Positions 1 to 64,000 of a stretch of 64,000 nt of DNA are shown piece by piece (the stretch's first letter is position 1; each line of letters opens with the position of its first letter). A program made the position numbers and the translations under genes. The stretch spans positions 744,001-808,000 of the forward strand of contig CP054184.1 in the NCBI GenBank assembly GCA_015709715.1, read 5' to 3'. Under the pieces are notes generated by a model. The model saw only the letters and a program-made list of their open reading frames with translations. It was not told where the DNA came from and did not search any database. Origin of the DNA: Nitrospira sp. Its GTDB lineage: Bacteria; Nitrospirota; Nitrospiria; Nitrospirales; Nitrospiraceae.

Positions 1-53
1 AGGCCTTGACCAGGCTTTTTCATGGGAGGTATGCGGAGAGAAGAAGTCACGGA

Positions 54-260
54 CTATCGCGACTCCTCTGCAGCAATCTCTTTTCGCCAGCCCTTTAATA
101 TATGCTGGTCGATCCATGACCTGGGTATCCTTACTGATCGTCCTCCTATCTTTGTATATGGACAGCGACGCGTCGTAACCCACTTCCTAATTGTGCTTGG
201 TTGCATCCCCAGCAAGGCGGCGGCTTCGCGAACCGTAAGCAACTGTTCTGCTTTGGTCAT
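54..260 (-). CDS. Excisionase-like helix-turn-helix DNA-binding protein
   Basis: A 68-residue protein built almost entirely of a MerR/excisionase-type winged HTH (HTH_17-like). The motif LTVREAAALLGM near residue 8 is the first helix-turn, and GGRSVRIPRSWID near residue 40 is the typical wing and second contact region of this family. Such proteins bind short DNA sites and often control excision by a neighbouring tyrosine integrase. It is divergent from the two genes at 379-2239, one of which is an integrase, which supports a recombination-directionality or regulator role. The start is supported by GAAGGAG upstream of the ATG. The family is well supported; the specific role is inferred. Confidence 0.75.
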   Translation of the reverse strand: MTKAEQLLTVREAAALLGMQPSTIRKWVTTRRCPYTKIGGRSVRIPRSWIDQHILKGWRKEIAAEESR

Positions 261-272
261 ATGGTCTCCTTC

Positions 273-357
273 GTTACGCTTGGGTATCCCTTGACCCTTT
301 TGCAGATTATCTGTTACGCTGTGATATGTAAATGGCGTAACGCTATCCTGTTACGCT
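273..357. repeat. Repeated GTTACGC sites in divergent intergenic region
   Basis: Three direct copies of GTTACGCT lie at 273-280, 313-320 and 350-357, and an inverted copy (GCGTAAC) at 335-341. They sit between the divergent HTH gene and the gene starting at 379. Copies 37-40 bases apart, about four helical turns, suggest an operator array or integrase/excisionase accessory binding sites. No clear consensus promoter was found in this stretch. Confidence 0.55.
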
Positions 358-378
358 AACGGAGGCCGAGCAAAGATA

Positions 379-1176
379 ATGGCGCAACGACAAACGGATG
401 GAGCGACTAGGAAACCGATGACCAAAAGGATTCAGGATGGGAAAGGTTCACCGACGACCTATGAGGACGTATTTTTTCGAATCGGTGAAAGCGGAGCAGA
501 AAACCTAAAATGGTTGCTTCAGTTTAGCCAAGCCAAACTCAAAGAACTTGGTCTTCGTGAGCGTGTGTGCATGATGGAAAATGTGCATGCCTTCTGCCTA
601 CTCAGCGGCAGTACTCCCGCTGCAGTCTATCGAAAGGAACAAGTTAGGAATTTTGACGTGGCCGCTGAGGCCGAGCCGGCTACATTTAATAAACGATTTC
701 GGGAGATTGAAAGCTTACAAACAATTGTCCTTGAAGCCCTCGCCTGTTGCGTTGATAGACGACCGCTGCGCTTCCCCGCCATCAAAATGGAGATGGACAT
801 CGACTTTTCTCAATGGGGGCGCAATGACTCTCGGCCGTCATCGGCTCCATTTTGGATCACTCCACCAACGAGGATAGATGAAGAATTCTTCCCTGCATTC
901 ATTTATAGGATCGCCTGCATTCTTTCCGTTGATGGAGATCGTATCGGAAAGTGCCAATCAGAAGCCTGCACGCGAGGCATGCGTCTCTTTATCAGGACAA
1001 AAAGCGATCAACAATTTTGCTCCAATACTTGCCGATCCAGAGAAGCGATGAAGCGAAAGCGTCTTATTGACAGTCAGGTCAAGCAAAGCTCCAGACGTGA
1101 AGCACCGGTCGAGAAGAGTGGAGACGGTAATCATTCACCTACATCGAAAAGGAGAAGCCATGGCAAGAAAAGGTGA
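379..1176 (+). CDS. CGNR-like zinc-finger protein of the mobile element
   Basis: A 265-residue protein with no recognised catalytic domain. Near the C-terminus (about residues 193-232) there is a treble-clef-like metal site: a C-x4-C pair (CQSEAC), then FCSNTCRSRE about 16 residues later, ending in a basic tail. This resembles the C-terminal CGNR zinc finger found in transcription-regulator-like proteins. The gene overlaps the integrase start by 17 bases in another frame, so the two are probably translated together. AACGGAGG lies upstream of the start but rather far from it. Its function in the element is unknown; a regulator is likely. Confidence 0.7.
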   Translation: MAQRQTDGATRKPMTKRIQDGKGSPTTYEDVFFRIGESGAENLKWLLQFSQAKLKELGLRERVCMMENVHAFCLLSGSTPAAVYRKEQVRNFDVAAEAEPATFNKRFREIESLQTIVLEALACCVDRRPLRFPAIKMEMDIDFSQWGRNDSRPSSAPFWITPPTRIDEEFFPAFIYRIACILSVDGDRIGKCQSEACTRGMRLFIRTKSDQQFCSNTCRSREAMKRKRLIDSQVKQSSRREAPVEKSGDGNHSPTSKRRSHGKKR

Positions 1177-2239
1177 TGGTCTTTATCAACGAGGAGGCAA
1201 GGGCGGGACGTGGTGGCTAGATTTCAGGCATGATGGACAACGACATGTTGTCCGATTAGGTAAAGGCATTTCCCGGAGCGTGGCCGGGGAACTTGCCGCC
1301 GTGAAACGTGCCGGCATTCTGAAAGGAGAAGCCGGTATTGGACACAAACGAAAAGATGTTCTATTTGAGAAAGCCGCGGAGGAGTTTCTTGCATGGGTGA
1401 AAACAAACAAGAAGCCTCGCACGCTGAAGGACTATCGGCAATGTATCGAACATCTCAAAGGATCATTCGCCGGGAAGCGCTTGGGGCAAATTCTCACACT
1501 GGACATTGAACGACACAAACGCAGCCGAGTTGATGCTGGCGCGCCCGTTCGTGCCAATCGCGAAGTCTCAGTTCTTCGTAACCTCCTGAACCGATGCCGT
1601 GCATGGAGCCTCTTCGAAGGTGAGAACGCCGCCACTGCCGTGAAGAAAATTAAAGAGCCGCAACGTCGTCTTCGCTTCATTGAACCAGAAGAGGAAACAC
1701 GTTTGCTTGAACAGACCTCCGACTGCCTTCGCGCCTTAATCATCGTGGGAATCAACACCGGACTCCGAATCCGTGCAGAAGCATTGCCTTTGCGATGGTG
1801 CGATGTAGACCTTCAACGAGGCTTTGTAACGGTCACGGCCGCATATGCGAAGAACTCCAAGACCCGCAGCGTTCCCCTGAATAGCCGAGCAAGGGAATCT
1901 CTCAAGAATCTTCGCGCTGGGGCAAACGGTGAATTCGTGTTCTGCCAGCCTAACGGCCGCCCGTACAAAAGTATGGACAAGCCCTTTGCCACAGCCTGCA
2001 AGGAAGCCAATTTGAGCGGGACGGGTATAACCCTCCATACCCTCCGGCATACCTTCGCGAGTCGCTTGGCAATGGCTGGCGTCGATCTCAGAACCATACA
2101 GGAGTTGGGGGGGTGGTCAGAACTGTCCATGGTCCAGCGCTATGCTCATCTCAGTCCAAACCATAAGCGAGAGGCGATCGAGAAAATCGTCCCGGAATTT
2201 CACAACGCTATTCACAACACAGCGCTTTCGGCTGTGTAG
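1160..2239 (+). CDS. Tyrosine-type site-specific integrase
   Basis: A 359-residue integrase. The N-terminal strand region (residues 8-35) looks like an arm-binding domain, residues 65-160 form the core-binding SAM-like domain, and residues 170-340 the catalytic domain. The catalytic set is visible: R203 in GLRIRAEAL, K231, H293 and R296 in HTLRHTFASR, W319 in GGWS, and nucleophile Y328 in QRYAHLS. The ATG at 1160 follows AAAGGAGAAG; a longer reading from 1067 would only overlap the upstream gene. The gene ends 58 bases before tRNA-Ser, a classic attachment target. It appears intact and probably active. Confidence 0.93.
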   Translation: MARKGDGLYQRGGKGGTWWLDFRHDGQRHVVRLGKGISRSVAGELAAVKRAGILKGEAGIGHKRKDVLFEKAAEEFLAWVKTNKKPRTLKDYRQCIEHLKGSFAGKRLGQILTLDIERHKRSRVDAGAPVRANREVSVLRNLLNRCRAWSLFEGENAATAVKKIKEPQRRLRFIEPEEETRLLEQTSDCLRALIIVGINTGLRIRAEALPLRWCDVDLQRGFVTVTAAYAKNSKTRSVPLNSRARESLKNLRAGANGEFVFCQPNGRPYKSMDKPFATACKEANLSGTGITLHTLRHTFASRLAMAGVDLRTIQELGGWSELSMVQRYAHLSPNHKREAIEKIVPEFHNAIHNTALSAV

Positions 2240-2297
2240 AAAACGGCTTGCCAATGATCATGCAACTATGTGAATATGCGAGTCCTTTTGGCCTAGC

Positions 2298-2387
<90 letters not shown>

Positions 2388-2395
2388 CCCCACGC

Positions 2396-2428
2396 GCGCC
2401 CTCTCCTGTGCCACCGACGACAGGGCGC
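2396..2428 (+). terminator. Hairpin downstream of tRNA-Ser
   Basis: GCGCCCT at 2396-2402 pairs with AGGGCGC at 2422-2428, and an alternative inner CCTGT/ACAGG pairing is possible. It begins nine bases after the tRNA. There is no T-run, so termination is uncertain; it could also be part of the attachment region. Confidence 0.25.
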
Positions 2429-2497
2429 TCCCCCTCATTCAGTGGCCTGTTCTCCGGTCAAATCCCGGCCTAAGCTCTCCCCCACACGGAGGGCGCC

Positions 2498-2632
2498 ATG
2501 TTTGAACAATCCGAGTTCGCACTGGTGATGACGCTGCTGGCGGTAGGCGGGATCGCGTTGATGGCCGACGACCAAATCGGAACGACTTGTATGCAGGTGG
2601 TCCGGTGGGTCAGGCGCAAGGCGGGACATTAG
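2498..2632 (+). CDS. Small hypothetical protein, possibly membrane-associated
   Basis: A 44-codon frame starting at an ATG preceded by ACGGAGGGC at good spacing. Residues 7-23 are hydrophobic (FALVMTLLAVGGIALMA) and could form one membrane helix. The remainder ends in a basic segment (RWVRRKAG). Its stop overlaps the end of the convergent nuclease gene by four bases. I recognise no family. The good ribosome-binding site and helix favour a real gene, but a chance frame cannot be excluded. Confidence 0.42.
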   Translation: MFEQSEFALVMTLLAVGGIALMADDQIGTTCMQVVRWVRRKAGH

Positions 2633-4134
2633 GAGACTCGGCGTTTCAGCTCACGCCGCAGCTCGACCATCGCCAGCGTGTCCCGTTCGCAGTAACGCAA
2701 CAGAGCTTCTTCAATCCTGGCCTTCTCGATCCAATCGTTCACCGCAAAGACCATTCGATAATACTCAAACGCAGCCGTCCCGCCGTCTCTTATGGCCAGG
2801 TCGTCGTAACGGAGCGACGGCACGACGGCGGGCAGCACGGCTTTGATGGAGTAACTACCTTCGAAACCCGGGTGGTAGTAATGATCCTTGATCACCGCAT
2901 GGAGGTCCCACAGCCTCGCAATGGCCCGCTTCAGGTCCTTCCGTAGGGCGGGAAACTCTTCGGCCAGGCGCTCCAGGATGGAGCGCTCGTAACTCGAATA
3001 GACGCAAATGCTGCCTTCCTGCCCGAGCGATTCGAGTAGGGTCACCGTCAAGGCTTCCCGTGGATCGCGGCCATCACGACAAAGATATTCGGCATGCCGC
3101 AGGGTCCCGTCGGCCTCTTCGACGTGATTGGACCACTGCGTGGGAATCACCTGATAGGGTCTGGTCTCCGCGAATTTCGGCACCGCAGGCATGAAGGTCT
3201 CAAAATCCAAGTGATGCACGGGATACCGCGCACCCTCCAGCGCCGACCACAAGCCCGCCCCGATCCATTCGCGGTTGTCTCTCACTCGACGTTGCACCGG
3301 CGTCAGGCTCACATGTTCTGGAATGTCATCGATGGTCTCGATGCCTTGGTCTCGAAGCAGCACGACCGTTTTGCTTCCGCCTGGCAAGTGATAGATCCAG
3401 CGCGCCGGCTTATCCCTCGTGCAATGGGCCCAGAACGGACATTCGTAGGGGCTATGGCAATGCTCGTCCGGCGCGAGGTTCGGCGCCGAGGAGCCCGCCA
3501 ACATCTCCTGCATACCCGCCAGTTGCTCCGCTACCGTTGCCAGCCGAGGCCGGACAAGCTCGTTCAGCGACCGCACCTCAAAGAGTTTCGTCAGGTCGAT
3601 CGCACGACCGTCAAAGAGGTACTGCGTATTGACATGCATCAGGCAGATATCGGCAAGCACCAGCCCCGCCCCCTCCAACACGTAACTTTGGATGGCGAGA
3701 TCGTCGAGGTGGATCTGCTTTACCTTGGTGGACGACTTCACCTCGATCAATCGCCAAGTCGGTTGACCGAGGGCGGTGACGCCCACGCGCTCCAAGACAT
3801 CGACTCGAACCAGGACCTGATCATATTGGAAGGCTCCCTCAAAAATGGCCGGGACGTCAGGGGCCTGGAGCAATTGCTCCGTCTGCGCCAACGCCTCTTG
3901 AGACTGTCGGTATCCGACCTCGACCAACCGACCACCGGGAAATCGGCGGCGCGCCAGTTCGCCCAGTTCCGTCCCCATGTCGAGGATCGCTTGGGTCGCG
4001 GCATCCGGCTTGGTCGCTAGGGCCGGTGCATGGACTTCCAGGTACAGGCGTTTATGACATTGCAGACCCGACAAAAATCGAGACTTCGACAGGCGATAGG
4101 CGGATCGGGTGACGGACTCCGGCATGATGAGCAT
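2629..4134 (-). CDS. DUF2779 protein: RecB-like Fe-S nuclease plus RNase H-like domain
   Basis: About 501 residues with two nuclease-like modules. The N-terminal half resembles Cas4/RecB PD-(D/E)xK enzymes, with D112 and the E131-x-K133 motif in RLIEVKSSTK. One cysteine at the N-terminus (QCHKRLYL, C26) and three later ones (C226, C232, C238) fit a Cas4-like iron-sulfur cluster. The C-terminal half has DxE in HLDFETF (D310, E312), typical of the DUF2779 exonuclease fold. The role is probably DNA or RNA processing, but substrates are unknown. A longer frame to 4239 would overlap the divergent MATE gene, so the ATG at 4134 (or 4125) is preferred. Confidence 0.82.
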   Translation of the reverse strand: MLIMPESVTRSAYRLSKSRFLSGLQCHKRLYLEVHAPALATKPDAATQAILDMGTELGELARRRFPGGRLVEVGYRQSQEALAQTEQLLQAPDVPAIFEGAFQYDQVLVRVDVLERVGVTALGQPTWRLIEVKSSTKVKQIHLDDLAIQSYVLEGAGLVLADICLMHVNTQYLFDGRAIDLTKLFEVRSLNELVRPRLATVAEQLAGMQEMLAGSSAPNLAPDEHCHSPYECPFWAHCTRDKPARWIYHLPGGSKTVVLLRDQGIETIDDIPEHVSLTPVQRRVRDNREWIGAGLWSALEGARYPVHHLDFETFMPAVPKFAETRPYQVIPTQWSNHVEEADGTLRHAEYLCRDGRDPREALTVTLLESLGQEGSICVYSSYERSILERLAEEFPALRKDLKRAIARLWDLHAVIKDHYYHPGFEGSYSIKAVLPAVVPSLRYDDLAIRDGGTAAFEYYRMVFAVNDWIEKARIEEALLRYCERDTLAMVELRRELKRRVS

Positions 4135-4232
4135 GGAGACTCTCAGGCTACCCAACACCCACGCCGCCTGTCCAGCCCCATCGGACCGGAACCTTACCCG
4201 ACACCGCAGGCAGTTCTGGTAGGATGACGCCC

Positions 4233-5570
4233 ATGGCAAACGGCCTTGCCCAGATCAGACGCTCGGTCATGACGCTGGCCCTGCCCGTGACGGTAAGCAG
4301 CCTCCTGCAACGGACGGAAGGAATCGTCGCGGTGTTTCTTGTCGGAGGCCTGGGCGCCATCCCGATCGCCGCCGTCGGCTTGGGTCAGTTGTTGGCCTTC
4401 ATTGCCACCACGTTGGTGTCCGGGTTGTCGGTCGGCACGAACGTCATCATTGCTCAGCTGTGGGGAGCACGGCGCTACGATGAAGCAGGCCAAGCCGCGC
4501 GACATTTTCTGGGACTGTCCGCTCTCGTCTCCATCGGGTTGGTGTTGCTCGGCGTTTCTGTGAACCGCTTGGTGATGGAAATGCTCGGCGCGGTGCCCGA
4601 TGTCATTACGCTCGCCCTGCCCTACTCCACGCTCATTTTTCTGGTGATCCCCTTCACGGTCTTCCTGCAGGTCTTCTCGTCGATTCTCCAGGGGACAGGC
4701 GACACCAGAACACCAATGTACGCCATGATCCTCGTCAACCTACTCCACATTGCCCTGGCCTATCCGTTGATTTATGGGCATTGGGGCCTGCCGGGGCTGG
4801 GTGTGAAGGGGGCGGCGGTGGCCGTCGGTGTGGCGGAGTGCCTCGGGTCACTGTATCTGCTGATACGCTGTCGCCCGCTGCTGCGCGGATCGCGACAATT
4901 CCGGCCCGATCTGCTTCGCACGATCTGGCAGGTCGGAGCACCGGTATCGGGCGAACGCATCGCGCAACAGGCGGGCATTCTGCTCTATACGAAGATCGTA
5001 CTGATCTACGGAACCGTCGCCTATGCCGCCCATCAGGTCGGATTGTCGATCGAGTCGCTCTCGTTCTTGCCCGGATACGGGTTCGCCATCGCAGCCGCCA
5101 CGATGGTCGGCCAGAGCATCGGTGCAGGCAAGTACATGCGGGCCAAGCTGGAAAATTGGGAAGCGAACCGGATGGCCGCGGCCATCATGTCGGCGATGGG
5201 TGTGGTGTTTTTCTTCTTTCCTTACATATTGCTGCGAGCCTTCACCGGCGATGAAGCGGTCGTGGAACTCGGCACGCTGTTCCTGAAGATCGTCGCCTTG
5301 CTGCAGATTCCGCTGGCGCTGACGATGGTCTTGGCCGGCTCCTTGCGGGGAGCGGGCGACACGCGGTTCATCATGGTCGCCACAATGATCGGCATGTGGG
5401 GTGTGCGGCTCCCCATCGCCATCATCATGGGCTACTGGTTGACAATGGGAGTCCTCTACGTCTGGTTAGCCATGATCGCGGATTGGACCCTGCGCATGGT
5501 CCTGATGCTCTGGCGCTACCGGTCGGAGCGATGGAGGACCATCCAGGTCCTGCGGTCCACCGCGACGTAA
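4233..5570 (+). CDS. MATE family efflux transporter
   Basis: About 445 residues, almost entirely hydrophobic with about 12 predicted membrane helices in two similar halves. Typical MATE motifs recur, such as GTNVIIAQLWGARR near residue 70 and QGTGDTRTPM and RGAGDTRFIM near the ends of the two halves. MATE proteins export drugs or metabolites in exchange for sodium ions or protons across the inner membrane. The ATG at 4233 has AGGATG upstream; the ATG at 4224 is possible but its ribosome-binding site would be too close. No neighbour indicates a substrate. Confidence 0.93.
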   Translation: MANGLAQIRRSVMTLALPVTVSSLLQRTEGIVAVFLVGGLGAIPIAAVGLGQLLAFIATTLVSGLSVGTNVIIAQLWGARRYDEAGQAARHFLGLSALVSIGLVLLGVSVNRLVMEMLGAVPDVITLALPYSTLIFLVIPFTVFLQVFSSILQGTGDTRTPMYAMILVNLLHIALAYPLIYGHWGLPGLGVKGAAVAVGVAECLGSLYLLIRCRPLLRGSRQFRPDLLRTIWQVGAPVSGERIAQQAGILLYTKIVLIYGTVAYAAHQVGLSIESLSFLPGYGFAIAAATMVGQSIGAGKYMRAKLENWEANRMAAAIMSAMGVVFFFFPYILLRAFTGDEAVVELGTLFLKIVALLQIPLALTMVLAGSLRGAGDTRFIMVATMIGMWGVRLPIAIIMGYWLTMGVLYVWLAMIADWTLRMVLMLWRYRSERWRTIQVLRSTAT

Positions 5571-5573
5571 GGC

Positions 5574-6941
5574 TTACGCCTTTCTGTCACCCGTGCACTC
5601 GGGCGGCCTGACAGCGGGCCTGGTGTCTTTTCCAGATCCCACGCGCACCTCGATCCGCCCGACGCCCTTCACATTCGCGCAGAGATCGCCGAGCCCCGGG
5701 GTCACCAAGCGATAGGGTCCGCCCTTCGCCTCCGGCAACGGTTGTCCGTCCAGTTCATACAGCAGCAGGCCGAATTCCTGTGCCTGTTCTAGCGTCAATG
5801 TCGTAGCGTACTTGCCGTCGAGCGAGTGAACGGTCACGTGATCCGCATCCACGGCGAGGGCCGGAATTTCCAGAAGCCCTCGCACTCGGATCGCGCGCCC
5901 GCGCATGGAGGGCATAAGCGAGCTGATGTCGTCGACCTGGTGCTCCTTGGGCAATTGTGCGAGGGCCCTGCCGGTCAGGGACACCGCCTGCACGACCGCC
6001 CCATCGATGCGGATGACTCCCGGCCCGGACGGCTCCCGTTCCGTGACCGTTTTCACCATCGCCGTCAACGCCTCGTTCACCGGTGTGGGGATGCCCAATT
6101 CACGCCCCATTCGCACGATATAGCCGTTCAGATATTCGATTTCGGTCGGCCGCTTCGCCTTCCAGTCGTCGTACATCGAGGTGTGAATGTCGCGAATCTC
6201 CTGAGTCCATTTGACGACCCGCTCGGCCACATCGGGCGCCAGCGGCACCTTCAGCGCCGCCGACACCGCAGCCACCTCGCCGACGATCTGCCGGATTACC
6301 CCCATCATCTCCGGATGGTCCAAGGCCTTTGCCACCTTGTCGTCGATCAACACGGTGACGGGATTGAAGACGCAGTTCCAGCACATCTTTTCCCATTTGG
6401 TTCGACGAATGTCGTCGCTGAGCTGGCAAGAGATCCCCGCCTGTTTGAACACCTCCGCGATCTGCAGGAGGCGTTCGCTCTTGTGGCCCATGAGTTCGCC
6501 GATCGCCACAGCCCCACGCTTGTAATGTTCGATGACGCCGGGCTCCACGATCTTCGAGTAAATGTACGCCACCCCGCCGACGACACAATCGCGATGCAGC
6601 CGCGCCAGGAGCCGATCCTCCGTATCGATGCCGTTCTGCAGGGTGAGGATCACCGTGCGCTCCGTCAACACCGGCTCCAATTGGGCCATCACCTCATCGA
6701 GATCGTAGGCCTTCACGGCGAGGATGATGAGATCGGGCACCGGCAGCTGCCGCGGATCGGAAGCAGCCCGGGGATGCACCGTGAAATTGCCCTTGGCGCT
6801 CTTGACCGTCAGGCCATTACGCGACACCGCATCAAGCGTTCTCGGCCTGAGCAGAAACGAGACGTTGGAATTCTGTTTGGCAAGCTGGGCGCCGAAATAA
6901 CCGCCGACGGACCCTGCCCCTACGACCATGATCTGCTGCAT
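5574..6941 (-). CDS. panE: 2-dehydropantoate 2-reductase with C-terminal molybdopterin-domain-like extension
   Basis: 455 residues, against about 300 for ordinary PanE. Residues 1-300 are a ketopantoate reductase: NADP-binding GAGSVGGYFG at 8-17, catalytic K182 in TKWEK, and E267 in PTEIE. PanE reduces ketopantoate to pantoate for coenzyme A synthesis. Residues 318-435 form a second domain resembling sulfite-oxidase-type molybdopterin-binding proteins (VTVHSLDGKYATTLTL, then YELDGQPLP and GGPYRLVTPG). The molybdenum-binding cysteine expected just before this is not seen, so the tail may be a non-catalytic module. ATG 6941 has GAGGA at close spacing. The reductase call is strong; the tail call is moderate. 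Confidence 0.85.
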   Translation of the reverse strand: MQQIMVVGAGSVGGYFGAQLAKQNSNVSFLLRPRTLDAVSRNGLTVKSAKGNFTVHPRAASDPRQLPVPDLIILAVKAYDLDEVMAQLEPVLTERTVILTLQNGIDTEDRLLARLHRDCVVGGVAYIYSKIVEPGVIEHYKRGAVAIGELMGHKSERLLQIAEVFKQAGISCQLSDDIRRTKWEKMCWNCVFNPVTVLIDDKVAKALDHPEMMGVIRQIVGEVAAVSAALKVPLAPDVAERVVKWTQEIRDIHTSMYDDWKAKRPTEIEYLNGYIVRMGRELGIPTPVNEALTAMVKTVTEREPSGPGVIRIDGAVVQAVSLTGRALAQLPKEHQVDDISSLMPSMRGRAIRVRGLLEIPALAVDADHVTVHSLDGKYATTLTLEQAQEFGLLLYELDGQPLPEAKGGPYRLVTPGLGDLCANVKGVGRIEVRVGSGKDTRPAVRPPECTGDRKA

Positions 6942-7059
6942 GTCATCCTCGCTGATTGCGTTCGAAAGGCGCGTACTATAGCATGCAGGCGCTTGGCGGA
7001 AACAGGGACCGCTTCCTCCCCGGGAGGCACGACGGAACCACAGACAAAGGCGCGCTGGC

Positions 7060-8349
7060 ATGAGTGAACCGACCATTACCTGCCCATCCTGCAAAACGGA
7101 AATCAAGCTCACCGAATCGCTAGCCGCACCGCTGCTCGAATCCACGCGCAGAGACTATGAAAGACGGTTGGCTCAGAAGGATGCGGATGCGGCCAAACGA
7201 GAAGCGGAACTTCGCGCACGCGAAGAGTCTCTCGCCAAGGAGCGGGAACAACTCGACGAGCAAGTCGCCGAACGGCTCCGGCTTGAACGTGGCAGGATTG
7301 CGGCGGAGGAAGCGAAGAAAGCCAGGCTCGCGCTGCAGACCGATCTGGACCAGAAGAACCAAGAGCTGGCCGCCCTCAATGATCTGATGAGGGAGCGCGA
7401 GGCCAAACTGGCCGAGGCGCAGAAAGCGCATGCCGACCTGCTGAGAAAACAACGGGAGCTCGACGATGCCAGGCGCGAACTGGACCTCACGATCGAGAAG
7501 CGCGTCCAGGATGAACTGACGACGGCGCGGGAACAGGCCAAGAAGGAGGCGGAAGAAGGACTCAAGCTGAAAGTGCTGGAGGCGGAACACACCATCGCCT
7601 CGATGCAGAAACAGATCGATGAGTTGAAGCGCAAGGCCGAACAGGGCTCGCAGCAACTCCAAGGCGAAGTGCAAGAATTGGAATTGGAAGCGACGCTTCG
7701 GTCGACGTTTCCCCGGGACATGATCGAACCGGTCCCGAAGGGCGAACATGGCGGTGATGCGCTGCAGCGCGTGGCCGGCTCGAGCGGACAGCCCTGCGGC
7801 ACCATCATCTGGGAATCGAAACGGACCAAAAACTGGAGCGACGGGTGGCTGGCCAAACTCCGCGAAGATCAGCGGGCAGCCAAAGCGGAGATTGCGGTCA
7901 TCGTGAGCCAATCACTCCCAAAAGACATCGACAGTTTTGGCCTAATCGAGAACGTCTGGGTCACCCATCCGAAGACGCTCCTCCCTCTCGCCCTCACCCT
8001 GCGCCAAACCCTGATCGAGGTGGCCTCGGCGCGCCAAGCCTCCGAAGGACAGCAAACCAAAACGGAAATGGTCTACCAATATCTGACCGGCCCCCGATTC
8101 CGCCATCGGGTCGAAGCTATCGTGGAAGCCTTCTCCTCCATGCAGGAAGACCTCGACAAAGAAAAAAAGGCCATCATCAAACAGTGGGCCAAGCGGGAGG
8201 AACAGATCCACCGCGTGATGCAGGCGACGGCCGGGATGTACGGCGACCTGCAGGGGATCGCCGGAAAGACGATCCAGGAGATAGAGGGCCTGGAACTGCG
8301 GGCGTTGGAGGCGCCGCCATCCGACAACGGAAACAAGGACTGCTCCTAA
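7060..8349 (+). CDS. DUF2130 domain protein
   Basis: 429 residues. A short CxxC zinc-like motif (CPSCKTEI) at the N-terminus is followed by a charged coiled coil from about residue 25 to 210. The C-terminal DUF2130 domain contains IIWESKRTKNWSDGWLAKL, with an E-x-K pattern reminiscent of PD-(D/E)xK nucleases. Biological function is unknown; a DNA-linked role is often suspected from the fold. It is divergent from panE and directly followed, two bases later, by the sirtuin gene, so the two are probably co-transcribed. Confidence 0.85.
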   Translation: MSEPTITCPSCKTEIKLTESLAAPLLESTRRDYERRLAQKDADAAKREAELRAREESLAKEREQLDEQVAERLRLERGRIAAEEAKKARLALQTDLDQKNQELAALNDLMREREAKLAEAQKAHADLLRKQRELDDARRELDLTIEKRVQDELTTAREQAKKEAEEGLKLKVLEAEHTIASMQKQIDELKRKAEQGSQQLQGEVQELELEATLRSTFPRDMIEPVPKGEHGGDALQRVAGSSGQPCGTIIWESKRTKNWSDGWLAKLREDQRAAKAEIAVIVSQSLPKDIDSFGLIENVWVTHPKTLLPLALTLRQTLIEVASARQASEGQQTKTEMVYQYLTGPRFRHRVEAIVEAFSSMQEDLDKEKKAIIKQWAKREEQIHRVMQATAGMYGDLQGIAGKTIQEIEGLELRALEAPPSDNGNKDCS

Positions 8350-8351
8350 CC

Positions 8352-9083
8352 ATGGGAACCGGATCCACACTGAGCCTGGTGCAGGCCAAACTCGCGGCGG
8401 CCCGCTCCGTCACCGTGCTCACCGGAGCCGGTATCTCCGCCGACAGCGGGGTGCCCACCTTTCGCGGGCCGGACGGGCTATGGCGCAACTTCCGCGCGGA
8501 GGACTTGGCTACCCCCGAAGCCTTCGTCCGAGATCCGAAGCTGGTATGGGAATGGTACAACTGGCGGCGCGAACTCATCGCCACCAAGCGTCCTAATGCC
8601 GCACACGACGTCGTCGCGCAGATGGAGCGTCGGATCGAACGGTTCTGGCTTATCACTCAAAACGTCGATGGGCTCCATCGGGACGCCGGTTCGCGACAAC
8701 TTTCGGAGATTCACGGAAACATCTGGAAGGTGCGTTGCACCACCTGTCGACAGGTGTCTGACAATCGCGAGGTGCCGATCCCCATTCTCCCTTCCTGTGG
8801 AAGGTGCGCAGGCCTCTTGCGGCCCCATATCGTCTGGTTCGGCGAGGGCTTGGCGGAAGAAGATCTGCAGGCCAGCGACGCCGCGCTGCGCAATTGCGAC
8901 ATCTGCCTGATCATCGGCACATCCGGCCTCGTCTATCCCGCTGCAGGGTTCGCCGCAGTAGCCAAACGAGCCGGCGCGTTCGTGGTGGAAGTGAACCTCG
9001 ATCCGCCTCAGCGGTCCGGCGTCGTCGACGCGACCCTCCAAGGCCGCGCCAAGGACATCGTCCCTCTCCTATTTCAGGCCTGA
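8352..9083 (+). CDS. cobB: NAD-dependent protein deacylase (sirtuin, class III type)
   Basis: 243 residues. GAGISADSG near residue 25 and TQNVDGLH at 102-109 bind NAD. H121 in EIHGNIW is the catalytic base, and C129, C132, C149 and C152 bind zinc. Y69 and R72 (WYNWRR) match the Y-x2-R pair that lets class III sirtuins such as SIRT5 and CobB remove succinyl or malonyl groups, so desuccinylase activity is likely along with deacetylation. It starts two bases after the DUF2130 stop. Its 3' end overlaps the end of the convergent HAD gene by 15 bases. Confidence 0.93.
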   Translation: MGTGSTLSLVQAKLAAARSVTVLTGAGISADSGVPTFRGPDGLWRNFRAEDLATPEAFVRDPKLVWEWYNWRRELIATKRPNAAHDVVAQMERRIERFWLITQNVDGLHRDAGSRQLSEIHGNIWKVRCTTCRQVSDNREVPIPILPSCGRCAGLLRPHIVWFGEGLAEEDLQASDAALRNCDICLIIGTSGLVYPAAGFAAVAKRAGAFVVEVNLDPPQRSGVVDATLQGRAKDIVPLLFQA

Positions 9084-9794
9084 CAGCAAAGGCACCAACT
9101 CGGTGAGGTTCGTGATGATCGGCCCGCTGGAGGGGCTTGGAGGTGTGCCCCGTGCCAATAGGACGCCGGTGAGCCCAACGGCTTGCGCCCCCTTCACGTC
9201 ATCCCGTTCGCTGTCACCGACGTGCAAGGCTTCCTCCGGATCGACGACATGTTTCTCGAGCGCTTGCTGAAAGATGCGGGCGGAGGGCTTGGCGGCATGG
9301 GCCAGGCTGGAAATGGTGATGGTGTCGAAATAGTCGGCAATGCCCAGGCCCCGTAACAGGCTGAACAGTCGTGAGTCGAAGTTCGAAATGATGCCTAATT
9401 CGTACCCCTGCTCCTTCAGGAACTTGAGCACGTCTTCCGTTTCCGGATAGAGGCGCCACGCGTCAGGCTGCTCGAACGCGGCGAACACCTCTTCGAAAAA
9501 CTCGTCGAACTTATCGAACATCCCGACGCGATAAAACACGTTGTGGACGATATCGAACCACCAGAGGCGCTCGGACTGTTTGATGGCCGCAGGCTCCATC
9601 GCTGCGAAGACCGGCGGCGGAGCCTCGCGGAAGGCTCGGCCGAACGCCGCCTTGATCGCCGACAGCGATTCCGGCGTTTTTCGGAACCCGTGGCGCTCGG
9701 CATACTGCAGATAGATTTCAGCCACCGACCCCTGCACATGAAAGAGCGTCTCGGCAGCGTCGAAAAACACGACGTGAATGCGACTGTCGGACAT
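9069..9794 (-). CDS. HAD-superfamily hydrolase (subclass IA), atypical motif I
   Basis: 241 residues. The Rossmann-like core has motif I FFDAAETLF near residue 10, motif II in LGIISNFDSR, lysine in HAAKPSARIFQ, and motif IV in HVGDSERDDVKGA. In ordinary phosphatases motif I is DxDxT; here D12 is kept but the second Asp is Ala14, as in HDHD3-like proteins. The usual general acid is therefore missing and phosphatase activity may be weak or different. A helical cap follows motif I. The ATG at 9794 is chosen because GAAGGGAAG lies upstream. Substrate unknown. Confidence 0.85.
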   Translation of the reverse strand: MSDSRIHVVFFDAAETLFHVQGSVAEIYLQYAERHGFRKTPESLSAIKAAFGRAFREAPPPVFAAMEPAAIKQSERLWWFDIVHNVFYRVGMFDKFDEFFEEVFAAFEQPDAWRLYPETEDVLKFLKEQGYELGIISNFDSRLFSLLRGLGIADYFDTITISSLAHAAKPSARIFQQALEKHVVDPEEALHVGDSERDDVKGAQAVGLTGVLLARGTPPSPSSGPIITNLTELVPLLSGLK

Positions 9795-9893
9795 CGTGGA
9801 CTTCCCTTCACCTCGCCGCAGACCAGCGCGACGGCTCGGATTGTAGGCAAGCGTGATCGGGCAAGTCAAAGCCCGACTCGTTTTGGCTTTCCT

Positions 9894-9921
9894 TTGACAG
9901 GTCCCACCCCCTTTGTTAGCT
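9894..9921 (+). promoter_or_regulatory. Sigma-70-type promoter for the response regulator gene
   Basis: A perfect TTGACA -35 at 9894-9899 is followed after 16 bases by TTAGCT at 9916-9921. Transcription would start near 9928, about 25 bases before the ATG at 9953. Confidence 0.45.
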
Positions 9922-9952
9922 TCGACGGAGGATCAGGAACTGGGAGATCAGC

Positions 9953-10999
9953 ATGGCTTCCACCATTTTCGTGGTCGATAGCAGTCCCGCCGTGCGGCGC
10001 ATGGTGGAACAACTTTCACCCCCCGACGACTACCATCTCATGGCGTTCGAGGATGGCCCCACCGCGCTGGAGGCGGCCCGCAAACTGAGCCCACACCTGA
10101 TCGTCGCCGACTACCACCTCGACAACATCACCTTTTCGGGATTCTGCAAAGAGATCGGCAAGGCCGACAATCTGGCCGAGACGCTCATCGTCTCGATCAT
10201 GGACGCCTCCGCCCGCGTCGATGAAAGCAAACTGCGGTCGCTGGGCGTGAAGGCGATTCTCAAAAAACCCTTTCAAGGCCCCCAGCTCCTCGACACCGTC
10301 AAGACCGTCTTGGGCGAAACCGCGGGAGCATCCACACGGACAACGCCGAAGACTCGGGTCTGGCCACCCGCCTCAACCGGGGCCGACGAGGATGCCGCAG
10401 AAACATCGACTTCACCGGTCGTCTCCGTTACCCAGAGACCTCGGGAACTGGGAAAGGAGCCGTCCGCTATGCCCACCTCAGCCGGTCATCCCGCCGGACC
10501 ATCCGTCAGAGCATCTGCCCTGACAGGACAGACCGGGGACGCCCTACTGAAAAGTCTGTTCGATCATCTGGTGCATTTGACCGTGCAACAGGTCGATCGT
10601 GCGATCGGCGATCGACTTGCGTCGGTCGTTGCGAAGGAGGTTTCAGGCCAACTGGCCAAGGCCTTGCGCACGGCGGTGCAGGAAGAGGTGCGGGCTCTCG
10701 TACGGGATGTGGTTCGAGAGGAAGTGGTCCAGCAAACCTCGGCACACTTACCCGAGTTGACGGATGCCAGCGTACAGCGACAGCTCCCCGAGGCCCTCCA
10801 AGGACAACAGGACACCGTCGCGCGTCTCATCAAAAGCGAGGTCGACCGGGCCGCCGCAGACTATGCGCGTCGGATGACTGGTGACATTGTACGCGAAGTG
10901 GCTCAGGAGCCGATCCGCGAAGCCGTGCAACGAATCGTCCCGGATGTGGCGGAAACTCAGATACGAGCAGAGATCAAGCGGTTGAGTTCGCCCAACTGA
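9953..10999 (+). CDS. Response regulator with long helical C-terminal region
   Basis: 348 residues. Residues 3-118 are a receiver domain with acceptor D53 (IVADYHL), conserved lysine in ILKKPF near 104, and the switch region SIMDASA, so it appears phosphorylatable. A Pro/Thr-rich linker (about 120-185) joins a long, highly charged helical region (190-345) rich in Val, Arg and Glu with a repeating pattern (VREEV, VQEEV, IKSEV). There is no recognisable DNA-binding or enzymatic output domain, so output is probably by protein interaction. No cognate kinase is adjacent. Start supported by CTGGGAGA upstream. Confidence 0.85.
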   Translation: MASTIFVVDSSPAVRRMVEQLSPPDDYHLMAFEDGPTALEAARKLSPHLIVADYHLDNITFSGFCKEIGKADNLAETLIVSIMDASARVDESKLRSLGVKAILKKPFQGPQLLDTVKTVLGETAGASTRTTPKTRVWPPASTGADEDAAETSTSPVVSVTQRPRELGKEPSAMPTSAGHPAGPSVRASALTGQTGDALLKSLFDHLVHLTVQQVDRAIGDRLASVVAKEVSGQLAKALRTAVQEEVRALVRDVVREEVVQQTSAHLPELTDASVQRQLPEALQGQQDTVARLIKSEVDRAAADYARRMTGDIVREVAQEPIREAVQRIVPDVAETQIRAEIKRLSSPN

Positions 11000-11011
11000 C
11001 GCCTTGCGGGG

Positions 11012-11131
11012 TCAGCCCCGCTTCACCTTCTTGGCCGCCGCGCGACGAGCCTTGGCCAGGGCCTTCACCCTCTGAACATTCTTCCGGTGCTTTTTCCGAA
11101 CCTTCCGATCCTTCTCTCGTCCCCTGGCCAT
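11012..11131 (-). CDS. Small, very basic protein of unknown function
   Basis: A 39-residue protein of which more than half is Lys or Arg; examples are KDRKVRKKHRKN and ARRAAAKKVKRG. The ATG at 11131 follows AAGAGGAGAGACT, a strong ribosome-binding site, while an upstream extension to 11404 has no such support and runs into valS. The composition suggests nucleic-acid or ribosome binding, possibly a small ribosome-associated or nucleoid protein. It is divergent from valS and convergent with the response regulator gene. I do not recognise a family. Confidence 0.65.
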   Translation of the reverse strand: MARGREKDRKVRKKHRKNVQRVKALAKARRAAAKKVKRG

Positions 11132-11314
11132 AGTCTCTCCTCTTGGGTTGCCGGTTCTCGGGCGCCCCTCATGAGCGGCGCCTAAACCGCGCGTTGTATA
11201 ACATAGCTGCTCCATGCTCCACAACCGGGACAGCCGTTCACCTCCCATTACCTTGAGAGCCCGATCCTCACATGTTAAGATGCGCCCGCGTCGCGAGCCG
11301 CACGCCTCCAAGCC

Positions 11315-14083
11315 ATGTCCACGCCACAACTCGACAAAACGTACAGTCCCCATGAGGTGGAGAATCGCTGGTACCAGCGCTGGGTGGACGCCGGTCTGTT
11401 TCACGCGGAACCGAGTGATTCAGGCGAACCCTATACCATTGTCATTCCGCCTCCCAACGTCACCGGGTCCCTGCACGTCGGCCACGCCCTGAACAATACG
11501 CTGCAAGACATCCTGATCCGCTGGCGGCGCATGCAGGGCTGCAAGGCGCTCTGGATGCCCGGCACAGACCATGCCGGAATCGCCACTCAAAACGTGGTCG
11601 AGCGGCAACTCCAAGCGGAAGGCACGTCGCGGGAGACACTCGGGCGAGGGGAATTCCTGAAGCGCGTGTGGCAGTGGAAGGAAAAGTCCGGCGGCACCAT
11701 CATCGGCCAGCTCAAGAAGCTCGGCGCCTCCTGCGACTGGCCGCGCGAGCGGTTCACCATGGACCCGGGCCTATCCGAAGCGGTGCGCGAAGTGTTCGTG
11801 CGCCTACACCAAGACGGCCTGCTCTATCGCGGCGAACGACTCATCAACTGGTGTCCTCGCTGCCTCACCGCCCTCTCGGACATCGAAGTCGAACATGAAG
11901 AGATCACCGGCAAGCTCTACACGATTCGGTATCCGCTGTCAGACGATCCGTCGCAGTGCCTCCTCGTGGCTACCACACGCCCGGAAACCTTGTTCGGCGA
12001 CACGGCGGTGGCGGTGCATCCCGAAGATGAGCGCTTTCGGCACCTGATCGGCAAGCAGGTCAGGCTCCCCTTGACTGCGCGAACGATCCCCATCGTCGGC
12101 GACAGCATTCTCGTGGACCGCGAGTTCGGAACCGGCGCCGTCAAAATCACCCCCGCACATGACTTCAAGGACTTCGAGGCCGGGGAACGCAATGGCCTAA
12201 AACGGATCAAGATTCTGGACCTGCACGCGCACATCACGCCCGAAGATCAATTCCGCCTCGCAACGAAAGCCGACCCCGAGGTGGCGGCAGCCTTGGGTGG
12301 ATTGCCCGTCCTGAAGGCCAGACCCAAGGTCGAACAACTATTGACCGATCAAAGTTTTCTCGAAAAGGTCGAGTCCCACAAGATGGCGCTCGGCAAATGT
12401 TATCGCTGCAAGACGGTGGTGGAGCCATTCTTGTCGGACCAGTGGTTCGTCAAGATCAAACCCTTGGCGGAACCGGCGATCCACGCGGTCGAAGAGGGAC
12501 GCGTCCGAATCATCCCCGAGGCTTGGAAGAACAACTATCTCGGCTGGATGCGAGACATTAAGGACTGGTGCGTCTCGCGGCAGATTTGGTGGGGCCATCA
12601 AATTCCAGCCTGGTATTGCGAAGCCTGCTACGGCGCTCCCTTCCTGCGGCGCAGTTCTGACGGCGCGCCGCTCATTCCGTCGGATGCCGCGGCGATCGTG
12701 GCGAAGACGCAGCCGGATGCCTGTCCGAAGGGCCACCGCAACGCCCTCGTCCAAGACCCCGATGTGTTGGATACCTGGTTCTCCTCTGCGCTCTGGCCCT
12801 TCTCCACCCTGGGATGGCCGAACCAGACGCCGGAGTTGAAGACCTTCTATCCGACCTCCACCCTCGTGACCGGACTCGACATTCTGTTCTTCTGGGTCGC
12901 GCGCATGATCATGATGGGCCTAAAGTTCATGGGCGAGGTGCCCTTCCGCGATGTCTATATCCACGCCTTGGTGCGCGATGCGGAAGGCCAAAAGATGAGC
13001 AAGTCCAAGGGCAACGTCATCGATCCGTTGCATGTGATGGAACAGTTCGGCACCGATGCGCTGCGGTTCACCTTGGCCTCCATGGCCTCGCCAGGCCGCG
13101 ACGTCAAGCTAGCCGAGGAACGCATCGAAGGGTACCGCAATTTCACCAACAAGATTTGGAACGCCGCGCGTTTCATCCTCATGCACCTGAACGGCGAACG
13201 TGTCGAGGTCCCGCCCGCGCAACGCTCCTTCGCCGACCGCTGGATCTTGAGCCGTCTGAACGCCACCATCCAGGCCGTCAACCAGGAACTGGAACAGTAC
13301 CGGTTCGACCGTGCCTCCAGCGCGGTCTACCAGTTCATCTGGCATGAGTACTGCGACAAGTACGTGGAGATGGTCAAACCGGATCTCAAAGAAGGCTCAT
13401 CGGAACAGGGCGCCCGTACCAGACACACATTGGCCGAAACCTTCGAAACCGTGATGCGGTTGCTGCATCCCTTCATGCCGTTTATTTCGGAGGAGATTTG
13501 GCAAACCCTGCCGCATGAAGGAACCAGCATTGTCCGCAAACCCTATCCGACGCCTCAAGCTGAGTGGAATGACCAGGAAGCGGAACAGGAGTTTTCGTTG
13601 TTGGAGGAATGCCGCGAGTTGATGAACCAAGAACGGGCTATCCTCGGCTATCAAGCGGGAAAACGACTCCACTTCAAGGTTCACGGGAAGACAGAAGAAA
13701 TTGGGTCAGCTCTTGAGAAGCATAAAGAGCTGATTGAGTACATGGAGAATGTTGATGACCTCTGGGTGGCAAAAACCTTTGACGTGGCTAACCCGGGCGG
13801 CCTTCTGATCTTAACGGGCAGCTCAATCCAGGTGCGAACGTCGATGGAGGGGGCGGATCTTCAGAAGGCCAGAGAGAACGTCCTCAAACAGATCACCACA
13901 CTTCAAAAGGAAGTCGACCGCACCCAAAAGAAACTCGGCAACCCCGAGTTCGTTGCCAAGGCGCCACCGGATGTGTTGACCGAACACCGCGAGCGTCTCG
14001 AACGGGAATCTCAGATGATTCAGTTGCTGGAGCAGGCAGGGGGACAGATAGAAATTTATGTCCGTGAGCGAAGCCGTACTTAG
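11315..14083 (+). CDS. valS: Valyl-tRNA synthetase
   Basis: 922 residues, normal for the family. It charges tRNA-Val. The class I signature is present as PPPNVTGSLHVGHALN near residue 46 (HIGH variant HVGH) and KMSKSKGN near residue 561. The editing (CP1) domain lies between them, with TTRPETLFGD near 222. An anticodon-binding domain and a C-terminal coiled coil (about 850-920) complete the enzyme. The gene overlaps nadC by 26 bases, so the two are probably translated together at the head of a cofactor/chaperone run. Confidence 0.97.
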   Translation: MSTPQLDKTYSPHEVENRWYQRWVDAGLFHAEPSDSGEPYTIVIPPPNVTGSLHVGHALNNTLQDILIRWRRMQGCKALWMPGTDHAGIATQNVVERQLQAEGTSRETLGRGEFLKRVWQWKEKSGGTIIGQLKKLGASCDWPRERFTMDPGLSEAVREVFVRLHQDGLLYRGERLINWCPRCLTALSDIEVEHEEITGKLYTIRYPLSDDPSQCLLVATTRPETLFGDTAVAVHPEDERFRHLIGKQVRLPLTARTIPIVGDSILVDREFGTGAVKITPAHDFKDFEAGERNGLKRIKILDLHAHITPEDQFRLATKADPEVAAALGGLPVLKARPKVEQLLTDQSFLEKVESHKMALGKCYRCKTVVEPFLSDQWFVKIKPLAEPAIHAVEEGRVRIIPEAWKNNYLGWMRDIKDWCVSRQIWWGHQIPAWYCEACYGAPFLRRSSDGAPLIPSDAAAIVAKTQPDACPKGHRNALVQDPDVLDTWFSSALWPFSTLGWPNQTPELKTFYPTSTLVTGLDILFFWVARMIMMGLKFMGEVPFRDVYIHALVRDAEGQKMSKSKGNVIDPLHVMEQFGTDALRFTLASMASPGRDVKLAEERIEGYRNFTNKIWNAARFILMHLNGERVEVPPAQRSFADRWILSRLNATIQAVNQELEQYRFDRASSAVYQFIWHEYCDKYVEMVKPDLKEGSSEQGARTRHTLAETFETVMRLLHPFMPFISEEIWQTLPHEGTSIVRKPYPTPQAEWNDQEAEQEFSLLEECRELMNQERAILGYQAGKRLHFKVHGKTEEIGSALEKHKELIEYMENVDDLWVAKTFDVANPGGLLILTGSSIQVRTSMEGADLQKARENVLKQITTLQKEVDRTQKKLGNPEFVAKAPPDVLTEHRERLERESQMIQLLEQAGGQIEIYVRERSRT

Positions 14084-14960
14084 TCCTCCTAATATTCAAG
14101 CCATCCACAAAGCGGTTCAACTCGCCCTCGACGAAGACCTGGCCTGCGGCGACGTCACCACCAACGCCCTATTCCCCCGCGCGCTCGCGGCGCGAGCCAC
14201 CATCATCGCGCATCAGGTCATGACGGTCGCCGGAATCGCCGTCGCGCGGGAAGTCTTCCTCACGGTCGATCCTTCATTACGCATCACCGAGCCCCTCGCG
14301 GATGGCACCAGGGTCAAGGCAGAAACCGCGATCATGGAGGTGGACGGAGATGTCCGCTCACTGTTGATGGCGGAGCGAGTGGCCGTGAATTTTCTGCAGC
14401 GGCTCTCTGGCATCGCCACGCTCACCGCGCAGTTTTGCTCGGCCGTAGGGACCTCTGCCGCCAGAATCCTCGATACACGCAAGACCACGCCGGGCCTCAG
14501 GGCGCTCGAAAAGTGGGCGGTGGCGCTGGGGGGGGGAAAGAATCATCGATTCTCGCTGGGCGACGGGATTTTGATCAAGGACAACCACCTGGCAGCCTTA
14601 CGCTCCCAAGGTGTCGACGTCGCAGGCGCCTGCCGTCTAGCCAGGGCTGGCGCACCCCATGGTCTGCGCATCGAAGTCGAAGCGAAGACGCTCGAAGAGG
14701 TGAAGGAGGCCCTCGCGGGAAAAGCCGACATCATTCTTCTCGACAATATGTCACCCGCCCTCGTGCGCCAGGCCGTAGACTTGATCAAGGGGCGGACTCT
14801 CGTGGAGGTGTCCGGCGGCATCACGCTCGATACGGTTGAAGCGATGGCCAAGGCCGGTGCCGACTTCATCTCCGTCGGGGCCCTGACACATTCCGCCCCT
14901 GCCGCCAACCTCAGCCTGGACCTCTCCGCTCGTCGAGGCCGCCGTGGCCGCCGACGCTGA
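14058..14960 (+). CDS. nadC: Nicotinate-nucleotide pyrophosphorylase (carboxylating)
   Basis: 300 residues. The enzyme converts quinolinate and PRPP to nicotinate mononucleotide, CO2 and pyrophosphate in NAD synthesis. Family motifs are DEDLACGDVT near 25, MAERVAVNFLQRLSGIAT near 105, TRKTTPGLRALEKWAV near 140, and the C-terminal barrel sequence ILLDNMSP and VEVSGGI. It overlaps valS upstream and birA downstream, consistent with one transcript. Confidence 0.96.
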   Translation: MSVSEAVLSPPNIQAIHKAVQLALDEDLACGDVTTNALFPRALAARATIIAHQVMTVAGIAVAREVFLTVDPSLRITEPLADGTRVKAETAIMEVDGDVRSLLMAERVAVNFLQRLSGIATLTAQFCSAVGTSAARILDTRKTTPGLRALEKWAVALGGGKNHRFSLGDGILIKDNHLAALRSQGVDVAGACRLARAGAPHGLRIEVEAKTLEEVKEALAGKADIILLDNMSPALVRQAVDLIKGRTLVEVSGGITLDTVEAMAKAGADFISVGALTHSAPAANLSLDLSARRGRRGRRR

Positions 14961-15813
14961 CAACTCTTCTGTGACGCAACGAATCGACCTCGACCGGCTC
15001 CAGAAGCTCTTGCGAACCCGGGCCTTCGGCAGGACGGTGCAGTACCGCTCATCCACGGCTTCGACGAATGCCGACGCCCTCGCCTCGCTACAGAACCTGA
15101 CGGCTCAAGCCGTGCCTCACGGCATGGTCTTCTTGGCCGAACAGCAGACGGCTGGCCGAGGGCGGCGTGGCCGGACCTGGCATTCGCCTGCTGAAGGCAA
15201 TATTTACTTCTCCGTGATCGCCGTCCCCCGCGCCGAGACTATGCGCGTCGGGCCCTGGCTCTCTTGGGTTCCGCTCTGCGCAGCCCTCGCGACCGCGGAC
15301 AGCCTGACGGCCGTCACCGGGCGCGCGGTGGACGTGAAATGGCCAAACGATCTTCTGATCGGCACCAAGAAACTCGGCGGCATCCTCTGTGAACAGACCA
15401 CGCTGCCCGACCGGACGCTGGCGATCGTCATCGGCATCGGCCTCAACGTCAACGCCGATGTCGGCCGGTTCCCGTCCGACCTGCAAACAACCGCCATCTC
15501 GCTTGCGGCGGAACTCGGTCGGCCGCTGGATCCTGTCTCCCTCCTGGCCGAGCTATTCCTGTATCTGGAGCAGCGTTTGGAGCGTTTGTTTCAGGAGGGA
15601 CCGGCGGGGATGGTCGGCGAATTCACGCGACGCTGTTCCACTATCGGCAAGGTCGTTCGCGTCAATCTGGAGGCACAGGGCGTCGTGGAAGGCCTGGCCG
15701 AATCCATCGGTCCAGACGGCTGCCTCTGCCTCCGGATCTCTTCAGGAAATTCCCCCGACAATCCGCCGCTCCTGGAAGTCAGAAGCGCGGAAGTCGTGCA
15801 CCTGCGAGGGTGA
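14944..15813 (+). CDS. birA: Biotin--[acetyl-CoA-carboxylase] ligase, without repressor domain
   Basis: 289 residues starting at a GTG that overlaps nadC by 17 bases. The ligase signature is the biotinyl-AMP loop EQQTAGRGRRGRTW near residue 67 and KWPNDLL near 136 (both canonical), followed by GGILCE and GIGLNVN. There is no N-terminal winged-helix domain, so this is the monofunctional class II type, which biotinylates the carboxylase carrier but does not repress biotin genes. Confidence 0.95.
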   Translation: MAADADNSSVTQRIDLDRLQKLLRTRAFGRTVQYRSSTASTNADALASLQNLTAQAVPHGMVFLAEQQTAGRGRRGRTWHSPAEGNIYFSVIAVPRAETMRVGPWLSWVPLCAALATADSLTAVTGRAVDVKWPNDLLIGTKKLGGILCEQTTLPDRTLAIVIGIGLNVNADVGRFPSDLQTTAISLAAELGRPLDPVSLLAELFLYLEQRLERLFQEGPAGMVGEFTRRCSTIGKVVRVNLEAQGVVEGLAESIGPDGCLCLRISSGNSPDNPPLLEVRSAEVVHLRG

Positions 15814-15847
15814 AATCCTGCGCCGGTTAGGCTATCGTAGAGACACC

Positions 15848-16618
15848 ATGCTTCTGACCATCGATATCGGCAACACCAATGTCGTCTGGGGCTTGTTCGA
15901 CGGGAGCGAGCTGAAGGGCCATTGGCGTTTGGCCACCGACTCGCGCCGCACCGAGAATGAATACGGCATGCTCCTGCTCGACCTGCTCCGCCACACAGGC
16001 CTCGCCCCGGAGCAGATCACCGGATCGATTCTTTCCAGCGTCGTCCCCGCGCTGACCTCGACCTTCGATGCCGTGGTCCAGACTTACTTTCACCTGACGC
16101 CGATCATCGTGGGCCCGGAGATCGATTCTGGCCTCACCCTCCGGTATGCCAATCCGAAGGAAATCGGCAGCGACCGGATCGTCAATGCCGCCGCCGCCCA
16201 TGCGCGGTACCGCACCGACTTGATCATTGTCGATTTCGGCACGGCCACGACATTTTGCGCCGTGACCAAGGCCGGCGAATATCTCGGCGGCGTGATCGCC
16301 CCCGGCCTCGGCATTTCCGCCGACGCCCTCTTCTCGCGCACGGCCAAATTGCCCAAGGTCGAAATCATCCGACCCAAAACCGTGATCGGGACGGACACGA
16401 TCGAGGGCATCCAAAGCGGCCTCCTGTTCGGCTATGTGGGGTTGGTCGATGGCATCGTACGCCGCATGGAGCGCGAACTCGGCCACACCTCCAAGGTCAT
16501 CGCGACAGGCGGCCTCGCGTCGGTGATCGCGGCGGAAACCGAATCGATCCAGGACGTTCTCCCCTTTCTCACGCTGGAAGGTCTCGCACTCCTCTACCGT
16601 CGCAGCCATCGAGGCTGA
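15848..16618 (+). CDS. coaX: Type III pantothenate kinase
   Basis: 256 residues. CoaX phosphorylates pantothenate in the first step of coenzyme A synthesis. The ASKHA-fold P-loop motif DIGNTNVVWG is at residues 6-15. The second motif is SDRIVNAAAA, followed by VDFGTATTF with the catalytic acidic residues, then GGVIAPGLGIS. Type III kinases are not feedback-inhibited by CoA. The start at 15848 gives a normal family length; a reading frame open to 15389 upstream lies inside birA and is ignored. With panE at 5.6-6.9 kb, two CoA-pathway genes are in this window. Confidence 0.95.
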   Translation: MLLTIDIGNTNVVWGLFDGSELKGHWRLATDSRRTENEYGMLLLDLLRHTGLAPEQITGSILSSVVPALTSTFDAVVQTYFHLTPIIVGPEIDSGLTLRYANPKEIGSDRIVNAAAAHARYRTDLIIVDFGTATTFCAVTKAGEYLGGVIAPGLGISADALFSRTAKLPKVEIIRPKTVIGTDTIEGIQSGLLFGYVGLVDGIVRRMERELGHTSKVIATGGLASVIAAETESIQDVLPFLTLEGLALLYRRSHRG

Positions 16619-16667
16619 ACCGCTCACTTACCAAAGCGAAAAAACGAGGTTTTCTTCTCATTCCCCG

Positions 16668-16695
16668 TTGACTTCCCTTCCACGGTGGCTATCTG
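16668..16695 (+). promoter_or_regulatory. Candidate promoter for grpE-dnaK-dnaJ
   Basis: TTGACT at 16668-16673 and TATCTG at 16690-16695 are separated by 16 bases and lie just upstream of grpE. This looks like a housekeeping promoter. No CIRCE inverted repeat was seen, and no hrcA gene is adjacent. Confidence 0.38.
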
Positions 16696-16718
16696 ACTGC
16701 GGAGTAAAGGTGCAGACC

Positions 16719-17273
16719 ATGGTTGATGACGATAAGAACTCTCAGAGTATCGACAACTTAGACGCTTCCGAGACACCGATCGAGACGTCCGCCGAAGGCG
16801 CAGCCGATCTGCAGCTCGCGCTGGAGTCGAAGACCGAGGAATGCAAGGGCCTGAACGAAAAATACCTGCGGCTTGCGGCGGAGTTCGACAACTACAAGCG
16901 TCTGGCACAGCGCGACCAGCGCGAGCAGATCAAATTCGGCAACGAACGGATTTTGAAAGAGCTGCTCCCGGTGGTCGACAACTTGGAGCGGGCGATCAAG
17001 TCGGCGAAAGATGCCGCGACCGTGGATGCCCTGACCCAAGGGGTGGAACTGACGCTCAAGCAACTGCTCAGCGCGCTGAACAAGTTCGGCGTCACACCGG
17101 TCGAAAGCGTCGGATTAGCCTTCGATCCGGCCACACAACAGGCCGTGGCGCAGGTGCCGTCGGAGACCGTGCCCGAGAACCATGTCGTGGAAGAATATCA
17201 GCGCGGCTACCTTCTCCAAGACCGAATTCTCCGCGCCGCAATGGTCTCTGTGTCGACCGGAGCCCCGAATTAG
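16719..17273 (+). CDS. grpE: GrpE nucleotide exchange factor
   Basis: 184 residues. GrpE releases ADP from DnaK. An acidic, disordered N-terminus is followed by a long helix with the family sequence YLRLAAEFDNYKRLAQRD around residue 50. The C-terminal beta domain includes FDPATQQAVAQV and the ending GYLLQDRILRAAMVSVS. The ATG at 16719 follows GGAGTAAAGGTG. It lies 83 bases before dnaK in the usual grpE-dnaK-dnaJ order. Confidence 0.96.
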   Translation: MVDDDKNSQSIDNLDASETPIETSAEGAADLQLALESKTEECKGLNEKYLRLAAEFDNYKRLAQRDQREQIKFGNERILKELLPVVDNLERAIKSAKDAATVDALTQGVELTLKQLLSALNKFGVTPVESVGLAFDPATQQAVAQVPSETVPENHVVEEYQRGYLLQDRILRAAMVSVSTGAPN

Positions 17274-17356
17274 GGCCGCATCACTGCGTCCCGCTGGAAT
17301 GCATCGCTTACGACGAATCGTTCACATCCTGATATTTTTTGCGAAGGAGCCAACCC

Positions 17357-19288
17357 ATGGGCAAAGTCATTGGAATCGACCTCGGCACGACGAACTCCTG
17401 CGTCGCCATCATGAGCGGTGGTGACCCGGTCGTCATCGCCAATGCGGAAGGAAGCCGAACCACGCCGTCGGTGGTGGCCATTACGGACAAGAATGAGCGT
17501 TTGGTCGGACAAATCGCCAAGCGGCAGGCCATCACGAACCCGGAAAACACCATCTTCTCGGTCAAACGGTTGATGGGCCGCAAGTTCAAGAGCAAAGAAG
17601 TCCAGGAAGCCATGAAGCGGCTGCCGTACAAGGTTGTCGAGGCGGATAACGGCGATGCCCATGTCGAATTGCGCGGCAAGCGCTATAGCCCGCCCGAAGT
17701 ATCCGCCATGATCCTGCAGAAAATGAGGCAGACGGCGGAAGATTACCTGGGCGAGAAGGTCACCGAGGCCGTCGTGACGGTCCCGGCCTACTTCGACGAC
17801 AGCCAGCGCCAGGCGACCAAAGATGCCGGCCAAATCGCCGGGTTGAACGTTCTGCGCATCATCAACGAGCCGACGGCCGCCTCGTTGGCCTACGGCTTGG
17901 ATAAGAAAAAAGATGAGCGCATCGTCGTCTACGACTTAGGCGGCGGCACCTTCGACGTCTCCGTGCTGGAAATCGGCGAAGGCGTGTTCGAGGTGAAGTC
18001 CACGAACGGCGACACCTACCTCGGCGGCGACGACTTCGACCTGCGCGTCATGGACTGGCTCGTCGAGGAGTTCAAGAAGGATCAGGGCATCGATCTCCGC
18101 AAAGATCGCATGGCCTTGCAGCGGCTGAAAGAAGCGGCGGAACGGGCCAAGATCGAACTATCCTCGTCGCAGGAGACTGAAATCAATTTGCCCTTCATCA
18201 CGGCGGATGCGAGCGGGCCGAAGCATATGGTCACGAAGCTCTCCCGCGCCAAGCTGGAGCAGCTCGTCGATGACCTCATCCAACGCACCATCGATCCCTG
18301 CCGAAAGGCCTTGTCGGATGCGGGTGTAAGCGCAAAAGACATCCATGAAGTGGTCTTGGTCGGCGGCATGACCCGCATGCCGAAAGTGATCCAAATCGTG
18401 AAGGACTTTTTCGGGAAGGAGCCCCATCGCGGCGTAAACCCTGATGAAGTCGTCGCCATCGGAGCCGGCGTACAGGGCGGCGTCCTCAAGGGCGAAGTCA
18501 AGGATGTGTTGCTGCTCGACGTGACGCCTCTGTCCCTGGGTATCGAAACCCTGGGCGGCGTCTTCACGAAACTCATCGAACGGAACACGACGATTCCGAC
18601 CAAGAAGAGCCAAGTGTTTTCGACCGCGGCGGACAATCAAACAGCGGTGACCATTCGCGTGTTCCAGGGCGAACGGGAAATGGCGAATGACAACAAGCTG
18701 CTGGGCCAATTCGACCTGGTCGGCATTCCTCCCGCGCCGCGCGGCATGCCCCAAATCGAGGTCGCTTTCGACATCGACGCCAACGGCATCGTCCACGTCT
18801 CGGCGAAGGACCTGGCGACGCAGAAGGAGCAGTCCATCAAGATTACGGCCTCCAGCGGCCTCAGCAAGGAAGAAGTCGATAAGCTGGTGAAGGATGCTCA
18901 GGCCCACACGGAAGACGACAAGAAGCGGCGCCGAGCAGCCGAGGCCCGCAACCAGGCGGACTCCCTGCTCTACAGCACCGAGAAAAACCTGAAGGAGCAC
19001 GGCGACAAGATCGGCGAAGACGACAAAACCAAGATCACGGATGCAATCGCCGCTTTGCGCAAGGCCATGGAGGGCGACGATCCTGCCGCCATCGAGTCCG
19101 CGACGCAGAGCTTGACTACGGCCTCCCACAAATTGGCCGAAGAAATGTACAAGAAGGCCTCCGCCGCCGCATCGGGACCTGGTCCTGACGCCGCCGCGGG
19201 CGCATCCGCGGGCGCCGACGCCCAAGCCAAGACCGACGAAAAGGTCGTGGATGCGGAATTCGAGGAAGTGGACAAGGACAAGAAGTAA
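17357..19288 (+). CDS. dnaK: Chaperone DnaK (Hsp70)
   Basis: 643 residues. The ATPase domain starts with [12 protein letters not shown] near residue 5 and contains [10 protein letters not shown] near 195 and VGGMTRMP near 340. The substrate-binding domain follows [14 protein letters not shown] near 393. The C-terminal helical lid ends in an Ala/Gly-rich tail and the conserved [10 protein letters not shown] ending. The ATG at 17357 follows GAAGGAG; the frame upstream to 17339 is not needed. Works with GrpE and DnaJ encoded on either side. Confidence 0.98.
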
Positions 19289-19306
19289 GACTTTTTACCC
19301 CTGTGC

Positions 19307-19346
19307 GCACGACCGGATGCCGCCGACGCGGTCCATCCGGTCGTGC
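19307..19346. terminator. Perfect 13-bp inverted repeat between dnaK and dnaJ
   Basis: GCACGACCGGATG at 19307-19319 and its exact complement at 19334-19346 flank a 14-base loop. A run of T (CTTTTTACC) lies before the stem, not after it. The structure could reduce read-through into dnaJ, protect the 3' end of dnaK mRNA, or be a dispersed repeat. Intrinsic termination is not supported by a T-tract. Confidence 0.45.
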
Positions 19347-19374
19347 AGCATAGTAGATCGGACACCCATTTTCC

Positions 19375-20487
19375 GTGGCCAGACGCGATTACTACGAAAC
19401 GCTGGGGGTTGAACGCAATGCCTCAGAGGACGAGATCAAGAAGGCATACCGCAAACTCGCTCGCCAGCACCATCCTGACCTCCACGCGTCACCCGAGCAC
19501 AAAAAAACCGCGGAAGAAAAGTTCAAAGAGATCAACGAAGCCTACGAAGTCCTCGGCGATCAGGAAAAACGCCGCCGCTATGACACCTTCGGCCATGCCG
19601 GCGGACCGCAGGGGGCTGAAGGGTTCGATTTCGGCGGACAAGGTGGGTTCGGCGATATCTTCAACGACATCTTCGAAGATTTCTTCGGCCAACCGCGCGG
19701 CCGCGCCAGGGCCGAGCGTGGCAACGACCTGCAATACAATCTCGAACTGACGTTCGAAGAGTCGGTGTTCGGCAAAGAAGCGAAGCTCAAGATTCCCCGG
19801 TGGGAAACCTGCTCGGACTGCAAGGGCACGGGTGCCCGCTCAGCCACGGCCATCAAGATGTGCCCGGCCTGCAAGGGGCAAGGACAGTTGCGATTCCAGC
19901 AAGGATTTTTCAGCGTTAGCCGTCCCTGCGGCCAGTGCGAAGGGGCCGGCCAGATCATTACCGAACCCTGTCAGGGCTGCGGCGGCCGCCAGCGCATCCG
20001 GAAAGAGCGCATGTTGTCCGTTCAGATTCCGGCCGGCATCGAGTCCGGGATGCGGCTCCGACTCGCCAACGAAGGTGAGCATGGCATTCAAGGGGGCCCG
20101 CAGGGCGACTTGTACGTCGCCATCACGGTCAAACCCCACCCGTTGTTTCACCGCGAGGGGCAGGATATCGGCTGCGACCTTCCCGTCAACCTCGTCACCG
20201 CCATCCTCGGTGGCCGCGTCGAGGTCCCAACCCTCAAGGGTACGACTTTCATGAAGGTGCCGGCAGGGACCCAGCCAGGGAAAGTGCTCCGTCTGAAGGG
20301 CCTGGGCTTCCCAAGCCTCAAGGGCGGCCACGCGGGGGACCAGGTGTTCACCATTAAGGTGGAGATCCCCACGAAACTCAATCAACGCCAGAAGGAACTC
20401 CTTGAGGAATTCGCCAAGGAAAGTGGATACGCCCGAGACAGCGACAGCGAAGGCTTCTTCGACAAGATGAAGACGTTCTTCGAATAG
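19375..20487 (+). CDS. dnaJ: Co-chaperone DnaJ
   Basis: 370 residues starting at GTG. The J domain has HHPDLH with the essential HPD near residue 33, followed by a Gly/Phe-rich stretch (70-105). The zinc-binding region has four motifs: [24 protein letters not shown] and CQGCGGRQ. The fourth departs from the usual CxGCxGxG ending. C-terminal substrate-binding domains follow. It stimulates DnaK ATP hydrolysis. Confidence 0.97.
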
Positions 20488-20522
20488 CCCGTTCCCGATT
20501 CCCTCCTGAGACGCCGACAACC

Positions 20523-21260
20523 ATGCCGGCCTTCTTCATCAACTCCACCGAGATTCACGAGAAGCACATCACCCTGACCGGAGACCTCTGTCACCATTTG
20601 CAGGCAAGTCTCCGCGTCACGCTCGGTGAAATCTTATGGCTCACGGATGAGCGACGACGCCGTTACCGCGTCGAGGTGAGCGAGCAGACAAAGCAGTCCT
20701 TGACGGTTTCGATTCTCGACCAGCAAGAAGCGCCATCGGCCGCCGGGCCCGCCTTGCTGCTCGTGCAGGCCATTCTGAAAGGCGACCACATGGATTGGGT
20801 GGTGCAAAAAGCGAGTGAACTGGGGGTGCAGACGATCGTGCCTCTCGTCGCACGCCATGGGGTGGTCCGCCCACAGCCTGATCGTATCGCGGCGCAACGA
20901 GCCCGCTGGCAACGGATCGCCGTCGAAGCCGCACAACAGTCGGAACAGTGGCAACCGCCGCAGGTAACCGATCCAGTGGAGTGGCGTACCTACCTGGCCG
21001 CTCTCCCCGCACCCTGTTCCTTGATTTTGACGGAACGCCGCGAAGCGATGGCACTCCACCGCATGAGGTTGCCCGAGGATCCGATGCAGAGTCTCGCGCT
21101 CATCATCGGCCCTGAAGGGGGGTGGAGCGAAGAGGAAGTCTCGCTGGCTGTGGGAGCCGGCTGCCAGGCCGTCGGCCTGGGACCGATGATCCTACGGGCC
21201 GAAACGGCAGCCTTGGCCGCCGTGAGTATCGTGCAGAGTCGATTAGGACGATTGGGTTAG
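20523..21260 (+). CDS. rsmE: 16S rRNA (uracil-1498-N3)-methyltransferase
   Basis: 245 residues. RsmE methylates U1498 of 16S rRNA using S-adenosylmethionine. The C-terminal SPOUT knot shows LIIGPEGGWSEEE near residue 195 and LGPMILRAETAALAA near 220, both diagnostic. The N-terminal PUA-like domain is at 1-70. It follows dnaJ by 35 bases, a common arrangement, and is convergent with the Ycf48-like gene. Confidence 0.95.
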   Translation: MPAFFINSTEIHEKHITLTGDLCHHLQASLRVTLGEILWLTDERRRRYRVEVSEQTKQSLTVSILDQQEAPSAAGPALLLVQAILKGDHMDWVVQKASELGVQTIVPLVARHGVVRPQPDRIAAQRARWQRIAVEAAQQSEQWQPPQVTDPVEWRTYLAALPAPCSLILTERREAMALHRMRLPEDPMQSLALIIGPEGGWSEEEVSLAVGAGCQAVGLGPMILRAETAALAAVSIVQSRLGRLG

Positions 21261-21268
21261 GCGGCGGG

Positions 21269-22246
21269 TCAGCGGCGCGCTTGGGTAATGGAGATGATCG
21301 TGCCGCCCTCGCCGGCTGCCCAGCCTGACGCAGCCTGTGGAAAACTGAGCGCCATCAGCGAACGTTTTACCGGACTTGCCTCCTCCGTCCAGTTGTACCC
21401 GGCATCGCTCGTACGGAGAATCTGGCCCCGTTCACCGACAATCCATCCTTGCTGCGCATCGGTAAACCGCACCCGAATCAAGTCGGTCAATTTGTGGCAG
21501 GTCCGCCCACAAGGCAAGGTCCGGTCGATCCAGTGAAGCCCGCCATCCGTGGTCTGGAAGAGCGCGCCGGCGTTGCCGACCGCCCACCCATTGGCCTCGT
21601 CCGCAAAGGCGATGTCGAAAAAGGTCGCGGAGCTCTGGGTCTGCTGAGTCGACCAGGTGCGGCCCCCGTCGGAGGTCGTTAAGATCGTCCCAAGGGCACC
21701 GACAATCGTGCCCTGTTGTTCGCTCGTCACGGCGATGGCGTGCAGCGCGGCGTTCGTCCCGCTTGCCTGATCCGTCCAGGTGGCGCCGCCGTCGGCGGTC
21801 TGCAGAATCGTGCCGTTCCCGCCCACCAGCCAGCCCTTAGTCGGAGTCGCAAAGGCAATCCCATACAGGGGCGCCTGGGAGGAGACGATCTTTGGGGTCC
21901 AGGTTTCGCCCCCATCTTGACTCATCCGGACGGTGCCGTTGGCGCCCACCACCCACCCGTGACGCGCGTCCTGAAAATAGACGGCGGTCAACAGGGCCGT
22001 AGTGCCGCTGGCGACCTTTTTCCATTTCTTGCCGCCGTCGGTGGTCTTGAGAATCGTCCCACCCGAACCGACCGCCCATCCGAGCTGCGCATCACGAAAG
22101 AACATCCCCAGCAGCGTGGCTTCCGACCCGCTCTTCTGCATGGTCACGGATACCTGGGCTTCAGCAGGAACCACCCACAAGTGGGCGGCCAACAGGATCG
22201 ACAGACAACAAGCACTCAGTACACTACGCAAGGTCGGGCGCCTCAT
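21269..22246 (-). CDS. Exported Ycf48-like/BNR beta-propeller protein
   Basis: 325 residues. A signal peptide (about 1-31, ending PAEAQ) precedes six or seven repeats of about 42 residues, each with W-V-G-x-x-G-T-I/V and T-x-D-G-G-x-x-W, as in GTILKTTDGGKKWKK. This is the Ycf48/sialidase-like propeller seen in photosystem II assembly factors and in many exported proteins of non-phototrophs, where its role is not known. The start overlaps the upstream IPT/TIG gene stop by four bases, so the two are translationally coupled and probably act together outside the cytoplasm. Confidence 0.85.
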   Translation of the reverse strand: MRRPTLRSVLSACCLSILLAAHLWVVPAEAQVSVTMQKSGSEATLLGMFFRDAQLGWAVGSGGTILKTTDGGKKWKKVASGTTALLTAVYFQDARHGWVVGANGTVRMSQDGGETWTPKIVSSQAPLYGIAFATPTKGWLVGGNGTILQTADGGATWTDQASGTNAALHAIAVTSEQQGTIVGALGTILTTSDGGRTWSTQQTQSSATFFDIAFADEANGWAVGNAGALFQTTDGGLHWIDRTLPCGRTCHKLTDLIRVRFTDAQQGWIVGERGQILRTSDAGYNWTEEASPVKRSLMALSFPQAASGWAAGEGGTIISITQARR

Positions 22247-23922
22247 TGTTGATGGTGAGTGTGGTCGGGACTCGGATTGCGCCAATAACTCGCATCAGGC
22301 AATCCCTTGGGCTCGATCGTGAAGGGTCCGGCTTCCAACGTAAGCCATTTCTTCGTAGTGCAACATGTGCCGTCGGGATTCACGTCCCAAGACCCACGGC
22401 GAACCACCAGCGGTCCCGACGTAAGATCTGGATTGAATATTCCCGGCTTGCCTGCGCCGAACGGATGGCGCCGAGGAATGCGAACCTTGATCTCCGTGTC
22501 CGTCCAGGAGAGCACGACCGCGCCCACCCCGTTGAACAGCACTTCCGTTCGGGAGACATTCTCGCCCAGTTCGGCCGCGTCCCTCGCGTATACACTATCG
22601 GTGATGCCCACCTTGCTCGGCTCGGCGGTTTTAAGGAATGCTCCGAACCCGCTGCCTGTGATGGTGACCGTTTCATCCAACCCACCGGTCGTGGGGCTGT
22701 AAGAGTCGATCTTGGGAGTAATCAAGGTGAATGACCCGATTTCGGTTTCCAAAACCCGGCTGTCGGCGCAGCAGGTCCCGTCCGGCTTCGGAGTGTTGGC
22801 GGCGCGTTTGACGACGACCGGACCACTCTTGGCGCTGTAAGGGACCCATACATCGATCCGGTCATTGCCCCAGCGATAGACGATGGCCTGCACCCCGCCG
22901 ATCTCCACGGTATTCTCGCTCTTGGCAAAATCGATGTAGTTGAAAGGGGTAGAACCGGCTTCCGAGTAAAACCCGAAGTTTTCTCCCGTGATCTTCAGCA
23001 GAGTCCCGATCGGCGCTTGAGCCGGCGTCACGCCCTTGCCGCGCGGAATCTGTACCTCATAGGTCCCGACCTTTCGCTCCTGGCCATTGCGTTTGATGAT
23101 GACCGGGCCGGTTTGGGCATCCAACGGCACATGTACGACGATGGTCGTATCGCTCCATTGAGAAACCGTCGCAAGGTGGCCACCGAAGAGCACGCCGTCT
23201 TCCGGGTTCCTCGTCGCGCCGAAACCCTTGCCGAACAACACGACTTTAGTACCGACTGGTCCGCTCATGGGATCCACCCGCACCGAGGCCAACACTCGAA
23301 CGGGCATGGCATTGCTCACGACATGCGTGACCGCCGCGCAACAGGAACCATCCGCCAGCGGGTCGGACGATGCCATACGCACCATCACGTCCCCAGTCTG
23401 CACGTTGCCCGGCAATTCCACCTCGATCTTGTCGTCCCGCCATTTCCGCACGCGGACCGTCACATCGCCGACGACCACGCTATTGACGCCGAAAATCGTA
23501 TTGGGGTCGCGCGGCCCCGGCGTGTTGCCGAAATGCTCCCCGTTGATCTCCAGCACGGTGCCCGGCTCCGCTTCGGCCGGTGACACGGACAGAATCTTGG
23601 GTTGTAAGCGGGTGAAGCTTCCAGCCTTCAACCGTTTTTTGCCGATGAAAACCTCGACCGGCCCATTCACGGCTTGCGACGGAACCCGCACCTCGATCAG
23701 ATCGGGCTCCCAGCGCTGGATGAGCGCCGAGCCCCCCTGAAATTTGACTTGGTTGACAGTCGTGGACTTGAAAAGACCGAAGCCCTTTCCTGTGATAGAC
23801 AACACCGCGCCGGGGACGGCGGCGTTGGGCTGAAGGCTCGGCGCTTCCGCCCGTACCTCAGGAGAAACGGCTAGGCTGGCCACCGCAAAGATGCTGGCGA
23901 CAAGTTGCGTCATGGATTTCAT
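22243..23922 (-). CDS. Exported multi-IPT/TIG-domain protein
   Basis: About 559 residues. A signal peptide (to about residue 27, VRAEA) is followed by five or six immunoglobulin-like IPT/TIG repeats. These are recognised by the recurring pattern P-x3-S-x-G-x-x-G-x-x-V-x-I-x-G-x-G-F-G (for example ITGKGFG, INGEHFG, LFGKGFG, ITGENFG, ITGSGFG). Three repeats carry a GSCC or GTCC cysteine pair (DGSCCA, DGTCCA, DGTCCT), an unusual shared insertion. Probably a cell-surface or periplasmic binding protein. It is coupled to the propeller gene downstream. Confidence 0.8.
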   Translation of the reverse strand: MKSMTQLVASIFAVASLAVSPEVRAEAPSLQPNAAVPGAVLSITGKGFGLFKSTTVNQVKFQGGSALIQRWEPDLIEVRVPSQAVNGPVEVFIGKKRLKAGSFTRLQPKILSVSPAEAEPGTVLEINGEHFGNTPGPRDPNTIFGVNSVVVGDVTVRVRKWRDDKIEVELPGNVQTGDVMVRMASSDPLADGSCCAAVTHVVSNAMPVRVLASVRVDPMSGPVGTKVVLFGKGFGATRNPEDGVLFGGHLATVSQWSDTTIVVHVPLDAQTGPVIIKRNGQERKVGTYEVQIPRGKGVTPAQAPIGTLLKITGENFGFYSEAGSTPFNYIDFAKSENTVEIGGVQAIVYRWGNDRIDVWVPYSAKSGPVVVKRAANTPKPDGTCCADSRVLETEIGSFTLITPKIDSYSPTTGGLDETVTITGSGFGAFLKTAEPSKVGITDSVYARDAAELGENVSRTEVLFNGVGAVVLSWTDTEIKVRIPRRHPFGAGKPGIFNPDLTSGPLVVRRGSWDVNPDGTCCTTKKWLTLEAGPFTIEPKGLPDASYWRNPSPDHTHHQQ

Positions 23923-24128
23923 GGGATGGTGTTTCCTCCCGATACCCTGCAAGCGGTCCGATCGGAATTCCGAACGGGCCGAGATGAGTTCATGATGGAT
24001 GAACGCCCTGCGCGTGGTAGAGACCCCACGCAACTGAGCAAAAAGGCCGGACTCACGGACTATAACAAGCTGTTTTTTTTGCTGTCAAGGCGAGTGCAGC
24101 ACGGCAGGACCATCCGATGACACGTCGA

Positions 24129-24593
24129 CTATGAGGCCTTCACCTGAACCAGCAATTCCAACTCGATCGCGGCGTTGAGGGGGAGTTCTGCCGCGCCGAG
24201 TGCCACCCTGGCATGGCGCCCCGCTTCGCCGAAAATCTGAACCAACAGGTCGGAGGCGCCGTTGATGACGGCCGGTTGCTGAACGAATCCGCTTGCCGAC
24301 GCCACATGGCCGACGACACGGACGACCCGCTGCACTCGGTCGAGGGATCCCAGTTCATGTCGCACCACCGCCAACGCATTCAGCAGGGCGAGGCGGGCCG
24401 CATCCATCCCCTGCCCCACCGTCACCTCTCGGCCCAATTTTCCGGTGACGGCCACCTGTCCGTCGCGAAACGGCAACATCCCGCTGAGGTACAGGATCTC
24501 CCCGACTAAGATTGCCGGCACATAGCTGGCGACCGGTTTGGGAGGCGGCGGTAAGGTGATGCCGAGGCGGAGCAATGTGGAGTCGTATGACAT
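24129..24593 (-). CDS. RidA/YjgF family protein
   Basis: 154 residues. It matches the YjgF/RidA small trimeric fold: LYLSGMLPFRDGQVAVTGKLG near 38 and C-terminal PLNAAIELELLV. Members hydrolyse reactive enamines and imines made by PLP enzymes. The usual catalytic arginine context near the C-terminus (R-x-x-V) is present as RVALGAAELP. The ATG at 24593 follows AAGGAATCC. It lies 14 bases after deoB, in the same operon. Confidence 0.85.
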   Translation of the reverse strand: MSYDSTLLRLGITLPPPPKPVASYVPAILVGEILYLSGMLPFRDGQVAVTGKLGREVTVGQGMDAARLALLNALAVVRHELGSLDRVQRVVRVVGHVASASGFVQQPAVINGASDLLVQIFGEAGRHARVALGAAELPLNAAIELELLVQVKAS

Positions 24594-24607
24594 GCTGGAT
24601 TCCTTGC

Positions 24608-25762
24608 TTACCGGGAACGCAGGGCGTCCAGAAAGCTGTCGCCCCATGGCAGTCGCGTGGCCTGCAGCGCTTCGCCGATCGTCTGGCCGAGGTCGGCTGC
24701 CGTCGGCCTGATACCCAGATCCACGCCTCGAGCGAGCCGCGGCCCTGTAATCAGACAGGGCACATATTCCCGCGAGTGTCCCGGAGCTGGCCGGGCGCAA
24801 TCGAACCCATGGTCGCCGGTGATGATCAAGATGTCGCCGATCTTGAGCCGTTCCTGCAAGTCCCGCAAGCGCCGATCGAACTGTTGTAAATCGGCGACCG
24901 TCGCCTGCAAATCCGTGGTGATGACGGGCACGGTGGCGTAGATCAAGCCGCGCGGCACCTTGCTGAACATTCCGATCATTTCGTCCATCACGGCATTCGG
25001 CTGATAGAGCGGAATCGATCTGGTGACGCCGCGCATGCTGAATAGATCGCCGACCTTGCCCACACCGATGACGAGCTGGCTCGCGCGACTCAAGTGATCC
25101 AACAATGTCGGACCGGCCGGTTCCACCACGAAATCCCGGCGACGGTCGGTCACCGTGAACCGACCGGGCTGCCCGGCCAACGGATAGGCCACGATCCGAA
25201 CCGTCGGCAACAGATCCTTCAATCGCTTTCGGGCTTCGCGCGCCAACCGATAGAGCTCTTCCGCTGGAATCACCTGCTCATGCGCGGCCAAGACAATCGT
25301 TCCGGTCGTGTCCACCCAAGCGATCGGGGCGCCGCTTTGCTGATGTTGGCCGCCGAATTCGTCGATCGGCTCCAGCGCGGCCGCGCGGCTGTTGCCCACG
25401 GTCTTCTGTCCCAAGGCCGCTTCCAAAGCCGTGGCCAGTTCGGAGGTGAATGTCTCGCACGTCGGCACGTCCTGTTCGATGACGTAGCCGGCCAACTCCC
25501 AATGCCCGGTGAGGGAATTCTTCCCCTTGGTCGCAAAGCCGAGTTTGCCGAAGCAACCTTCGGGCTGAACCATCGGGCGGATGCCTTGAAACTGGCCGAG
25601 GTGTCCGAGGCCGAGCCGTTCGAGATTCGGAAGGGTGAGACCTTTGCAGATGGCTGCCAGACGTTGAAGGGTATTGCAGCCCCCGTCGCCGTACGTGTCC
25701 GCATCGGGCAAGGCGCCGACCCCGAATCCGTCCAACACAAGGAGAATGACGCGAGTCACCAT
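24608..25762 (-). CDS. deoB: Phosphopentomutase
   Basis: 384 residues. It interconverts ribose 1- and 5-phosphate and the deoxy forms in nucleoside salvage. The alkaline-phosphatase-like metal sites are visible: VLDGFGVGALPDADTYGD near residue 8, and ITGDHGFDCARPAPGHSRE near 320 with the Asp and His ligands. The start at 25762 begins directly with the conserved beta strand. With deoC upstream in the same direction it forms a deoxyribonucleoside breakdown pair. Confidence 0.95.
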   Translation of the reverse strand: MVTRVILLVLDGFGVGALPDADTYGDGGCNTLQRLAAICKGLTLPNLERLGLGHLGQFQGIRPMVQPEGCFGKLGFATKGKNSLTGHWELAGYVIEQDVPTCETFTSELATALEAALGQKTVGNSRAAALEPIDEFGGQHQQSGAPIAWVDTTGTIVLAAHEQVIPAEELYRLAREARKRLKDLLPTVRIVAYPLAGQPGRFTVTDRRRDFVVEPAGPTLLDHLSRASQLVIGVGKVGDLFSMRGVTRSIPLYQPNAVMDEMIGMFSKVPRGLIYATVPVITTDLQATVADLQQFDRRLRDLQERLKIGDILIITGDHGFDCARPAPGHSREYVPCLITGPRLARGVDLGIRPTAADLGQTIGEALQATRLPWGDSFLDALRSR

Positions 25763-25851
25763 GGGCGCACTATACCAAATTCGCAAAAACGAGCAAGGGT
25801 GTCAGACTCTGTTGGAGATACGTAGTGCATGCATCGACAGGGCCGCCCCGT

Positions 25852-26541
25852 TCAGCGGGTACCGGCCCGCTGCGATTGCCACTCATCCACGATCTTCAGG
25901 CTCACGCTGGTACCGATTCGGTCGGCGCCCGCTTCCAACAAGGCTTGTGTCGTTTTCCAGTCCCTGATCCCTCCCGACGCCTTGACCTTGGCACGACCGG
26001 CGACCGCTTCTTTCATCAACCGGACGTCGTCCACCGTCGCGCCCGCGTGCGAGAACCCTGTCGAGGTCTTCACGTAATCCATCCCCGCCTCGACAGCCAG
26101 TCGACAGGCGGTGATTTTCTCCTCGCGCGTCAACAGGCAGGTCTCCACGATGACCTTGTGATTGACGCCCGGCGTGGCCTGGATCACCGCAACCATATCG
26201 TTCCGCACGAAATCATGATCTCCTGACTTCAGCCGGCTGATGTTGATCACCATATCGAGCACCCTGGCGCCGCGCGCCACCGCCTCGATGGCTTCGGTTA
26301 CCTTCGCGTGCGTGGAATGGCCACCGAGCGGAAATCCGACGGGAATCCCGACCTGAATCTCGGTTCCTGCCACCGCCGCAACGGCTTCGTCGATATAACA
26401 AGGCGGCACAAAGATCACGATGAAGCCCTGCACCTTCGCTTCGGCGCACAATCGCAAGACATCCGCCTTGGTCGCATCAGGCCGCAAGACGGTGTGGTCG
26501 AGGTAACGGGGCAGGCATTCATTCCACGGCAGCACGCCCAT
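25852..26541 (-). CDS. deoC: Deoxyribose-phosphate aldolase
   Basis: About 229 residues. DeoC cleaves deoxyribose 5-phosphate to glyceraldehyde 3-phosphate and acetaldehyde. The Schiff-base lysine lies in DYVKTSTGFS; the second lysine and phosphate site are in VKASGGIRD and GADRIGTS. The ATG at 26541 follows GAAAGGAA; an ATG at 26568 is also possible, with weaker support. It sits 51 bases after mltG and precedes deoB by 89 bases. Confidence 0.94.
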   Translation of the reverse strand: MGVLPWNECLPRYLDHTVLRPDATKADVLRLCAEAKVQGFIVIFVPPCYIDEAVAAVAGTEIQVGIPVGFPLGGHSTHAKVTEAIEAVARGARVLDMVINISRLKSGDHDFVRNDMVAVIQATPGVNHKVIVETCLLTREEKITACRLAVEAGMDYVKTSTGFSHAGATVDDVRLMKEAVAGRAKVKASGGIRDWKTTQALLEAGADRIGTSVSLKIVDEWQSQRAGTR

Positions 26542-26592
26542 TGAGGGATTCCTTTCCGTCGGTGACATGAGGTCGTAACTCCGAATCGCAGA

Positions 26593-27645
26593 TCAAGCGC
26601 CGTGGGCGACGAGGCTTCCCTTCAGCCGTTTGCGGAAGGGCTGCTTTTGATACTTCTCCACGGCCTGGTTGTGTTCGGCGAGGGTCGAGGAAAAATGATG
26701 GGTCCCGTCGTTTCGCGAGACAAAATACAGGTAGGAAGCCCGGGCGGGAAACAACGCGGCTCGAAGCGAATGGGCGCCGGGGCTCGCGATCGGTCCCGGC
26801 GGCAAGCCCCGCACGCGATAGGTGTTGTAAGGACTCTGGCTAGAGAGATCGCGCTTGTGAATGTTCCCATCGAAGGCGGGTAGCCCATAAATCACCGTGG
26901 GGTCACTCTGGAGCGGGATATTCTTCCGCAGTCGATTGTGGAATACGGCCGCGATCAATTCCCGCTCGTCCTTCACTCCCGTTTCCTTTTCGATGACGGA
27001 GGCCAGGGTCAACACCTGGTGCAGCGACAAGTTCATGCGGGTGGCCTGCTGCTGAAGCTCGCCGTTCCACACGCGACGCAACTCATCCACCATCGTCTTG
27101 ATCACGTCCTTGGCCTTCGTGCCCTTCGCGAACGAATAGGTTTCCGGGAACAAATACCCTTCCAAGGACTCCGCATCGATCTCCAGCTGTTTGATGAAGG
27201 ACCGATCATAGATCAGCCTCGCGAACTCTTTGTGGTCGGTGATGTGCTGATCGGCCAACACATCCGTAATTTGCGCCAGCGTATACCCTTCCGGAATCGT
27301 GACGGGGTGCAGGACGACACGCCCGGCCAGCAGTTTGTTCAGGATCTCTTGGGGTGTCATACCGCCGTCCAGCTCATACTCGCCCGGACGTATTTTGCGA
27401 TCGATATCCTTGGTCCGGCCGAGCAACATGAAGGCCGAACGGCTGCGAATCAGCTGTTCGCTCTTCAAGAGCGCCGCAACTTGCTGAAAGGTACTGCCTT
27501 CGGGAATGAAGACCACGCGGGAAGGAGGCTTCGGTTTCCCGCTAGCGACGGGGCTTTGCGCCCATCGCAGCACGAGAAATCCCGTGATGCCCGTCAGCAG
27601 CACCGCGGCCAGGATCAGCCCTACCATCGTTCGTCTCTGCATCAT
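26593..27645 (-). CDS. mltG: Endolytic murein transglycosylase MltG
   Basis: About 350 residues. It cuts nascent peptidoglycan at the inner membrane and sets glycan strand length. A single N-terminal membrane helix (about residues 8-27) is followed by a LysM-like region and the YceG domain. The catalytic Glu lies in LASVIEKETG, and FHNRLRKNIPLQSDPTVIYGLP is the family signature. The start overlaps the 3' part of ruvX by 104 bases in another frame, an unusually long overlap. Confidence 0.94.
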   Translation of the reverse strand: MMQRRTMVGLILAAVLLTGITGFLVLRWAQSPVASGKPKPPSRVVFIPEGSTFQQVAALLKSEQLIRSRSAFMLLGRTKDIDRKIRPGEYELDGGMTPQEILNKLLAGRVVLHPVTIPEGYTLAQITDVLADQHITDHKEFARLIYDRSFIKQLEIDAESLEGYLFPETYSFAKGTKAKDVIKTMVDELRRVWNGELQQQATRMNLSLHQVLTLASVIEKETGVKDERELIAAVFHNRLRKNIPLQSDPTVIYGLPAFDGNIHKRDLSSQSPYNTYRVRGLPPGPIASPGAHSLRAALFPARASYLYFVSRNDGTHHFSSTLAEHNQAVEKYQKQPFRKRLKGSLVAHGA

Positions 27646-28144
27646 CGACTCGTTCCCGTTCTCCCGACACGGATTCGAACGCGTCACACTCGTTGGGGAT
27701 CCCTTCCGATACGGAAACGGACGGTTCCTCCACACTGGCCAAATAACTCTGCAGCAAAATCGCCGCCGCGACACGATCCACGATGCCTTTTCGTTTTCGG
27801 CGGCTGACATCGGCGGCGATCAACACCTCCTCCGCCGACCTTGTCGTCATCCGCTCATCCCACGTCACCACCGGGACGGGGATCATCGGGGACAGGGTCT
27901 GTATGAATGCTTCGACGACCTTAGCCGCCGGACCGAGTTCCCCGTCCAACTTGAAAGGCATGCCCACCAGGACCATCCCTACATCATGGTCCCGGACAAG
28001 CTGTTGGATATGGCGGAGGTCGGACTCGAGATTCTTCCGGTGGAGGGTTTCAAGCGGTTGGGCCGTCCACCCAAGTTCATCGCTCAAGGCGAACCCGATC
28101 CGTTTGGCCCCATGGTCGATCGCAAGAATACGCCGGCCCTTCAT
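27542..28144 (-). CDS. ruvX: Putative pre-16S rRNA nuclease/Holliday junction resolvase-like YqgF
   Basis: 200 residues, against 140-150 for the family. RNase H-like fold with acidic motifs in LAIDHGAKRIGFALSD, LVGMPFKLDG, TWDERMTT and IVDRVAAAILLQSYL. YqgF matures the 5' end of 16S rRNA in E. coli. The last 60 residues are charged, low-complexity sequence that overlaps the beginning of mltG. The extension may be disordered and not conserved. The gene starts four bases after the alaS stop. Confidence 0.9.
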   Translation of the reverse strand: MKGRRILAIDHGAKRIGFALSDELGWTAQPLETLHRKNLESDLRHIQQLVRDHDVGMVLVGMPFKLDGELGPAAKVVEAFIQTLSPMIPVPVVTWDERMTTRSAEEVLIAADVSRRKRKGIVDRVAAAILLQSYLASVEEPSVSVSEGIPNECDAFESVSGERERVDDAETNDGRADPGRGAADGHHGISRAAMGAKPRR

Positions 28145-28148
28145 TACT

Positions 28149-30779
28149 TTACCGTTCCAAGGCCTTCTGGACCAACCCAAAAACTTTTTCCAACGCGGGT
28201 CCGAGGCCTTCCGGATTCTTGCCCCCGGCCTGCGCCATTTCCGGGCGGCCTCCGCCGGTTCCGCCCACCTCGACCGCCATCTCTTTGATCAGCTCCCCCG
28301 CCTTCAGCCGACCGACGAGATCCTTGGTGACGACCACCAACAACGAGACCTTGCCGTCATTGGCAGCCCCGATGGCCACCACTCCGCTCCGGAGCTTATC
28401 GCGCAACTGGTCCGCCAGCGCCCGCATCCCGTTCACATCCAAGCCGTCGGCACGTTGCGCATGGACCTGCACGCCCTTGACCTCGCGGGTCTGGGTTTCG
28501 CTGGACGAGCTGCCGGCCAGCTTCAACTTCACCTCCGACAACTCTCGCTCCTTCTCTTTTAACTGCTCGGCCAATTTGCGCGTACGGGTCACCAATTCGC
28601 CCGGCGCGACCTTCAGGAGATCCGACAACTCGCGGACGTCCGCCTCCAGCCGTTTCACCGAATCCAAGGCGCCGCTTCCGGTCAAGCACTCGATACGCCT
28701 GACCCCGGCCGCCACCCCAGCCTCCGACAGGATCCGGAACAACCCGATCTCGCCGGTCCGGCGACAATGGGTTCCGCCGCACAATTCCTTGCTGAAGGTA
28801 TCGATGCTCACCACCCGCACCTGATCGCCGTATTTATCACCGAAAAAAGCCAGCGCTCCACCCGCCACGGCATCCTGCACGCCCATCACGTCGGTTTGGA
28901 CGGATTGGTCCAACCGGATCTGCTCGTTCACGATCCCCTCGATTTCATCGATGTCGCGGAACGACAGGGGGCGGAAGTGGGCAAAGTCGAACCGCAGGCG
29001 ATTCGGCGCCACCAGCGACCCATACTGTTTGACGTGCGGTCCCAAGAGATCCCGTAGCGCGGCATGCACCAAGTGCGTCGCAGTGTGATTCCTGGCCGCA
29101 TCCTTCCTGGTTCGCTGATTGACCGTGAGCTGCAGCCGCTCTCCTTCTCGGATCGATCCGGACTGCACGACGCCCTTGTGCACGATCAGGGTCGACACGG
29201 GTCTGGTGGTTTCGTGAACGTCGACTCGCCCGTCGGTCCCGATCAGGGTGCCTTGATCGCCGGCTTGGCCACCCCCTTCGGCATAGAAGGGCGTCACATC
29301 GAGTACGATTTCGATTTCATCACCCTCGCGCGCCTCTTTGACGAGCGCGTCGCCTTTCAGGATGGCCTGAACAATGCCCTCGGAGTTCAGCTGTTCATAA
29401 CCGACGAAGGTGGTGCCCTTCACGCGGGCAGCGACCTCACTGAGCGTGGGTCGCTCCGTTTCCGTTTCAAACCCGCCAGTCTTCCTGGCACGGGTGCGCT
29501 GCTCTTCGATGGCCGCCTCGAAGCCCGTCTCGTCCAGCTTGATCTCCTGTTCACGGCAGGCTTCGACGATGAGGTCCATCGGAAACCCATAGGTGTCATA
29601 GAGCTTGAAGATGTCGGTACCGGCCAGCGTATCCTGCCCGGACGACCGCACTTTGGTCAGCATCTCGGTCAGAATCGGCAGGCCTTGGTCAAGCGTCGCG
29701 ATGAAACGTTCTTCTTCCCCTCGCGTGGCCTCCTTCACCGTCTCGGCCGCAGCAGTCAGTTCATGGTAGGCCACGCCCATATGGGAAACGACCGCCGCAG
29801 TCAGGTCGTGGAGGAATGGCTCCGTAATGCCGAGCAGGCGCCCGTGGCGAGCGGCCCGCCTAAGAATCCGACGCAATACGTAGCCACGGCCTTCATTCGA
29901 CGGCAACACGCCATCAGCCATGAGAAAGGTGATGGCCCTGAGATGGTCCGCGATCACCCGCATGGACCGATCCACCTGTTCTTTCGTGCCATATTGCAAC
30001 CCGGCCCTTTGGCCGATGGCCGCCAACAGTGGAGCGAACAGATCACTGTCGTAGTTGCTCAGTTTGCCTTGAGCCACCGCCGCCAGCCGCTCCAACCCCA
30101 TTCCGGTGTCGATGCTCGGTTTGGGTAACGGATTCAGCGTGCCGCCGCTGTCGCGGTTGAACTGCATGAAGACAAGATTCCAAATCTCGATGACTCGATC
30201 ACCCTCGCCGTTCGGGGTGTCGTCGCCCGGCACCGCCGCGCCTTGGTCGAAATGCAGTTCCGAACAGGGTCCGCAGGGTCCTGTGTCCGCCATCTGCCAG
30301 AAATTATCCTTTTCACCACAACGGACGATCCGGCTCGGCGCAACGCCGATCTTTTTCCACAGCCGATCGGCTTCGTCGTCTTCGCGGAAAATCGTGACCC
30401 ACATCCGGTCCTTCGCCAGCCCCACGACCGACGTGAGAAACTCCCAACCGAAGCGAATCGCCTCTTCCTTGAAGTAGTCACCGAAGGAAAAGTTGCCGAG
30501 CATTTCAAAGAACGTATGGTGCCGTCTGGTGTAGCCGACATTCTCGAGGTCGTTATGTTTGCCGCCGGCCCGCAGACACTTCTGCACCGACACGGCACGA
30601 CGGTAGGCGCGGGTCTCCTCACCGAGAAACACCCGTTTGAACTGATTCATTCCGGCATTCGTGAACAGCAAGGTGGGATCGGCCTGCGGAATCAAGGGAG
30701 CGCTGGGCACCGCCCGATGTCCCTGCTGCTCGAAGTAGTGAATGAAGGCCCGCCGAAGATCGTTCGCGCTCTGGCTCAT
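28149..30779 (-). CDS. alaS: Alanyl-tRNA synthetase
   Basis: 876 residues, normal length. The class II catalytic core begins with RRAFIHYFEQQGH and contains LLFTNAGMNQFK. The editing domain has the zinc ligands in HTATHLVHAAL and CGGTHCRRTGEIG. A C-terminal coiled coil and DHHA1-like domain (GTGGGRPEMAQAGG) finish the protein. It charges tRNA-Ala and clears mischarged Ser and Gly. It overlaps recX by four bases, in the recA-recX-alaS order common in many bacteria. Confidence 0.97.
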   Translation of the reverse strand: MSQSANDLRRAFIHYFEQQGHRAVPSAPLIPQADPTLLFTNAGMNQFKRVFLGEETRAYRRAVSVQKCLRAGGKHNDLENVGYTRRHHTFFEMLGNFSFGDYFKEEAIRFGWEFLTSVVGLAKDRMWVTIFREDDEADRLWKKIGVAPSRIVRCGEKDNFWQMADTGPCGPCSELHFDQGAAVPGDDTPNGEGDRVIEIWNLVFMQFNRDSGGTLNPLPKPSIDTGMGLERLAAVAQGKLSNYDSDLFAPLLAAIGQRAGLQYGTKEQVDRSMRVIADHLRAITFLMADGVLPSNEGRGYVLRRILRRAARHGRLLGITEPFLHDLTAAVVSHMGVAYHELTAAAETVKEATRGEEERFIATLDQGLPILTEMLTKVRSSGQDTLAGTDIFKLYDTYGFPMDLIVEACREQEIKLDETGFEAAIEEQRTRARKTGGFETETERPTLSEVAARVKGTTFVGYEQLNSEGIVQAILKGDALVKEAREGDEIEIVLDVTPFYAEGGGQAGDQGTLIGTDGRVDVHETTRPVSTLIVHKGVVQSGSIREGERLQLTVNQRTRKDAARNHTATHLVHAALRDLLGPHVKQYGSLVAPNRLRFDFAHFRPLSFRDIDEIEGIVNEQIRLDQSVQTDVMGVQDAVAGGALAFFGDKYGDQVRVVSIDTFSKELCGGTHCRRTGEIGLFRILSEAGVAAGVRRIECLTGSGALDSVKRLEADVRELSDLLKVAPGELVTRTRKLAEQLKEKERELSEVKLKLAGSSSSETQTREVKGVQVHAQRADGLDVNGMRALADQLRDKLRSGVVAIGAANDGKVSLLVVVTKDLVGRLKAGELIKEMAVEVGGTGGGRPEMAQAGGKNPEGLGPALEKVFGLVQKALER

Positions 30780-31240
30780 AACTCGTCCAACCCCGCCTCT
30801 AGATCGACTTGCGTGACTTGCTGAATGGTCTCATCATCGAACCCGCGTTGCCGCAACAACCGCACCCACTGCAACGGCCCGGTCCGGCTCGTTCGTCCTT
30901 CGAGCACCTGGCAGGCCAACTCCTGCTCGGAGATCGAGCGATAGGCCTTTTTCAAGGCCCGTTCCACGACCGGTTCCTCGAACCCGCGCTGCAGTAATTC
31001 GGCCTTCAGCCGCTCACGGCCCATCGGCCGGCGGGCCAGCCTGGTTTCGGCCCATCGAACGGCATAGGCCTGATCGTTCACATAGCCCAACCGCTCCAAC
31101 TCGCGCACGACGGCGGCAGCCTTTGGTCGTGTGGCGCCCTTGTCCCGGAGATAACGCTCCACCTGCGCCACGGTTCGATCGGTTCGGGCCAGATACCGCA
31201 CCGCGAGATTGAGGTAATCAGGAACCGCCACCGCCCCCAC
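30776..31240 (-). CDS. recX: RecA regulatory protein RecX
   Basis: 154 residues made of three-helix repeats: YLARTDRTVAQVERYLRDKG near 17, LGYVNDQAYAVRWAETRL near 51, and RGFEEPVVERALKKAY near 85. RecX binds and caps RecA filaments. The GTG start directly follows the recA stop codon, and the end overlaps alaS by four bases, so all three are one transcript. Confidence 0.92.
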   Translation of the reverse strand: MGAVAVPDYLNLAVRYLARTDRTVAQVERYLRDKGATRPKAAAVVRELERLGYVNDQAYAVRWAETRLARRPMGRERLKAELLQRGFEEPVVERALKKAYRSISEQELACQVLEGRTSRTGPLQWVRLLRQRGFDDETIQQVTQVDLEAGLDEL

Positions 31241-32326
31241 CTACGTGGCGACCCGGGCGCCGTGCCCCCGCTTCTCGCCCCGCTCCTCCTTCGCCTCTTT
31301 GGCGTCGGCCTTTTTCTCCGTTCCCGAGCCAGGCAAACCGGCTTGTTCCCTGATCTTCCCTTCAATTTCTTTGGCGATACTCGGGTTGGCCTTGAGAAAG
31401 TCGCGGACGGCTTCGCGGCCTTGCCCCAGCCGCTCACCCTTGTAGGAGTACCACGCGCCGGCTTTCTCCACCACGCGCTTTTCCACGCCCATATCGACCA
31501 GTTCACCGGCCTTGGAGATCCCTTCCGCAAACATGATGTCGAATTCCGCCTGCTTGAACGGCGGCGCCATCTTGTTCTTGACCACCTTCACCCGGACGCG
31601 GCTGCCGGTCACATCCTGTCCGTCCTTGATCGATTCGATGCGCCGGATATCCAACCGCACGGAGGAGTAAAACTTGAGCGCATTACCGCCCGTCGTCGTT
31701 TCAGGATTGCCGAACATGACACCGATCTTCATCCGAATCTGGTTGATGAAGATGAGGGTGGTTTGGGATTTCGAGATGGCCGCGGTCAACTTGCGGAGCG
31801 CCTGGGACATGAGCCTCGCCTGGAGTCCCATGTGGGCATCTCCCATCTCGCCTTCGATCTCCGCCCGCGGCACCAGGGCCGCCACGGAGTCGACCACGAT
31901 GATGTCGATGGCGCCGCTCCGCACCAGGGTCTCGGCGATTTCGAGCGCCTGCTCGCCCGTGTCCGGCTGCGAGACCAGCAAATCGTCCGTCTGCACGCCG
32001 AGTTTCTTCGCATACGAAAGATCCAACGCATGTTCGGCATCGATGAACGCCGCCACCCCGCCCGCCTTCTGCGCCTCAGCAATCGCATGCAGGGTCAGGG
32101 TCGTCTTACCGGACGATTCCGGACCGAAGATTTCGACCACGCGGCCACGCGGCAAGCCTCCGACACCCAAGGCGATGTCCAACCCCAGCGACCCGCTGGA
32201 AATCGCCGGGACATCTGCGGGACGGTCCTCCGCCCCCAGCTTCATGACCGCACCCTTCCCATATTGTTTTTCGATCTGCGCCAGGGCTAGGTCCAACGCG
32301 CGCTTCTTCTCGTCTTTTTCAGCCAT
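31241..32326 (-). CDS. recA: Recombinase RecA
   Basis: 361 residues. RecA forms ATP-dependent filaments on single-stranded DNA for strand exchange and LexA-type self-cleavage. Walker [13 protein letters not shown] is near residue 67 and Walker [13 protein letters not shown] near 140. DNA-binding loop L1 is [21 protein letters not shown] (from residue 156) and loop L2 lies around [11 protein letters not shown]. The C-terminus is strongly charged. The ATG at 32326 follows AGAAGGAG. Confidence 0.98.
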
Positions 32327-32460
32327 TGATGACTCCTTCTCGCAGCATCCGTGTGACGCGCCTTTTGTCCGAAGCGCCTGGGGAGACAACGCACCAGCCG
32401 ATGCTGAGTTGACCGACTGGAGGCGGACCAGACTCAGACCAGGAGCCGGTGGAACGGAGG

Positions 32461-32489
32461 ATTATACCGGACTCCTCATGGGGAAACCT
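32461..32489 (-). promoter_or_regulatory. Candidate recA promoter
   Basis: A perfect TATAAT -10 on the minus strand (complement of 32461-32466) lies 135 bases before the recA start. The -35 position (about 32484-32489, AGGTTT) is poor, so an activator may be needed. No clear LexA box was recognised in the 191-base gap. Confidence 0.35.
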
Positions 32490-32517
32490 AGCCCGGACGG
32501 TTCGAGCAACGACGTCT

Positions 32518-33123
32518 CTACTGCAGCGGTACTTCCCAGAGCGTGCTGTAGATCGAACCGGTCGGTCGCAGTTCGCTCTTCATGAGGAGGATGGCATCGA
32601 CCGGTAGCTCACCCAGCTCGACCGGACGATCCAGGACAGCGCCTTGGGCCAGAGCCTGCCCGGCCTGTCGTTCACCTTCTTTGATCCGCGCCACGGTCAG
32701 GTGTGGACTGAACGGCCGCTCTTCCGGTGCAAACCCAGCCGATCGGCAACAGACTTCGACGGCACGATGCAGCGCCGCCAGCCGTTGCGCCTCCGGTCCC
32801 CGCTCCCAGCTCTCGGAAGGACCAACCCACAACACGCGCGGCTGTTGAGGACGCGGGAAGGCCCCCAGCCGTTGGAGCGGAACTGTCACGGCTCGCTGTC
32901 CCTGCGCCGCCTCTTCAACCCCCAGTCGAAGGAGGTCGATCACGTCCTCCGGCGTATCGCCGAGAAATCTGAGCGTCAGGTGCATGGCGTCCGGCCGCAC
33001 CCAGCTGAGACGGACTTGCCTCCCGGCCACCGGATCCAGCCGTTGCTTGAGGTCCTGCTGCAGGGTGGAGAGCGCCCGGCGAATCGTCGCCGGCAATGCC
33101 ACCGCGAGAAACGTGCGAATCAT
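32518..33123 (-). CDS. thpR: RNA 2',3'-cyclic phosphodiesterase (LigT/ThpR)
   Basis: 201 residues. The two H-x-T-x catalytic motifs of the 2H phosphoesterase family are present: HLTLRFLG near residue 49 and HLTVARIKEG near 147. The enzyme opens 2',3'-cyclic phosphate ends of RNA and can ligate tRNA halves in vitro. It overlaps cinA by four bases, and cinA-thpR-recA run in one direction. Confidence 0.93.
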   Translation of the reverse strand: MIRTFLAVALPATIRRALSTLQQDLKQRLDPVAGRQVRLSWVRPDAMHLTLRFLGDTPEDVIDLLRLGVEEAAQGQRAVTVPLQRLGAFPRPQQPRVLWVGPSESWERGPEAQRLAALHRAVEVCCRSAGFAPEERPFSPHLTVARIKEGERQAGQALAQGAVLDRPVELGELPVDAILLMKSELRPTGSIYSTLWEVPLQ

Positions 33124-34412
33124 CCCTGCGTCCTCGTGATGAGCCAGCGCCGCAGCAGATCCAGCGCCGCTTGCGAAGATCGTTGTTTGATCACGTTGCG
33201 ATCGCCGCCATGGAATCGAAACTCCTTGGTCGTCGCATCGTTCGGCCCGCCGTCCAATCCTACATAGACCAACCCCACCGGCTTGGTTTCCGTCGCGCCA
33301 CCCGGTCCTGCGATGCCTGTCACGCTCAACCCAACCGACGTTCCGCTCCGTTCACGCACGCCGCGAGCCATGGCCGCCGCGACTTCAGCGCTGACGGCCC
33401 CATGCCGCTCGATCAGGTCGGACGGGACCCCCAACATCTCGCGTTTCGCGCGGTTGCTGTAACAGACGGCCACGCGATCCAGATAGGCGGACGAGCCCGC
33501 CACCTGCGTCAACCGGTGGCCGATCAACCCGCCGGTGCAAGACTCCGCCACAGCCAACGTCAGGCGTTGCCCGGCCAGCAGCCGCCCCACCACCGCTTCC
33601 ATCGTGTCGCCTTCTTCGCCGTACAGAATGTCGCTGAGCCGCCGCTTGGCTTCTACCGCCAGGCCGTCGACGGTTGCCGCTCCCCGACGCACCGTCACGG
33701 GTCCCGCCAGGGACACCATGATTTCCATCGATGAGGCATAGATGCCAAGCTGGACCGGACTCCTTTTCGGGATGAGGCCCTTCAGCTTGTCATCGACCCA
33801 GGATTCCGGCACTCCAGACGTATGGAGCACGCGGCGCACCATCGGAACGGCCTGAACTGCCTGCGCGCGTTGCATCCATTCACGAAGTATAGGCAGAACC
33901 CCCGCCGTCAGCATCGGTTCCATTTCGCGCGGAACGCCCGGCAGAGCGGCAAGCAGCGTTCCCTTCCAGGTCAGAGCGAACCCCGGCGCCGTGCCCACCG
34001 GATTGGACAGCACCTGCGCGCCGGCAGGGATCAGGGCTTGGCGAAACTGGGACCGAGTCGGCGTCCGTCCCCAGCCGGCTAGACGCGCCGTCATTTCATC
34101 TAATGCCGCCTTTCGCCGCACCAGCCGGTAGCCGGTCGCCCGCGCCACCGCATCACGCGTGAGATCGTCGATCGTCGGCCCCAAGCCGCCGGTCATGATC
34201 ATCACACGCACTCTCGCGGCTGCAGTCCTGACCGTCTGCGCGATATCGGCGAGATCGTCCCCGACCGTCGTCTTGTAACGGAGCGCCACGCCGCACTCCG
34301 CCAATCGATCGGCGATGAAGAGAGAGTTGGTATCGAGCCGCCCTCCTACGAGAAGCTCCGAGCCGACCGCAATCGTTTCCGCAATCCAAGGTCTGGTGGT
34401 CTTCATCGCCAT
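33120..34412 (-). CDS. cinA: CinA: NMN deamidase with molybdopterin-binding-like domain
   Basis: About 430 residues. The N-terminal half has the MoCF-like fold (SELLVGGRLDTNSLFIADRL, then MTGGLGPTIDDLTRD). The C-terminal half is the nicotinamide-nucleotide amidohydrolase domain (AVAESCTGGLIGHRLT and VTGIAGPGGATETKPVG). It recycles NMN by deamidation and, through the N-terminal part, hydrolyses ADP-ribose-type pyrophosphates in some bacteria. It is linked to recA here as in many genomes. Start at 34412 or 34406; neither has a strong ribosome-binding site. Confidence 0.93.
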   Translation of the reverse strand: MAMKTTRPWIAETIAVGSELLVGGRLDTNSLFIADRLAECGVALRYKTTVGDDLADIAQTVRTAAARVRVMIMTGGLGPTIDDLTRDAVARATGYRLVRRKAALDEMTARLAGWGRTPTRSQFRQALIPAGAQVLSNPVGTAPGFALTWKGTLLAALPGVPREMEPMLTAGVLPILREWMQRAQAVQAVPMVRRVLHTSGVPESWVDDKLKGLIPKRSPVQLGIYASSMEIMVSLAGPVTVRRGAATVDGLAVEAKRRLSDILYGEEGDTMEAVVGRLLAGQRLTLAVAESCTGGLIGHRLTQVAGSSAYLDRVAVCYSNRAKREMLGVPSDLIERHGAVSAEVAAAMARGVRERSGTSVGLSVTGIAGPGGATETKPVGLVYVGLDGGPNDATTKEFRFHGGDRNVIKQRSSQAALDLLRRWLITRTQG

Positions 34413-34449
34413 CGGGTTCGTATGGTTAGGGGAGTGGACTGAGGCAGGT

Positions 34450-35064
34450 CTATTCAATATGGGCGAAATCCAGGTCGAAGCCGACCTCGCCGCCCCCTGA
34501 TGGGAACACCAACAATCTGGTTTTGGCCAGCGGATCAAGCTCCGCATAGGGAAACTGCGCGATCACCTTGGCGCGATAGGCCGGCTGTTGGGGCCAGACC
34601 GCCGTACGATCACCTCTGGCGTCGAACCGCACGCTGGCCGGTTTGACGGTTCGCCCCCCCTGTTCGAGCACCACATAACTGTCGGCGGCGAAATTCAACC
34701 GCTCGCCATAAATGACGATACTGACCAACAGCTGCTCATTCGCCATCACTTGGGCAATATCCTGCTCGGTCGGGGTGAGGTCCCGGAGGGCCAGGTGGTT
34801 GGCCATGACCAGGAGGCTGCCCAGCTTGGTCATGATAAAGCCGCGCGGCGCGAGGGCATCGGCGGCACCAAACCAGGTGTGGAGCTGATCGGGAGAGACA
34901 CGGTCCCGTGCTGCGGTACGCCCCCGTTCCACCGTGGCCTGGATCTGTGCCGCGCTGGGTTGCAGCTCAATGCCATAGGCGTAGCCGGTGACGGACCCGG
35001 CCAAGGCCAGTCCCAGACAGCAGACCGTTCCTCCTTCCATCGCCAGGCTGCGAAGCCCTCTCAT
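34450..35064 (-). CDS. Exported hypothetical protein
   Basis: About 204 residues with a likely signal peptide (hydrophobic stretch at about 12-30, then GIELQPS). The rest is a mixed alpha-beta protein with no motif I recognise. It contains GFIMTKLGSLLVMANHLALR near 75 and ends in an acidic tail. It may be a small periplasmic domain protein. It lies 37 bases upstream of cinA on the same strand and is divergent from the Cld-family gene, whose start is 145 bases away. The start codon is uncertain. Confidence 0.62.
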   Translation of the reverse strand: MRGLRSLAMEGGTVCCLGLALAGSVTGYAYGIELQPSAAQIQATVERGRTAARDRVSPDQLHTWFGAADALAPRGFIMTKLGSLLVMANHLALRDLTPTEQDIAQVMANEQLLVSIVIYGERLNFAADSYVVLEQGGRTVKPASVRFDARGDRTAVWPQQPAYRAKVIAQFPYAELDPLAKTRLLVFPSGGGEVGFDLDFAHIE

Positions 35065-35209
35065 GGCGCAGGCAGTACCAGAACGGCTGGGCGCTGTCAA
35101 TTCGCAGCCGGAGCCTTCTTGGCTCTGTTGACAGTGTACGAGACGAAATGCTAAAGACGACGAAATCGTATTCTTTCACATTATCAAGAAGTTGCCTGGA
35201 GGGTCCGTT

Positions 35210-35914
35210 ATGTCCAGCCCCGAACAACCCCGCCGTCAATTTGTGAATTTCACGTTCTACAAGGTTGATCCTGCATGGCGCCGGCTCTCCGAAGATGAGC
35301 GGACACGCGGCAAGCAAGAGTTCCTCCGCGCCGTCGAAGAATATCAGGGCAAGGTGCTGGTCATCGCCTATACGACCGTGGGCATCCGGGGCGACTGCGA
35401 CCTCATGCTGTGGCGCATCAGCTACGAGCTGGAATTGTTCCAGGAAATGAGCACGAAGATCCTGGCTTCAGGTTTGGGCAAATATTTGAGCAACCCCTAT
35501 TCCTACCTGGCCATGACCAAGCGGTCGATCTATGTGGACAACCACACTCACGAAAACCAGGAGAGCAAGCGGTTGACCGTGGTGCCCGGCAAGGCCAAGT
35601 ACATCTTCGTCTACCCCTTCGTGAAGACCCGCGAATGGTTCCTCCTCACCAAGGCGGCCAGGCAAGGCATGATGGACGAACACATTGAAGTGGGCCATCG
35701 GTTCCCGTCGGTCAAGCTCAATACCACCTACTCATTCGGACTCGACGATCAGGAATGGGTGGTGGCCTTCGAGAGCGACAAGCCGGAAGACTTCCTTGAC
35801 CTCGTCATGGCCTTGCGTGAAACCGAAGGGAGCCGCTATACCCTGCGCGATACGCCGATCTTCACCTGCATTCGCAAGAGCCTGAAAGAAACGCTCGACA
35901 CGCTGGGGGGATAA
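35210..35914 (+). CDS. Chlorite dismutase/HemQ-family heme protein lacking the distal arginine
   Basis: 234 residues, no signal peptide, so cytoplasmic. The fold signature matches the Cld superfamily: RQFVNFTFYKVDPAWR at the N-terminus, and MMDEHIEVGHRFPSVKL with probable proximal heme ligand H158. The position of the catalytic distal Arg of true chlorite dismutases (13 residues after His) holds N171 here. Y135 in VYPFVK matches the YPM-type motif whose Tyr drives decarboxylation in coproheme decarboxylase (HemQ). The protein is thus more likely HemQ-like or a heme sensor than a chlorite-detoxifying enzyme. ATG 35210 follows GGAGGG. Confidence 0.85.
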   Translation: MSSPEQPRRQFVNFTFYKVDPAWRRLSEDERTRGKQEFLRAVEEYQGKVLVIAYTTVGIRGDCDLMLWRISYELELFQEMSTKILASGLGKYLSNPYSYLAMTKRSIYVDNHTHENQESKRLTVVPGKAKYIFVYPFVKTREWFLLTKAARQGMMDEHIEVGHRFPSVKLNTTYSFGLDDQEWVVAFESDKPEDFLDLVMALRETEGSRYTLRDTPIFTCIRKSLKETLDTLGG

Positions 35915-35941
35915 CCCCTCCCGTCAGGCGCTCGACAGCTG

Positions 35942-35971
35942 CGGCCTTCGGTCCCAGGTGATCGAAGGCCG
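35942..35971 (+). terminator. Hairpin after the Cld-family gene
   Basis: CGGCCTTCG at 35942-35950 pairs with CGAAGGCCG at 35963-35971 around a 12-base loop. It is followed by TGCCGTTTCT, a weak T-rich end. Probably a terminator or attenuator. It overlaps the most upstream possible start of the next gene. Confidence 0.45.
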
Positions 35972-36681
35972 TGCCGTTTCTGACTCCGGTGGACAAGCCG
36001 AAAACCCCTCTTGCTTCCATGTCCGAGCCATCGCCGTCAATGTCCCCCCTCGACCGAGGCGCCGCCTTCTGGTCGGCGCTCGTTCCCGGTCTGGGACAGA
36101 TGATCCGAGGCCGCTATCGATCGGGTGTCCTGTACGGGTTCGGCACAATCCTGCTCGTCTTGCTCAGTGTTGCGTTGGGACGGGTCTCGGGGCGCGCGGC
36201 GGAAGTGTTTTTCTTCATGCTGCTCGCGCTGCCCTGGTGGGCTCTGCAGAGCTACGACGCGGCCTTAGGGCCGTCCGCAACCGGCTCGGACTTGCTTCGA
36301 ACGGGACGAACGGCCTGGGCCCAGGCCCACGACATCCGCTTCCTGGGACTGCTCTTCCTGGTCAGCGCGGCCAACGACACCATCATTATCCTACAGAACC
36401 CCGAGTACCTCCTGCCCTTCTTCTGCACCAAGCTGGACGGACTCCCCGGCATCGTTACGAAAGCCCTGTCCCCCTTCCTCCATCTGCTGGTCGGCTATGG
36501 GTTTCTCTACATCAAGAAGTGGTCGCTGTTGGTCTACCTCGTCTATGCCGCCTACGGCACGACCAATGCGCTCGTGAACTTGACCTGTTTCGGTCCCGGC
36601 CGCATCCGCAACACTCTGCTGATCGCCTTGCTTGCCTTTACCAGCTATATCCTCTGGCGGCGTCGCGTCTTTCGCCGCTAA
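35971..36681 (+). CDS. Polytopic membrane protein of unknown function
   Basis: Up to 236 residues with about five or six membrane helices. The first region, AAFWSALVPGLGQMIRGRYR followed by a hydrophobic run, resembles the TM2/DUF5683-like P-G-x-G-Q motif found in small membrane proteins. Later helices are at about 83-100, 120-140, 160-190 and 205-228. Start is uncertain: GTG at 35971 has AGGTGATCG upstream but sits in a hairpin; ATG at 36019 or 36037 would give a shorter N-terminus. No substrate or partner is indicated. Confidence 0.72.
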   Translation: MPFLTPVDKPKTPLASMSEPSPSMSPLDRGAAFWSALVPGLGQMIRGRYRSGVLYGFGTILLVLLSVALGRVSGRAAEVFFFMLLALPWWALQSYDAALGPSATGSDLLRTGRTAWAQAHDIRFLGLLFLVSAANDTIIILQNPEYLLPFFCTKLDGLPGIVTKALSPFLHLLVGYGFLYIKKWSLLVYLVYAAYGTTNALVNLTCFGPGRIRNTLLIALLAFTSYILWRRRVFRR

Positions 36682-36769
36682 CGCTCGCACCGGCCGGCTT
36701 TGACAGTCGCCTCGGCCCTATGTTACCTGTAGTCATCTATTGTCACCCACATCGGACGGAGCAGCTGCC

Positions 36770-36982
36770 ATGGCCGATAACAATGCCGTCTATGCGATTC
36801 GCTTTCCCGACGGGTCCGTCAGTCTGTATATCGACGAAGAATATGCCATCGACCGTGGCGTAGACCCCGCCAAGCTGGTTCGCGTGGAAATTCCACGCGA
36901 GATGTTCATCAGCGGAAGTATCCAGCAAATTCGGGAGTACGTGGCGGTCTACCTGGAAAATATCCACCAGGGCACGGCCTAA
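36770..36982 (+). CDS. Small conserved-looking hypothetical protein
   Basis: 70 residues with beta-rich, acidic N-terminus (VYAIRFPDGSVSLYIDEEYA) and a helical C-terminus (IQQIREYVAVYLENIHQ). No known family recognised. The ATG at 36770 has GGACGGAGC upstream; a frame to 36740 would be unsupported. It precedes the next gene by 34 bases, so the two are likely an operon and may interact. Confidence 0.65.
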   Translation: MADNNAVYAIRFPDGSVSLYIDEEYAIDRGVDPAKLVRVEIPREMFISGSIQQIREYVAVYLENIHQGTA

Positions 36983-37016
36983 GCATACCCTTTTCACCGC
37001 ACGAGGGGCCCACACG

Positions 37017-38183
37017 ATGTCCGGATTGCTTACTCAAGACCTCATTGTCTCCACGATCGACCAGGCCCCGATTCAAGGGCGCATCATGCTGAAGCTTCTG
37101 TTGCTTCAGCACTTCGACCTGACACCCGAGGAAATCGAGTACATCGCGGCCGACCGTCCGGATCCTCGCTGCGTGGCCGGCAGCAAACCGATTCACCAGA
37201 CCATCACGCAGGATGCGATTCGCGACGTTACCAACCGTCGCGATGAATATCGGCGGCGGGTGCGAATGCGCCGGGAGCGACTGTGGCTGCAGATGGAAGC
37301 CATGAAGAGCATGATCGCGCTGGCCGAAGGCATGGTGCGTGCCGCCGCCGATCTACTACAGAACAAATTCAACATCGACGCCGACAGCGTCAGCAGCATC
37401 AAGCAGCAAGCGCGTGCCGCGGTCCCGCGACCGGCGATCCGTATGCTGGAACGGCGCTGGGAAGAAGACGACATTACGCAGGAGGCCTACCAGGAGGCCA
37501 GACTGGGCCTTGAAATGCAGGCCCAATTACGGCTCTTGGAAAAGTACCGCAAACGACTGGAGCTGTCGGAACGGGAGTGGAAGACCATCAACGCCGTACC
37601 CCTGCAGGACCACGAGATCGGTCATATTTGGGGAATCCCCGCAGGCAGTCTCGCGGCCCGCAAGGTCAAACACCTACACCACTATCTTCAAAGCCTGCAG
37701 ACGGCCCTACAGCGGTCGTCGGCAACCAATACGCCTGCCACCGGCCCGCTCGATTTGTGGAAGGCAACCCTGGATGTCTTGGCAGGACGACCGGTCGAGC
37801 GCTCCATTGCCGTCTATGACGGCCTAGAGCGGACGGAAGAAGCCCTGACGGAAAGGTTGCGTCAATTCGTCTGGGGGACGTTGGGGGAGGACCTCGAGGC
37901 CAAGTTCTGGCTGTCGCTCGTGCATGGTGCCAGTTCGAGAGCCGTACATTCGGAAGCCACGCGATCTGTATTCGGGCTCCAACGCCTGATGGCCGTGCTC
38001 TCGGAAGTCGACCAAAGCCCAGACGCCCTTGAGCAGGAATTGCTGACAAGGACCATGCCCGTCGCCAAAGATCTCCCGGCGCTGCCGGATGAGGCTAAGC
38101 CTCAGACCGAAGAGATAGACCAAATGAAGGAGCATGTGCTGAAGAGCTTCATGGGCGAATTGCATAACGATCTCAGCCGGTAA
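37017..38183 (+). CDS. Large hypothetical protein, helical
   Basis: 388 residues, mostly helical and charged, with no recognised domain. A basic cluster (DEYRRRVRMRRERLW) near residue 83 is followed by a coiled-coil-like stretch. A Pro/Ala-rich region is around 240-250, and the C-terminus is acidic. ATG 37017 follows CGAGGGG. It is probably paired with the upstream 70-residue gene. I cannot assign a function; the charge pattern suggests protein or nucleic-acid interaction. Confidence 0.68.
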   Translation: MSGLLTQDLIVSTIDQAPIQGRIMLKLLLLQHFDLTPEEIEYIAADRPDPRCVAGSKPIHQTITQDAIRDVTNRRDEYRRRVRMRRERLWLQMEAMKSMIALAEGMVRAAADLLQNKFNIDADSVSSIKQQARAAVPRPAIRMLERRWEEDDITQEAYQEARLGLEMQAQLRLLEKYRKRLELSEREWKTINAVPLQDHEIGHIWGIPAGSLAARKVKHLHHYLQSLQTALQRSSATNTPATGPLDLWKATLDVLAGRPVERSIAVYDGLERTEEALTERLRQFVWGTLGEDLEAKFWLSLVHGASSRAVHSEATRSVFGLQRLMAVLSEVDQSPDALEQELLTRTMPVAKDLPALPDEAKPQTEEIDQMKEHVLKSFMGELHNDLSR

Positions 38184-38220
38184 GACCTCGCGTGTGGCCT
38201 CGCGTTCGGAGGAGGGCTTG

Positions 38221-38649
38221 ATGGCACACAACACATTTTCCAACCTCGTTCTCAGCCGTCTGCTCCTGCCCCTTGGAGTGGCAGTGATCATGACCTGGGG
38301 CTTTGCTCCCACGCTCCTCTCGGCCGCCTCGATGGTGGAAGTGACGGAGCTGCTCGCCCACCCCGACCATTACGACCATCAGGTCATTACGGTCAGCGGG
38401 CGAGTCACCAGCTTTCAACTGGCCACGAATCGTGATGGGCACCCGGCCTTTGGATTTCTTCTGCAGGATACGGCGGGGACGGTGAAGGTCGTCGGACTCG
38501 GCAAGACCGAAATCCGAGAGGGCGACTACGTGGTGGTGGAAGGTGTTTTCAGTCGCCTTCGCCAGGCCGGTCGGGCCATCGTCTACAACGAAATCAAAGC
38601 TACGTCCGTCCAGTCGATGACCAAGATGAACCCGGACTTGGTCGGCTGA
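38221..38649 (+). CDS. Exported OB-fold-like protein
   Basis: 142 residues. N-terminal signal peptide or anchor (about residues 10-36) precedes a small beta-barrel-like domain with VTVSGRVTSFQLATNRDG, FLLQDTAGTVKVVGLG and GDYVVVEGVFSR, resembling exported OB-fold domains. The GGAGGAGGG sequence just before the ATG sets the start. The function is unknown; such proteins can bind small ligands or metal centres in the periplasm. It is convergent with the DUF882 gene. Confidence 0.74.
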   Translation: MAHNTFSNLVLSRLLLPLGVAVIMTWGFAPTLLSAASMVEVTELLAHPDHYDHQVITVSGRVTSFQLATNRDGHPAFGFLLQDTAGTVKVVGLGKTEIREGDYVVVEGVFSRLRQAGRAIVYNEIKATSVQSMTKMNPDLVG

Positions 38650-38671
38650 CCCCCTCCAGGTGCTCGGCAGC

Positions 38672-39247
38672 CTACCAGAAACGGAAGGGGCCTGAGTCCA
38701 AGTGCACGAACCGACTGCGAGGATAGTACCCCACCCCACCCCGCCCTAAACGTAGCGCGGCATCCCGGACCGTCCTGAGCGGCACGCCGGGAATCTGGAT
38801 GTCTACGGCCTGCCCAGAGACGTGATAACTGTGCCGCGCCGCGCGCTTGCCGATATCGATGAGGTGGGCGTTGTATTCGGGAGAGCGATAGCCGGAGATG
38901 ACATGCACTTCCCGCCGACCTCCCAACCGCAATTGCACCAGGTTGAGAAACTCGATCAGCTGCACATCCATCATGATGGACTGATTGGTGTGGTGGCACC
39001 GCAAGAGGTAATTGAGATCGTTAAGGGCGCTCTCATCATAGCGGCCCTCCTCGTTTCGATAGACCACTGAAAGCCGTTCGTCCGTCTGGAGATTCAGAAG
39101 GGTCAACTTTCCAACGGGACCTCCCTGTGCCCACACCGCCTGCGGGAGAATCAACCGCGCGCAGACCAAAGCTGCGCCGACTGCGGAAGCACGCAAAAAT
39201 CCACGCCGACTACATGAAGGTTGTGGATGAGGTCTCATCACTGTCAT
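38672..39247 (-). CDS. Tat-exported DUF882/YcbK-like M15 peptidase
   Basis: About 191 residues. The N-terminus has a twin-arginine signal, SRRGFLRASA, followed by a hydrophobic stretch. The YcbK/DUF882 domain shows ISGYRSPEYN near 122, HSYHVSGQAVDIQIP near 141 (HxxxxxxxxD-type zinc site), and FVHLDSG near the C-terminus. Such proteins are cell-wall peptidases of the M15/VanY type, and their Tat export suggests folding or metal loading before secretion. The start at 39247 is chosen as the methionine nearest the signal. Confidence 0.86.
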   Translation of the reverse strand: MTVMRPHPQPSCSRRGFLRASAVGAALVCARLILPQAVWAQGGPVGKLTLLNLQTDERLSVVYRNEEGRYDESALNDLNYLLRCHHTNQSIMMDVQLIEFLNLVQLRLGGRREVHVISGYRSPEYNAHLIDIGKRAARHSYHVSGQAVDIQIPGVPLRTVRDAALRLGRGGVGYYPRSRFVHLDSGPFRFW

Positions 39248-39507
39248 CCCTGGGTTATCCTGCCTCCCCATCGGGCGCCGGCAGGGACGGTCCTCGGACT
39301 GTTGAGAGGACAGGACCCTGCTGTGCCTCTTGCGGAGGATCGACCACACACCGAAGGTGGAAATCGGAGAAGGCGTGAGGGTGCGAGATCGTGCTGAATC
39401 GAACAGTCTCTACTTAACAAATCCTTTTTGAATGGTCAATCCTTTTACCCGTTCACCGTCGAACCGGACAACATCCGAGCAGCCGCGCACCTCTACTGGG
39501 CCGTGCT

Positions 39508-39529
39508 GATCTCCCGCCACTAGGAGATC
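39508..39529 (-). terminator. Hairpin downstream of the NtrC-family gene
   Basis: GATCTCC at 39508-39514 pairs with GGAGATC at 39523-39529 around an 8-base loop, five bases after the stop codon on the minus strand. No T-run follows. The rest of the 287-base gap (39248-39534) holds no gene I can support. Confidence 0.4.
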
Positions 39530-39534
39530 GCCGC

Positions 39535-40923
39535 TCACTGTGACACGTTCAACGCACGTCGCACGTCCAGTGCGCGATCCATTCCGTACTGGCGCAACCG
39601 ACGATAGAGCGTCGAACGGCTGATGCCCAATTCGTGAGCCGCTCGGCTCAAATTGCCGTGAGAGAGCGTAAAGGCTTTCATGATCAGGTCGGTTTCGACA
39701 CGCTGCTGATTCACCTTGAACGAAATCGATTCCTCGCCCTGCCCATCCGGGTGATAGGGAATATCCAGATCCGCCGGCGTAATCGGTGTCCCATCGGACA
39801 TGATGAAGGCACGAGCGACCCGATCAGACAACTCGCGCACATTGCCCGGCCAATTGTACGCGCGCAGGGCCGCGACCGCTTCGCGACTGAAGCCAGGCAT
39901 AGGCACAGCGGTCTGTGCGGCCGCTTGGCGGAGGAACCGCATGCTCAAGACCACGACATCGTCGCCCCGCTCACGCAAGCGCGGGAGATTGATGTGGACC
40001 GTGCCCAGGCGATAATACAGATCCTCGCGGAAAAGCCCCTTCTCCACCGCATCCTTCACACCGATGCAATTGGAGGCAATGATTCGGACATCACAGTCGA
40101 CGGGTCGATGTCCGCCGCTCCGAATGCAGGTGCGTTCTTGCAAGAAGCGTAACAGCTTGGCCTGCAACGCGGGAGGCAGTTCGCTCACCTCCTGCAAGAG
40201 CAAGGTCCCTCCATGCGCCGATTCCAGCTTTCCTGGCTTGATCCCGCTGCTCCCGCTCCTCGCTTCGCCTTCTTCCCCGAACAATTCCGAATCCAAGACC
40301 CGCTCCGGGATAGCCCCGCAATGCATGATCACAAATGGAGCGTTCCGCCGCGCCCCTCGATCGTGAATGGCGCGGGCGATCAACTCTTTGCCGGTCCCGT
40401 TCTCACCGGTAATGAGGAGCGGCACATCCGTGGTCGCAACTTTCCGGACCGCTTCGAGGATCCGCTGAAAGGCCGGGCTCGTGCCGAGCAATCCCGGGGC
40501 GACGACTGTATTTGTGGCTCGGCCCTCTTGGCGCGCCTCTCGCTCTAACCCCGCCGCCCGCGCGGCGCGCCGTACAACGGCGCTCAAGAGTCGTAGGTCC
40601 AGCGGCTGTGACAGCACATCGTAGGCCCCCTGAGCGATGGCCTGCGCTGCCAACCCCTGATCGTCACCGGCTGTGCAGGCGATGATTCTCAGCCCGGGTC
40701 CCGCCTGACGCGCCGCACCTATCAGGCGTAGCGCCGCATCTGCCGACCGACCGTCTGCACGAGGGCCGAGGAGCACCACCGCCGGGGCCTGCATCGCAAT
40801 CGCATCGAGGGCGTCGTCTTTCGCGGCCGTCGTCTCTATGTCGAATTCCTCGCCGAGAGCCGCTCGCACGCTCGAAACATCAAAGGATTCGTCCTCGATC
40901 ACCAACAGTTTCGGTTTCGCCAC
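39535..40923 (-). CDS. NtrC-family regulator with degenerate receiver and AAA+ domains
   Basis: 462 residues starting at GTG with AAAGGAGG upstream. The order is receiver (1-118), AAA+ domain (about 145-385) and Fis-type HTH (about 420-450, GNLSRAAHELGISRSTLYRRL). Key residues are lost. The phospho-acceptor Asp is G53 (VVLLGP), and the conserved Lys is Q106 (LSQPLD). The sigma-54 contact loop GAFTGA is replaced by GEARSGSSG near 218. Walker B Asp is Q244 (LLLQEV). Walker A (GENGTGKE) and the R-finger region (LFREDLYYRL) remain. It probably binds DNA but does not activate sigma-54 in the normal way; it could be a repressor or a sigma-70-type regulator. Confidence 0.88.
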   Translation of the reverse strand: MAKPKLLVIEDESFDVSSVRAALGEEFDIETTAAKDDALDAIAMQAPAVVLLGPRADGRSADAALRLIGAARQAGPGLRIIACTAGDDQGLAAQAIAQGAYDVLSQPLDLRLLSAVVRRAARAAGLEREARQEGRATNTVVAPGLLGTSPAFQRILEAVRKVATTDVPLLITGENGTGKELIARAIHDRGARRNAPFVIMHCGAIPERVLDSELFGEEGEARSGSSGIKPGKLESAHGGTLLLQEVSELPPALQAKLLRFLQERTCIRSGGHRPVDCDVRIIASNCIGVKDAVEKGLFREDLYYRLGTVHINLPRLRERGDDVVVLSMRFLRQAAAQTAVPMPGFSREAVAALRAYNWPGNVRELSDRVARAFIMSDGTPITPADLDIPYHPDGQGEESISFKVNQQRVETDLIMKAFTLSHGNLSRAAHELGISRSTLYRRLRQYGMDRALDVRRALNVSQ

Positions 40924-41033
40924 GATTCGGCCTCCTTTCGTCTTGTTCGACAAAACAATGGCCTCACGCCACTGTCGCCGATTGGGGGTGATGATTCAAC
41001 CCGGACCCATCCAGGCTGCAGGCCTATTGCGCC

Positions 41034-41417
41034 CTACGGCACATCGAGCGAACGGCACAAGAAGACATCCGCACCGATACCGATCGATCCCCCTGATCGG
41101 CGCGGCATTTCGTTCGGTCGACTCTCGTTGGGCATCATGGCGATGATCGGGACCTGCGGCCAGAGACTACGAATCCGAGGCACAGCCCCAGACCGAGACA
41201 GCGCGGGATCGACGAAGGTCATGATGACGGCATCCGGATGCAGGTCCTGCAAGTCGCGCTCAGCCTGTTGAGGGCTTGACGCCAATGTGGCTTGGTAGCC
41301 ATGCAACGCGCATCGATCGGCACATTTGAATCCTGTGACGACATCTTCGTAGAGTACGACGACCTTCGGTCGCCTGCTCACTCGACGGCTGGTTAGACGC
41401 TGTGCTGGTGGCATCAT
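41034..41417 (-). CDS. Stand-alone degenerate receiver-like protein
   Basis: 127 residues with receiver-like order: an acidic pair in VVVLYED, beta-3 in DAVIMTFVD, where the acceptor Asp is Thr, and beta-5 in ADVFLCRSLD, where the usual Lys-Pro is Arg-Ser. It therefore lacks a normal phosphorylation site. ATG 41417 follows GAGGAAGG. It lies 110 bases before the degenerate NtrC-family gene on the same strand. It may act by protein-protein contact. Confidence 0.65.
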   Translation of the reverse strand: MMPPAQRLTSRRVSRRPKVVVLYEDVVTGFKCADRCALHGYQATLASSPQQAERDLQDLHPDAVIMTFVDPALSRSGAVPRIRSLWPQVPIIAMMPNESRPNEMPRRSGGSIGIGADVFLCRSLDVP

Positions 41418-41690
41418 GACCGTCACCTTCCTCTCCGATTCAATGTCTTGTTGATACCTACGAGGTGAGGGGCGCTCCGTCCGCTCCTCAGGGTAGGTCT
41501 GTATCTGGCACGAAGGGTCGGAGCAGCGGAACCGCCCGGATGGGTAGGCGATCTTTTTGTGCTCCCTATGAAGTGAAAGATAGGGCGGATGGGGCAGCGA
41601 CACTATCGGCAGGGGTCGGATTCACCTGTCGCAGTCGGCAGAATGAAGTTGTCGTCATTTGTCCGACAGGGTGACCGACGGCAGCGGCTG

Positions 41691-42338
41691 TCACACGACC
41701 AGCCCATGTTGCAGGGCGTATCGGGTCAGTTCGGCATTGTTCTTCAGATTCATCTTTTCCAAGATCCGGGCCCGGTAGGTGCTGATGGTAGTGACGCTCA
41801 AGTTAATGCTCTCGGCAATCGAGCTCACTGTTTTGCCCGAGGCGATCAGGCAGAGCACTTCGTATTCCCGGTCTGAAAGGCGTTCGTGCGGCAGTTTATC
41901 GACGCCGGTCCGCACCGTCACGGCCAAGGCCTCACCGACCGAGGCACTCACGTAATGGCCGCCGGCTAAGACCTTCTTCGCCGCCTGCACCAATTCTTCC
42001 GGCGCACTGGCCTTGGTCAAGTACCCGGCCGCCCCGGCCTTGAACATCCGAATGGCATATTGGTCTTCGGGGTGCATGCTGAGGATCAAAACCGGCAAGT
42101 CCGGTGCCAATTGCTTGAGTTCCTTGAGGACTTCAGGCCCGCTTCGACCCGGCATGCTGATGTCCATGATGACCAGGTCGTAATGGCGTTCCCGCACCTC
42201 GTCCAGCATCTCTTGCGCGTTGCCGCATTCCGCCATCCGAGCCCCTTCAAACCCCTCTTCCAAAATATCCTTCACGCCGCGGCGAAAGAACGGATGATCG
42301 TCGACGACAAGAATGCGCACCGTGCTCGTGGATCTCAT
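41691..42338 (-). CDS. NarL/LuxR-family response regulator
   Basis: 215 residues. The receiver domain has D10-D11-type acidic pair in VVDDHP, acceptor Asp in VIMDISMPG near 59, and Lys in GYLTKASA near 110. The LuxR-type HTH follows at about 150-205 (LSDREYEVLCLIASGKT and SVTTISTYRARIL). All key residues are intact. ATG follows GGGAGGGAG. It lies 15 bases after the kinase gene, so the two form a two-component pair. Confidence 0.94.
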   Translation of the reverse strand: MRSTSTVRILVVDDHPFFRRGVKDILEEGFEGARMAECGNAQEMLDEVRERHYDLVIMDISMPGRSGPEVLKELKQLAPDLPVLILSMHPEDQYAIRMFKAGAAGYLTKASAPEELVQAAKKVLAGGHYVSASVGEALAVTVRTGVDKLPHERLSDREYEVLCLIASGKTVSSIAESINLSVTTISTYRARILEKMNLKNNAELTRYALQHGLVV

Positions 42339-42353
42339 GGTTCTCCCTCCCCA

Positions 42354-45300
42354 TTAACGCGGGAGACGCAAGACGATGGTCGTCCCGGCACCCTCCCTGG
42401 TCTCGATGCGCACCTCGCCGCCGAGCAGGCCGGCGCGCTCGTGCATGCCTAACAGCCCGAACGATCGGGCATCGACCAATCGCTCCTGCGGAATACCACG
42501 CCCGTTATCGCACACCTGCAGGACCACGTCCCGGCCTTGATCCTCCAGCCGCACCTGGACCTCGGTAGCCTGAGCATGCCTGGTCACGTTGGTCAGGGCC
42601 TCTTGACAGATGCGAAACACCGCCGTCGCATGTTCGGGATCGATGCGGAGGTCTTCATGACTGACCGCACAGCGACAGGTGATACCCGTGCGACGCTGGA
42701 AATCGCGGCACTGCCACTCGATCGCCGCCACCAGGCCGAGATCGTCCAACACGCCGGGCCGCAATTCCGCTACCAGTCGTTGCACGGACGTGATGGTGCT
42801 GTCCACCTGTTCTTTCATGCCTCGAATTTTCTCGTCGATCCTGGCGCGTCCACCCGGCGCCACTCGTTCCCCCAGCAACCCACCCAATCGAGAGAGATCG
42901 ATTTTCAGGCACGTCAGGCCCACTCCCAGTTCGTCGTGCAACTCGCGCGCGATTCGTCCGCGCTCCTCTTCCCGAATCCCCTCCATGCGGCGAGACAATT
43001 TTCTGAGCCGCCGCAGCGAATCCTGTAACTGTTCCTCGGCGCGTTTGCGGTCGGTGGTATCCTTGAACACAACCACGGCCCCGACCACCTCTCCCCGCTC
43101 ACGGATGGGCGTACTCACATATTCGACGGGGAAGCTGCTGCCATCCTTGCGCCGGAAGGCACTGTCGGCATGCTCCGTCACCACTCCTCCCACGATCGTG
43201 GCGTTCATCATGGCGCACCGTTCGGTGTACGACATGCTGTTCACGTCCGCGTCCGGAATCAAGGCATGGAACGATTGCCCGATCAATTCGTCGGCCTCCC
43301 ATCCAAACATCTTAGCCGCCGCCGGATTAACGAAGGTCAAGCGTCCCTCTCGATCCACGCCATAGATCCCTTCGCCGGCGGAGTTCAACACCACTTGGTT
43401 ATGACGATGCAGGCGGTCCAACTCTTCTTCAGCCGCCCGACGCTCGCTGATGTCCCGCATGATGATCGTGAAGAAGAGATCGGCCTTGCCTCTCCAGGGC
43501 GTGAGACTCAACTCCAGCGGAAACTCGCCGCCGTCTTTTCGGCGCCCGACCAATTCCAAGGTTTTACTGGTCATCTGCATCTGTTCAAGCACGCGAACCC
43601 GCTGCACCGTTCGCGACAACCGTTCCTGGCCCGTCTCAGCGATGATCATAGTGACCGGTTGTCCGATGATTTCTTCGGCCGCATATCCGAACGTAGCCTC
43701 CGCTCCCTTGTTCCAAAACGCGACCTTCATCAACGCATTCACCAGCACGATGGCGTCCTTCGTGGACTGTACGATGGAACGCAACCGCTCTTCGCTGACG
43801 CGAAGCGCATCCTCGATCCGCCTGCGCTCGGTCACATCCCGAATGATCCCCAACACGCCTACGACCCGGCCTTGCCGCAACTGGGGTGTCCCGACGAACT
43901 CGCCCGTCACGTAGCCGTCCGGATTGCGGCTGAGCTGCATCGAACAGGTCAGGGGTGCTCCCCGTTCCAGAATGGCCTGCACAACGTCCCGACAAAATCC
44001 GGCATCGTCCGGATGCAACAGCGCCGTCAGCGGCTCTCCGAGCCATTGCGACCGTCCCCAGTTGGTCACGGTTTCGAAGGCTTGATTGAGAGAGGTGATG
44101 CTGCCCTCTGAGGACAGCGTGAAGATGATATCCCGCGCGCCCTCGACCAAGCTTCTGAAGCGATACTCCGATTCGAAGAGCGCTTCCTGCGCCCGCTTGA
44201 GCCAAGTAATGTCATGGAAGACCGCCACGGCGCCACGCAGGGCGCCATCCTCCTCCGTGACCGGCCGCGCATTGATGCTGACCCACCGGCCCGGCAGTTC
44301 CGGTGAGACCTGCACGTACACCTCGAGCCAATCGATCTTTTCCCCGCGCAGCGCGCGCGCCAGCGGCCACTCGGCCCGCTGAAACCCCGTCACGGTGTCG
44401 GCATGAAAGAGCTGATGGCCTCCGCCCCATTCAGCCGGAGAGATAAGACTGGGGGGAAATCCGAGGATGCTTTCGACCGCCGGGTTAGCGACGACCAACC
44501 GCCCCTCGCCGTCGATCACCACCACTCCGTCGCCCATGCTGCGCAGAATCGAGTTGACGATCCGCGTCTGTTCCCCCAGGGCCTGTTCGGACCGCTCCAG
44601 CGCCTCCGCCCGCTCGCGGAGCGCCCGGTTGGCCTGGTCCATCCCCGCCGACTGAGTCCGCACCGCATTCTCATAGACCTGCAGGAGTTGTTCGGTGACG
44701 GAGAGCCTCGCATGGTGTCGGGCATGAGTACCAGCATCCGCGGCTGCACGATCCGATTGATGCCGCGCGTCTTCCGTCGTGGTGACGCCCGTATCGTCAA
44801 ACGCCAGCAAGGAGACCTTCATGCTGAGCGCGAGTGATTTGCAGAGGGTGGCGGTCGTGCGGGGAATCGGCGTGCGTGAAAACAGGATCACGGCGAACAG
44901 GTCTCGCGACGGCAAGATGCCGCCGAAACACAGCACCGACTTCACGCCATACTTCAGCACAAAGTTCTGCTGCACCGGCACATAGGGACTTCCCACGGCA
45001 TCAGGCACGTAAAACACGTTGTAGGTGCGCTCCTCCTCGTCCATGAGCCACTCCACTTCCGGCGCCACGTCGAAGAAGGTGGGCGACCCAAACTGGCGCA
45101 ACAACTGCGAGAACATGGGGAACTGTTTGACGAAGTCGTCGCTGACCATCGGAATGGCCCGATAGCGACGAGACCGTTCGACCACATTCCAATCCGGTTC
45201 GTCTCCCGCCGTGGACAAGAGTGTGAGGCATTTGAGATCGGGCGTGGGAAGGATGCCTCCGAGCATCCCGCAAGCCAACTGCTGACTGTCCGAGTCCAAT

Positions 45301-45500
45301 CGGCTGAACGGCGCGGTTTTGAAACAACGAACCAACACGCAGTCACGTGCCCCGGTGGAGGAGTCCCCGAAGGTCGAAAACAGGTAGGCAACGGTTCGAC
45401 CGGCAAGGTCTCGGAACGAGGTCGCTTGCTGTCCCAGCCGCCGAAGAACGGCTGAACATTCGGTCATTTCCAATAGGGAGAAGCGTGCCAGACTATACAC
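42354..45500 (-). CDS. Multi-PAS sensor histidine kinase (NarX/HisKA_3 type)
   Basis: 1048 residues, GTG start. The first 250 residues form an unfamiliar sensor region with a GAF-like end (FGGILPSRDLFAVILFSR). Four PAS domains follow, beginning near RIVNSILRSMGDGVVVI, EYRFRSLVEGARDIIF, RLRSIVQSTKDAIVLV and VVLNSAGEGIYGVD. The phospho-acceptor His is in RIARELHDELGVGL near 858, and the HATPase_c domain ends the protein (VCDNGRGI and GLLGMHERAGLLGG). There are no membrane helices, so it senses a cytoplasmic signal. Partner: the NarL-type regulator 15 bases downstream. Confidence 0.93.
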   Translation of the reverse strand: MYSLARFSLLEMTECSAVLRRLGQQATSFRDLAGRTVAYLFSTFGDSSTGARDCVLVRCFKTAPFSRLDSDSQQLACGMLGGILPTPDLKCLTLLSTAGDEPDWNVVERSRRYRAIPMVSDDFVKQFPMFSQLLRQFGSPTFFDVAPEVEWLMDEEERTYNVFYVPDAVGSPYVPVQQNFVLKYGVKSVLCFGGILPSRDLFAVILFSRTPIPRTTATLCKSLALSMKVSLLAFDDTGVTTTEDARHQSDRAAADAGTHARHHARLSVTEQLLQVYENAVRTQSAGMDQANRALRERAEALERSEQALGEQTRIVNSILRSMGDGVVVIDGEGRLVVANPAVESILGFPPSLISPAEWGGGHQLFHADTVTGFQRAEWPLARALRGEKIDWLEVYVQVSPELPGRWVSINARPVTEEDGALRGAVAVFHDITWLKRAQEALFESEYRFRSLVEGARDIIFTLSSEGSITSLNQAFETVTNWGRSQWLGEPLTALLHPDDAGFCRDVVQAILERGAPLTCSMQLSRNPDGYVTGEFVGTPQLRQGRVVGVLGIIRDVTERRRIEDALRVSEERLRSIVQSTKDAIVLVNALMKVAFWNKGAEATFGYAAEEIIGQPVTMIIAETGQERLSRTVQRVRVLEQMQMTSKTLELVGRRKDGGEFPLELSLTPWRGKADLFFTIIMRDISERRAAEEELDRLHRHNQVVLNSAGEGIYGVDREGRLTFVNPAAAKMFGWEADELIGQSFHALIPDADVNSMSYTERCAMMNATIVGGVVTEHADSAFRRKDGSSFPVEYVSTPIRERGEVVGAVVVFKDTTDRKRAEEQLQDSLRRLRKLSRRMEGIREEERGRIARELHDELGVGLTCLKIDLSRLGGLLGERVAPGGRARIDEKIRGMKEQVDSTITSVQRLVAELRPGVLDDLGLVAAIEWQCRDFQRRTGITCRCAVSHEDLRIDPEHATAVFRICQEALTNVTRHAQATEVQVRLEDQGRDVVLQVCDNGRGIPQERLVDARSFGLLGMHERAGLLGGEVRIETREGAGTTIVLRLPR

Positions 45501-45664
45501 GGCGGGCCCTCTCGTGAAGAACGGATGGGGTGCCGACCGCGCCGCAGGGTATTCGTCGAGCTGGATTCCGAGTCAGGGGGAAGGCGCGCACCCGCAGGTC
45601 ATGCCCGGCAAGACAGGGCACAGCGTTGTCCTGCTCGCGAGTCTAGTAAAGGGGTGACGCCATG

Positions 45665-46102
45665 TCAAGGCGAGGGCGTCGCACCTTGCGAAGCTTTTCC
45701 GGCGATGACCTCCAACAGCAATGTCACGTCCGATGGATAACGGAGTCGCTTGATGGCCTCCTGGTGCTCCACCCACTGGACCTCTTCCACCTCTCCGTCC
45801 GGCTGCCCCGCCTGCTCAAGCGGCGTCATCTTGAACCAGACGACGGTCTTCCGGAACCGGCGTCCGACCCGCTGAAACCAATATTCCGTTCGGCAGAGTT
45901 CCACATCGATCCGACATCGCCAGCCCGTTTCCTCCAGCACCTCTCGTAGAGCCGCCTGGGCCGGAGTTTCTCCGGCATCCAACCTGCCTTTGGGAAACGA
46001 CCAGATCGGCCGGCCTTTCTGATCCGACACCCGAATCAGCAGCACCTCCTGTCCGCGAAGCACGATGCCGCCCGCGGAACGTACGACGGTCGGTTCAGAC
46101 AT
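45665..46102 (-). CDS. NUDIX hydrolase
   Basis: 145 residues. A complete Nudix box, G-x5-E-x7-R-E-x2-E-E-x-G, spans residues 39-61 (GRLDAGETPAQAALREVLEE). The start of the fold (AGGIVLRGQEVLLIRV) is typical of small nucleotide-sugar or diadenosine hydrolases; substrate unknown. It overlaps the SDR gene by eight bases, so the two are one transcript. Confidence 0.9.
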   Translation of the reverse strand: MSEPTVVRSAGGIVLRGQEVLLIRVSDQKGRPIWSFPKGRLDAGETPAQAALREVLEETGWRCRIDVELCRTEYWFQRVGRRFRKTVVWFKMTPLEQAGQPDGEVEEVQWVEHQEAIKRLRYPSDVTLLLEVIAGKASQGATPSP

Positions 46103-47033
46103 GATCCATTCCCACGTTCGACGTGCCTCCTTCATTCCGGCAGAGACCCGCTTTCGGCTTGGAGGCCGGCAAGCCCAAGAACCAGGCGAGCACCCGATCC
46201 TGCGCACGATCCGGCAGAAGCCACTTCAGCAGCGCACGGAACCGAGCATCCTTTCCGACCACATACCGGGTCCGCGGCCGCTTGGCCGTCAAGGCATGGG
46301 CCACGGCACGCGCGACCCATTCGGCCGGAATCGCGCGATTCTCCGCCCTCGTGATGACCTCCTGCATGCGCAACAACGGCTGTTCATACAATCGCAACGC
46401 TTCCGGATCGACCCGGCCGAGCATTCGGTTGACTGCCAGCCCCGCGCGCCGCCAGATCTCGGACTGAATCGCTCCCGGTTCCACCAACGCCACCTGCATC
46501 CCCCAGGGCGCCAGTTCCAGCCGCATCGCATCACTCATCGCCTCAAGCGCGTACTTGGATCCACAATAGGCACCGAGGAACGGCGTGGCGGCCAAACCCG
46601 CGATCGAGCTCATGTTCACAATGCGCCCCCCGCCCCGGCGAAGCAGCGGCAACAACGTCTGCGTCACCGCGAGCGCTCCGAATACATTTACCTCGAACTG
46701 CGCCCTGATATCGGCCAAGGGCAGAAGTTCGAGCGGACCGGCCACGGAAATGCCGGCGTTGTTCACCAGCCCCGACAACCCTTGGTCGCCGACTGCGTCG
46801 GTTAACGTTCGGCCGGCGGCGGCGATGGATGCGGCGTCGGTCACATCCAGCATCAAGATACGTAGCCGGGAGGAAGCCCCGCCTAGCAGGACTTCGCCGT
46901 CTGCCTGCCGCCGCACACAGGCCCACACCGTGAGGCCCAGACTATCGAGATATCGCGCGCAGGCAGCGCCGATCCCGGTGGACGCACCAGTGACGACGAC
47001 CCTACGTTCCTCTGTTGCCGGCTGTTGTGTCAT
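46095..47033 (-). CDS. Short-chain dehydrogenase/reductase (SDR family)
   Basis: 312 residues. NAD(P)-binding TGASTGIG is at residues 15-22, NNAG near 91, the catalytic Ser in MSSIAG near 142, and Y156-x3-K160 in YCGSKYALE. The C-terminal extension beyond residue 260 is typical of 'classical' SDRs acting on hydrophobic substrates such as retinoid- or sterol-like ketones, but the substrate is not inferable here. It is divergent from the Lon-like gene, with a 225-base gap. Confidence 0.92.
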   Translation of the reverse strand: MTQQPATEERRVVVTGASTGIGAACARYLDSLGLTVWACVRRQADGEVLLGGASSRLRILMLDVTDAASIAAAGRTLTDAVGDQGLSGLVNNAGISVAGPLELLPLADIRAQFEVNVFGALAVTQTLLPLLRRGGGRIVNMSSIAGLAATPFLGAYCGSKYALEAMSDAMRLELAPWGMQVALVEPGAIQSEIWRRAGLAVNRMLGRVDPEALRLYEQPLLRMQEVITRAENRAIPAEWVARAVAHALTAKRPRTRYVVGKDARFRALLKWLLPDRAQDRVLAWFLGLPASKPKAGLCRNEGGTSNVGMDHV

Positions 47034-47224
47034 GCCAATTCCGTCCTTGTCGCCAAGGAGACCATTTCTATCGACGGCCCACAGGGTACCATGCAGAGGG
47101 GTGCAACGGCAGCAGCGGAGTACAGGCGATCATCGCGCCGGCTCTCCGTAGGTGATCCCCCTCGCCCTCAAGTGGAACGGGGAATGGACCGATGGGAAGG
47201 GGTGACGGCCTCCAGGAGGTCGAT

Positions 47225-47252
47225 TTGACAAACCCCATCCCTCAACTAGACT
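47225..47252 (+). promoter_or_regulatory. Candidate promoter placing the start at the ATG
   Basis: TTGACA at 47225-47230 and TAGACT at 47247-47252 are 16 bases apart. Transcription would begin near 47259, at the start codon of the Lon-like gene, and no ribosome-binding site is seen before that ATG. A leaderless mRNA is possible. Confidence 0.35.
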
Positions 47253-47258
47253 TGACCT

Positions 47259-47942
47259 ATGCGCAAAAAAACCATCACCAACGGAACACAACGGCTTCCC
47301 GGTTACACAACCTTGACCTTGGCCCTGTGCGCAATACTCGTGGCTGTCAGTCCATCGCAGGCGCGGGCCGATCGCCAGCTGACCGTCCCGATCTCTGTCG
47401 CCGCCTACACGGACCAACAAGTAGGCTTTCCCACGTTTGTGCTGAAGTGGGATCAAGGCGTGCAGCCCGACCCGCTGTCTCTACGATGGGGGCGCAGCCA
47501 AGTCCCGGTGAGGGGCGCAGGCATGGGTTCGATCCAGCGCGCATTTCAATTCGCCGTCGAGCGACTCGCAGCGAGCCTACACCCGACCGGCACCATCTCC
47601 CTCTATGCCACATTCTCGGGACCACTGACTGCGGAAGGCACGACCGCTGAGGCGGCGTTGGCCATTGGATTTCTGGCCCTCCTCAAAGGAGACCCCCTGC
47701 TGAAGGAAATCACCATCACCGGCACGCTGGAGCCGGATGGGCGGATCGGTCAGGTGGGGCAGGTCCAGGAAAAGACTTCGGCCGCCGCCCGTGCGGGTTA
47801 TCGGGTGTTACTGGTACCGCGAGGCCAGTTCTATGCACCCAGGGTCAACCTGATCAAGGCCACGTCTGAATCGAACGTGTTGGTGCGGGAAGTGGATACG
47901 ATTGAAGAAGCCTACGAACTCATGACCGGCAAGAAATTGTAA
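47259..47942 (+). CDS. Exported Lon-protease-like domain lacking the catalytic Ser-Lys dyad
   Basis: 227 residues. A signal peptide (about 1-38, ending SQARADR) precedes a domain that aligns with the C-terminal proteolytic domain of Lon (S16). Compare EGTTAEAALAIG (126-137) with Lon DGPSAG, and GRIGQVGQVQEKTSAAARAG (161-180) with Lon GLKEK. The nucleophile Ser is Thr129 and the catalytic Lys is Gln170, so normal Lon activity is unlikely. There is no AAA+ or PDZ domain. It is convergent with the TPR-CHAT gene, with a 22-base gap. It may be a binding or scaffold protein. Confidence 0.78.
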   Translation: MRKKTITNGTQRLPGYTTLTLALCAILVAVSPSQARADRQLTVPISVAAYTDQQVGFPTFVLKWDQGVQPDPLSLRWGRSQVPVRGAGMGSIQRAFQFAVERLAASLHPTGTISLYATFSGPLTAEGTTAEAALAIGFLALLKGDPLLKEITITGTLEPDGRIGQVGQVQEKTSAAARAGYRVLLVPRGQFYAPRVNLIKATSESNVLVREVDTIEEAYELMTGKKL

Positions 47943-47964
47943 CTCCGCCGACAGACCCCTTCCG

Positions 47965-50376
47965 TCACATCCAATTATTGATCAACAAGAACGGGGCCCA
48001 ATAGCTGGGGTGGGTATGTCCCGGCTGCGCGAGCATTTTCTGCTGTGCCCGTTGCAACGCTACGGCCTTGGAGACGGTGGAATCCTGCAGCTGCCGGTAG
48101 AACTCCGCGACGAGTTCAGGAGCGGCCTGATCACCGGCCACCCACAGACTGGCAAGCGCACTCCTGGCGCCGGTCTTCACGGCAATGCCTCCCAAGCCCA
48201 GCGCGGCACGGTCATCTTCGGCGGCCGTTTCGCAGGCACTCAAGGTCAAGAGTTCCAGCGGCTCTTTGCGATATTGCAGAAGACCGACCATCTGGGCGAG
48301 GCGATCCATCGAAATCTTATCGTCGTAGGCAAGCAGGAACGAGTTGGTCGCGTCATGTCCGACTTCGCTGTGTGAGGCCACATGCACGATGTCGACTTGT
48401 TGCGACTTGATCTGTTGTTCGACGGACGGCACAGAGAACTCGCTGTTCACCAACGCCGTGCCTCCGTAAATCGTCTTCACCGCCTGCACCTCGTCACCCC
48501 GCTCGGCTTCGGCGGGAAATCCCTGGCGCGACTCGGTCAACGCCATCGAGAGCACCCCACCTCGCCCCCGTTGCGAGGCACGTGGGTCGGTCAATTCCAT
48601 CGCCGGACTCACCGCCACCGCGTAGCGATTCACGACGAATTCACGACCGTCATGTAGGGCCGAGATGGGAATCGTCCGCAGCGTGCCTTCGGGCACCATG
48701 ACCAGTGTGGTGATGCCGGCAGCCTGGAAATCCTGTTGCAGCGGAGCGAGCAACCATCCGTAGAGCGTCTGTGCCGGCCCCAAATAGTTCTGCGAACGGC
48801 GGTCCTGCACGAGGTGCCGGAAGGCCCGAACCTCGCGGGTCAAGGTGTCCCCTCCCACGGGCACGGGGTAGTGTTTGAGCCCCGCGGCTGTCTCGACTAC
48901 CAATTCCAATCGGTCCGACAACGAGATGGGATACAGCACCGCGGTACCCGCCGGAATTCCGCTCACACCGCGTTGTTGCTTGGCCGTTGCCACACAGTCG
49001 TCACGGAAATAGTCCTGCAACTCGGCCCTGTGCGAGGCTTCCACCGCATCGCGCACACGGACCAGATACTGCTGGTTCTGTTCAGCGGACGTGCTCGCCG
49101 CCGTGCGCCGCAGTAACGCATCCTCATACTCGCGATAGAGCGGCAGGACGGATTCGCGGAACGAATGGTGGCGATTCTGAAACCCACTGGAATATTCGTA
49201 TCCGATCGGCTGGAGTACCGCGAGAGCTCGCTGGTAGGCGTCCAACGCTTCCTCTTCCTTGCCACTCGCGCGAAGCAATCGTGCCGTCTGCCATTGCCAA
49301 CGATAGAGGGAATCCGGAGCGTTGACCTTCTGTGCGGCAAAGATCGCCTTTCTGGAGTATTCAAGCGCCGCGGCGGAATTCTGCTCTGTTTCTCGGAGGC
49401 TCCCCAGGTAGCCCCAGGCGTACGACTGGCCCCTGGCGTCGCCGATGCGGCCGGCCGCTTCAGCAGCATGGGTGAAGGCCTCGGACGCCTGACGCAGTAA
49501 CTCCGCGTCGCCGGAAGCCGTCGAGGCCGCGGTGGCAGCCTCAGGCCTCTTCCCCGCGCCCGCTCGGGCCGCCGCCAGGGCCTCGTGCAGATCCTGATAT
49601 CCTAGGCCGATGTTCAATAACCCGGCCGTCTTCGCCTGGTCATCCTCGAGGGCCTGCACTTCTTTCAATGCCTGGTCGAATTCTCGCTGCGCCTCGGGGA
49701 GTTGTCGGTTCTGCATCCGCGCCACCGCCCCGTTGACCTGAGCCGTGGCCGACAGTGCGGGCTGCTTCGTTTCGGCAGCCAGGCGACGGCTCTCCGCATA
49801 GACGTCGATGGCTTCGGGAAATTGGCCGCGAGCAGCCAAGGCATTGCCCAAGTCGTTGAGGAGGCCGGCAACCAATGCCGGTCGCTGCTCCTCTCTTGCC
49901 AGATTCAAGGCCTTGGTGAGGTGCTCGGTGGCGGATTCGGCCTTGCCCAGCGATAGGGACGTAGTTCCGAGCTGCCCGAGGATCGTCGCCGTCAACAGCC
50001 GGTGGCCCGCCTGTTCCGACAGGGTGAGCGCTGTCTGCAGGACGTTCTGCGCCCGGCGAATTTGGCCTTCCCGCTGAAGGGCATAGGCCACGTTGATCAA
50101 GGCCTGACATTGCTCCTTGGCCTGCCCGATTTCTTCGTATCCACGAGCGGCCTCCATCCAATGCACGGCCGCTTGCGCAAAGGCGCCACGCTCAAACTGG
50201 ACCTTACCATGCCGCATCTGCTGATCCGCCTGGTCCTTCCCTGCGATCCCGAGCGGGCTCTCGGCCTGGACCGTCCGAGCATCCCACCCCCCGCCCAGGA
50301 GAAGGACGGCGCCAATCACAACCCTCGGCGCCAAGCCACCGATCGACTGTCTCCATGAGTCTCGACGCAACGGCAT
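47965..50376 (-). CDS. Exported TPR-CHAT (caspase-like) protease
   Basis: 803 residues. A signal peptide (about 1-40, ending TVQAES) is followed by about six TPR units (45-290), further helical repeats, and a C-terminal CHAT domain (about 500-803). The caspase-like dyad is present: H669 in VHVASHSEVG and C715 in LTLSACETA. CHAT proteases cleave protein targets after activation. ATG 50376 follows AAGGAGAAC. It is the last gene of the TpsB-TpsA-CHAT run and starts 17 bases after the TpsA stop. Export and TPR repeats suggest it acts on extracytoplasmic proteins, perhaps TpsA. Confidence 0.9.
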   Translation of the reverse strand: MPLRRDSWRQSIGGLAPRVVIGAVLLLGGGWDARTVQAESPLGIAGKDQADQQMRHGKVQFERGAFAQAAVHWMEAARGYEEIGQAKEQCQALINVAYALQREGQIRRAQNVLQTALTLSEQAGHRLLTATILGQLGTTSLSLGKAESATEHLTKALNLAREEQRPALVAGLLNDLGNALAARGQFPEAIDVYAESRRLAAETKQPALSATAQVNGAVARMQNRQLPEAQREFDQALKEVQALEDDQAKTAGLLNIGLGYQDLHEALAAARAGAGKRPEAATAASTASGDAELLRQASEAFTHAAEAAGRIGDARGQSYAWGYLGSLRETEQNSAAALEYSRKAIFAAQKVNAPDSLYRWQWQTARLLRASGKEEEALDAYQRALAVLQPIGYEYSSGFQNRHHSFRESVLPLYREYEDALLRRTAASTSAEQNQQYLVRVRDAVEASHRAELQDYFRDDCVATAKQQRGVSGIPAGTAVLYPISLSDRLELVVETAAGLKHYPVPVGGDTLTREVRAFRHLVQDRRSQNYLGPAQTLYGWLLAPLQQDFQAAGITTLVMVPEGTLRTIPISALHDGREFVVNRYAVAVSPAMELTDPRASQRGRGGVLSMALTESRQGFPAEAERGDEVQAVKTIYGGTALVNSEFSVPSVEQQIKSQQVDIVHVASHSEVGHDATNSFLLAYDDKISMDRLAQMVGLLQYRKEPLELLTLSACETAAEDDRAALGLGGIAVKTGARSALASLWVAGDQAAPELVAEFYRQLQDSTVSKAVALQRAQQKMLAQPGHTHPSYWAPFLLINNWM

Positions 50377-50393
50377 AGTGTTCTCCTTGGCCC

Positions 50394-51680
50394 CTAGCAG
50401 CCTTGCCACCCGTCACCCAGTCGACCCTGTGAAAGCATGGATGACCGGATCGTCGGCATCGTCGATGGCGCTCCCTCCGCGACCATCCCTCCGACCTCTT
50501 CCAGCACGACCGGACTGGGAAGGAAGGCGCCCGGTTGTGTCGGAGTCACATCCCTCGTCGCCTGCACGAAACTGCTGAAGGTGCCGTCCTTTCGCGAGGC
50601 ACACCGGCTGGTGACCAAGGCCACCGGCGGGGCTGGCGACTGTTGCGGCAGGATCGTAGCGGCACGGTTGACGACGGCAACGGGATCGATCGGATTGGCC
50701 AGTGCGATCGGCGCCGTCGAGGCACCGGAAGCCAACGGAATTGGCGGCAAGCCGCCAGTGTTCTGTCCGATCACCTGGATCTGGGTGATTCGTTGCGTGA
50801 AGGGGTTCGTAGTCGTCACCACCTGCGCCCCCGAGGGTACCGTGATCGTAGACGGCAACACGTCCACGGAAGCGGGAATCACTCCTCCCCCCCCGGCCTG
50901 GAGCACCGTTCCAGGAGCAGCCTGGACATCACCGGCCTGGGTCACTCGGACAAACGGATTACTTGCGAAGGGCTCCACACTGACATTGCCGCCGGAGGCC
51001 CCGTTACTGCCGACCACGACCCGTTGTGCGGAGATACGCGACCCGTTGATCTGCACCGTGCCGCCGACCAAGCCGATCACGGCATTCCCCTGTAACACCG
51101 TCCCGGACGACAACACGACGGGACCGTAGGGTGCGGGGCCCAGAAATCCAAAGGAAGCCGGCGGGGCCACCGACAGCGTGTTGTCGAAGGCGAACTGGTT
51201 GGCGGAAAACACTCGTTGGTCGCTGAAGAGAATGGCATTGGCCGTTCCGAAAAAGGCCGAACCCGTGACATTCAATCGCGCCGAGGGTCCGAAAATCACC
51301 CCGGATGGATTGATAAAATACAGATTCCAATTCAACGCTTGAATCGTGCCGTTGATATTCGAAGGGGATCCGCCGATCACGCGGCTGATGACGTTGCTGG
51401 CCCCGCCGGGATTCACGAAGGCGGCGACATCGCCTGCCCCCACGGAGAATTGATTGAAGCTATGGAAGACGTTGGGCCCGTTGCCCGGCCTGGTCCCGCC
51501 GGTGATATTGGTGACGTTCCCGGACGTGCTGACCGAAGTTCCAAGCCCACCGGTGCCCACGGCACCAGGCGTCGGAACGATATTGGTCGACTGTGCGCGA
51601 GCTAGTTGAGGGGTCAGGGCGGTCAGCACTGTCAAGGCAACAGCCGCACCGGTCAAGAGCCGCACAGGTTGGAACGTCAT
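50394..51680 (-). CDS. Miniature TpsA exoprotein (FHA N-terminal domain)
   Basis: 428 residues, far shorter than ordinary TpsA proteins (1000-4000). A signal peptide (to about residue 30, LARAQS) precedes a filamentous-haemagglutinin TPS domain: VFHSFNQFSV at 72-80, then FINPSGVIFG near 122, matching the NPNG-type motif, and SAFFGTANAILF near 141. No long beta-helix repeats follow. A Pro/Ala-rich segment leads to a C-terminal region with cysteines (SRCASRKDG near 358 and the final GWQGC), resembling the ends of cyanobacterial TPS exoproteins. The start follows GAGGAGG. It would be secreted by the TpsB encoded upstream. Confidence 0.87.
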   Translation of the reverse strand: MTFQPVRLLTGAAVALTVLTALTPQLARAQSTNIVPTPGAVGTGGLGTSVSTSGNVTNITGGTRPGNGPNVFHSFNQFSVGAGDVAAFVNPGGASNVISRVIGGSPSNINGTIQALNWNLYFINPSGVIFGPSARLNVTGSAFFGTANAILFSDQRVFSANQFAFDNTLSVAPPASFGFLGPAPYGPVVLSSGTVLQGNAVIGLVGGTVQINGSRISAQRVVVGSNGASGGNVSVEPFASNPFVRVTQAGDVQAAPGTVLQAGGGGVIPASVDVLPSTITVPSGAQVVTTTNPFTQRITQIQVIGQNTGGLPPIPLASGASTAPIALANPIDPVAVVNRAATILPQQSPAPPVALVTSRCASRKDGTFSSFVQATRDVTPTQPGAFLPSPVVLEEVGGMVAEGAPSTMPTIRSSMLSQGRLGDGWQGC

Positions 51681-51825
51681 CGTGATCCTCCTCAGCCGGT
51701 GTGGGGCAGGCATCGCGCTCTCTTACTCTACTTTCACAAAGAACTGCAAGGCACGTTGAACCCTGTACGGTTCCGCACTAGAGCCATTCGGTGGAAGCTC
51801 TGGGCCCGTCGGACCGATGCCGCGC

Positions 51826-53622
51826 CTAGAACGCTTCCACGACCAATTGCAGGTGCACGCCATGGTCTTGCAGGTTGCCGCGCTCCGTGTCGAACTTGCG
51901 CAGTTGTTTCCCCCAATAGATTTCGAATCGGCTCCCGCGCCAGAAATTCCAAATCCCGCCGATCCCCACGCTCGCAAGCGTCTTGGGAGGAGAACCGGGC
52001 GTCTCCACCGTGGTCTGCCACCCATGGCCCAGATCGACAAAGGGCGCCAGAAACGCCCTGTCCACTCCCGCCTTGTCTTGGTACACCGGCACCCGCGCTT
52101 CAAGGGAGCCCATGGCCGCATTGTCACGGATCAAGGTAAACTCACGATACCCGCGCACGCTGTAGCGTCCGCCGAGGGCCATTTGTTCCAGCGGAAACAG
52201 GTGGTCGTTGGACAGTTGTACGACGCCACGGCCCACCAGTTGTGTCCTCATCCAAGGCAATTGACGGATGACCTGCGCCTGCCCCAACCAGGAGAAGAAA
52301 CGCGAATCGGGCAAGTTCCGATCACCGTTGGCGGTCGCCCCCAGTGCGCCGACGCCGACAGAAAAGCGTGAGGAGGCCAACAACACCTGGTTGGAGGAAC
52401 GTTGAGAATATTCCTGGCCGAACCGCAAAGCCGTCACGCGGAATTTGCCGCCCGGCGAGCCCGCCACCAACTCCTGAGGGACCCCGCCGATCGAACTCTC
52501 GTTGGTTTCATGTTCACCCATGAGGTACAGAGCAAACTCCCGATCGAGCCGACGATAGACGGGGTGTCGCGCAGAAAGACTGAAGATCTGCGCTTTGTTC
52601 CGGATGTCCAGCTCTTCGAACGGGTCTTCCGTCACGCTGAAGTCGAAGCGGCGGTATTGGAAGGCCACCGTCGTGTCGTGGGCGTTCACCGGCACTTCAT
52701 AACGAAAATTCAGCATCGGGTTCACGCCCGCCGAACGGCCGTATTGTAGGCTGAGCGTATCCCCGAAGCCGAGGACGTTCTGGTGCGCCAGGGTCACGAA
52801 CCCCTGCTCGGCACCGACGTTGGGAGACTGGTAGTTGTTGAATTCGAGCCAGGCCTTGACGGGATTGGCTTCCTTCACCCGCACGTTCAGCGTGCTCTCA
52901 CCCCTGACGAGGCCGGGCAGCAGTTCCGCATTCAGCCTCTCGATCCTAGGGTTGGCCTGAATGAGCTGCAAGCGCTCCTCCAGGTTCGCCACATTCAACG
53001 GAGGCCCGGCCGCCAGATTCACGCGATTGCGGAAGTAGGAAGGGCGAAACCACTTGGTGTCGTCGACATTCACCTGCGTCAATGTGCCTTCCACGATCTG
53101 CATTGTGAGCACGCCGTCGGCGACGTCCTGATCCGGGATCACCGCCCCTGACGTCACATACCCGTGATTGATGTAGTAGTACGTAAGCGCCAGACGAAGC
53201 GCCTCCAAATCCTCCGCCGTCAACTCCCGATTGGCATAGGGGGCCGTGACTGCGGACAGCTGTTGCTGTGTGAAGGCCGTATTCCCGACCAGCCGAATCT
53301 CCTTCACCATGATCCTGGGGCCGGTCACGGCTTTTTCCAATTCACCGCGCGACGGAGGTGGAACTTCGAGCGCCGGCGGCTGAACGGGCGGAGGTGCCGT
53401 CGGCAGTTGGGGCGGCTTGGGCGGCAGCGGAGTCGTTTGTACCTCCGGCGGCAAAGGAATCGTCGGTACCTGTGCATGGGCCGGCGAGAAGGTTGCGTTC
53501 ACGAGCAGAAAGCAGGCGGCTGCAACGGCGGAGACTCGTCGGCAAGCGGACCACCGGGGACCGAAGCTCTCCTTACCGTGAACGCATGATGTCTGTTTCC
53601 CCGCTTCATCCGCACAAGCCAT
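51826..53622 (-). CDS. TpsB outer-membrane transporter (ShlB/FhaC/HecB family)
   Basis: 598 residues. Signal peptide to about residue 50, a Pro-rich linker (55-95), a POTRA domain (about 104-185, IRLVGNTAFTQQQLSAV), and a C-terminal ShlB-type beta-barrel ending in a terminal Phe (LVVEAF), typical of outer-membrane proteins. It secretes TpsA partners through its pore. The ATG at 53622 follows GAAGGAGGG. The barrel contains GGRYSVRGYREF, the conserved VRG[Y/F] motif of the family. First gene of the TPS-CHAT run; 145 bases separate it from TpsA. Confidence 0.95.
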   Translation of the reverse strand: MACADEAGKQTSCVHGKESFGPRWSACRRVSAVAAACFLLVNATFSPAHAQVPTIPLPPEVQTTPLPPKPPQLPTAPPPVQPPALEVPPPSRGELEKAVTGPRIMVKEIRLVGNTAFTQQQLSAVTAPYANRELTAEDLEALRLALTYYYINHGYVTSGAVIPDQDVADGVLTMQIVEGTLTQVNVDDTKWFRPSYFRNRVNLAAGPPLNVANLEERLQLIQANPRIERLNAELLPGLVRGESTLNVRVKEANPVKAWLEFNNYQSPNVGAEQGFVTLAHQNVLGFGDTLSLQYGRSAGVNPMLNFRYEVPVNAHDTTVAFQYRRFDFSVTEDPFEELDIRNKAQIFSLSARHPVYRRLDREFALYLMGEHETNESSIGGVPQELVAGSPGGKFRVTALRFGQEYSQRSSNQVLLASSRFSVGVGALGATANGDRNLPDSRFFSWLGQAQVIRQLPWMRTQLVGRGVVQLSNDHLFPLEQMALGGRYSVRGYREFTLIRDNAAMGSLEARVPVYQDKAGVDRAFLAPFVDLGHGWQTTVETPGSPPKTLASVGIGGIWNFWRGSRFEIYWGKQLRKFDTERGNLQDHGVHLQLVVEAF

Positions 53623-53774
53623 CAAGGCCCTCCTTCTTGATGACAGGACGCAACACCCGTAATGCAGGTCCCGCAGAATCATCCCGGACTGTTGCACAAC
53701 TGCACAGTCGTCGTGTTACGTATCTCTCCTAGGAACCTGTTCTCTGAGCCGGTGCTTATAACACGTCTGGAGAG

Positions 53775-53802
53775 AAAAAACTCGGCGCGGGAAAAGTTTT
53801 TT
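53775..53802. promoter_or_regulatory. A/T-rich inverted repeat upstream of tpsB
   Basis: AAAAAACT at 53775-53782 and AGTTTTTT at 53795-53802 are exact complements around a 12-base loop. It could be an operator for the adjacent XRE-type regulator, or a weak bidirectional terminator. Confidence 0.35.
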
Positions 53803-53880
53803 CGGGAGATGTCGATGGGGTGCGGAGCGCAATTTGGATGGGGGATGCCGGAAGGCGCCTTGCTAGGGCCATACGGATAG

Positions 53881-53904
53881 GGCCGCCGATCGACGCGGCC
53901 TTTT
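53881..53904. terminator. GC hairpin after the XRE-type gene
   Basis: GGCCGC at 53881-53886 pairs with GCGGCC at 53895-53900 around eight bases. TTTT follows on the plus strand, but no plus-strand gene precedes it; on the minus strand it lies 27 bases after the XRE-type gene without a T-run. Confidence 0.35.
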
Positions 53905-53926
53905 CATCCGATGGCCTGGCGCGGGA

Positions 53927-54934
53927 CTACAGGGCCGGGTTGGACAGCTCACGAAACGACACTATGAATCGCTCACGTTGTTCGTGGAACGGAAGGGGGC
54001 TTCGGTACTCGAACACATAACGGGTCATGTCGAACAACGGGGCAGGATCCAACGCGCGAACCATGTCCGGCTTCCAGGTGATCTGCAATCGATTGATCAT
54101 CGTGATGGGGATGGGTGTGCCGACCATGCCGAGCGGAACCGTTCCGTAGCGCTGCGAGAAGATCAACACTTCGCGGTCGAACATCGCGGCATTCATGTCC
54201 TCCGCAGCCCCATACGTTCGAAAATCATCCTCCAGCCGCTGAAATGTCGGGGACTGCACCAAGTCCTCCCGAAACGCATAGAAAATCTCGATGCCCACGC
54301 GACGCTGGTCTTCCATGACCTGAACGGCATCGGCCACCGTCGCCTGCTCGTGCATCTGCGCTGCGGTCAGAATGAGCAGCCGACGGATTCGAACCTTTCG
54401 CCGCACCGCCGCCTGATTGGCGAGGAGATAATTCGGATAGAGCGCTTCACCCTTTTTCCAAATGTTCCATCGTTCCATCAGGGCATCGATGGAATGTTCC
54501 GCCGTCTCCACCAAACGAACCGCCTCGGCATTCGCCGCCGCTCCTTCGTAGGTCAAGCTCTGGGCCTCTACCTGCTTCAACTCCTGTCCGATGGCTTCGA
54601 CCTTCTTCGGGAGATATCGCGGACGTTTCGGCACATGCAACATGACGTCCACCGCGGTCAGGGCCAGTGTCCAATATTCCTTCGCGCGGGCCGGGGCCTT
54701 GTCCCGCTGGGCGATGAGCAACAGTTCGACGGGATTCCGGTCGAGCAGATGGGCGATTTTGATGCAGAGCTCCGGCCTCGGCACCTTCAGGCCGCGCCGG
54801 ATGAGATTCGCCTCCGGCTGAGCGATGCCCAACTTATCGGCCAACGCATAGTCACTGGCGAGTTGATAGCGTTCCTTGATCTCGATCAGGTAACGCGCAA
54901 TTTCGTAGGAGCTGCCTCCCTTGGCCTTCTTCAC
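53927..54934 (-). CDS. XRE-type helix-turn-helix regulator with unknown C-terminal region
   Basis: 335 residues, GTG start. Residues 8-72 form a Cro/C1-type HTH (YALADKLGIAQPEANLIRRG and IAHLLDRNPVELLLIAQ). The rest is mainly helical with a long charged middle (75-165) and an alpha-beta C-terminal half (about 180-335) I do not recognise. Start and upstream stop overlap as GTGA, so it is coupled to the CADD-like gene. It lies directly before the TPS-CHAT cassette and could control it. Confidence 0.8.
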   Translation of the reverse strand: MKKAKGGSSYEIARYLIEIKERYQLASDYALADKLGIAQPEANLIRRGLKVPRPELCIKIAHLLDRNPVELLLIAQRDKAPARAKEYWTLALTAVDVMLHVPKRPRYLPKKVEAIGQELKQVEAQSLTYEGAAANAEAVRLVETAEHSIDALMERWNIWKKGEALYPNYLLANQAAVRRKVRIRRLLILTAAQMHEQATVADAVQVMEDQRRVGIEIFYAFREDLVQSPTFQRLEDDFRTYGAAEDMNAAMFDREVLIFSQRYGTVPLGMVGTPIPITMINRLQITWKPDMVRALDPAPLFDMTRYVFEYRSPLPFHEQRERFIVSFRELSNPAL

Positions 54935-55686
54935 ACCCTTCCAGGACCTCCTGTCTGACGGTCACCATACGCCGCCGCCAGCGCTCCCCCGTCCGCTTGC
55001 GGCCGCTCCTCCTCAAGCCCCATCCAGAATCCATAGAGGAAATCCAACACCGCCCGGACGCCCTCCCGAAACGCCTGTTGTTCCTGCGAGGACAACCCGC
55101 CCGCCGAGCCATCGATGATCTGCACCGCCTGCTTCATGGCGGCCTCATGGCTTTCTTCGAGGGCTCGATGGAAGGTGAAGTAGGTCAAGTCCATGGCGGG
55201 ATAGCGTGACGCGCGGAGCGCCGACAGGCCGGGGATCAATTGATCCCACATCGGGATCGCCATGTGTTCCAACCCGAACGAAGCTCCCAAGGCCATCGCA
55301 TGGTTGCCGCCTCCGTACAGGGCATCCATGCCGTCGATGTACGCGCGGGTAGAGGGTCTCATGGGGGTGCCCAGCGCGTCGTGAACGGAAATCCCCACCG
55401 AGCGTAGAAACTTGCGATACAACAGCTCATGCCTGTGCGCCACGATGCCGTCGCCCAATTCAGAGTACAACACTCGGGTCAGTTCGTCGGCCACTGCTTC
55501 ATCTTCCGTATTGACTAGTTGCGCAGCCAGGATGCGCGGAAAAAATCGCGCGAAGTTATAGAACTCCACCGCGAAGGCTCGAAACTCCCGATCGGAAAGG
55601 GCCCCGCATTGAAAGCGGGCGAGATAGGCATTGTGGATCGCCCCGTGTCCAAGCACCAACGCGCGAGTCTCCTCATAGAACGACAT
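54931..55686 (-). CDS. CADD-like/TENA-type metal-dependent redox enzyme
   Basis: 251 residues of the heme-oxygenase-like (TenA/PqqC) helical fold. Likely metal ligands are E76 and H84 in SELGDGIVAH, E140 in FGLEH, and H173, E177 and H180 in FHRALEESHE. Their spacing matches the diiron-type CADD proteins of Chlamydia. Some CADD-like proteins make p-aminobenzoate from their own tyrosine in bacteria lacking pabABC. ATG 55686 follows GGGAGG. The function is inferred; a different oxidative role is possible. Confidence 0.8.
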   Translation of the reverse strand: MSFYEETRALVLGHGAIHNAYLARFQCGALSDREFRAFAVEFYNFARFFPRILAAQLVNTEDEAVADELTRVLYSELGDGIVAHRHELLYRKFLRSVGISVHDALGTPMRPSTRAYIDGMDALYGGGNHAMALGASFGLEHMAIPMWDQLIPGLSALRASRYPAMDLTYFTFHRALEESHEAAMKQAVQIIDGSAGGLSSQEQQAFREGVRAVLDFLYGFWMGLEEERPQADGGALAAAYGDRQTGGPGRV

Positions 55687-55759
55687 GGGACACCTCCCTG
55701 ATGCGCCCAGTGAGCAAACGGTTCGCGTCCCGACGGTGACCGTCGATTTCAGCCCGCAT

Positions 55760-55787
55760 GATATAAAAACTCTATCACTCGATGCAA
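55760..55787 (-). promoter_or_regulatory. Candidate promoter of the CADD-like/XRE operon
   Basis: On the minus strand, TTGCAT (complement of 55782-55787) and TATATC (complement of 55760-55765) are spaced 16 bases apart. Transcription would begin about 67 bases before the gene. Confidence 0.35.
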
Positions 55788-55868
55788 TCGGTATGTTATA
55801 GTGCGTCGTGCATCGGCGTTCGAATCCCAGACCCCAGGCTCCCACCAAGCCGTACAGGAGGGACCGTC

Positions 55869-56471
55869 ATGAGCGAGACCGCCGGCATTGACCACATCAC
55901 GCTGTGCGTGAAAAATCTTCCCGCCGCAGAACACCTCTTCACGAAAGTCCTTGGATTCCACATCATCTGGTCGGCGCAGGACGTGGGCAGCGAGCGCTCC
56001 AGCATGGACACCATTGTCGTTCAGCGCGGAGAGGCCAAGATCGCCCTCATGCAAGGCCGCAACAAGACTCAGCGCTCACAGATTTGCGAGTTCATCGACC
56101 GCTACGGCGAAGGGGTACAGCACATCGCCATCGAGGTGGACGACATCGATGCCGTCTGCCGCGAGTGGGAGCAACAGGGCGTCCGTTTCTGCGGGGAGAC
56201 GAAGAACGGTCGCGATGGGTTCGGCCCCCTGCGGCAGCGTTTCACCTATCCCCTGTTTCCCGATTGCGGGCTCTTTCTCGAATTGACCCAACGCCAACAC
56301 GGCCACGAGGAATCTAAAACTTTCGTCCGCGCGACGGTCGAAGCCCTCTATCGGGATATCGAGCGAGCCCAGGGAACCGGAGTCCAACGCACGATCATCG
56401 ATTACGAGACGCTGCCGCTGCCGTTCGGGGAGGAAGAGGCCGCAACCGCGTCGTACCGACAGGCATCGTAA
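55869..56471 (+). CDS. VOC-family metalloprotein (HPPD-like single module)
   Basis: 200 residues with one vicinal-oxygen-chelate domain. Probable metal ligands are H9 (GIDHITLCV), H85 (GVQHIAIEVDDI) and E138 (LFLELTQ), the pattern of the catalytic module of 4-hydroxyphenylpyruvate dioxygenase and related enzymes. Full HPPD has two modules and about 350 residues, so this is not a normal HPPD. It is followed after 37 bases by homogentisate dioxygenase, the next step of tyrosine breakdown, suggesting a related aromatic substrate. Start set by AGGAGGG. Confidence 0.82.
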   Translation: MSETAGIDHITLCVKNLPAAEHLFTKVLGFHIIWSAQDVGSERSSMDTIVVQRGEAKIALMQGRNKTQRSQICEFIDRYGEGVQHIAIEVDDIDAVCREWEQQGVRFCGETKNGRDGFGPLRQRFTYPLFPDCGLFLELTQRQHGHEESKTFVRATVEALYRDIERAQGTGVQRTIIDYETLPLPFGEEEAATASYRQAS

Positions 56472-56508
56472 GACCTCGATCCGCACCCGACTCCGCAGGA
56501 GGTGCACG

Positions 56509-57624
56509 ATGTATCTGGTCACGAAAGGCAATGCTCCCCGCCAGGCTCATGTCGGGATCCCCGACGGCCTGTACGAAGAAGAACACGGCCGCCAAGGCTT
56601 CGCCGGGCCCGCTTCACACCTCTACCACCGTCACCCCCCCACCGGCTGGAGCAGAATCGAAGGCCCCTTGCGCCCGCGCGCCTTCGCCTGCCGCGACATG
56701 CCCACGCCGGACTGGCACGCGGTCGAAGCGCAGCCAGCCACGCTCTTGCGAAGTCCCGACGCCACGGTCTCGCTCTCTCGACGCCAGGTGACCATGCCTT
56801 ACTTTTTTCGGAATGCGGACGGCGACGAAATCGTGTTCGTACATCAGGGGCGTGGGCGCTGGGAAACAGACTACGGATGGCTCACCTACGAGCCGGGGGA
56901 CTATCTGGTGGTCCCGAAAGGCACGACCTACCGGATGCATGTAGAGGAAACGGATGCACCGAGTCTCTTGCTGATCATCGAAACTCCCACAGCGGTACAA
57001 CTGCCGGAGCGAGGCCCCCTCGGTCGCCATGCGCTGTTCGATCCCGCAGTGCTCACAATCCCGGACCTGGCTGCCCCTCCTCCCGACGCCGGAAGCCGCC
57101 GCGAGTGGGAGGTCCGCATCAAACGGCAGGGCGAGCTCACCAGCGTCTATTACCCCTTTTATCCCATGGACGTCGCAGCCTGGAAGGGCGATCTCTGGGT
57201 GGCCAAGCTCCAGGTGCGAGATTTCCGTCCGGTCACGAGTCCCCGGTACCACCTTCCACCCAGCGTGCATGCCACCTTTCAGGCGGGGCCATTGCTGATT
57301 TCGACCTTTGCCCCACGGCCGCTCGAACAGGATCCCGAAGCGCTGCGTCTGCCCTTTTACCACCGGAACATGGATTACGATGAAGTGCTCTTCTACCACC
57401 AGGGCTCGTTTTTCAGCCGAGCCGGCATTCAACCCAGCATGTTGACGCTCCATCCACAGGGCATCCACCACGGGCCGCAACCGCAGGCGGTCGCTGCGGG
57501 CCAGACGAAGACCGCCACCGAGGAAATTGCGGTGATGATCGAATCACGCGCCGGTTTCACCGTGATGCCGGACTTCGAGAGCGCCGAGATCAAGGACTAC
57601 GCCATGAGCTGGAGCCGGCCATGA
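56509..57624 (+). CDS. hmgA: Homogentisate 1,2-dioxygenase
   Basis: 371 residues, somewhat shorter than the usual 430. Cupin-fold enzyme that opens the ring of homogentisate to maleylacetoacetate using iron(II). Metal-binding and active-site sequences are NMDYDEVLFYHQGSFFSR near 288 and LHPQGIHHGPQPQ near 312, plus the FRNADGDEIVFVHQG segment near 104. The start follows GCAGGAGG. It overlaps the FAH-family gene by four bases; the isomerase between the two steps is not in the window. Confidence 0.93.
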   Translation: MYLVTKGNAPRQAHVGIPDGLYEEEHGRQGFAGPASHLYHRHPPTGWSRIEGPLRPRAFACRDMPTPDWHAVEAQPATLLRSPDATVSLSRRQVTMPYFFRNADGDEIVFVHQGRGRWETDYGWLTYEPGDYLVVPKGTTYRMHVEETDAPSLLLIIETPTAVQLPERGPLGRHALFDPAVLTIPDLAAPPPDAGSRREWEVRIKRQGELTSVYYPFYPMDVAAWKGDLWVAKLQVRDFRPVTSPRYHLPPSVHATFQAGPLLISTFAPRPLEQDPEALRLPFYHRNMDYDEVLFYHQGSFFSRAGIQPSMLTLHPQGIHHGPQPQAVAAGQTKTATEEIAVMIESRAGFTVMPDFESAEIKDYAMSWSRP

Positions 57625-58622
57625 AGCTTGTCAGTTTCCAGGTCCGCACCCCGGTAGGCACCTTCACCAGAGTCGGTGCCGTTCACAAGCTGGGCATCGT
57701 GGATCTCAACATGGCCTGCGCCCGCGAGCTCACCGACCGACAGGAAGCCCAGCCCTATCGGCTGGCCAACGCGCTGCTCCCCCCGACCATGCTGGAACTA
57801 CTGGAAGGGGGCGAGTCCGCCATGGCTGCGGCGCGCCGGGCCATGGAGCACGTGGCGGGGCTCGGGCCGGAGGCCAAGGGGCCGGAGGGGGAAACGATCT
57901 ACTACGAGCCGACGGACATCGGCCTGATCGCCCCGCTCCCCAATCCTCCCTCGCTGCGGGACTTCATTGCCTTCGAGGCGCACATTGCCGCCACGTCGAA
58001 GCGGAGGGGTCAACCGATTCCGCCTGAATGGTACAAGGCCCCGGCCTACTACAAGGGCAACCCGCGCACCGTCATCGGCCCGGATCACGAATTGGCCTGG
58101 CCGCTGCACACCACCAAGTTGGACTACGAACTGGAGCTGGCCTGCGTGATCGGTCGAACCGGCATCAACGTGCCCGAGCGGGAGGCGGCGGCCTACATCG
58201 CCGGCTACACGATCATGAACGACTTCAGCGCCCGGGACGTTCAGTTTCAGGAAATGGCCTGTCGGCTTGGCCCGGCGAAGGGCAAGGACTTCGCCACCGC
58301 CATCGGACCCTGCCTGGTCACAACGGACGACCTCCCTGACTTGGCTTCATTACGAATGGTGGCGCGGGTGAATGGAGAGACCTGGTCGGAAGGACGGTTC
58401 GGCACGATCCATTGGTCCTTCGCCCAGATGATCGAGCATGTGTCCCGCGACGAGCGGATTTATCCCGGCGACATTTTCGGGTCCGGCACGATCGGCGGCG
58501 GATGTGGTTTGGAACAGGACCGTTATCTGCAACCGGGAGATCTGGTCGAGCTCGAAGTTCAACCGATCGGTATCCTGCGAACGACGATCGCGTCCACGGG
58601 GCGAACGGAGGCCCGTCGATGA
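57621..58622 (+). CDS. Fumarylacetoacetate hydrolase-family protein
   Basis: 333 residues. The FAH fold is shown by LDYELELACVIGRTG near 172, NDFSARDVQ near 203, and GSGTIGGGCGLEQDRYLQPGD near 287, with the conserved acidic metal ligands. The enzyme would split fumarylacetoacetate, or a related acylpyruvate, in the last step of homogentisate breakdown. ATGA overlaps on both sides couple it to hmgA and the PRTase-like gene. Confidence 0.9.
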   Translation: MKLVSFQVRTPVGTFTRVGAVHKLGIVDLNMACARELTDRQEAQPYRLANALLPPTMLELLEGGESAMAAARRAMEHVAGLGPEAKGPEGETIYYEPTDIGLIAPLPNPPSLRDFIAFEAHIAATSKRRGQPIPPEWYKAPAYYKGNPRTVIGPDHELAWPLHTTKLDYELELACVIGRTGINVPEREAAAYIAGYTIMNDFSARDVQFQEMACRLGPAKGKDFATAIGPCLVTTDDLPDLASLRMVARVNGETWSEGRFGTIHWSFAQMIEHVSRDERIYPGDIFGSGTIGGGCGLEQDRYLQPGDLVELEVQPIGILRTTIASTGRTEARR

Positions 58623-59380
58623 ATCAGACCGTCGCGCCCCTCACGGAGAGCGCCGTACTGGCTCTGGCGGCACGGCAACGGGCATTTTACGACCAGCCGT
58701 CGATCGACGCGCGAATCGCGCAACTCATCCGGCAAGCTCCGGATCAGAACCTCCCCGAGGCGCAGTTGATCACCATGCTGCGCGCCACCCGAGCCCTGTA
58801 TTTCGACTGTCACGTCCAGGTCGTGTCGGGCCACCATACCGGGCTCTACCTGCGATTCGAGTCCATCGCGCGTGCTCCCGACTCCATCACCGTGATCGCG
58901 TCGAGCATGGCGGACTGGATCAGACGGACCTTCCCTGCCTCTCCACCGACAGGCATCGTCACGACCTCGTCCGACGCCCGCCTCCTCGCCCTGCGCACGG
59001 CCGACCTCTTGACCGACCTTCCGGGGTTCCAAGTCGTGCTGACGCCCTTCGATTACCAGAGCGGCAAGATCGGCACCGACGTCGTGCAAGGCGCGATCGA
59101 AACGGGAAAGTCGTACCTTGCGCTCAACGATGTCACCACGCGCGGCATGTGCGTAAGCAAGCTCGGGAAGGTCGTGACGGACCGTCGCGGGCGGCTGGCC
59201 GGCATGATGGTGTTCGCCAGACGAGACAGCGGTCAATTCCCCTTGATGGACGAATTGACGGCGACCCATCCGTTTTACATCAGCGCGGATCTGAACCTGC
59301 CCCAATGGGAACCGGCCCAGTGCCCGCTCTGCACGGCACAAGAACCCCTATGGCAGTGGAGCAGGTTGCCCGAATTATGA
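58619..59380 (+). CDS. Orotate-PRTase-like phosphoribosyltransferase-fold protein
   Basis: 253 residues. The PRTase fold is suggested by YLALNDVTTRGMCVSKLGKV near 163, comparable to the PRPP loop of orotate phosphoribosyltransferases (VDDV[TI]T-G), and by VSGHHTGLYLRF near 63. A C-terminal CPLC motif may bind zinc. Its place between FAH and the 2-oxoacid dehydrogenase genes is odd, and its substrate is unknown. ATG overlaps the FAH stop (ATGA). Confidence 0.72.
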   Translation: MNQTVAPLTESAVLALAARQRAFYDQPSIDARIAQLIRQAPDQNLPEAQLITMLRATRALYFDCHVQVVSGHHTGLYLRFESIARAPDSITVIASSMADWIRRTFPASPPTGIVTTSSDARLLALRTADLLTDLPGFQVVLTPFDYQSGKIGTDVVQGAIETGKSYLALNDVTTRGMCVSKLGKVVTDRRGRLAGMMVFARRDSGQFPLMDELTATHPFYISADLNLPQWEPAQCPLCTAQEPLWQWSRLPEL

Positions 59381-59406
59381 CGGAGACCCTGTACGAGGAG
59401 GATGTT

Positions 59407-60408
59407 ATGGACCAGGCCGTCGTCGCGAAGGAGATCAAGCGAAGCGACCTCCTGACCATGTATCACTACCTTCGGTTGACGCGGGCGCTTGAGGAACGGA
59501 TCACGGCCCTGTACCGCCAAGGCCGCATCGTGGGCGGTGTCTATACGAGCCACGGCATGGAGGCCATTGCCGTCGGATACGCCACGGCGCTGCGGCCGGA
59601 AGACGTCATCGCGCCGTTTCACCGCGACATGGGAGCCTTCTTGATCCGCGGCTTCTCCCCCGGCGAAATCATCGCGCAATACCTCGGCAAACGGACCGGG
59701 CCGACCAAGGGCAAGGACGGCAACGTGCACATGGGCGATCTGAAACGAGGCATGATCGGCTTCGTGAGTCACCTGGCCGACAACCTGCCGGTCGCCGCCG
59801 GCGCGGCCCTCGCGTTCAAGATTCGCGGCGAGCCGCGGGTGGCCTTCGCGGGGACGGGGGACGGGGGCACCAGCCGCGGAGATTTCCATGAGGCCCTAAA
59901 CTTCGCCGCCGTGCGCCGGCTTCCCGTCGTGTTCTTCTGCACCAACAACCAATATGCCTACTCCACGCCCCTGCGGTATCAGATGGCGATCGCCGATGTG
60001 GTCGAGCGCGCCAAGGCCTACGCCATACCGGGTGAAATCGTCGACGGTAACGATGTCGTCGCCGTACACCTGGCCTGCCGACGGGCCGTGGCCAAGGCCC
60101 GGGCGGGTGAGGGGCCGACGTTTCTCGAATTCAAGACCATGCGGATGCACGGCCATTCTGAGCATGACGCGGCAAAGTACGTCCCAAGAGAACTGTTGGA
60201 TGCCTGGAAGGTGAAGGACCCGATCGTTCGGGCCGAACAACTGCTGATCCAACTGGGTTATGCCGATGCGGCCTACTTTCAGGAGGTCGGGGAACGGGTG
60301 AAAAAGGATGTCGACGCAGGGACGGACTTCGCCGAACGGAGCCCCCTGCCGGAGGGGCACGAAACACTGGAAGGCGTCTTCGCCACAGAGAACGAGGTGT
60401 TGCCATGA
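59407..60408 (+). CDS. pdhA: 2-oxoacid dehydrogenase E1 alpha subunit
   Basis: 333 residues. Thiamin-diphosphate enzyme subunit: GTGDGGTSRGDFHEALNF near 150, followed by NNQYAYSTP, the GDG...NN cofactor motif. It probably decarboxylates pyruvate or a related 2-oxoacid (pyruvate, acetoin or branched-chain) with the E1 beta partner next door. The ATG at 59407 follows GAGGAGGATG; an ATG at 59377 is possible. It overlaps E1 beta by four bases. Confidence 0.93.
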   Translation: MDQAVVAKEIKRSDLLTMYHYLRLTRALEERITALYRQGRIVGGVYTSHGMEAIAVGYATALRPEDVIAPFHRDMGAFLIRGFSPGEIIAQYLGKRTGPTKGKDGNVHMGDLKRGMIGFVSHLADNLPVAAGAALAFKIRGEPRVAFAGTGDGGTSRGDFHEALNFAAVRRLPVVFFCTNNQYAYSTPLRYQMAIADVVERAKAYAIPGEIVDGNDVVAVHLACRRAVAKARAGEGPTFLEFKTMRMHGHSEHDAAKYVPRELLDAWKVKDPIVRAEQLLIQLGYADAAYFQEVGERVKKDVDAGTDFAERSPLPEGHETLEGVFATENEVLP

Positions 60409-61397
60409 CGACTGCGAGCGCCACGGGGGAGATCACCTACGTCGAGGCCATTTCCCAGGCCTTGGACGAAGAGATGAGCCGAGACGAGCGGGTCTTCCTG
60501 ATGGGCGAAGACATCGGCCACTATGGCGGCGCCTTCAAGGTGACGGAGGGCTTCCTCGACAAATACGGTGAATGGAGGGTGTTGGACACGCCACTCTCGG
60601 AATCCGGCTTTGTGGGCGCCGCGATCGGCGCGGCCATGATGGGGTTGCGGCCGGTCGTCGAGATGCAGTTCGCCGACTTCATCTCCTGCGCGTTCGATCA
60701 AATCACCGAAGTGGCGGCCAAGAACCATTACCGGTGGGGCGCGGCGGTACCGCTCGTTATCCGGGCGCCCTTCGGCGGAGGCGTCCACGGCGGGCCTTTC
60801 CACTCAGAATGCCCTGAAGGCTGGTTCTTCCATTCGCCCGGGCTGAAGATCGTCGCCCCCTCTACACCCTATGACGCCAAGGGCCTGCTCAAGGCCGCTA
60901 TTCGCGATCCCAATCCAGTGCTGTACTTCGAACACAAGTTTCTGTACCGGCGGATCAAGGCGATCCTGCCACAGGAAGATTTCATCGTGCCGCTCGGCAA
61001 GGCCGAGGTCAAACGCCCCGGGAGCGACCTCTCGCTCATCACCTATGGCGCCATGGTCCATCTGGCCTTGGAAGCGGCGGCCCTGCTGCAGCAAGAGGGC
61101 ATCGACCTGGAAGTGGTGGACCTCCGCACGTTGATGCCGCTCGACAAGGACACAATATCCGAGTCGGTGCGCAAGACCAGCAAGGCCATCGTCCTGCACG
61201 AAGACAACAAGACCGGCGGCATCGGGGCCGAAATCGCGGCCCTGCTGGCGGAAGACTGTTTCGATTGCCTGGACGGACCGATTCTCAGAATCGCCCCTCC
61301 GGACACCCCGGTTCCCTTCAGCACACCGTTGGAGGAATTTTTTCTGCCCAAGGTCGGCGACATCGTCGCAGGTGCGCGCAAACTGGCGGCATATTGA
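60405..61397 (+). CDS. pdhB: 2-oxoacid dehydrogenase E1 beta subunit
   Basis: 330 residues. Family signatures are MGEDIGHYGGAFKVT near 28, MQFADFISCAFDQI near 87, and YRWGAAVPLVIRAPFGGGVHGGPFHS near 113 with the conserved heterotetramer interface. It forms the active E1 with the alpha subunit encoded upstream. It begins in an ATGA overlap. Confidence 0.94.
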   Translation: MTTASATGEITYVEAISQALDEEMSRDERVFLMGEDIGHYGGAFKVTEGFLDKYGEWRVLDTPLSESGFVGAAIGAAMMGLRPVVEMQFADFISCAFDQITEVAAKNHYRWGAAVPLVIRAPFGGGVHGGPFHSECPEGWFFHSPGLKIVAPSTPYDAKGLLKAAIRDPNPVLYFEHKFLYRRIKAILPQEDFIVPLGKAEVKRPGSDLSLITYGAMVHLALEAAALLQQEGIDLEVVDLRTLMPLDKDTISESVRKTSKAIVLHEDNKTGGIGAEIAALLAEDCFDCLDGPILRIAPPDTPVPFSTPLEEFFLPKVGDIVAGARKLAAY

Positions 61398-61427
61398 CAA
61401 TAGGGCACAGGACCAAGACGTGACGTG

Positions 61428-62552
61428 ATGGCAACCGACATTCTCATGCCGCAGCTGGGTGAAAGCATCGCCGAAGGCACGGTGGTCAAATGGCTGGTGC
61501 CTCCGGGCGGAGCGGTGGAGCGGGATCAGCCCCTGCTCGTGGTGGAAACCGAAAAGGTCGCCCTCGACATTCCTTCACCGGGCACGGGTTTCCTCACCGA
61601 AATCGTGGTGCAGGAAGGCGAAACCGTGCCGGTCGGGACGCTCCTGGGCAAGCTTGAAGACCAGCCGCGGACCGGCGTCGTCAACCGAGTCGGCGGCGTG
61701 GTGGTAAGGCCGATGGATGCGCCGGCCGGCGACGGACCACACCTCTCCCCGGCTGTGCGGCAGCTCGCCAAGGAACATCACGTCGACGTGGCTTCGATCG
61801 TCGGCAGCGGCGAAGGCGGACGGGTCACCAAAAAGGATGTGTTGGAGTACGTGGCGGCGCGCAAGAGCGATCGCTCAGCGGCACCGGTCGCAACCCCGGC
61901 GGTTCGTCTCCACAGCCAAATGCGGAAAACGATCGCGGAACGGATGGTCCTCAGCCGACGAACGGCTGCCCACGTCTCCACCTTCTTCGAAGTCGACATG
62001 ACCGGCGTGGTCCGATTCAAGGAAGGCCGTAGGCTGACCTTTCTTCCGTTCGTCATCGATGCCGTCACCCGGGCCATGCGGGAGGTCCCGGTGGTGAACT
62101 CCACCTGGCGTGACGACGGGCTCCTGTTGCACCAGGACATCCACATCGGCATTGCCGTGGCACTGGAGGAGGGGCTGCTGGTCCCGGTCGTCCGCCATGC
62201 CGATCGCAAGGACCTCACCACCTTGGCCAAGGAGGTGGCCGACCTCGCGCAGCGCGCCAGGGCCAAGAAGCTGGATCCCGAGGACGTGGTGGGCGGCACC
62301 TTCACGATCACGAATCACGGCGGCATGGGCAGCCTCTTCAGCACCCCGATCATCAACCAGCCCCAGGTCGCCATCCTGGGCGTCGGATCGGTGCAACAAC
62401 GCGCGGTCGTCATCAACGAGGCCATCGCCATCAGGCCCATGTGCTACCTGAGCCTCTCGTTCGATCATCGCGCATTCGATGGGGCGGCGGCCGACAGCTT
62501 CATGAGCAAGGTGAAGGCGAATTTGGAGCAGAGCGACTGGGAGAAGCGGTGA
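61428..62552 (+). CDS. pdhC: Dihydrolipoamide acyltransferase (E2)
   Basis: 374 residues. One lipoyl domain (lipoylated Lys in VETEKVALDIPSP near 43), a peripheral-subunit-binding domain (AVRQLAKEHHVDVASIVGSG near 108) and a catalytic domain with DHRAFDG near 345. It transfers the acyl group from E1 to CoA. E3 is not in the window. A GTG at 61425 directly before the ATG could also serve as start. Confidence 0.94.
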   Translation: MATDILMPQLGESIAEGTVVKWLVPPGGAVERDQPLLVVETEKVALDIPSPGTGFLTEIVVQEGETVPVGTLLGKLEDQPRTGVVNRVGGVVVRPMDAPAGDGPHLSPAVRQLAKEHHVDVASIVGSGEGGRVTKKDVLEYVAARKSDRSAAPVATPAVRLHSQMRKTIAERMVLSRRTAAHVSTFFEVDMTGVVRFKEGRRLTFLPFVIDAVTRAMREVPVVNSTWRDDGLLLHQDIHIGIAVALEEGLLVPVVRHADRKDLTTLAKEVADLAQRARAKKLDPEDVVGGTFTITNHGGMGSLFSTPIINQPQVAILGVGSVQQRAVVINEAIAIRPMCYLSLSFDHRAFDGAAADSFMSKVKANLEQSDWEKR

Positions 62553-63736
62553 TGAGCGACAGACCCCAGGCCGTCATCGTCAGTGCAGCCAGAACCCCGA
62601 TGGGCAGCTTCACGGGCGCCTTCAGTTCCATCCCCGCGACCCGATTAGGAAGCCTGGCGATTCGCGAGGCTTGGGCCAGAACCGGTCTGCCGGGAGACCG
62701 CATCGACAACGTGCTGATGGGTTGCGTGCTCAGCGCGGGGCTCGGACAAGCGCCGGCGAGACAGGCAGCCATCGGCGCGGGCCTGCCACAGGGGGTGGGC
62801 GCGGTCACGGTCAACAAGGTCTGCGGCTCCAGCCTACAGACCGTCATCATGGCAGCCAGGATGGTGGCGCTGGGCGAGGCGTCGGTCGTGATCGCGGGCG
62901 GGATGGAGAACATGACCCGCGCCCCCTACCTGCTGGAGAAGGCCAGACAGGGATACCGCCTCGGCCATGGGGAACTGACCGATAGCCTGATCAAGGACGG
63001 ACTCTGGGATGTCTACAATCAGTTCCACATGGGCAACGCGGGAGAACTCTGCGCCGCCAAGTTCCGCTTCTCCCGACAGGAAGCCGACGATTTCGCCCTG
63101 GAGAGCTACGCGCGCGCGAAGCAGGCTATCGCGGAGGGTCGGTTCACGAGGGAGATCGTGCCGGTCGAGGTCCCGCAGAAAAAAGGACCGCCCCTGCCGG
63201 TGCGCGACGACGAAGAGCCTCACCGTGCCGACCTGGCGAAACTCCGACAACTCAAACCGGTCTTCCAGGAGGACGGCGTGCTGACGGTCGGGAACTCGCC
63301 CTCCTGCAACGATGGAGCGGCGGCGGTGGTCGTGATGGCCGAGGCGGAGGCTCGCCGCCATGGACTCACCCCCATGGCCCGCATCGCAGGGTATGCCGGC
63401 GCAGCCCTCGCGCCGGAGTGGTTCAGCCTGGCCCCGGTGGAGGCCATCAGCCGGTTGCTGCGGAACACCACCCTGTCTATCGCCGACATCGATCTCTTCG
63501 AAATCAACGAGGCCTTTTCCGTCGTCTCGCTGGCCATCACCCGCGAGTTGGGACTCGATCCCAAGAAGGTCAACGTCCATGGCGGCGCGGTCGCCCTGGG
63601 CCATCCGATCGGGGCCACGGGCGCCAGAATCCTTACGACGTTGCTCCATGCGATGGAGTCGCGCGACGTCCGTCGCGGCGTTGCGAGCCTCTGCATCGGC
63701 GGCGGAGAAGCCCTCGCACTCATGGTGGAACGATGA
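62552..63736 (+). CDS. Acetyl-CoA C-acetyltransferase (thiolase)
   Basis: 394 residues. Catalytic Cys is in VNKVCGSSLQT near 90. The His motif is in HGGAVALGHPIGATGAR near 350, and the second Cys in ASLCIGGGEALAL near 380; all three residues of a functional thiolase are present. It joins or splits acyl-CoA units. Its start overlaps the E2 stop, and its stop overlaps the next gene. Confidence 0.94.
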   Translation: MSDRPQAVIVSAARTPMGSFTGAFSSIPATRLGSLAIREAWARTGLPGDRIDNVLMGCVLSAGLGQAPARQAAIGAGLPQGVGAVTVNKVCGSSLQTVIMAARMVALGEASVVIAGGMENMTRAPYLLEKARQGYRLGHGELTDSLIKDGLWDVYNQFHMGNAGELCAAKFRFSRQEADDFALESYARAKQAIAEGRFTREIVPVEVPQKKGPPLPVRDDEEPHRADLAKLRQLKPVFQEDGVLTVGNSPSCNDGAAAVVVMAEAEARRHGLTPMARIAGYAGAALAPEWFSLAPVEAISRLLRNTTLSIADIDLFEINEAFSVVSLAITRELGLDPKKVNVHGGAVALGHPIGATGARILTTLLHAMESRDVRRGVASLCIGGGEALALMVER

Positions 63737-64000
63737 ACGAACGGACAACTACGACCCTCGACGACATCTCCACGATCGGGGTCATCGGTGCCGGACAAAT
63801 GGGGCACGGGATCGCCCAGGTCCTGGCGATGGCCGGTTGGCAGGTGCTGTTGGTCGATATGACCGACAGCCTCCTTACCGCAGCGGTCCAGCACATTGCG
63901 GCCGGCGTCAAAAAGGCCGTGGAGAAGGGTCACTTGAGCCGCACCCACGAGGAGGCGGTCATGGGGCGCATCCACCCCTCGCGGCAACTTGAATCGTTGC
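63733..64000 (+). CDS. 3-hydroxyacyl-CoA dehydrogenase, NAD-binding domain (partial)
   Basis: The first 89 residues lie in the window; the gene continues past its end. NAD-binding GVIGAGQMGHGIAQVLAMAG is near residue 16 and the helix that follows is typical of the 3-hydroxybutyryl-CoA dehydrogenase family. The start is an ATGA overlap with the thiolase stop, so the two are coupled and probably work together on short acyl-CoAs. Confidence 0.85.
   Translation, partial: MNERTTTTLDDISTIGVIGAGQMGHGIAQVLAMAGWQVLLVDMTDSLLTAAVQHIAAGVKKAVEKGHLSRTHEEAVMGRIHPSRQLESL

Follow-up and report, generated by a model that had tools for sequence, protein, structure and literature searches.

What does a small, putatively exported protein with a Lon-type proteolytic domain do next to a CHAT protease gene, when its active centre differs from that of Lon? 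This question is raised by LON-A, a 227-residue protein encoded in a 64 kb stretch of DNA (the window) that is part of the 4.16 Mb single-contig genome of a Nitrospira. The original prediction described LON-A as an exported, dyad-less, single-domain Lon relative, in which the nucleophile Ser is replaced by Thr129 and the catalytic Lys by Gln170, and suggested that it may be a structural binding protein. Here, we show that only the Ser is changed and that the Lys is present as Lys172, and we argue that a binding role is still to be favoured, on evidence different from that first given. The features discussed are listed in Table 1.

Table 1. Position and basis of the features at the LON-A locus (window coordinates)
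Feature	Position	Strand	Basis
Promoter TTGACA-N16-TAGACT, ending 6 nt before the LON-A ATG	47225..47252	+	Sequence and conservation
LON-A gene, S16 (Lon_C)-fold, ATPase-less, putatively exported, 227 aa	47259..47942	+	Open reading frame, domain match, orthologues
Putative signal peptide, residues 1-37 (MRKK start, hydrophobic stretch, end SPSQARA before D)	47259..47369	+	Read from sequence
Thr129 codon, position of the Lon catalytic Ser	47643..47645	+	Alignments
Gln170 codon, variable non-catalytic column	47766..47768	+	Ala in 26/30 orthologues
Lys172 codon, true equivalent of the Lon catalytic Lys	47772..47774	+	Alignments and spacing to Thr129
TPR-CHAT protein, exported-type, next gene, tail-to-tail with LON-A	47965..50409	-	CHAT 169.8 bits
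TPS-domain (filamentous haemagglutinin N-terminal) exoprotein; its frame overlaps the CHAT start	50394..51713	-	PF05860 115.8 bits
ShlB/FhaC-type two-partner secretion porin	51826..53697	-	PF03865, PF08479

RESULTS

LON-A carries a single S16 domain

The Pfam model Lon_C matches residues 121-217 of LON-A with 30.4 bits, above its gathering score of 21.1, and matches all 31 members of the family alignment. Besides Lon_C, the Pfam search returned only a ChlI match below the cut-off, and the AAA+ ATPase module is absent from the 227-residue chain. In the PDB, LON-A matches Lon P domains, with a best E of 5.4e-7 for the single sequence and 1.1e-14 for the family profile, and the S16 assignment of the original prediction holds. 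When the orthologues of LON-A (clade A) were combined with its Ser-bearing paralogues (clade B), the joint profile was aligned by hhalign over its full length with the P domains of the genome's own Lon (probability 98.1, E 9.1e-13); the match of clade A alone was weak (probability 6.4, E 0.0016) and became strong only once clade B was added. The sequence searches gave no evidence for a non-Lon fold. The nearest named record with a LON-A protein is that of Nitrospira sp. isolate UBC2 (73% identity), and viral relatives, sought to deepen the alignment, were not found. The three-dimensional model of LON-A is of low quality (pLDDT 37.1, pTM 0.34), because it was built from an alignment of two sequences, that of the window and one named relative.

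As originally proposed, the N terminus of LON-A reads as a signal peptide. This part evolves much faster than the mature part, with a median dN/dS of 0.55 compared with 0.07 over 406 pairs; the values were estimated pairwise by the Nei-Gojobori method and are near saturation, with 25 pairs saturated for the signal part and 46 for the mature part. We infer from these sequence features that LON-A is exported to the periplasm or the surface. The promoter, unlike the sequence upstream of it, is conserved in 29 aligned clade A upstream regions, and its motif followed by an ATG at this spacing occurs only once in the genome at up to one mismatch. As the predicted transcription start falls at or beside the ATG, the start codon is supported and the mRNA is probably leaderless. 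TAGACT or TACACT also lies a few nucleotides before the ATG of several clade B genes.

The catalytic dyad of LON-A is predicted to be Thr-Lys

The passages of PMC9569914 that deal with the dyad give Ser679/Lys722 for E. coli LonA and exactly 42 residues in between in every Lon subfamily. In LON-A, 42 residues separate Thr129 from Lys172, and 40 separate Thr129 from Gln170. Moreover, the K of the 'QEK' motif (Lys172) is paired with the second K of the Lon GGLKEK motif both by HMMER, against E. coli Lon, and by HH alignment, against the host's own Lon. From the spacing and both alignments it follows that the dyad here is Thr-Lys, and that the Lys was first placed two residues off. Alignment, spacing and variability rule out Gln170 as the catalytic residue: Lys172 is found in 28 of 30 orthologues, and 26 of them have Ala at position 170. 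Judged by these alignments, the dyad of LON-A is altered but not absent, its sole change being that of Ser to Thr, another hydroxyl residue. That Thr129 occupies the nucleophile position was correctly predicted, and no clade A protein has Ser there.

Clade A has Glu where clade B has the Gly of its Ser-Ala-Gly (SAG) sequence, and Thr154, in a T-G segment conserved with Lon, is invariant. Across all proteins, column 129 is occupied by S, T, D, G or N, which are all good helix N-caps. A helix begins at residue 130 in the poor model of LON-A, and it is conceivable, from this model, that column 129 might serve as such a cap.

Thr129 is retained throughout the genus

Clade A orthologues were found in all 29 genomes of the genus, many of which are draft assemblies, and are intact in 28, the frame being disrupted in G250. 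Within 175 genomes of the family, clade A is present in 30, the thirtieth (G265) belonging to another genus. At the main locus, Thr129 is conserved in 29/29 (one frameshifted; 28/28 intact) and Lys172 in 27 of the 28 intact genes. Clade A comprises 30 distinct sequences in the genus; these have Thr (29) or Gly (1) at position 129, and Lys (28) or His (1, in G247) at position 172, which is missing in the frameshifted G250 sequence. The conservation check in relatives thus upheld position 129 of the original prediction but not position 170. A frameshift or single-strain change as the origin of Thr129, which had been named as a possible refutation, is ruled out by the genus-wide orthologues and by the dN/dS of the gene. 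Relatives with both Ser and Lys intact do exist, but they are paralogues (39/39 in clade B) and not orthologues.

The nucleophile column of the 30 clade A proteins of at least 170 residues, counted across both genera, contains Thr 28, Gly 1 and Asp 1, and both the Gly and the Asp form retain Lys. In an enlarged set of 97 S16 proteins of at least 170 residues (two of them full Lons; six shorter fragments were dropped), the nucleophile column contains Ser 66, Thr 28, Gly 1, Asp 1 and Asn 1, and the Lys column contains Lys 96 and His 1. Since Lys is retained in the Gly, Asp and Asn forms, its conservation alone is no proof of catalysis.

The Asp form is the G265 orthologue of the sister genus and lies at the syntenic place; its sequence has Ser at the flanking positions 128 and 131, which might be considered as substitutes. 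The Gly form is a second LON copy in G245, which could be contamination, as the G245 bin is 66% complete. The Asn form is an exported-type clade C protein of G288 (L158, 1335-2112), possibly another loss of Ser in the wider family.

Clade B consists of paralogues at about 35-45% identity, found alongside clade A in its genomes and throughout the family, and Ser and Lys are also present in clade C (9/9). In a supported tree of 43 rows chosen from the 97 proteins (a quick tree took all 97), clade A is monophyletic (bootstrap/SH-aLRT 100/100) and nested among the Ser-bearing clade B, next to members of clade B from a different genus (99/92). The Asp copy is sister to the Gly copy (97/87). The nesting of clade A implies that Ser was lost on the clade A stem, and by this tree LON-A is placed as a descendant of the exported-type Ser-Lys S16 proteins of clade B.

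The mature part of LON-A is under strong constraint (dN/dS about 0.07, with synonymous sites near saturation). Codon 129 in 29 rows is ACG (11), ACT (8), ACC (6), ACA (3) or a Gly codon (1); that all four Thr codons are in use indicates that Thr is retained by selection. The Gly and Asp forms are still constrained, at dN/dS 0.083 and 0.118 respectively. Mean entropy is equal in clade A (0.41) and in 22 clade B sequences of the same genus (0.43). Residues 126-128, just before Thr129, are variable in clade A while nearly fixed as D-G-P in same-genus clade B. Ranked by loosened constraint relative to clade B, residues 125-128 come second among 185 four-residue segments, and residues 126-129, which include the invariant Thr, come only nineteenth.

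LON-A and the TPR-CHAT gene are co-inherited

The CHAT gene predicted beside LON-A is indeed its neighbour. A TPR-CHAT gene follows LON-A on the opposite strand in all 29 genomes of the genus, as seen from the gene neighbourhoods of 26 and from the gene coordinates for G249, G255 and G179; the ShlB and TPS genes precede it. In the window, the frame of CHAT shares 16 nt (50394-50409) with that of TPS, which suggests translational coupling. Of the 26 genomes that were read over a longer stretch, 24 have the complete block PAS kinase-NUDIX-SDR-LON-CHAT-TPS-ShlB; in the remaining two it is cut by contig ends. As the unrelated SDR, NUDIX and PAS kinase genes keep the same order, adjacency alone is weak evidence for a link between LON-A and CHAT.

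Loci outside the block are more informative. In G245, a second TPS-CHAT-LON unit with the Gly form (L109, 1-6777) adjoins a glycosyltransferase-like gene, named from its sequence; this unit may be mobile or a bin contaminant. G251 and G254 have extra CHAT genes with LON remnants tail-to-tail, which brings to three the CHAT loci outside the block that keep a LON gene or its remnants in this arrangement. At the extra CHAT loci of G055 and G169, a LON trace was sought and no convincing one was found; among the four extra CHAT loci L124-L127, this is true of two (L124 and L127).

A tree of the CHATs joins those paired with a Thr-type LON in one clade with 100% support, to which the outer G265 CHAT also belongs; the CHATs beside the Gly and Asp LONs fall outside it. 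The LON branch (Thr versus Gly/Asp) agrees with the type of CHAT beside it. Clade A was found in the same two genera as its close CHAT (identity of at least 56%), and no CHAT relative was found at E 1e-10 in nine clade B neighbourhoods outside the genus or in two inside it. In G265, two ShlB-TPS-CHAT cassettes stand in tandem (L123, 6753-18887), and the inner CHAT, which lacks both His and Cys, adjoins the Asp-type LON.

The active sites of the partner CHATs are altered

In the clan CD motif, the catalytic His is followed by Gly. The window CHAT has a His-Cys dyad, with His680-Ser681 and Cys726 as counted from the translation. In CHATs beside a Thr-type LON, the Gly after His is gone in all 28 distinct sequences, with Ser or Thr in its place; His is replaced by Gln or Arg in five and Cys by Ser in one, both being kept in 22. 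By comparison, 16 of 18 CHATs not beside a Thr-type LON are intact, and 17 have the Gly. Both exceptions are in G265, and one of them, with Arg and Thr in place of His and Cys, adjoins the Asp LON. These rows are distinct C-terminal sequences, and tblastn pieces short of query residue 800 were left out; the 28 and the 18 include neither L165, which partly duplicates the window CHAT, nor the G250 CHAT (HS, Cys kept; LON frameshifted). We rejected a reading of one event per row, as on the tree His was lost along roughly three lineages (G169; G121 with G256; G251) and Cys along a single one.

The altered clade is nevertheless constrained, with a median dN/dS of 0.063 (435 pairs, 360 finite). Among the six CHATs without His or Cys, five have dN/dS of 0.047-0.067, and the sixth, whose frame is split by a frameshift, has 0.125. 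A statement of the His-Gly rule of clan CD was not found in the sections of PMC4626109 that were covered. In the relevant part of PMC9729208, the protease activity of a TPR-CHAT protein is described as abolished by Cys-to-Ala or Cys-to-Ser substitution. From its residues, the CHAT at the LON-A locus is probably a weakened or dead protease.

DISCUSSION

LON-A resembles several known systems but is identical to none of them. Closest is the exported-type clade B, represented in the same genome by a copy at G000:C1:935640-936260, which likewise has a signal-peptide-like N terminus and one Lon_C domain and lacks the ATPase. The two are about 41% identical and have similar C termini, ending AY-x-MTG; unlike LON-A, clade B has Ser and Lys in all 39 sequences compared and DGPSAG in nearly all. 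With LonA, LonB and LonC (MEROPS S16, clan SJ), LON-A shares P-domain homology, an acidic-Gly-X sequence before the nucleophile and the exact Lys spacing. It differs from them in that the AAA+ module is absent, the protein is probably exported, Thr stands for Ser, and Glu stands for Gly two residues later. The Lon-like domain of the genome's own RadA/Sms (L163) gave a weak match to the LON-A family profile (E 0.00018). RadA is a cytoplasmic RecA-type protein in which the Lon fold is in non-peptidase use.

The S16 domain of YlbL/SepM is ATP-independent and extracytoplasmic. LON-A is like it in having a putatively extracytoplasmic, ATPase-less S16 domain, and unlike it in its non-Ser nucleophile. 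LON-A scored 21.3 bits against the PDZ-Lon YlbL/SepM model NF041438 (cut-off 200), and no PDZ domain was found in it by Pfam; the PDZ-Lon_C architecture is described in part of PMC2605481. As for the neighbour, Craspase Csx29 has a TPR + CHAT architecture with a His-Cys dyad, as given in the relevant part of PMC9729208. The CHAT beside LON-A has the same architecture and dyad, but it is exported-type, linked to two-partner secretion genes and altered in its His-Gly motif.

Our literature search did not find LON-A or a Thr-type Lon centre reported, and the pertinent sections of PMC9569914 describe Lon active centres with Ser only. Judged by its sequence, LON-A is a variant of the S16 fold not described before. 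It should not be called a Lon protease, because the Ser nucleophile and the ATPase are absent. From the original description, putative export, the single domain and the likeness to Lon stand, while 'dyad-less' does not, as Thr-Lys remains.

How could LON-A have come to its present state? We propose that it would have arisen from clade B-type exported Ser-Lys S16 proteins and become a partner of the ShlB-TPS-CHAT cassette. Its nucleophile Ser would have been replaced, by Thr genus-wide and by Asp or Gly in the other branch, with Lys kept. LON-A would then most likely hydrolyse peptides poorly or not at all, and would bind or scaffold the TPR-CHAT protein or the TPS exoprotein, either periplasmically or on the cell surface. 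We give about an even chance to this reading, namely that LON-A is an exported S16-fold partner of CHAT/TPS with little or no hydrolysis and a binding role; the loss of hydrolysis and the physical contact with CHAT or TPS are inferred. That two unrelated protease folds are encoded by conserved, co-inherited genes with eroded active sites is best accommodated by a non-proteolytic role in binding, scaffolding or regulation. It is the Asp and Gly forms and the altered CHAT partner that now speak for the binding protein first suggested. Somewhat more tentatively, the S16/Lon (clan SJ) and CHAT (clan CD) proteins could together be a secreted pseudoprotease pair, both remodelled under strong purifying selection, that forms a non-proteolytic complex genus-wide.

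Several observations argue against a binding role in partnership with CHAT. A hydroxyl and a Lys are kept at catalytic spacing, which a free binding surface would not need. The Gly, Asp and pseudogene cases belong to the other branch or to extra copies, and the losses there may not bear on the Thr branch. Most partner CHATs (22/28) keep both His and Cys. Finally, unrelated genes around LON-A share the conserved order, and two of the four extra CHAT loci show no convincing LON trace. The first alternative is that LON-A is an active Thr-Lys hydrolase in which Lys172 activates Thr129 to trim a periplasmic or surface substrate, possibly CHAT or TPS. The exact Lon spacing, the invariant Thr154, and Thr129 in 28/28 intact genes with four synonymous codons at a dN/dS of about 0.07 would all fit such an enzyme. 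So would the pattern that a LON without the hydroxyl, or a LON pseudogene, is usually accompanied by an intact CHAT and a Thr-Lys LON by an altered one, as if one active member were enough. However, the sister-genus locus has neither member intact (an Asp LON beside a CHAT without His and Cys), and Asp and Gly stand at the nucleophile position in relatives that are still constrained. The His in place of Lys in G247, the Glu in place of the SAG Gly of clade B, and the lack of a reported Thr-type Lon centre in the literature searched also argue against it, and we regard an active hydrolase as possible but unlikely.

It is more doubtful still that LON-A acts alone, e.g. as a general periplasmic peptide-binding protein or a weak protease, with its adjacency to CHAT a matter of conserved gene order. 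The synteny of the whole PAS kinase-to-ShlB block (24/26) is in keeping with this, as are the extra CHAT copies without LON (L124, L127) and the position of LON-A outside the CHAT operon, convergent with CHAT and with a promoter-like site of its own. Against it are the three loci outside the block, the agreement of LON branch with CHAT type and the confinement of clade A and the close CHAT to the same two genera. That the gene is decaying, or is an artefact of sequencing or assembly, as the disrupted frame in G250 (1/29 genomes) and the remnants at two extra loci could be taken to indicate, is very improbable and is refuted for the main locus by 28/29 intact genomes, the low dN/dS and the conserved promoter.

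We would like to point out that a genus-wide, constrained change of Ser to Thr with Lys kept is a natural test of the S16 fold without its usual nucleophile. The linkage of LON-A with an altered CHAT in a secreted cassette makes it possible to test, in organisms with very little genetics, whether proteases have become binding partners. If Thr129 does work, it would be a new kind of hydrolase centre. An annotation as 'CHAT protease' or 'S16 protease' should, in these genomes, not be taken as activity.
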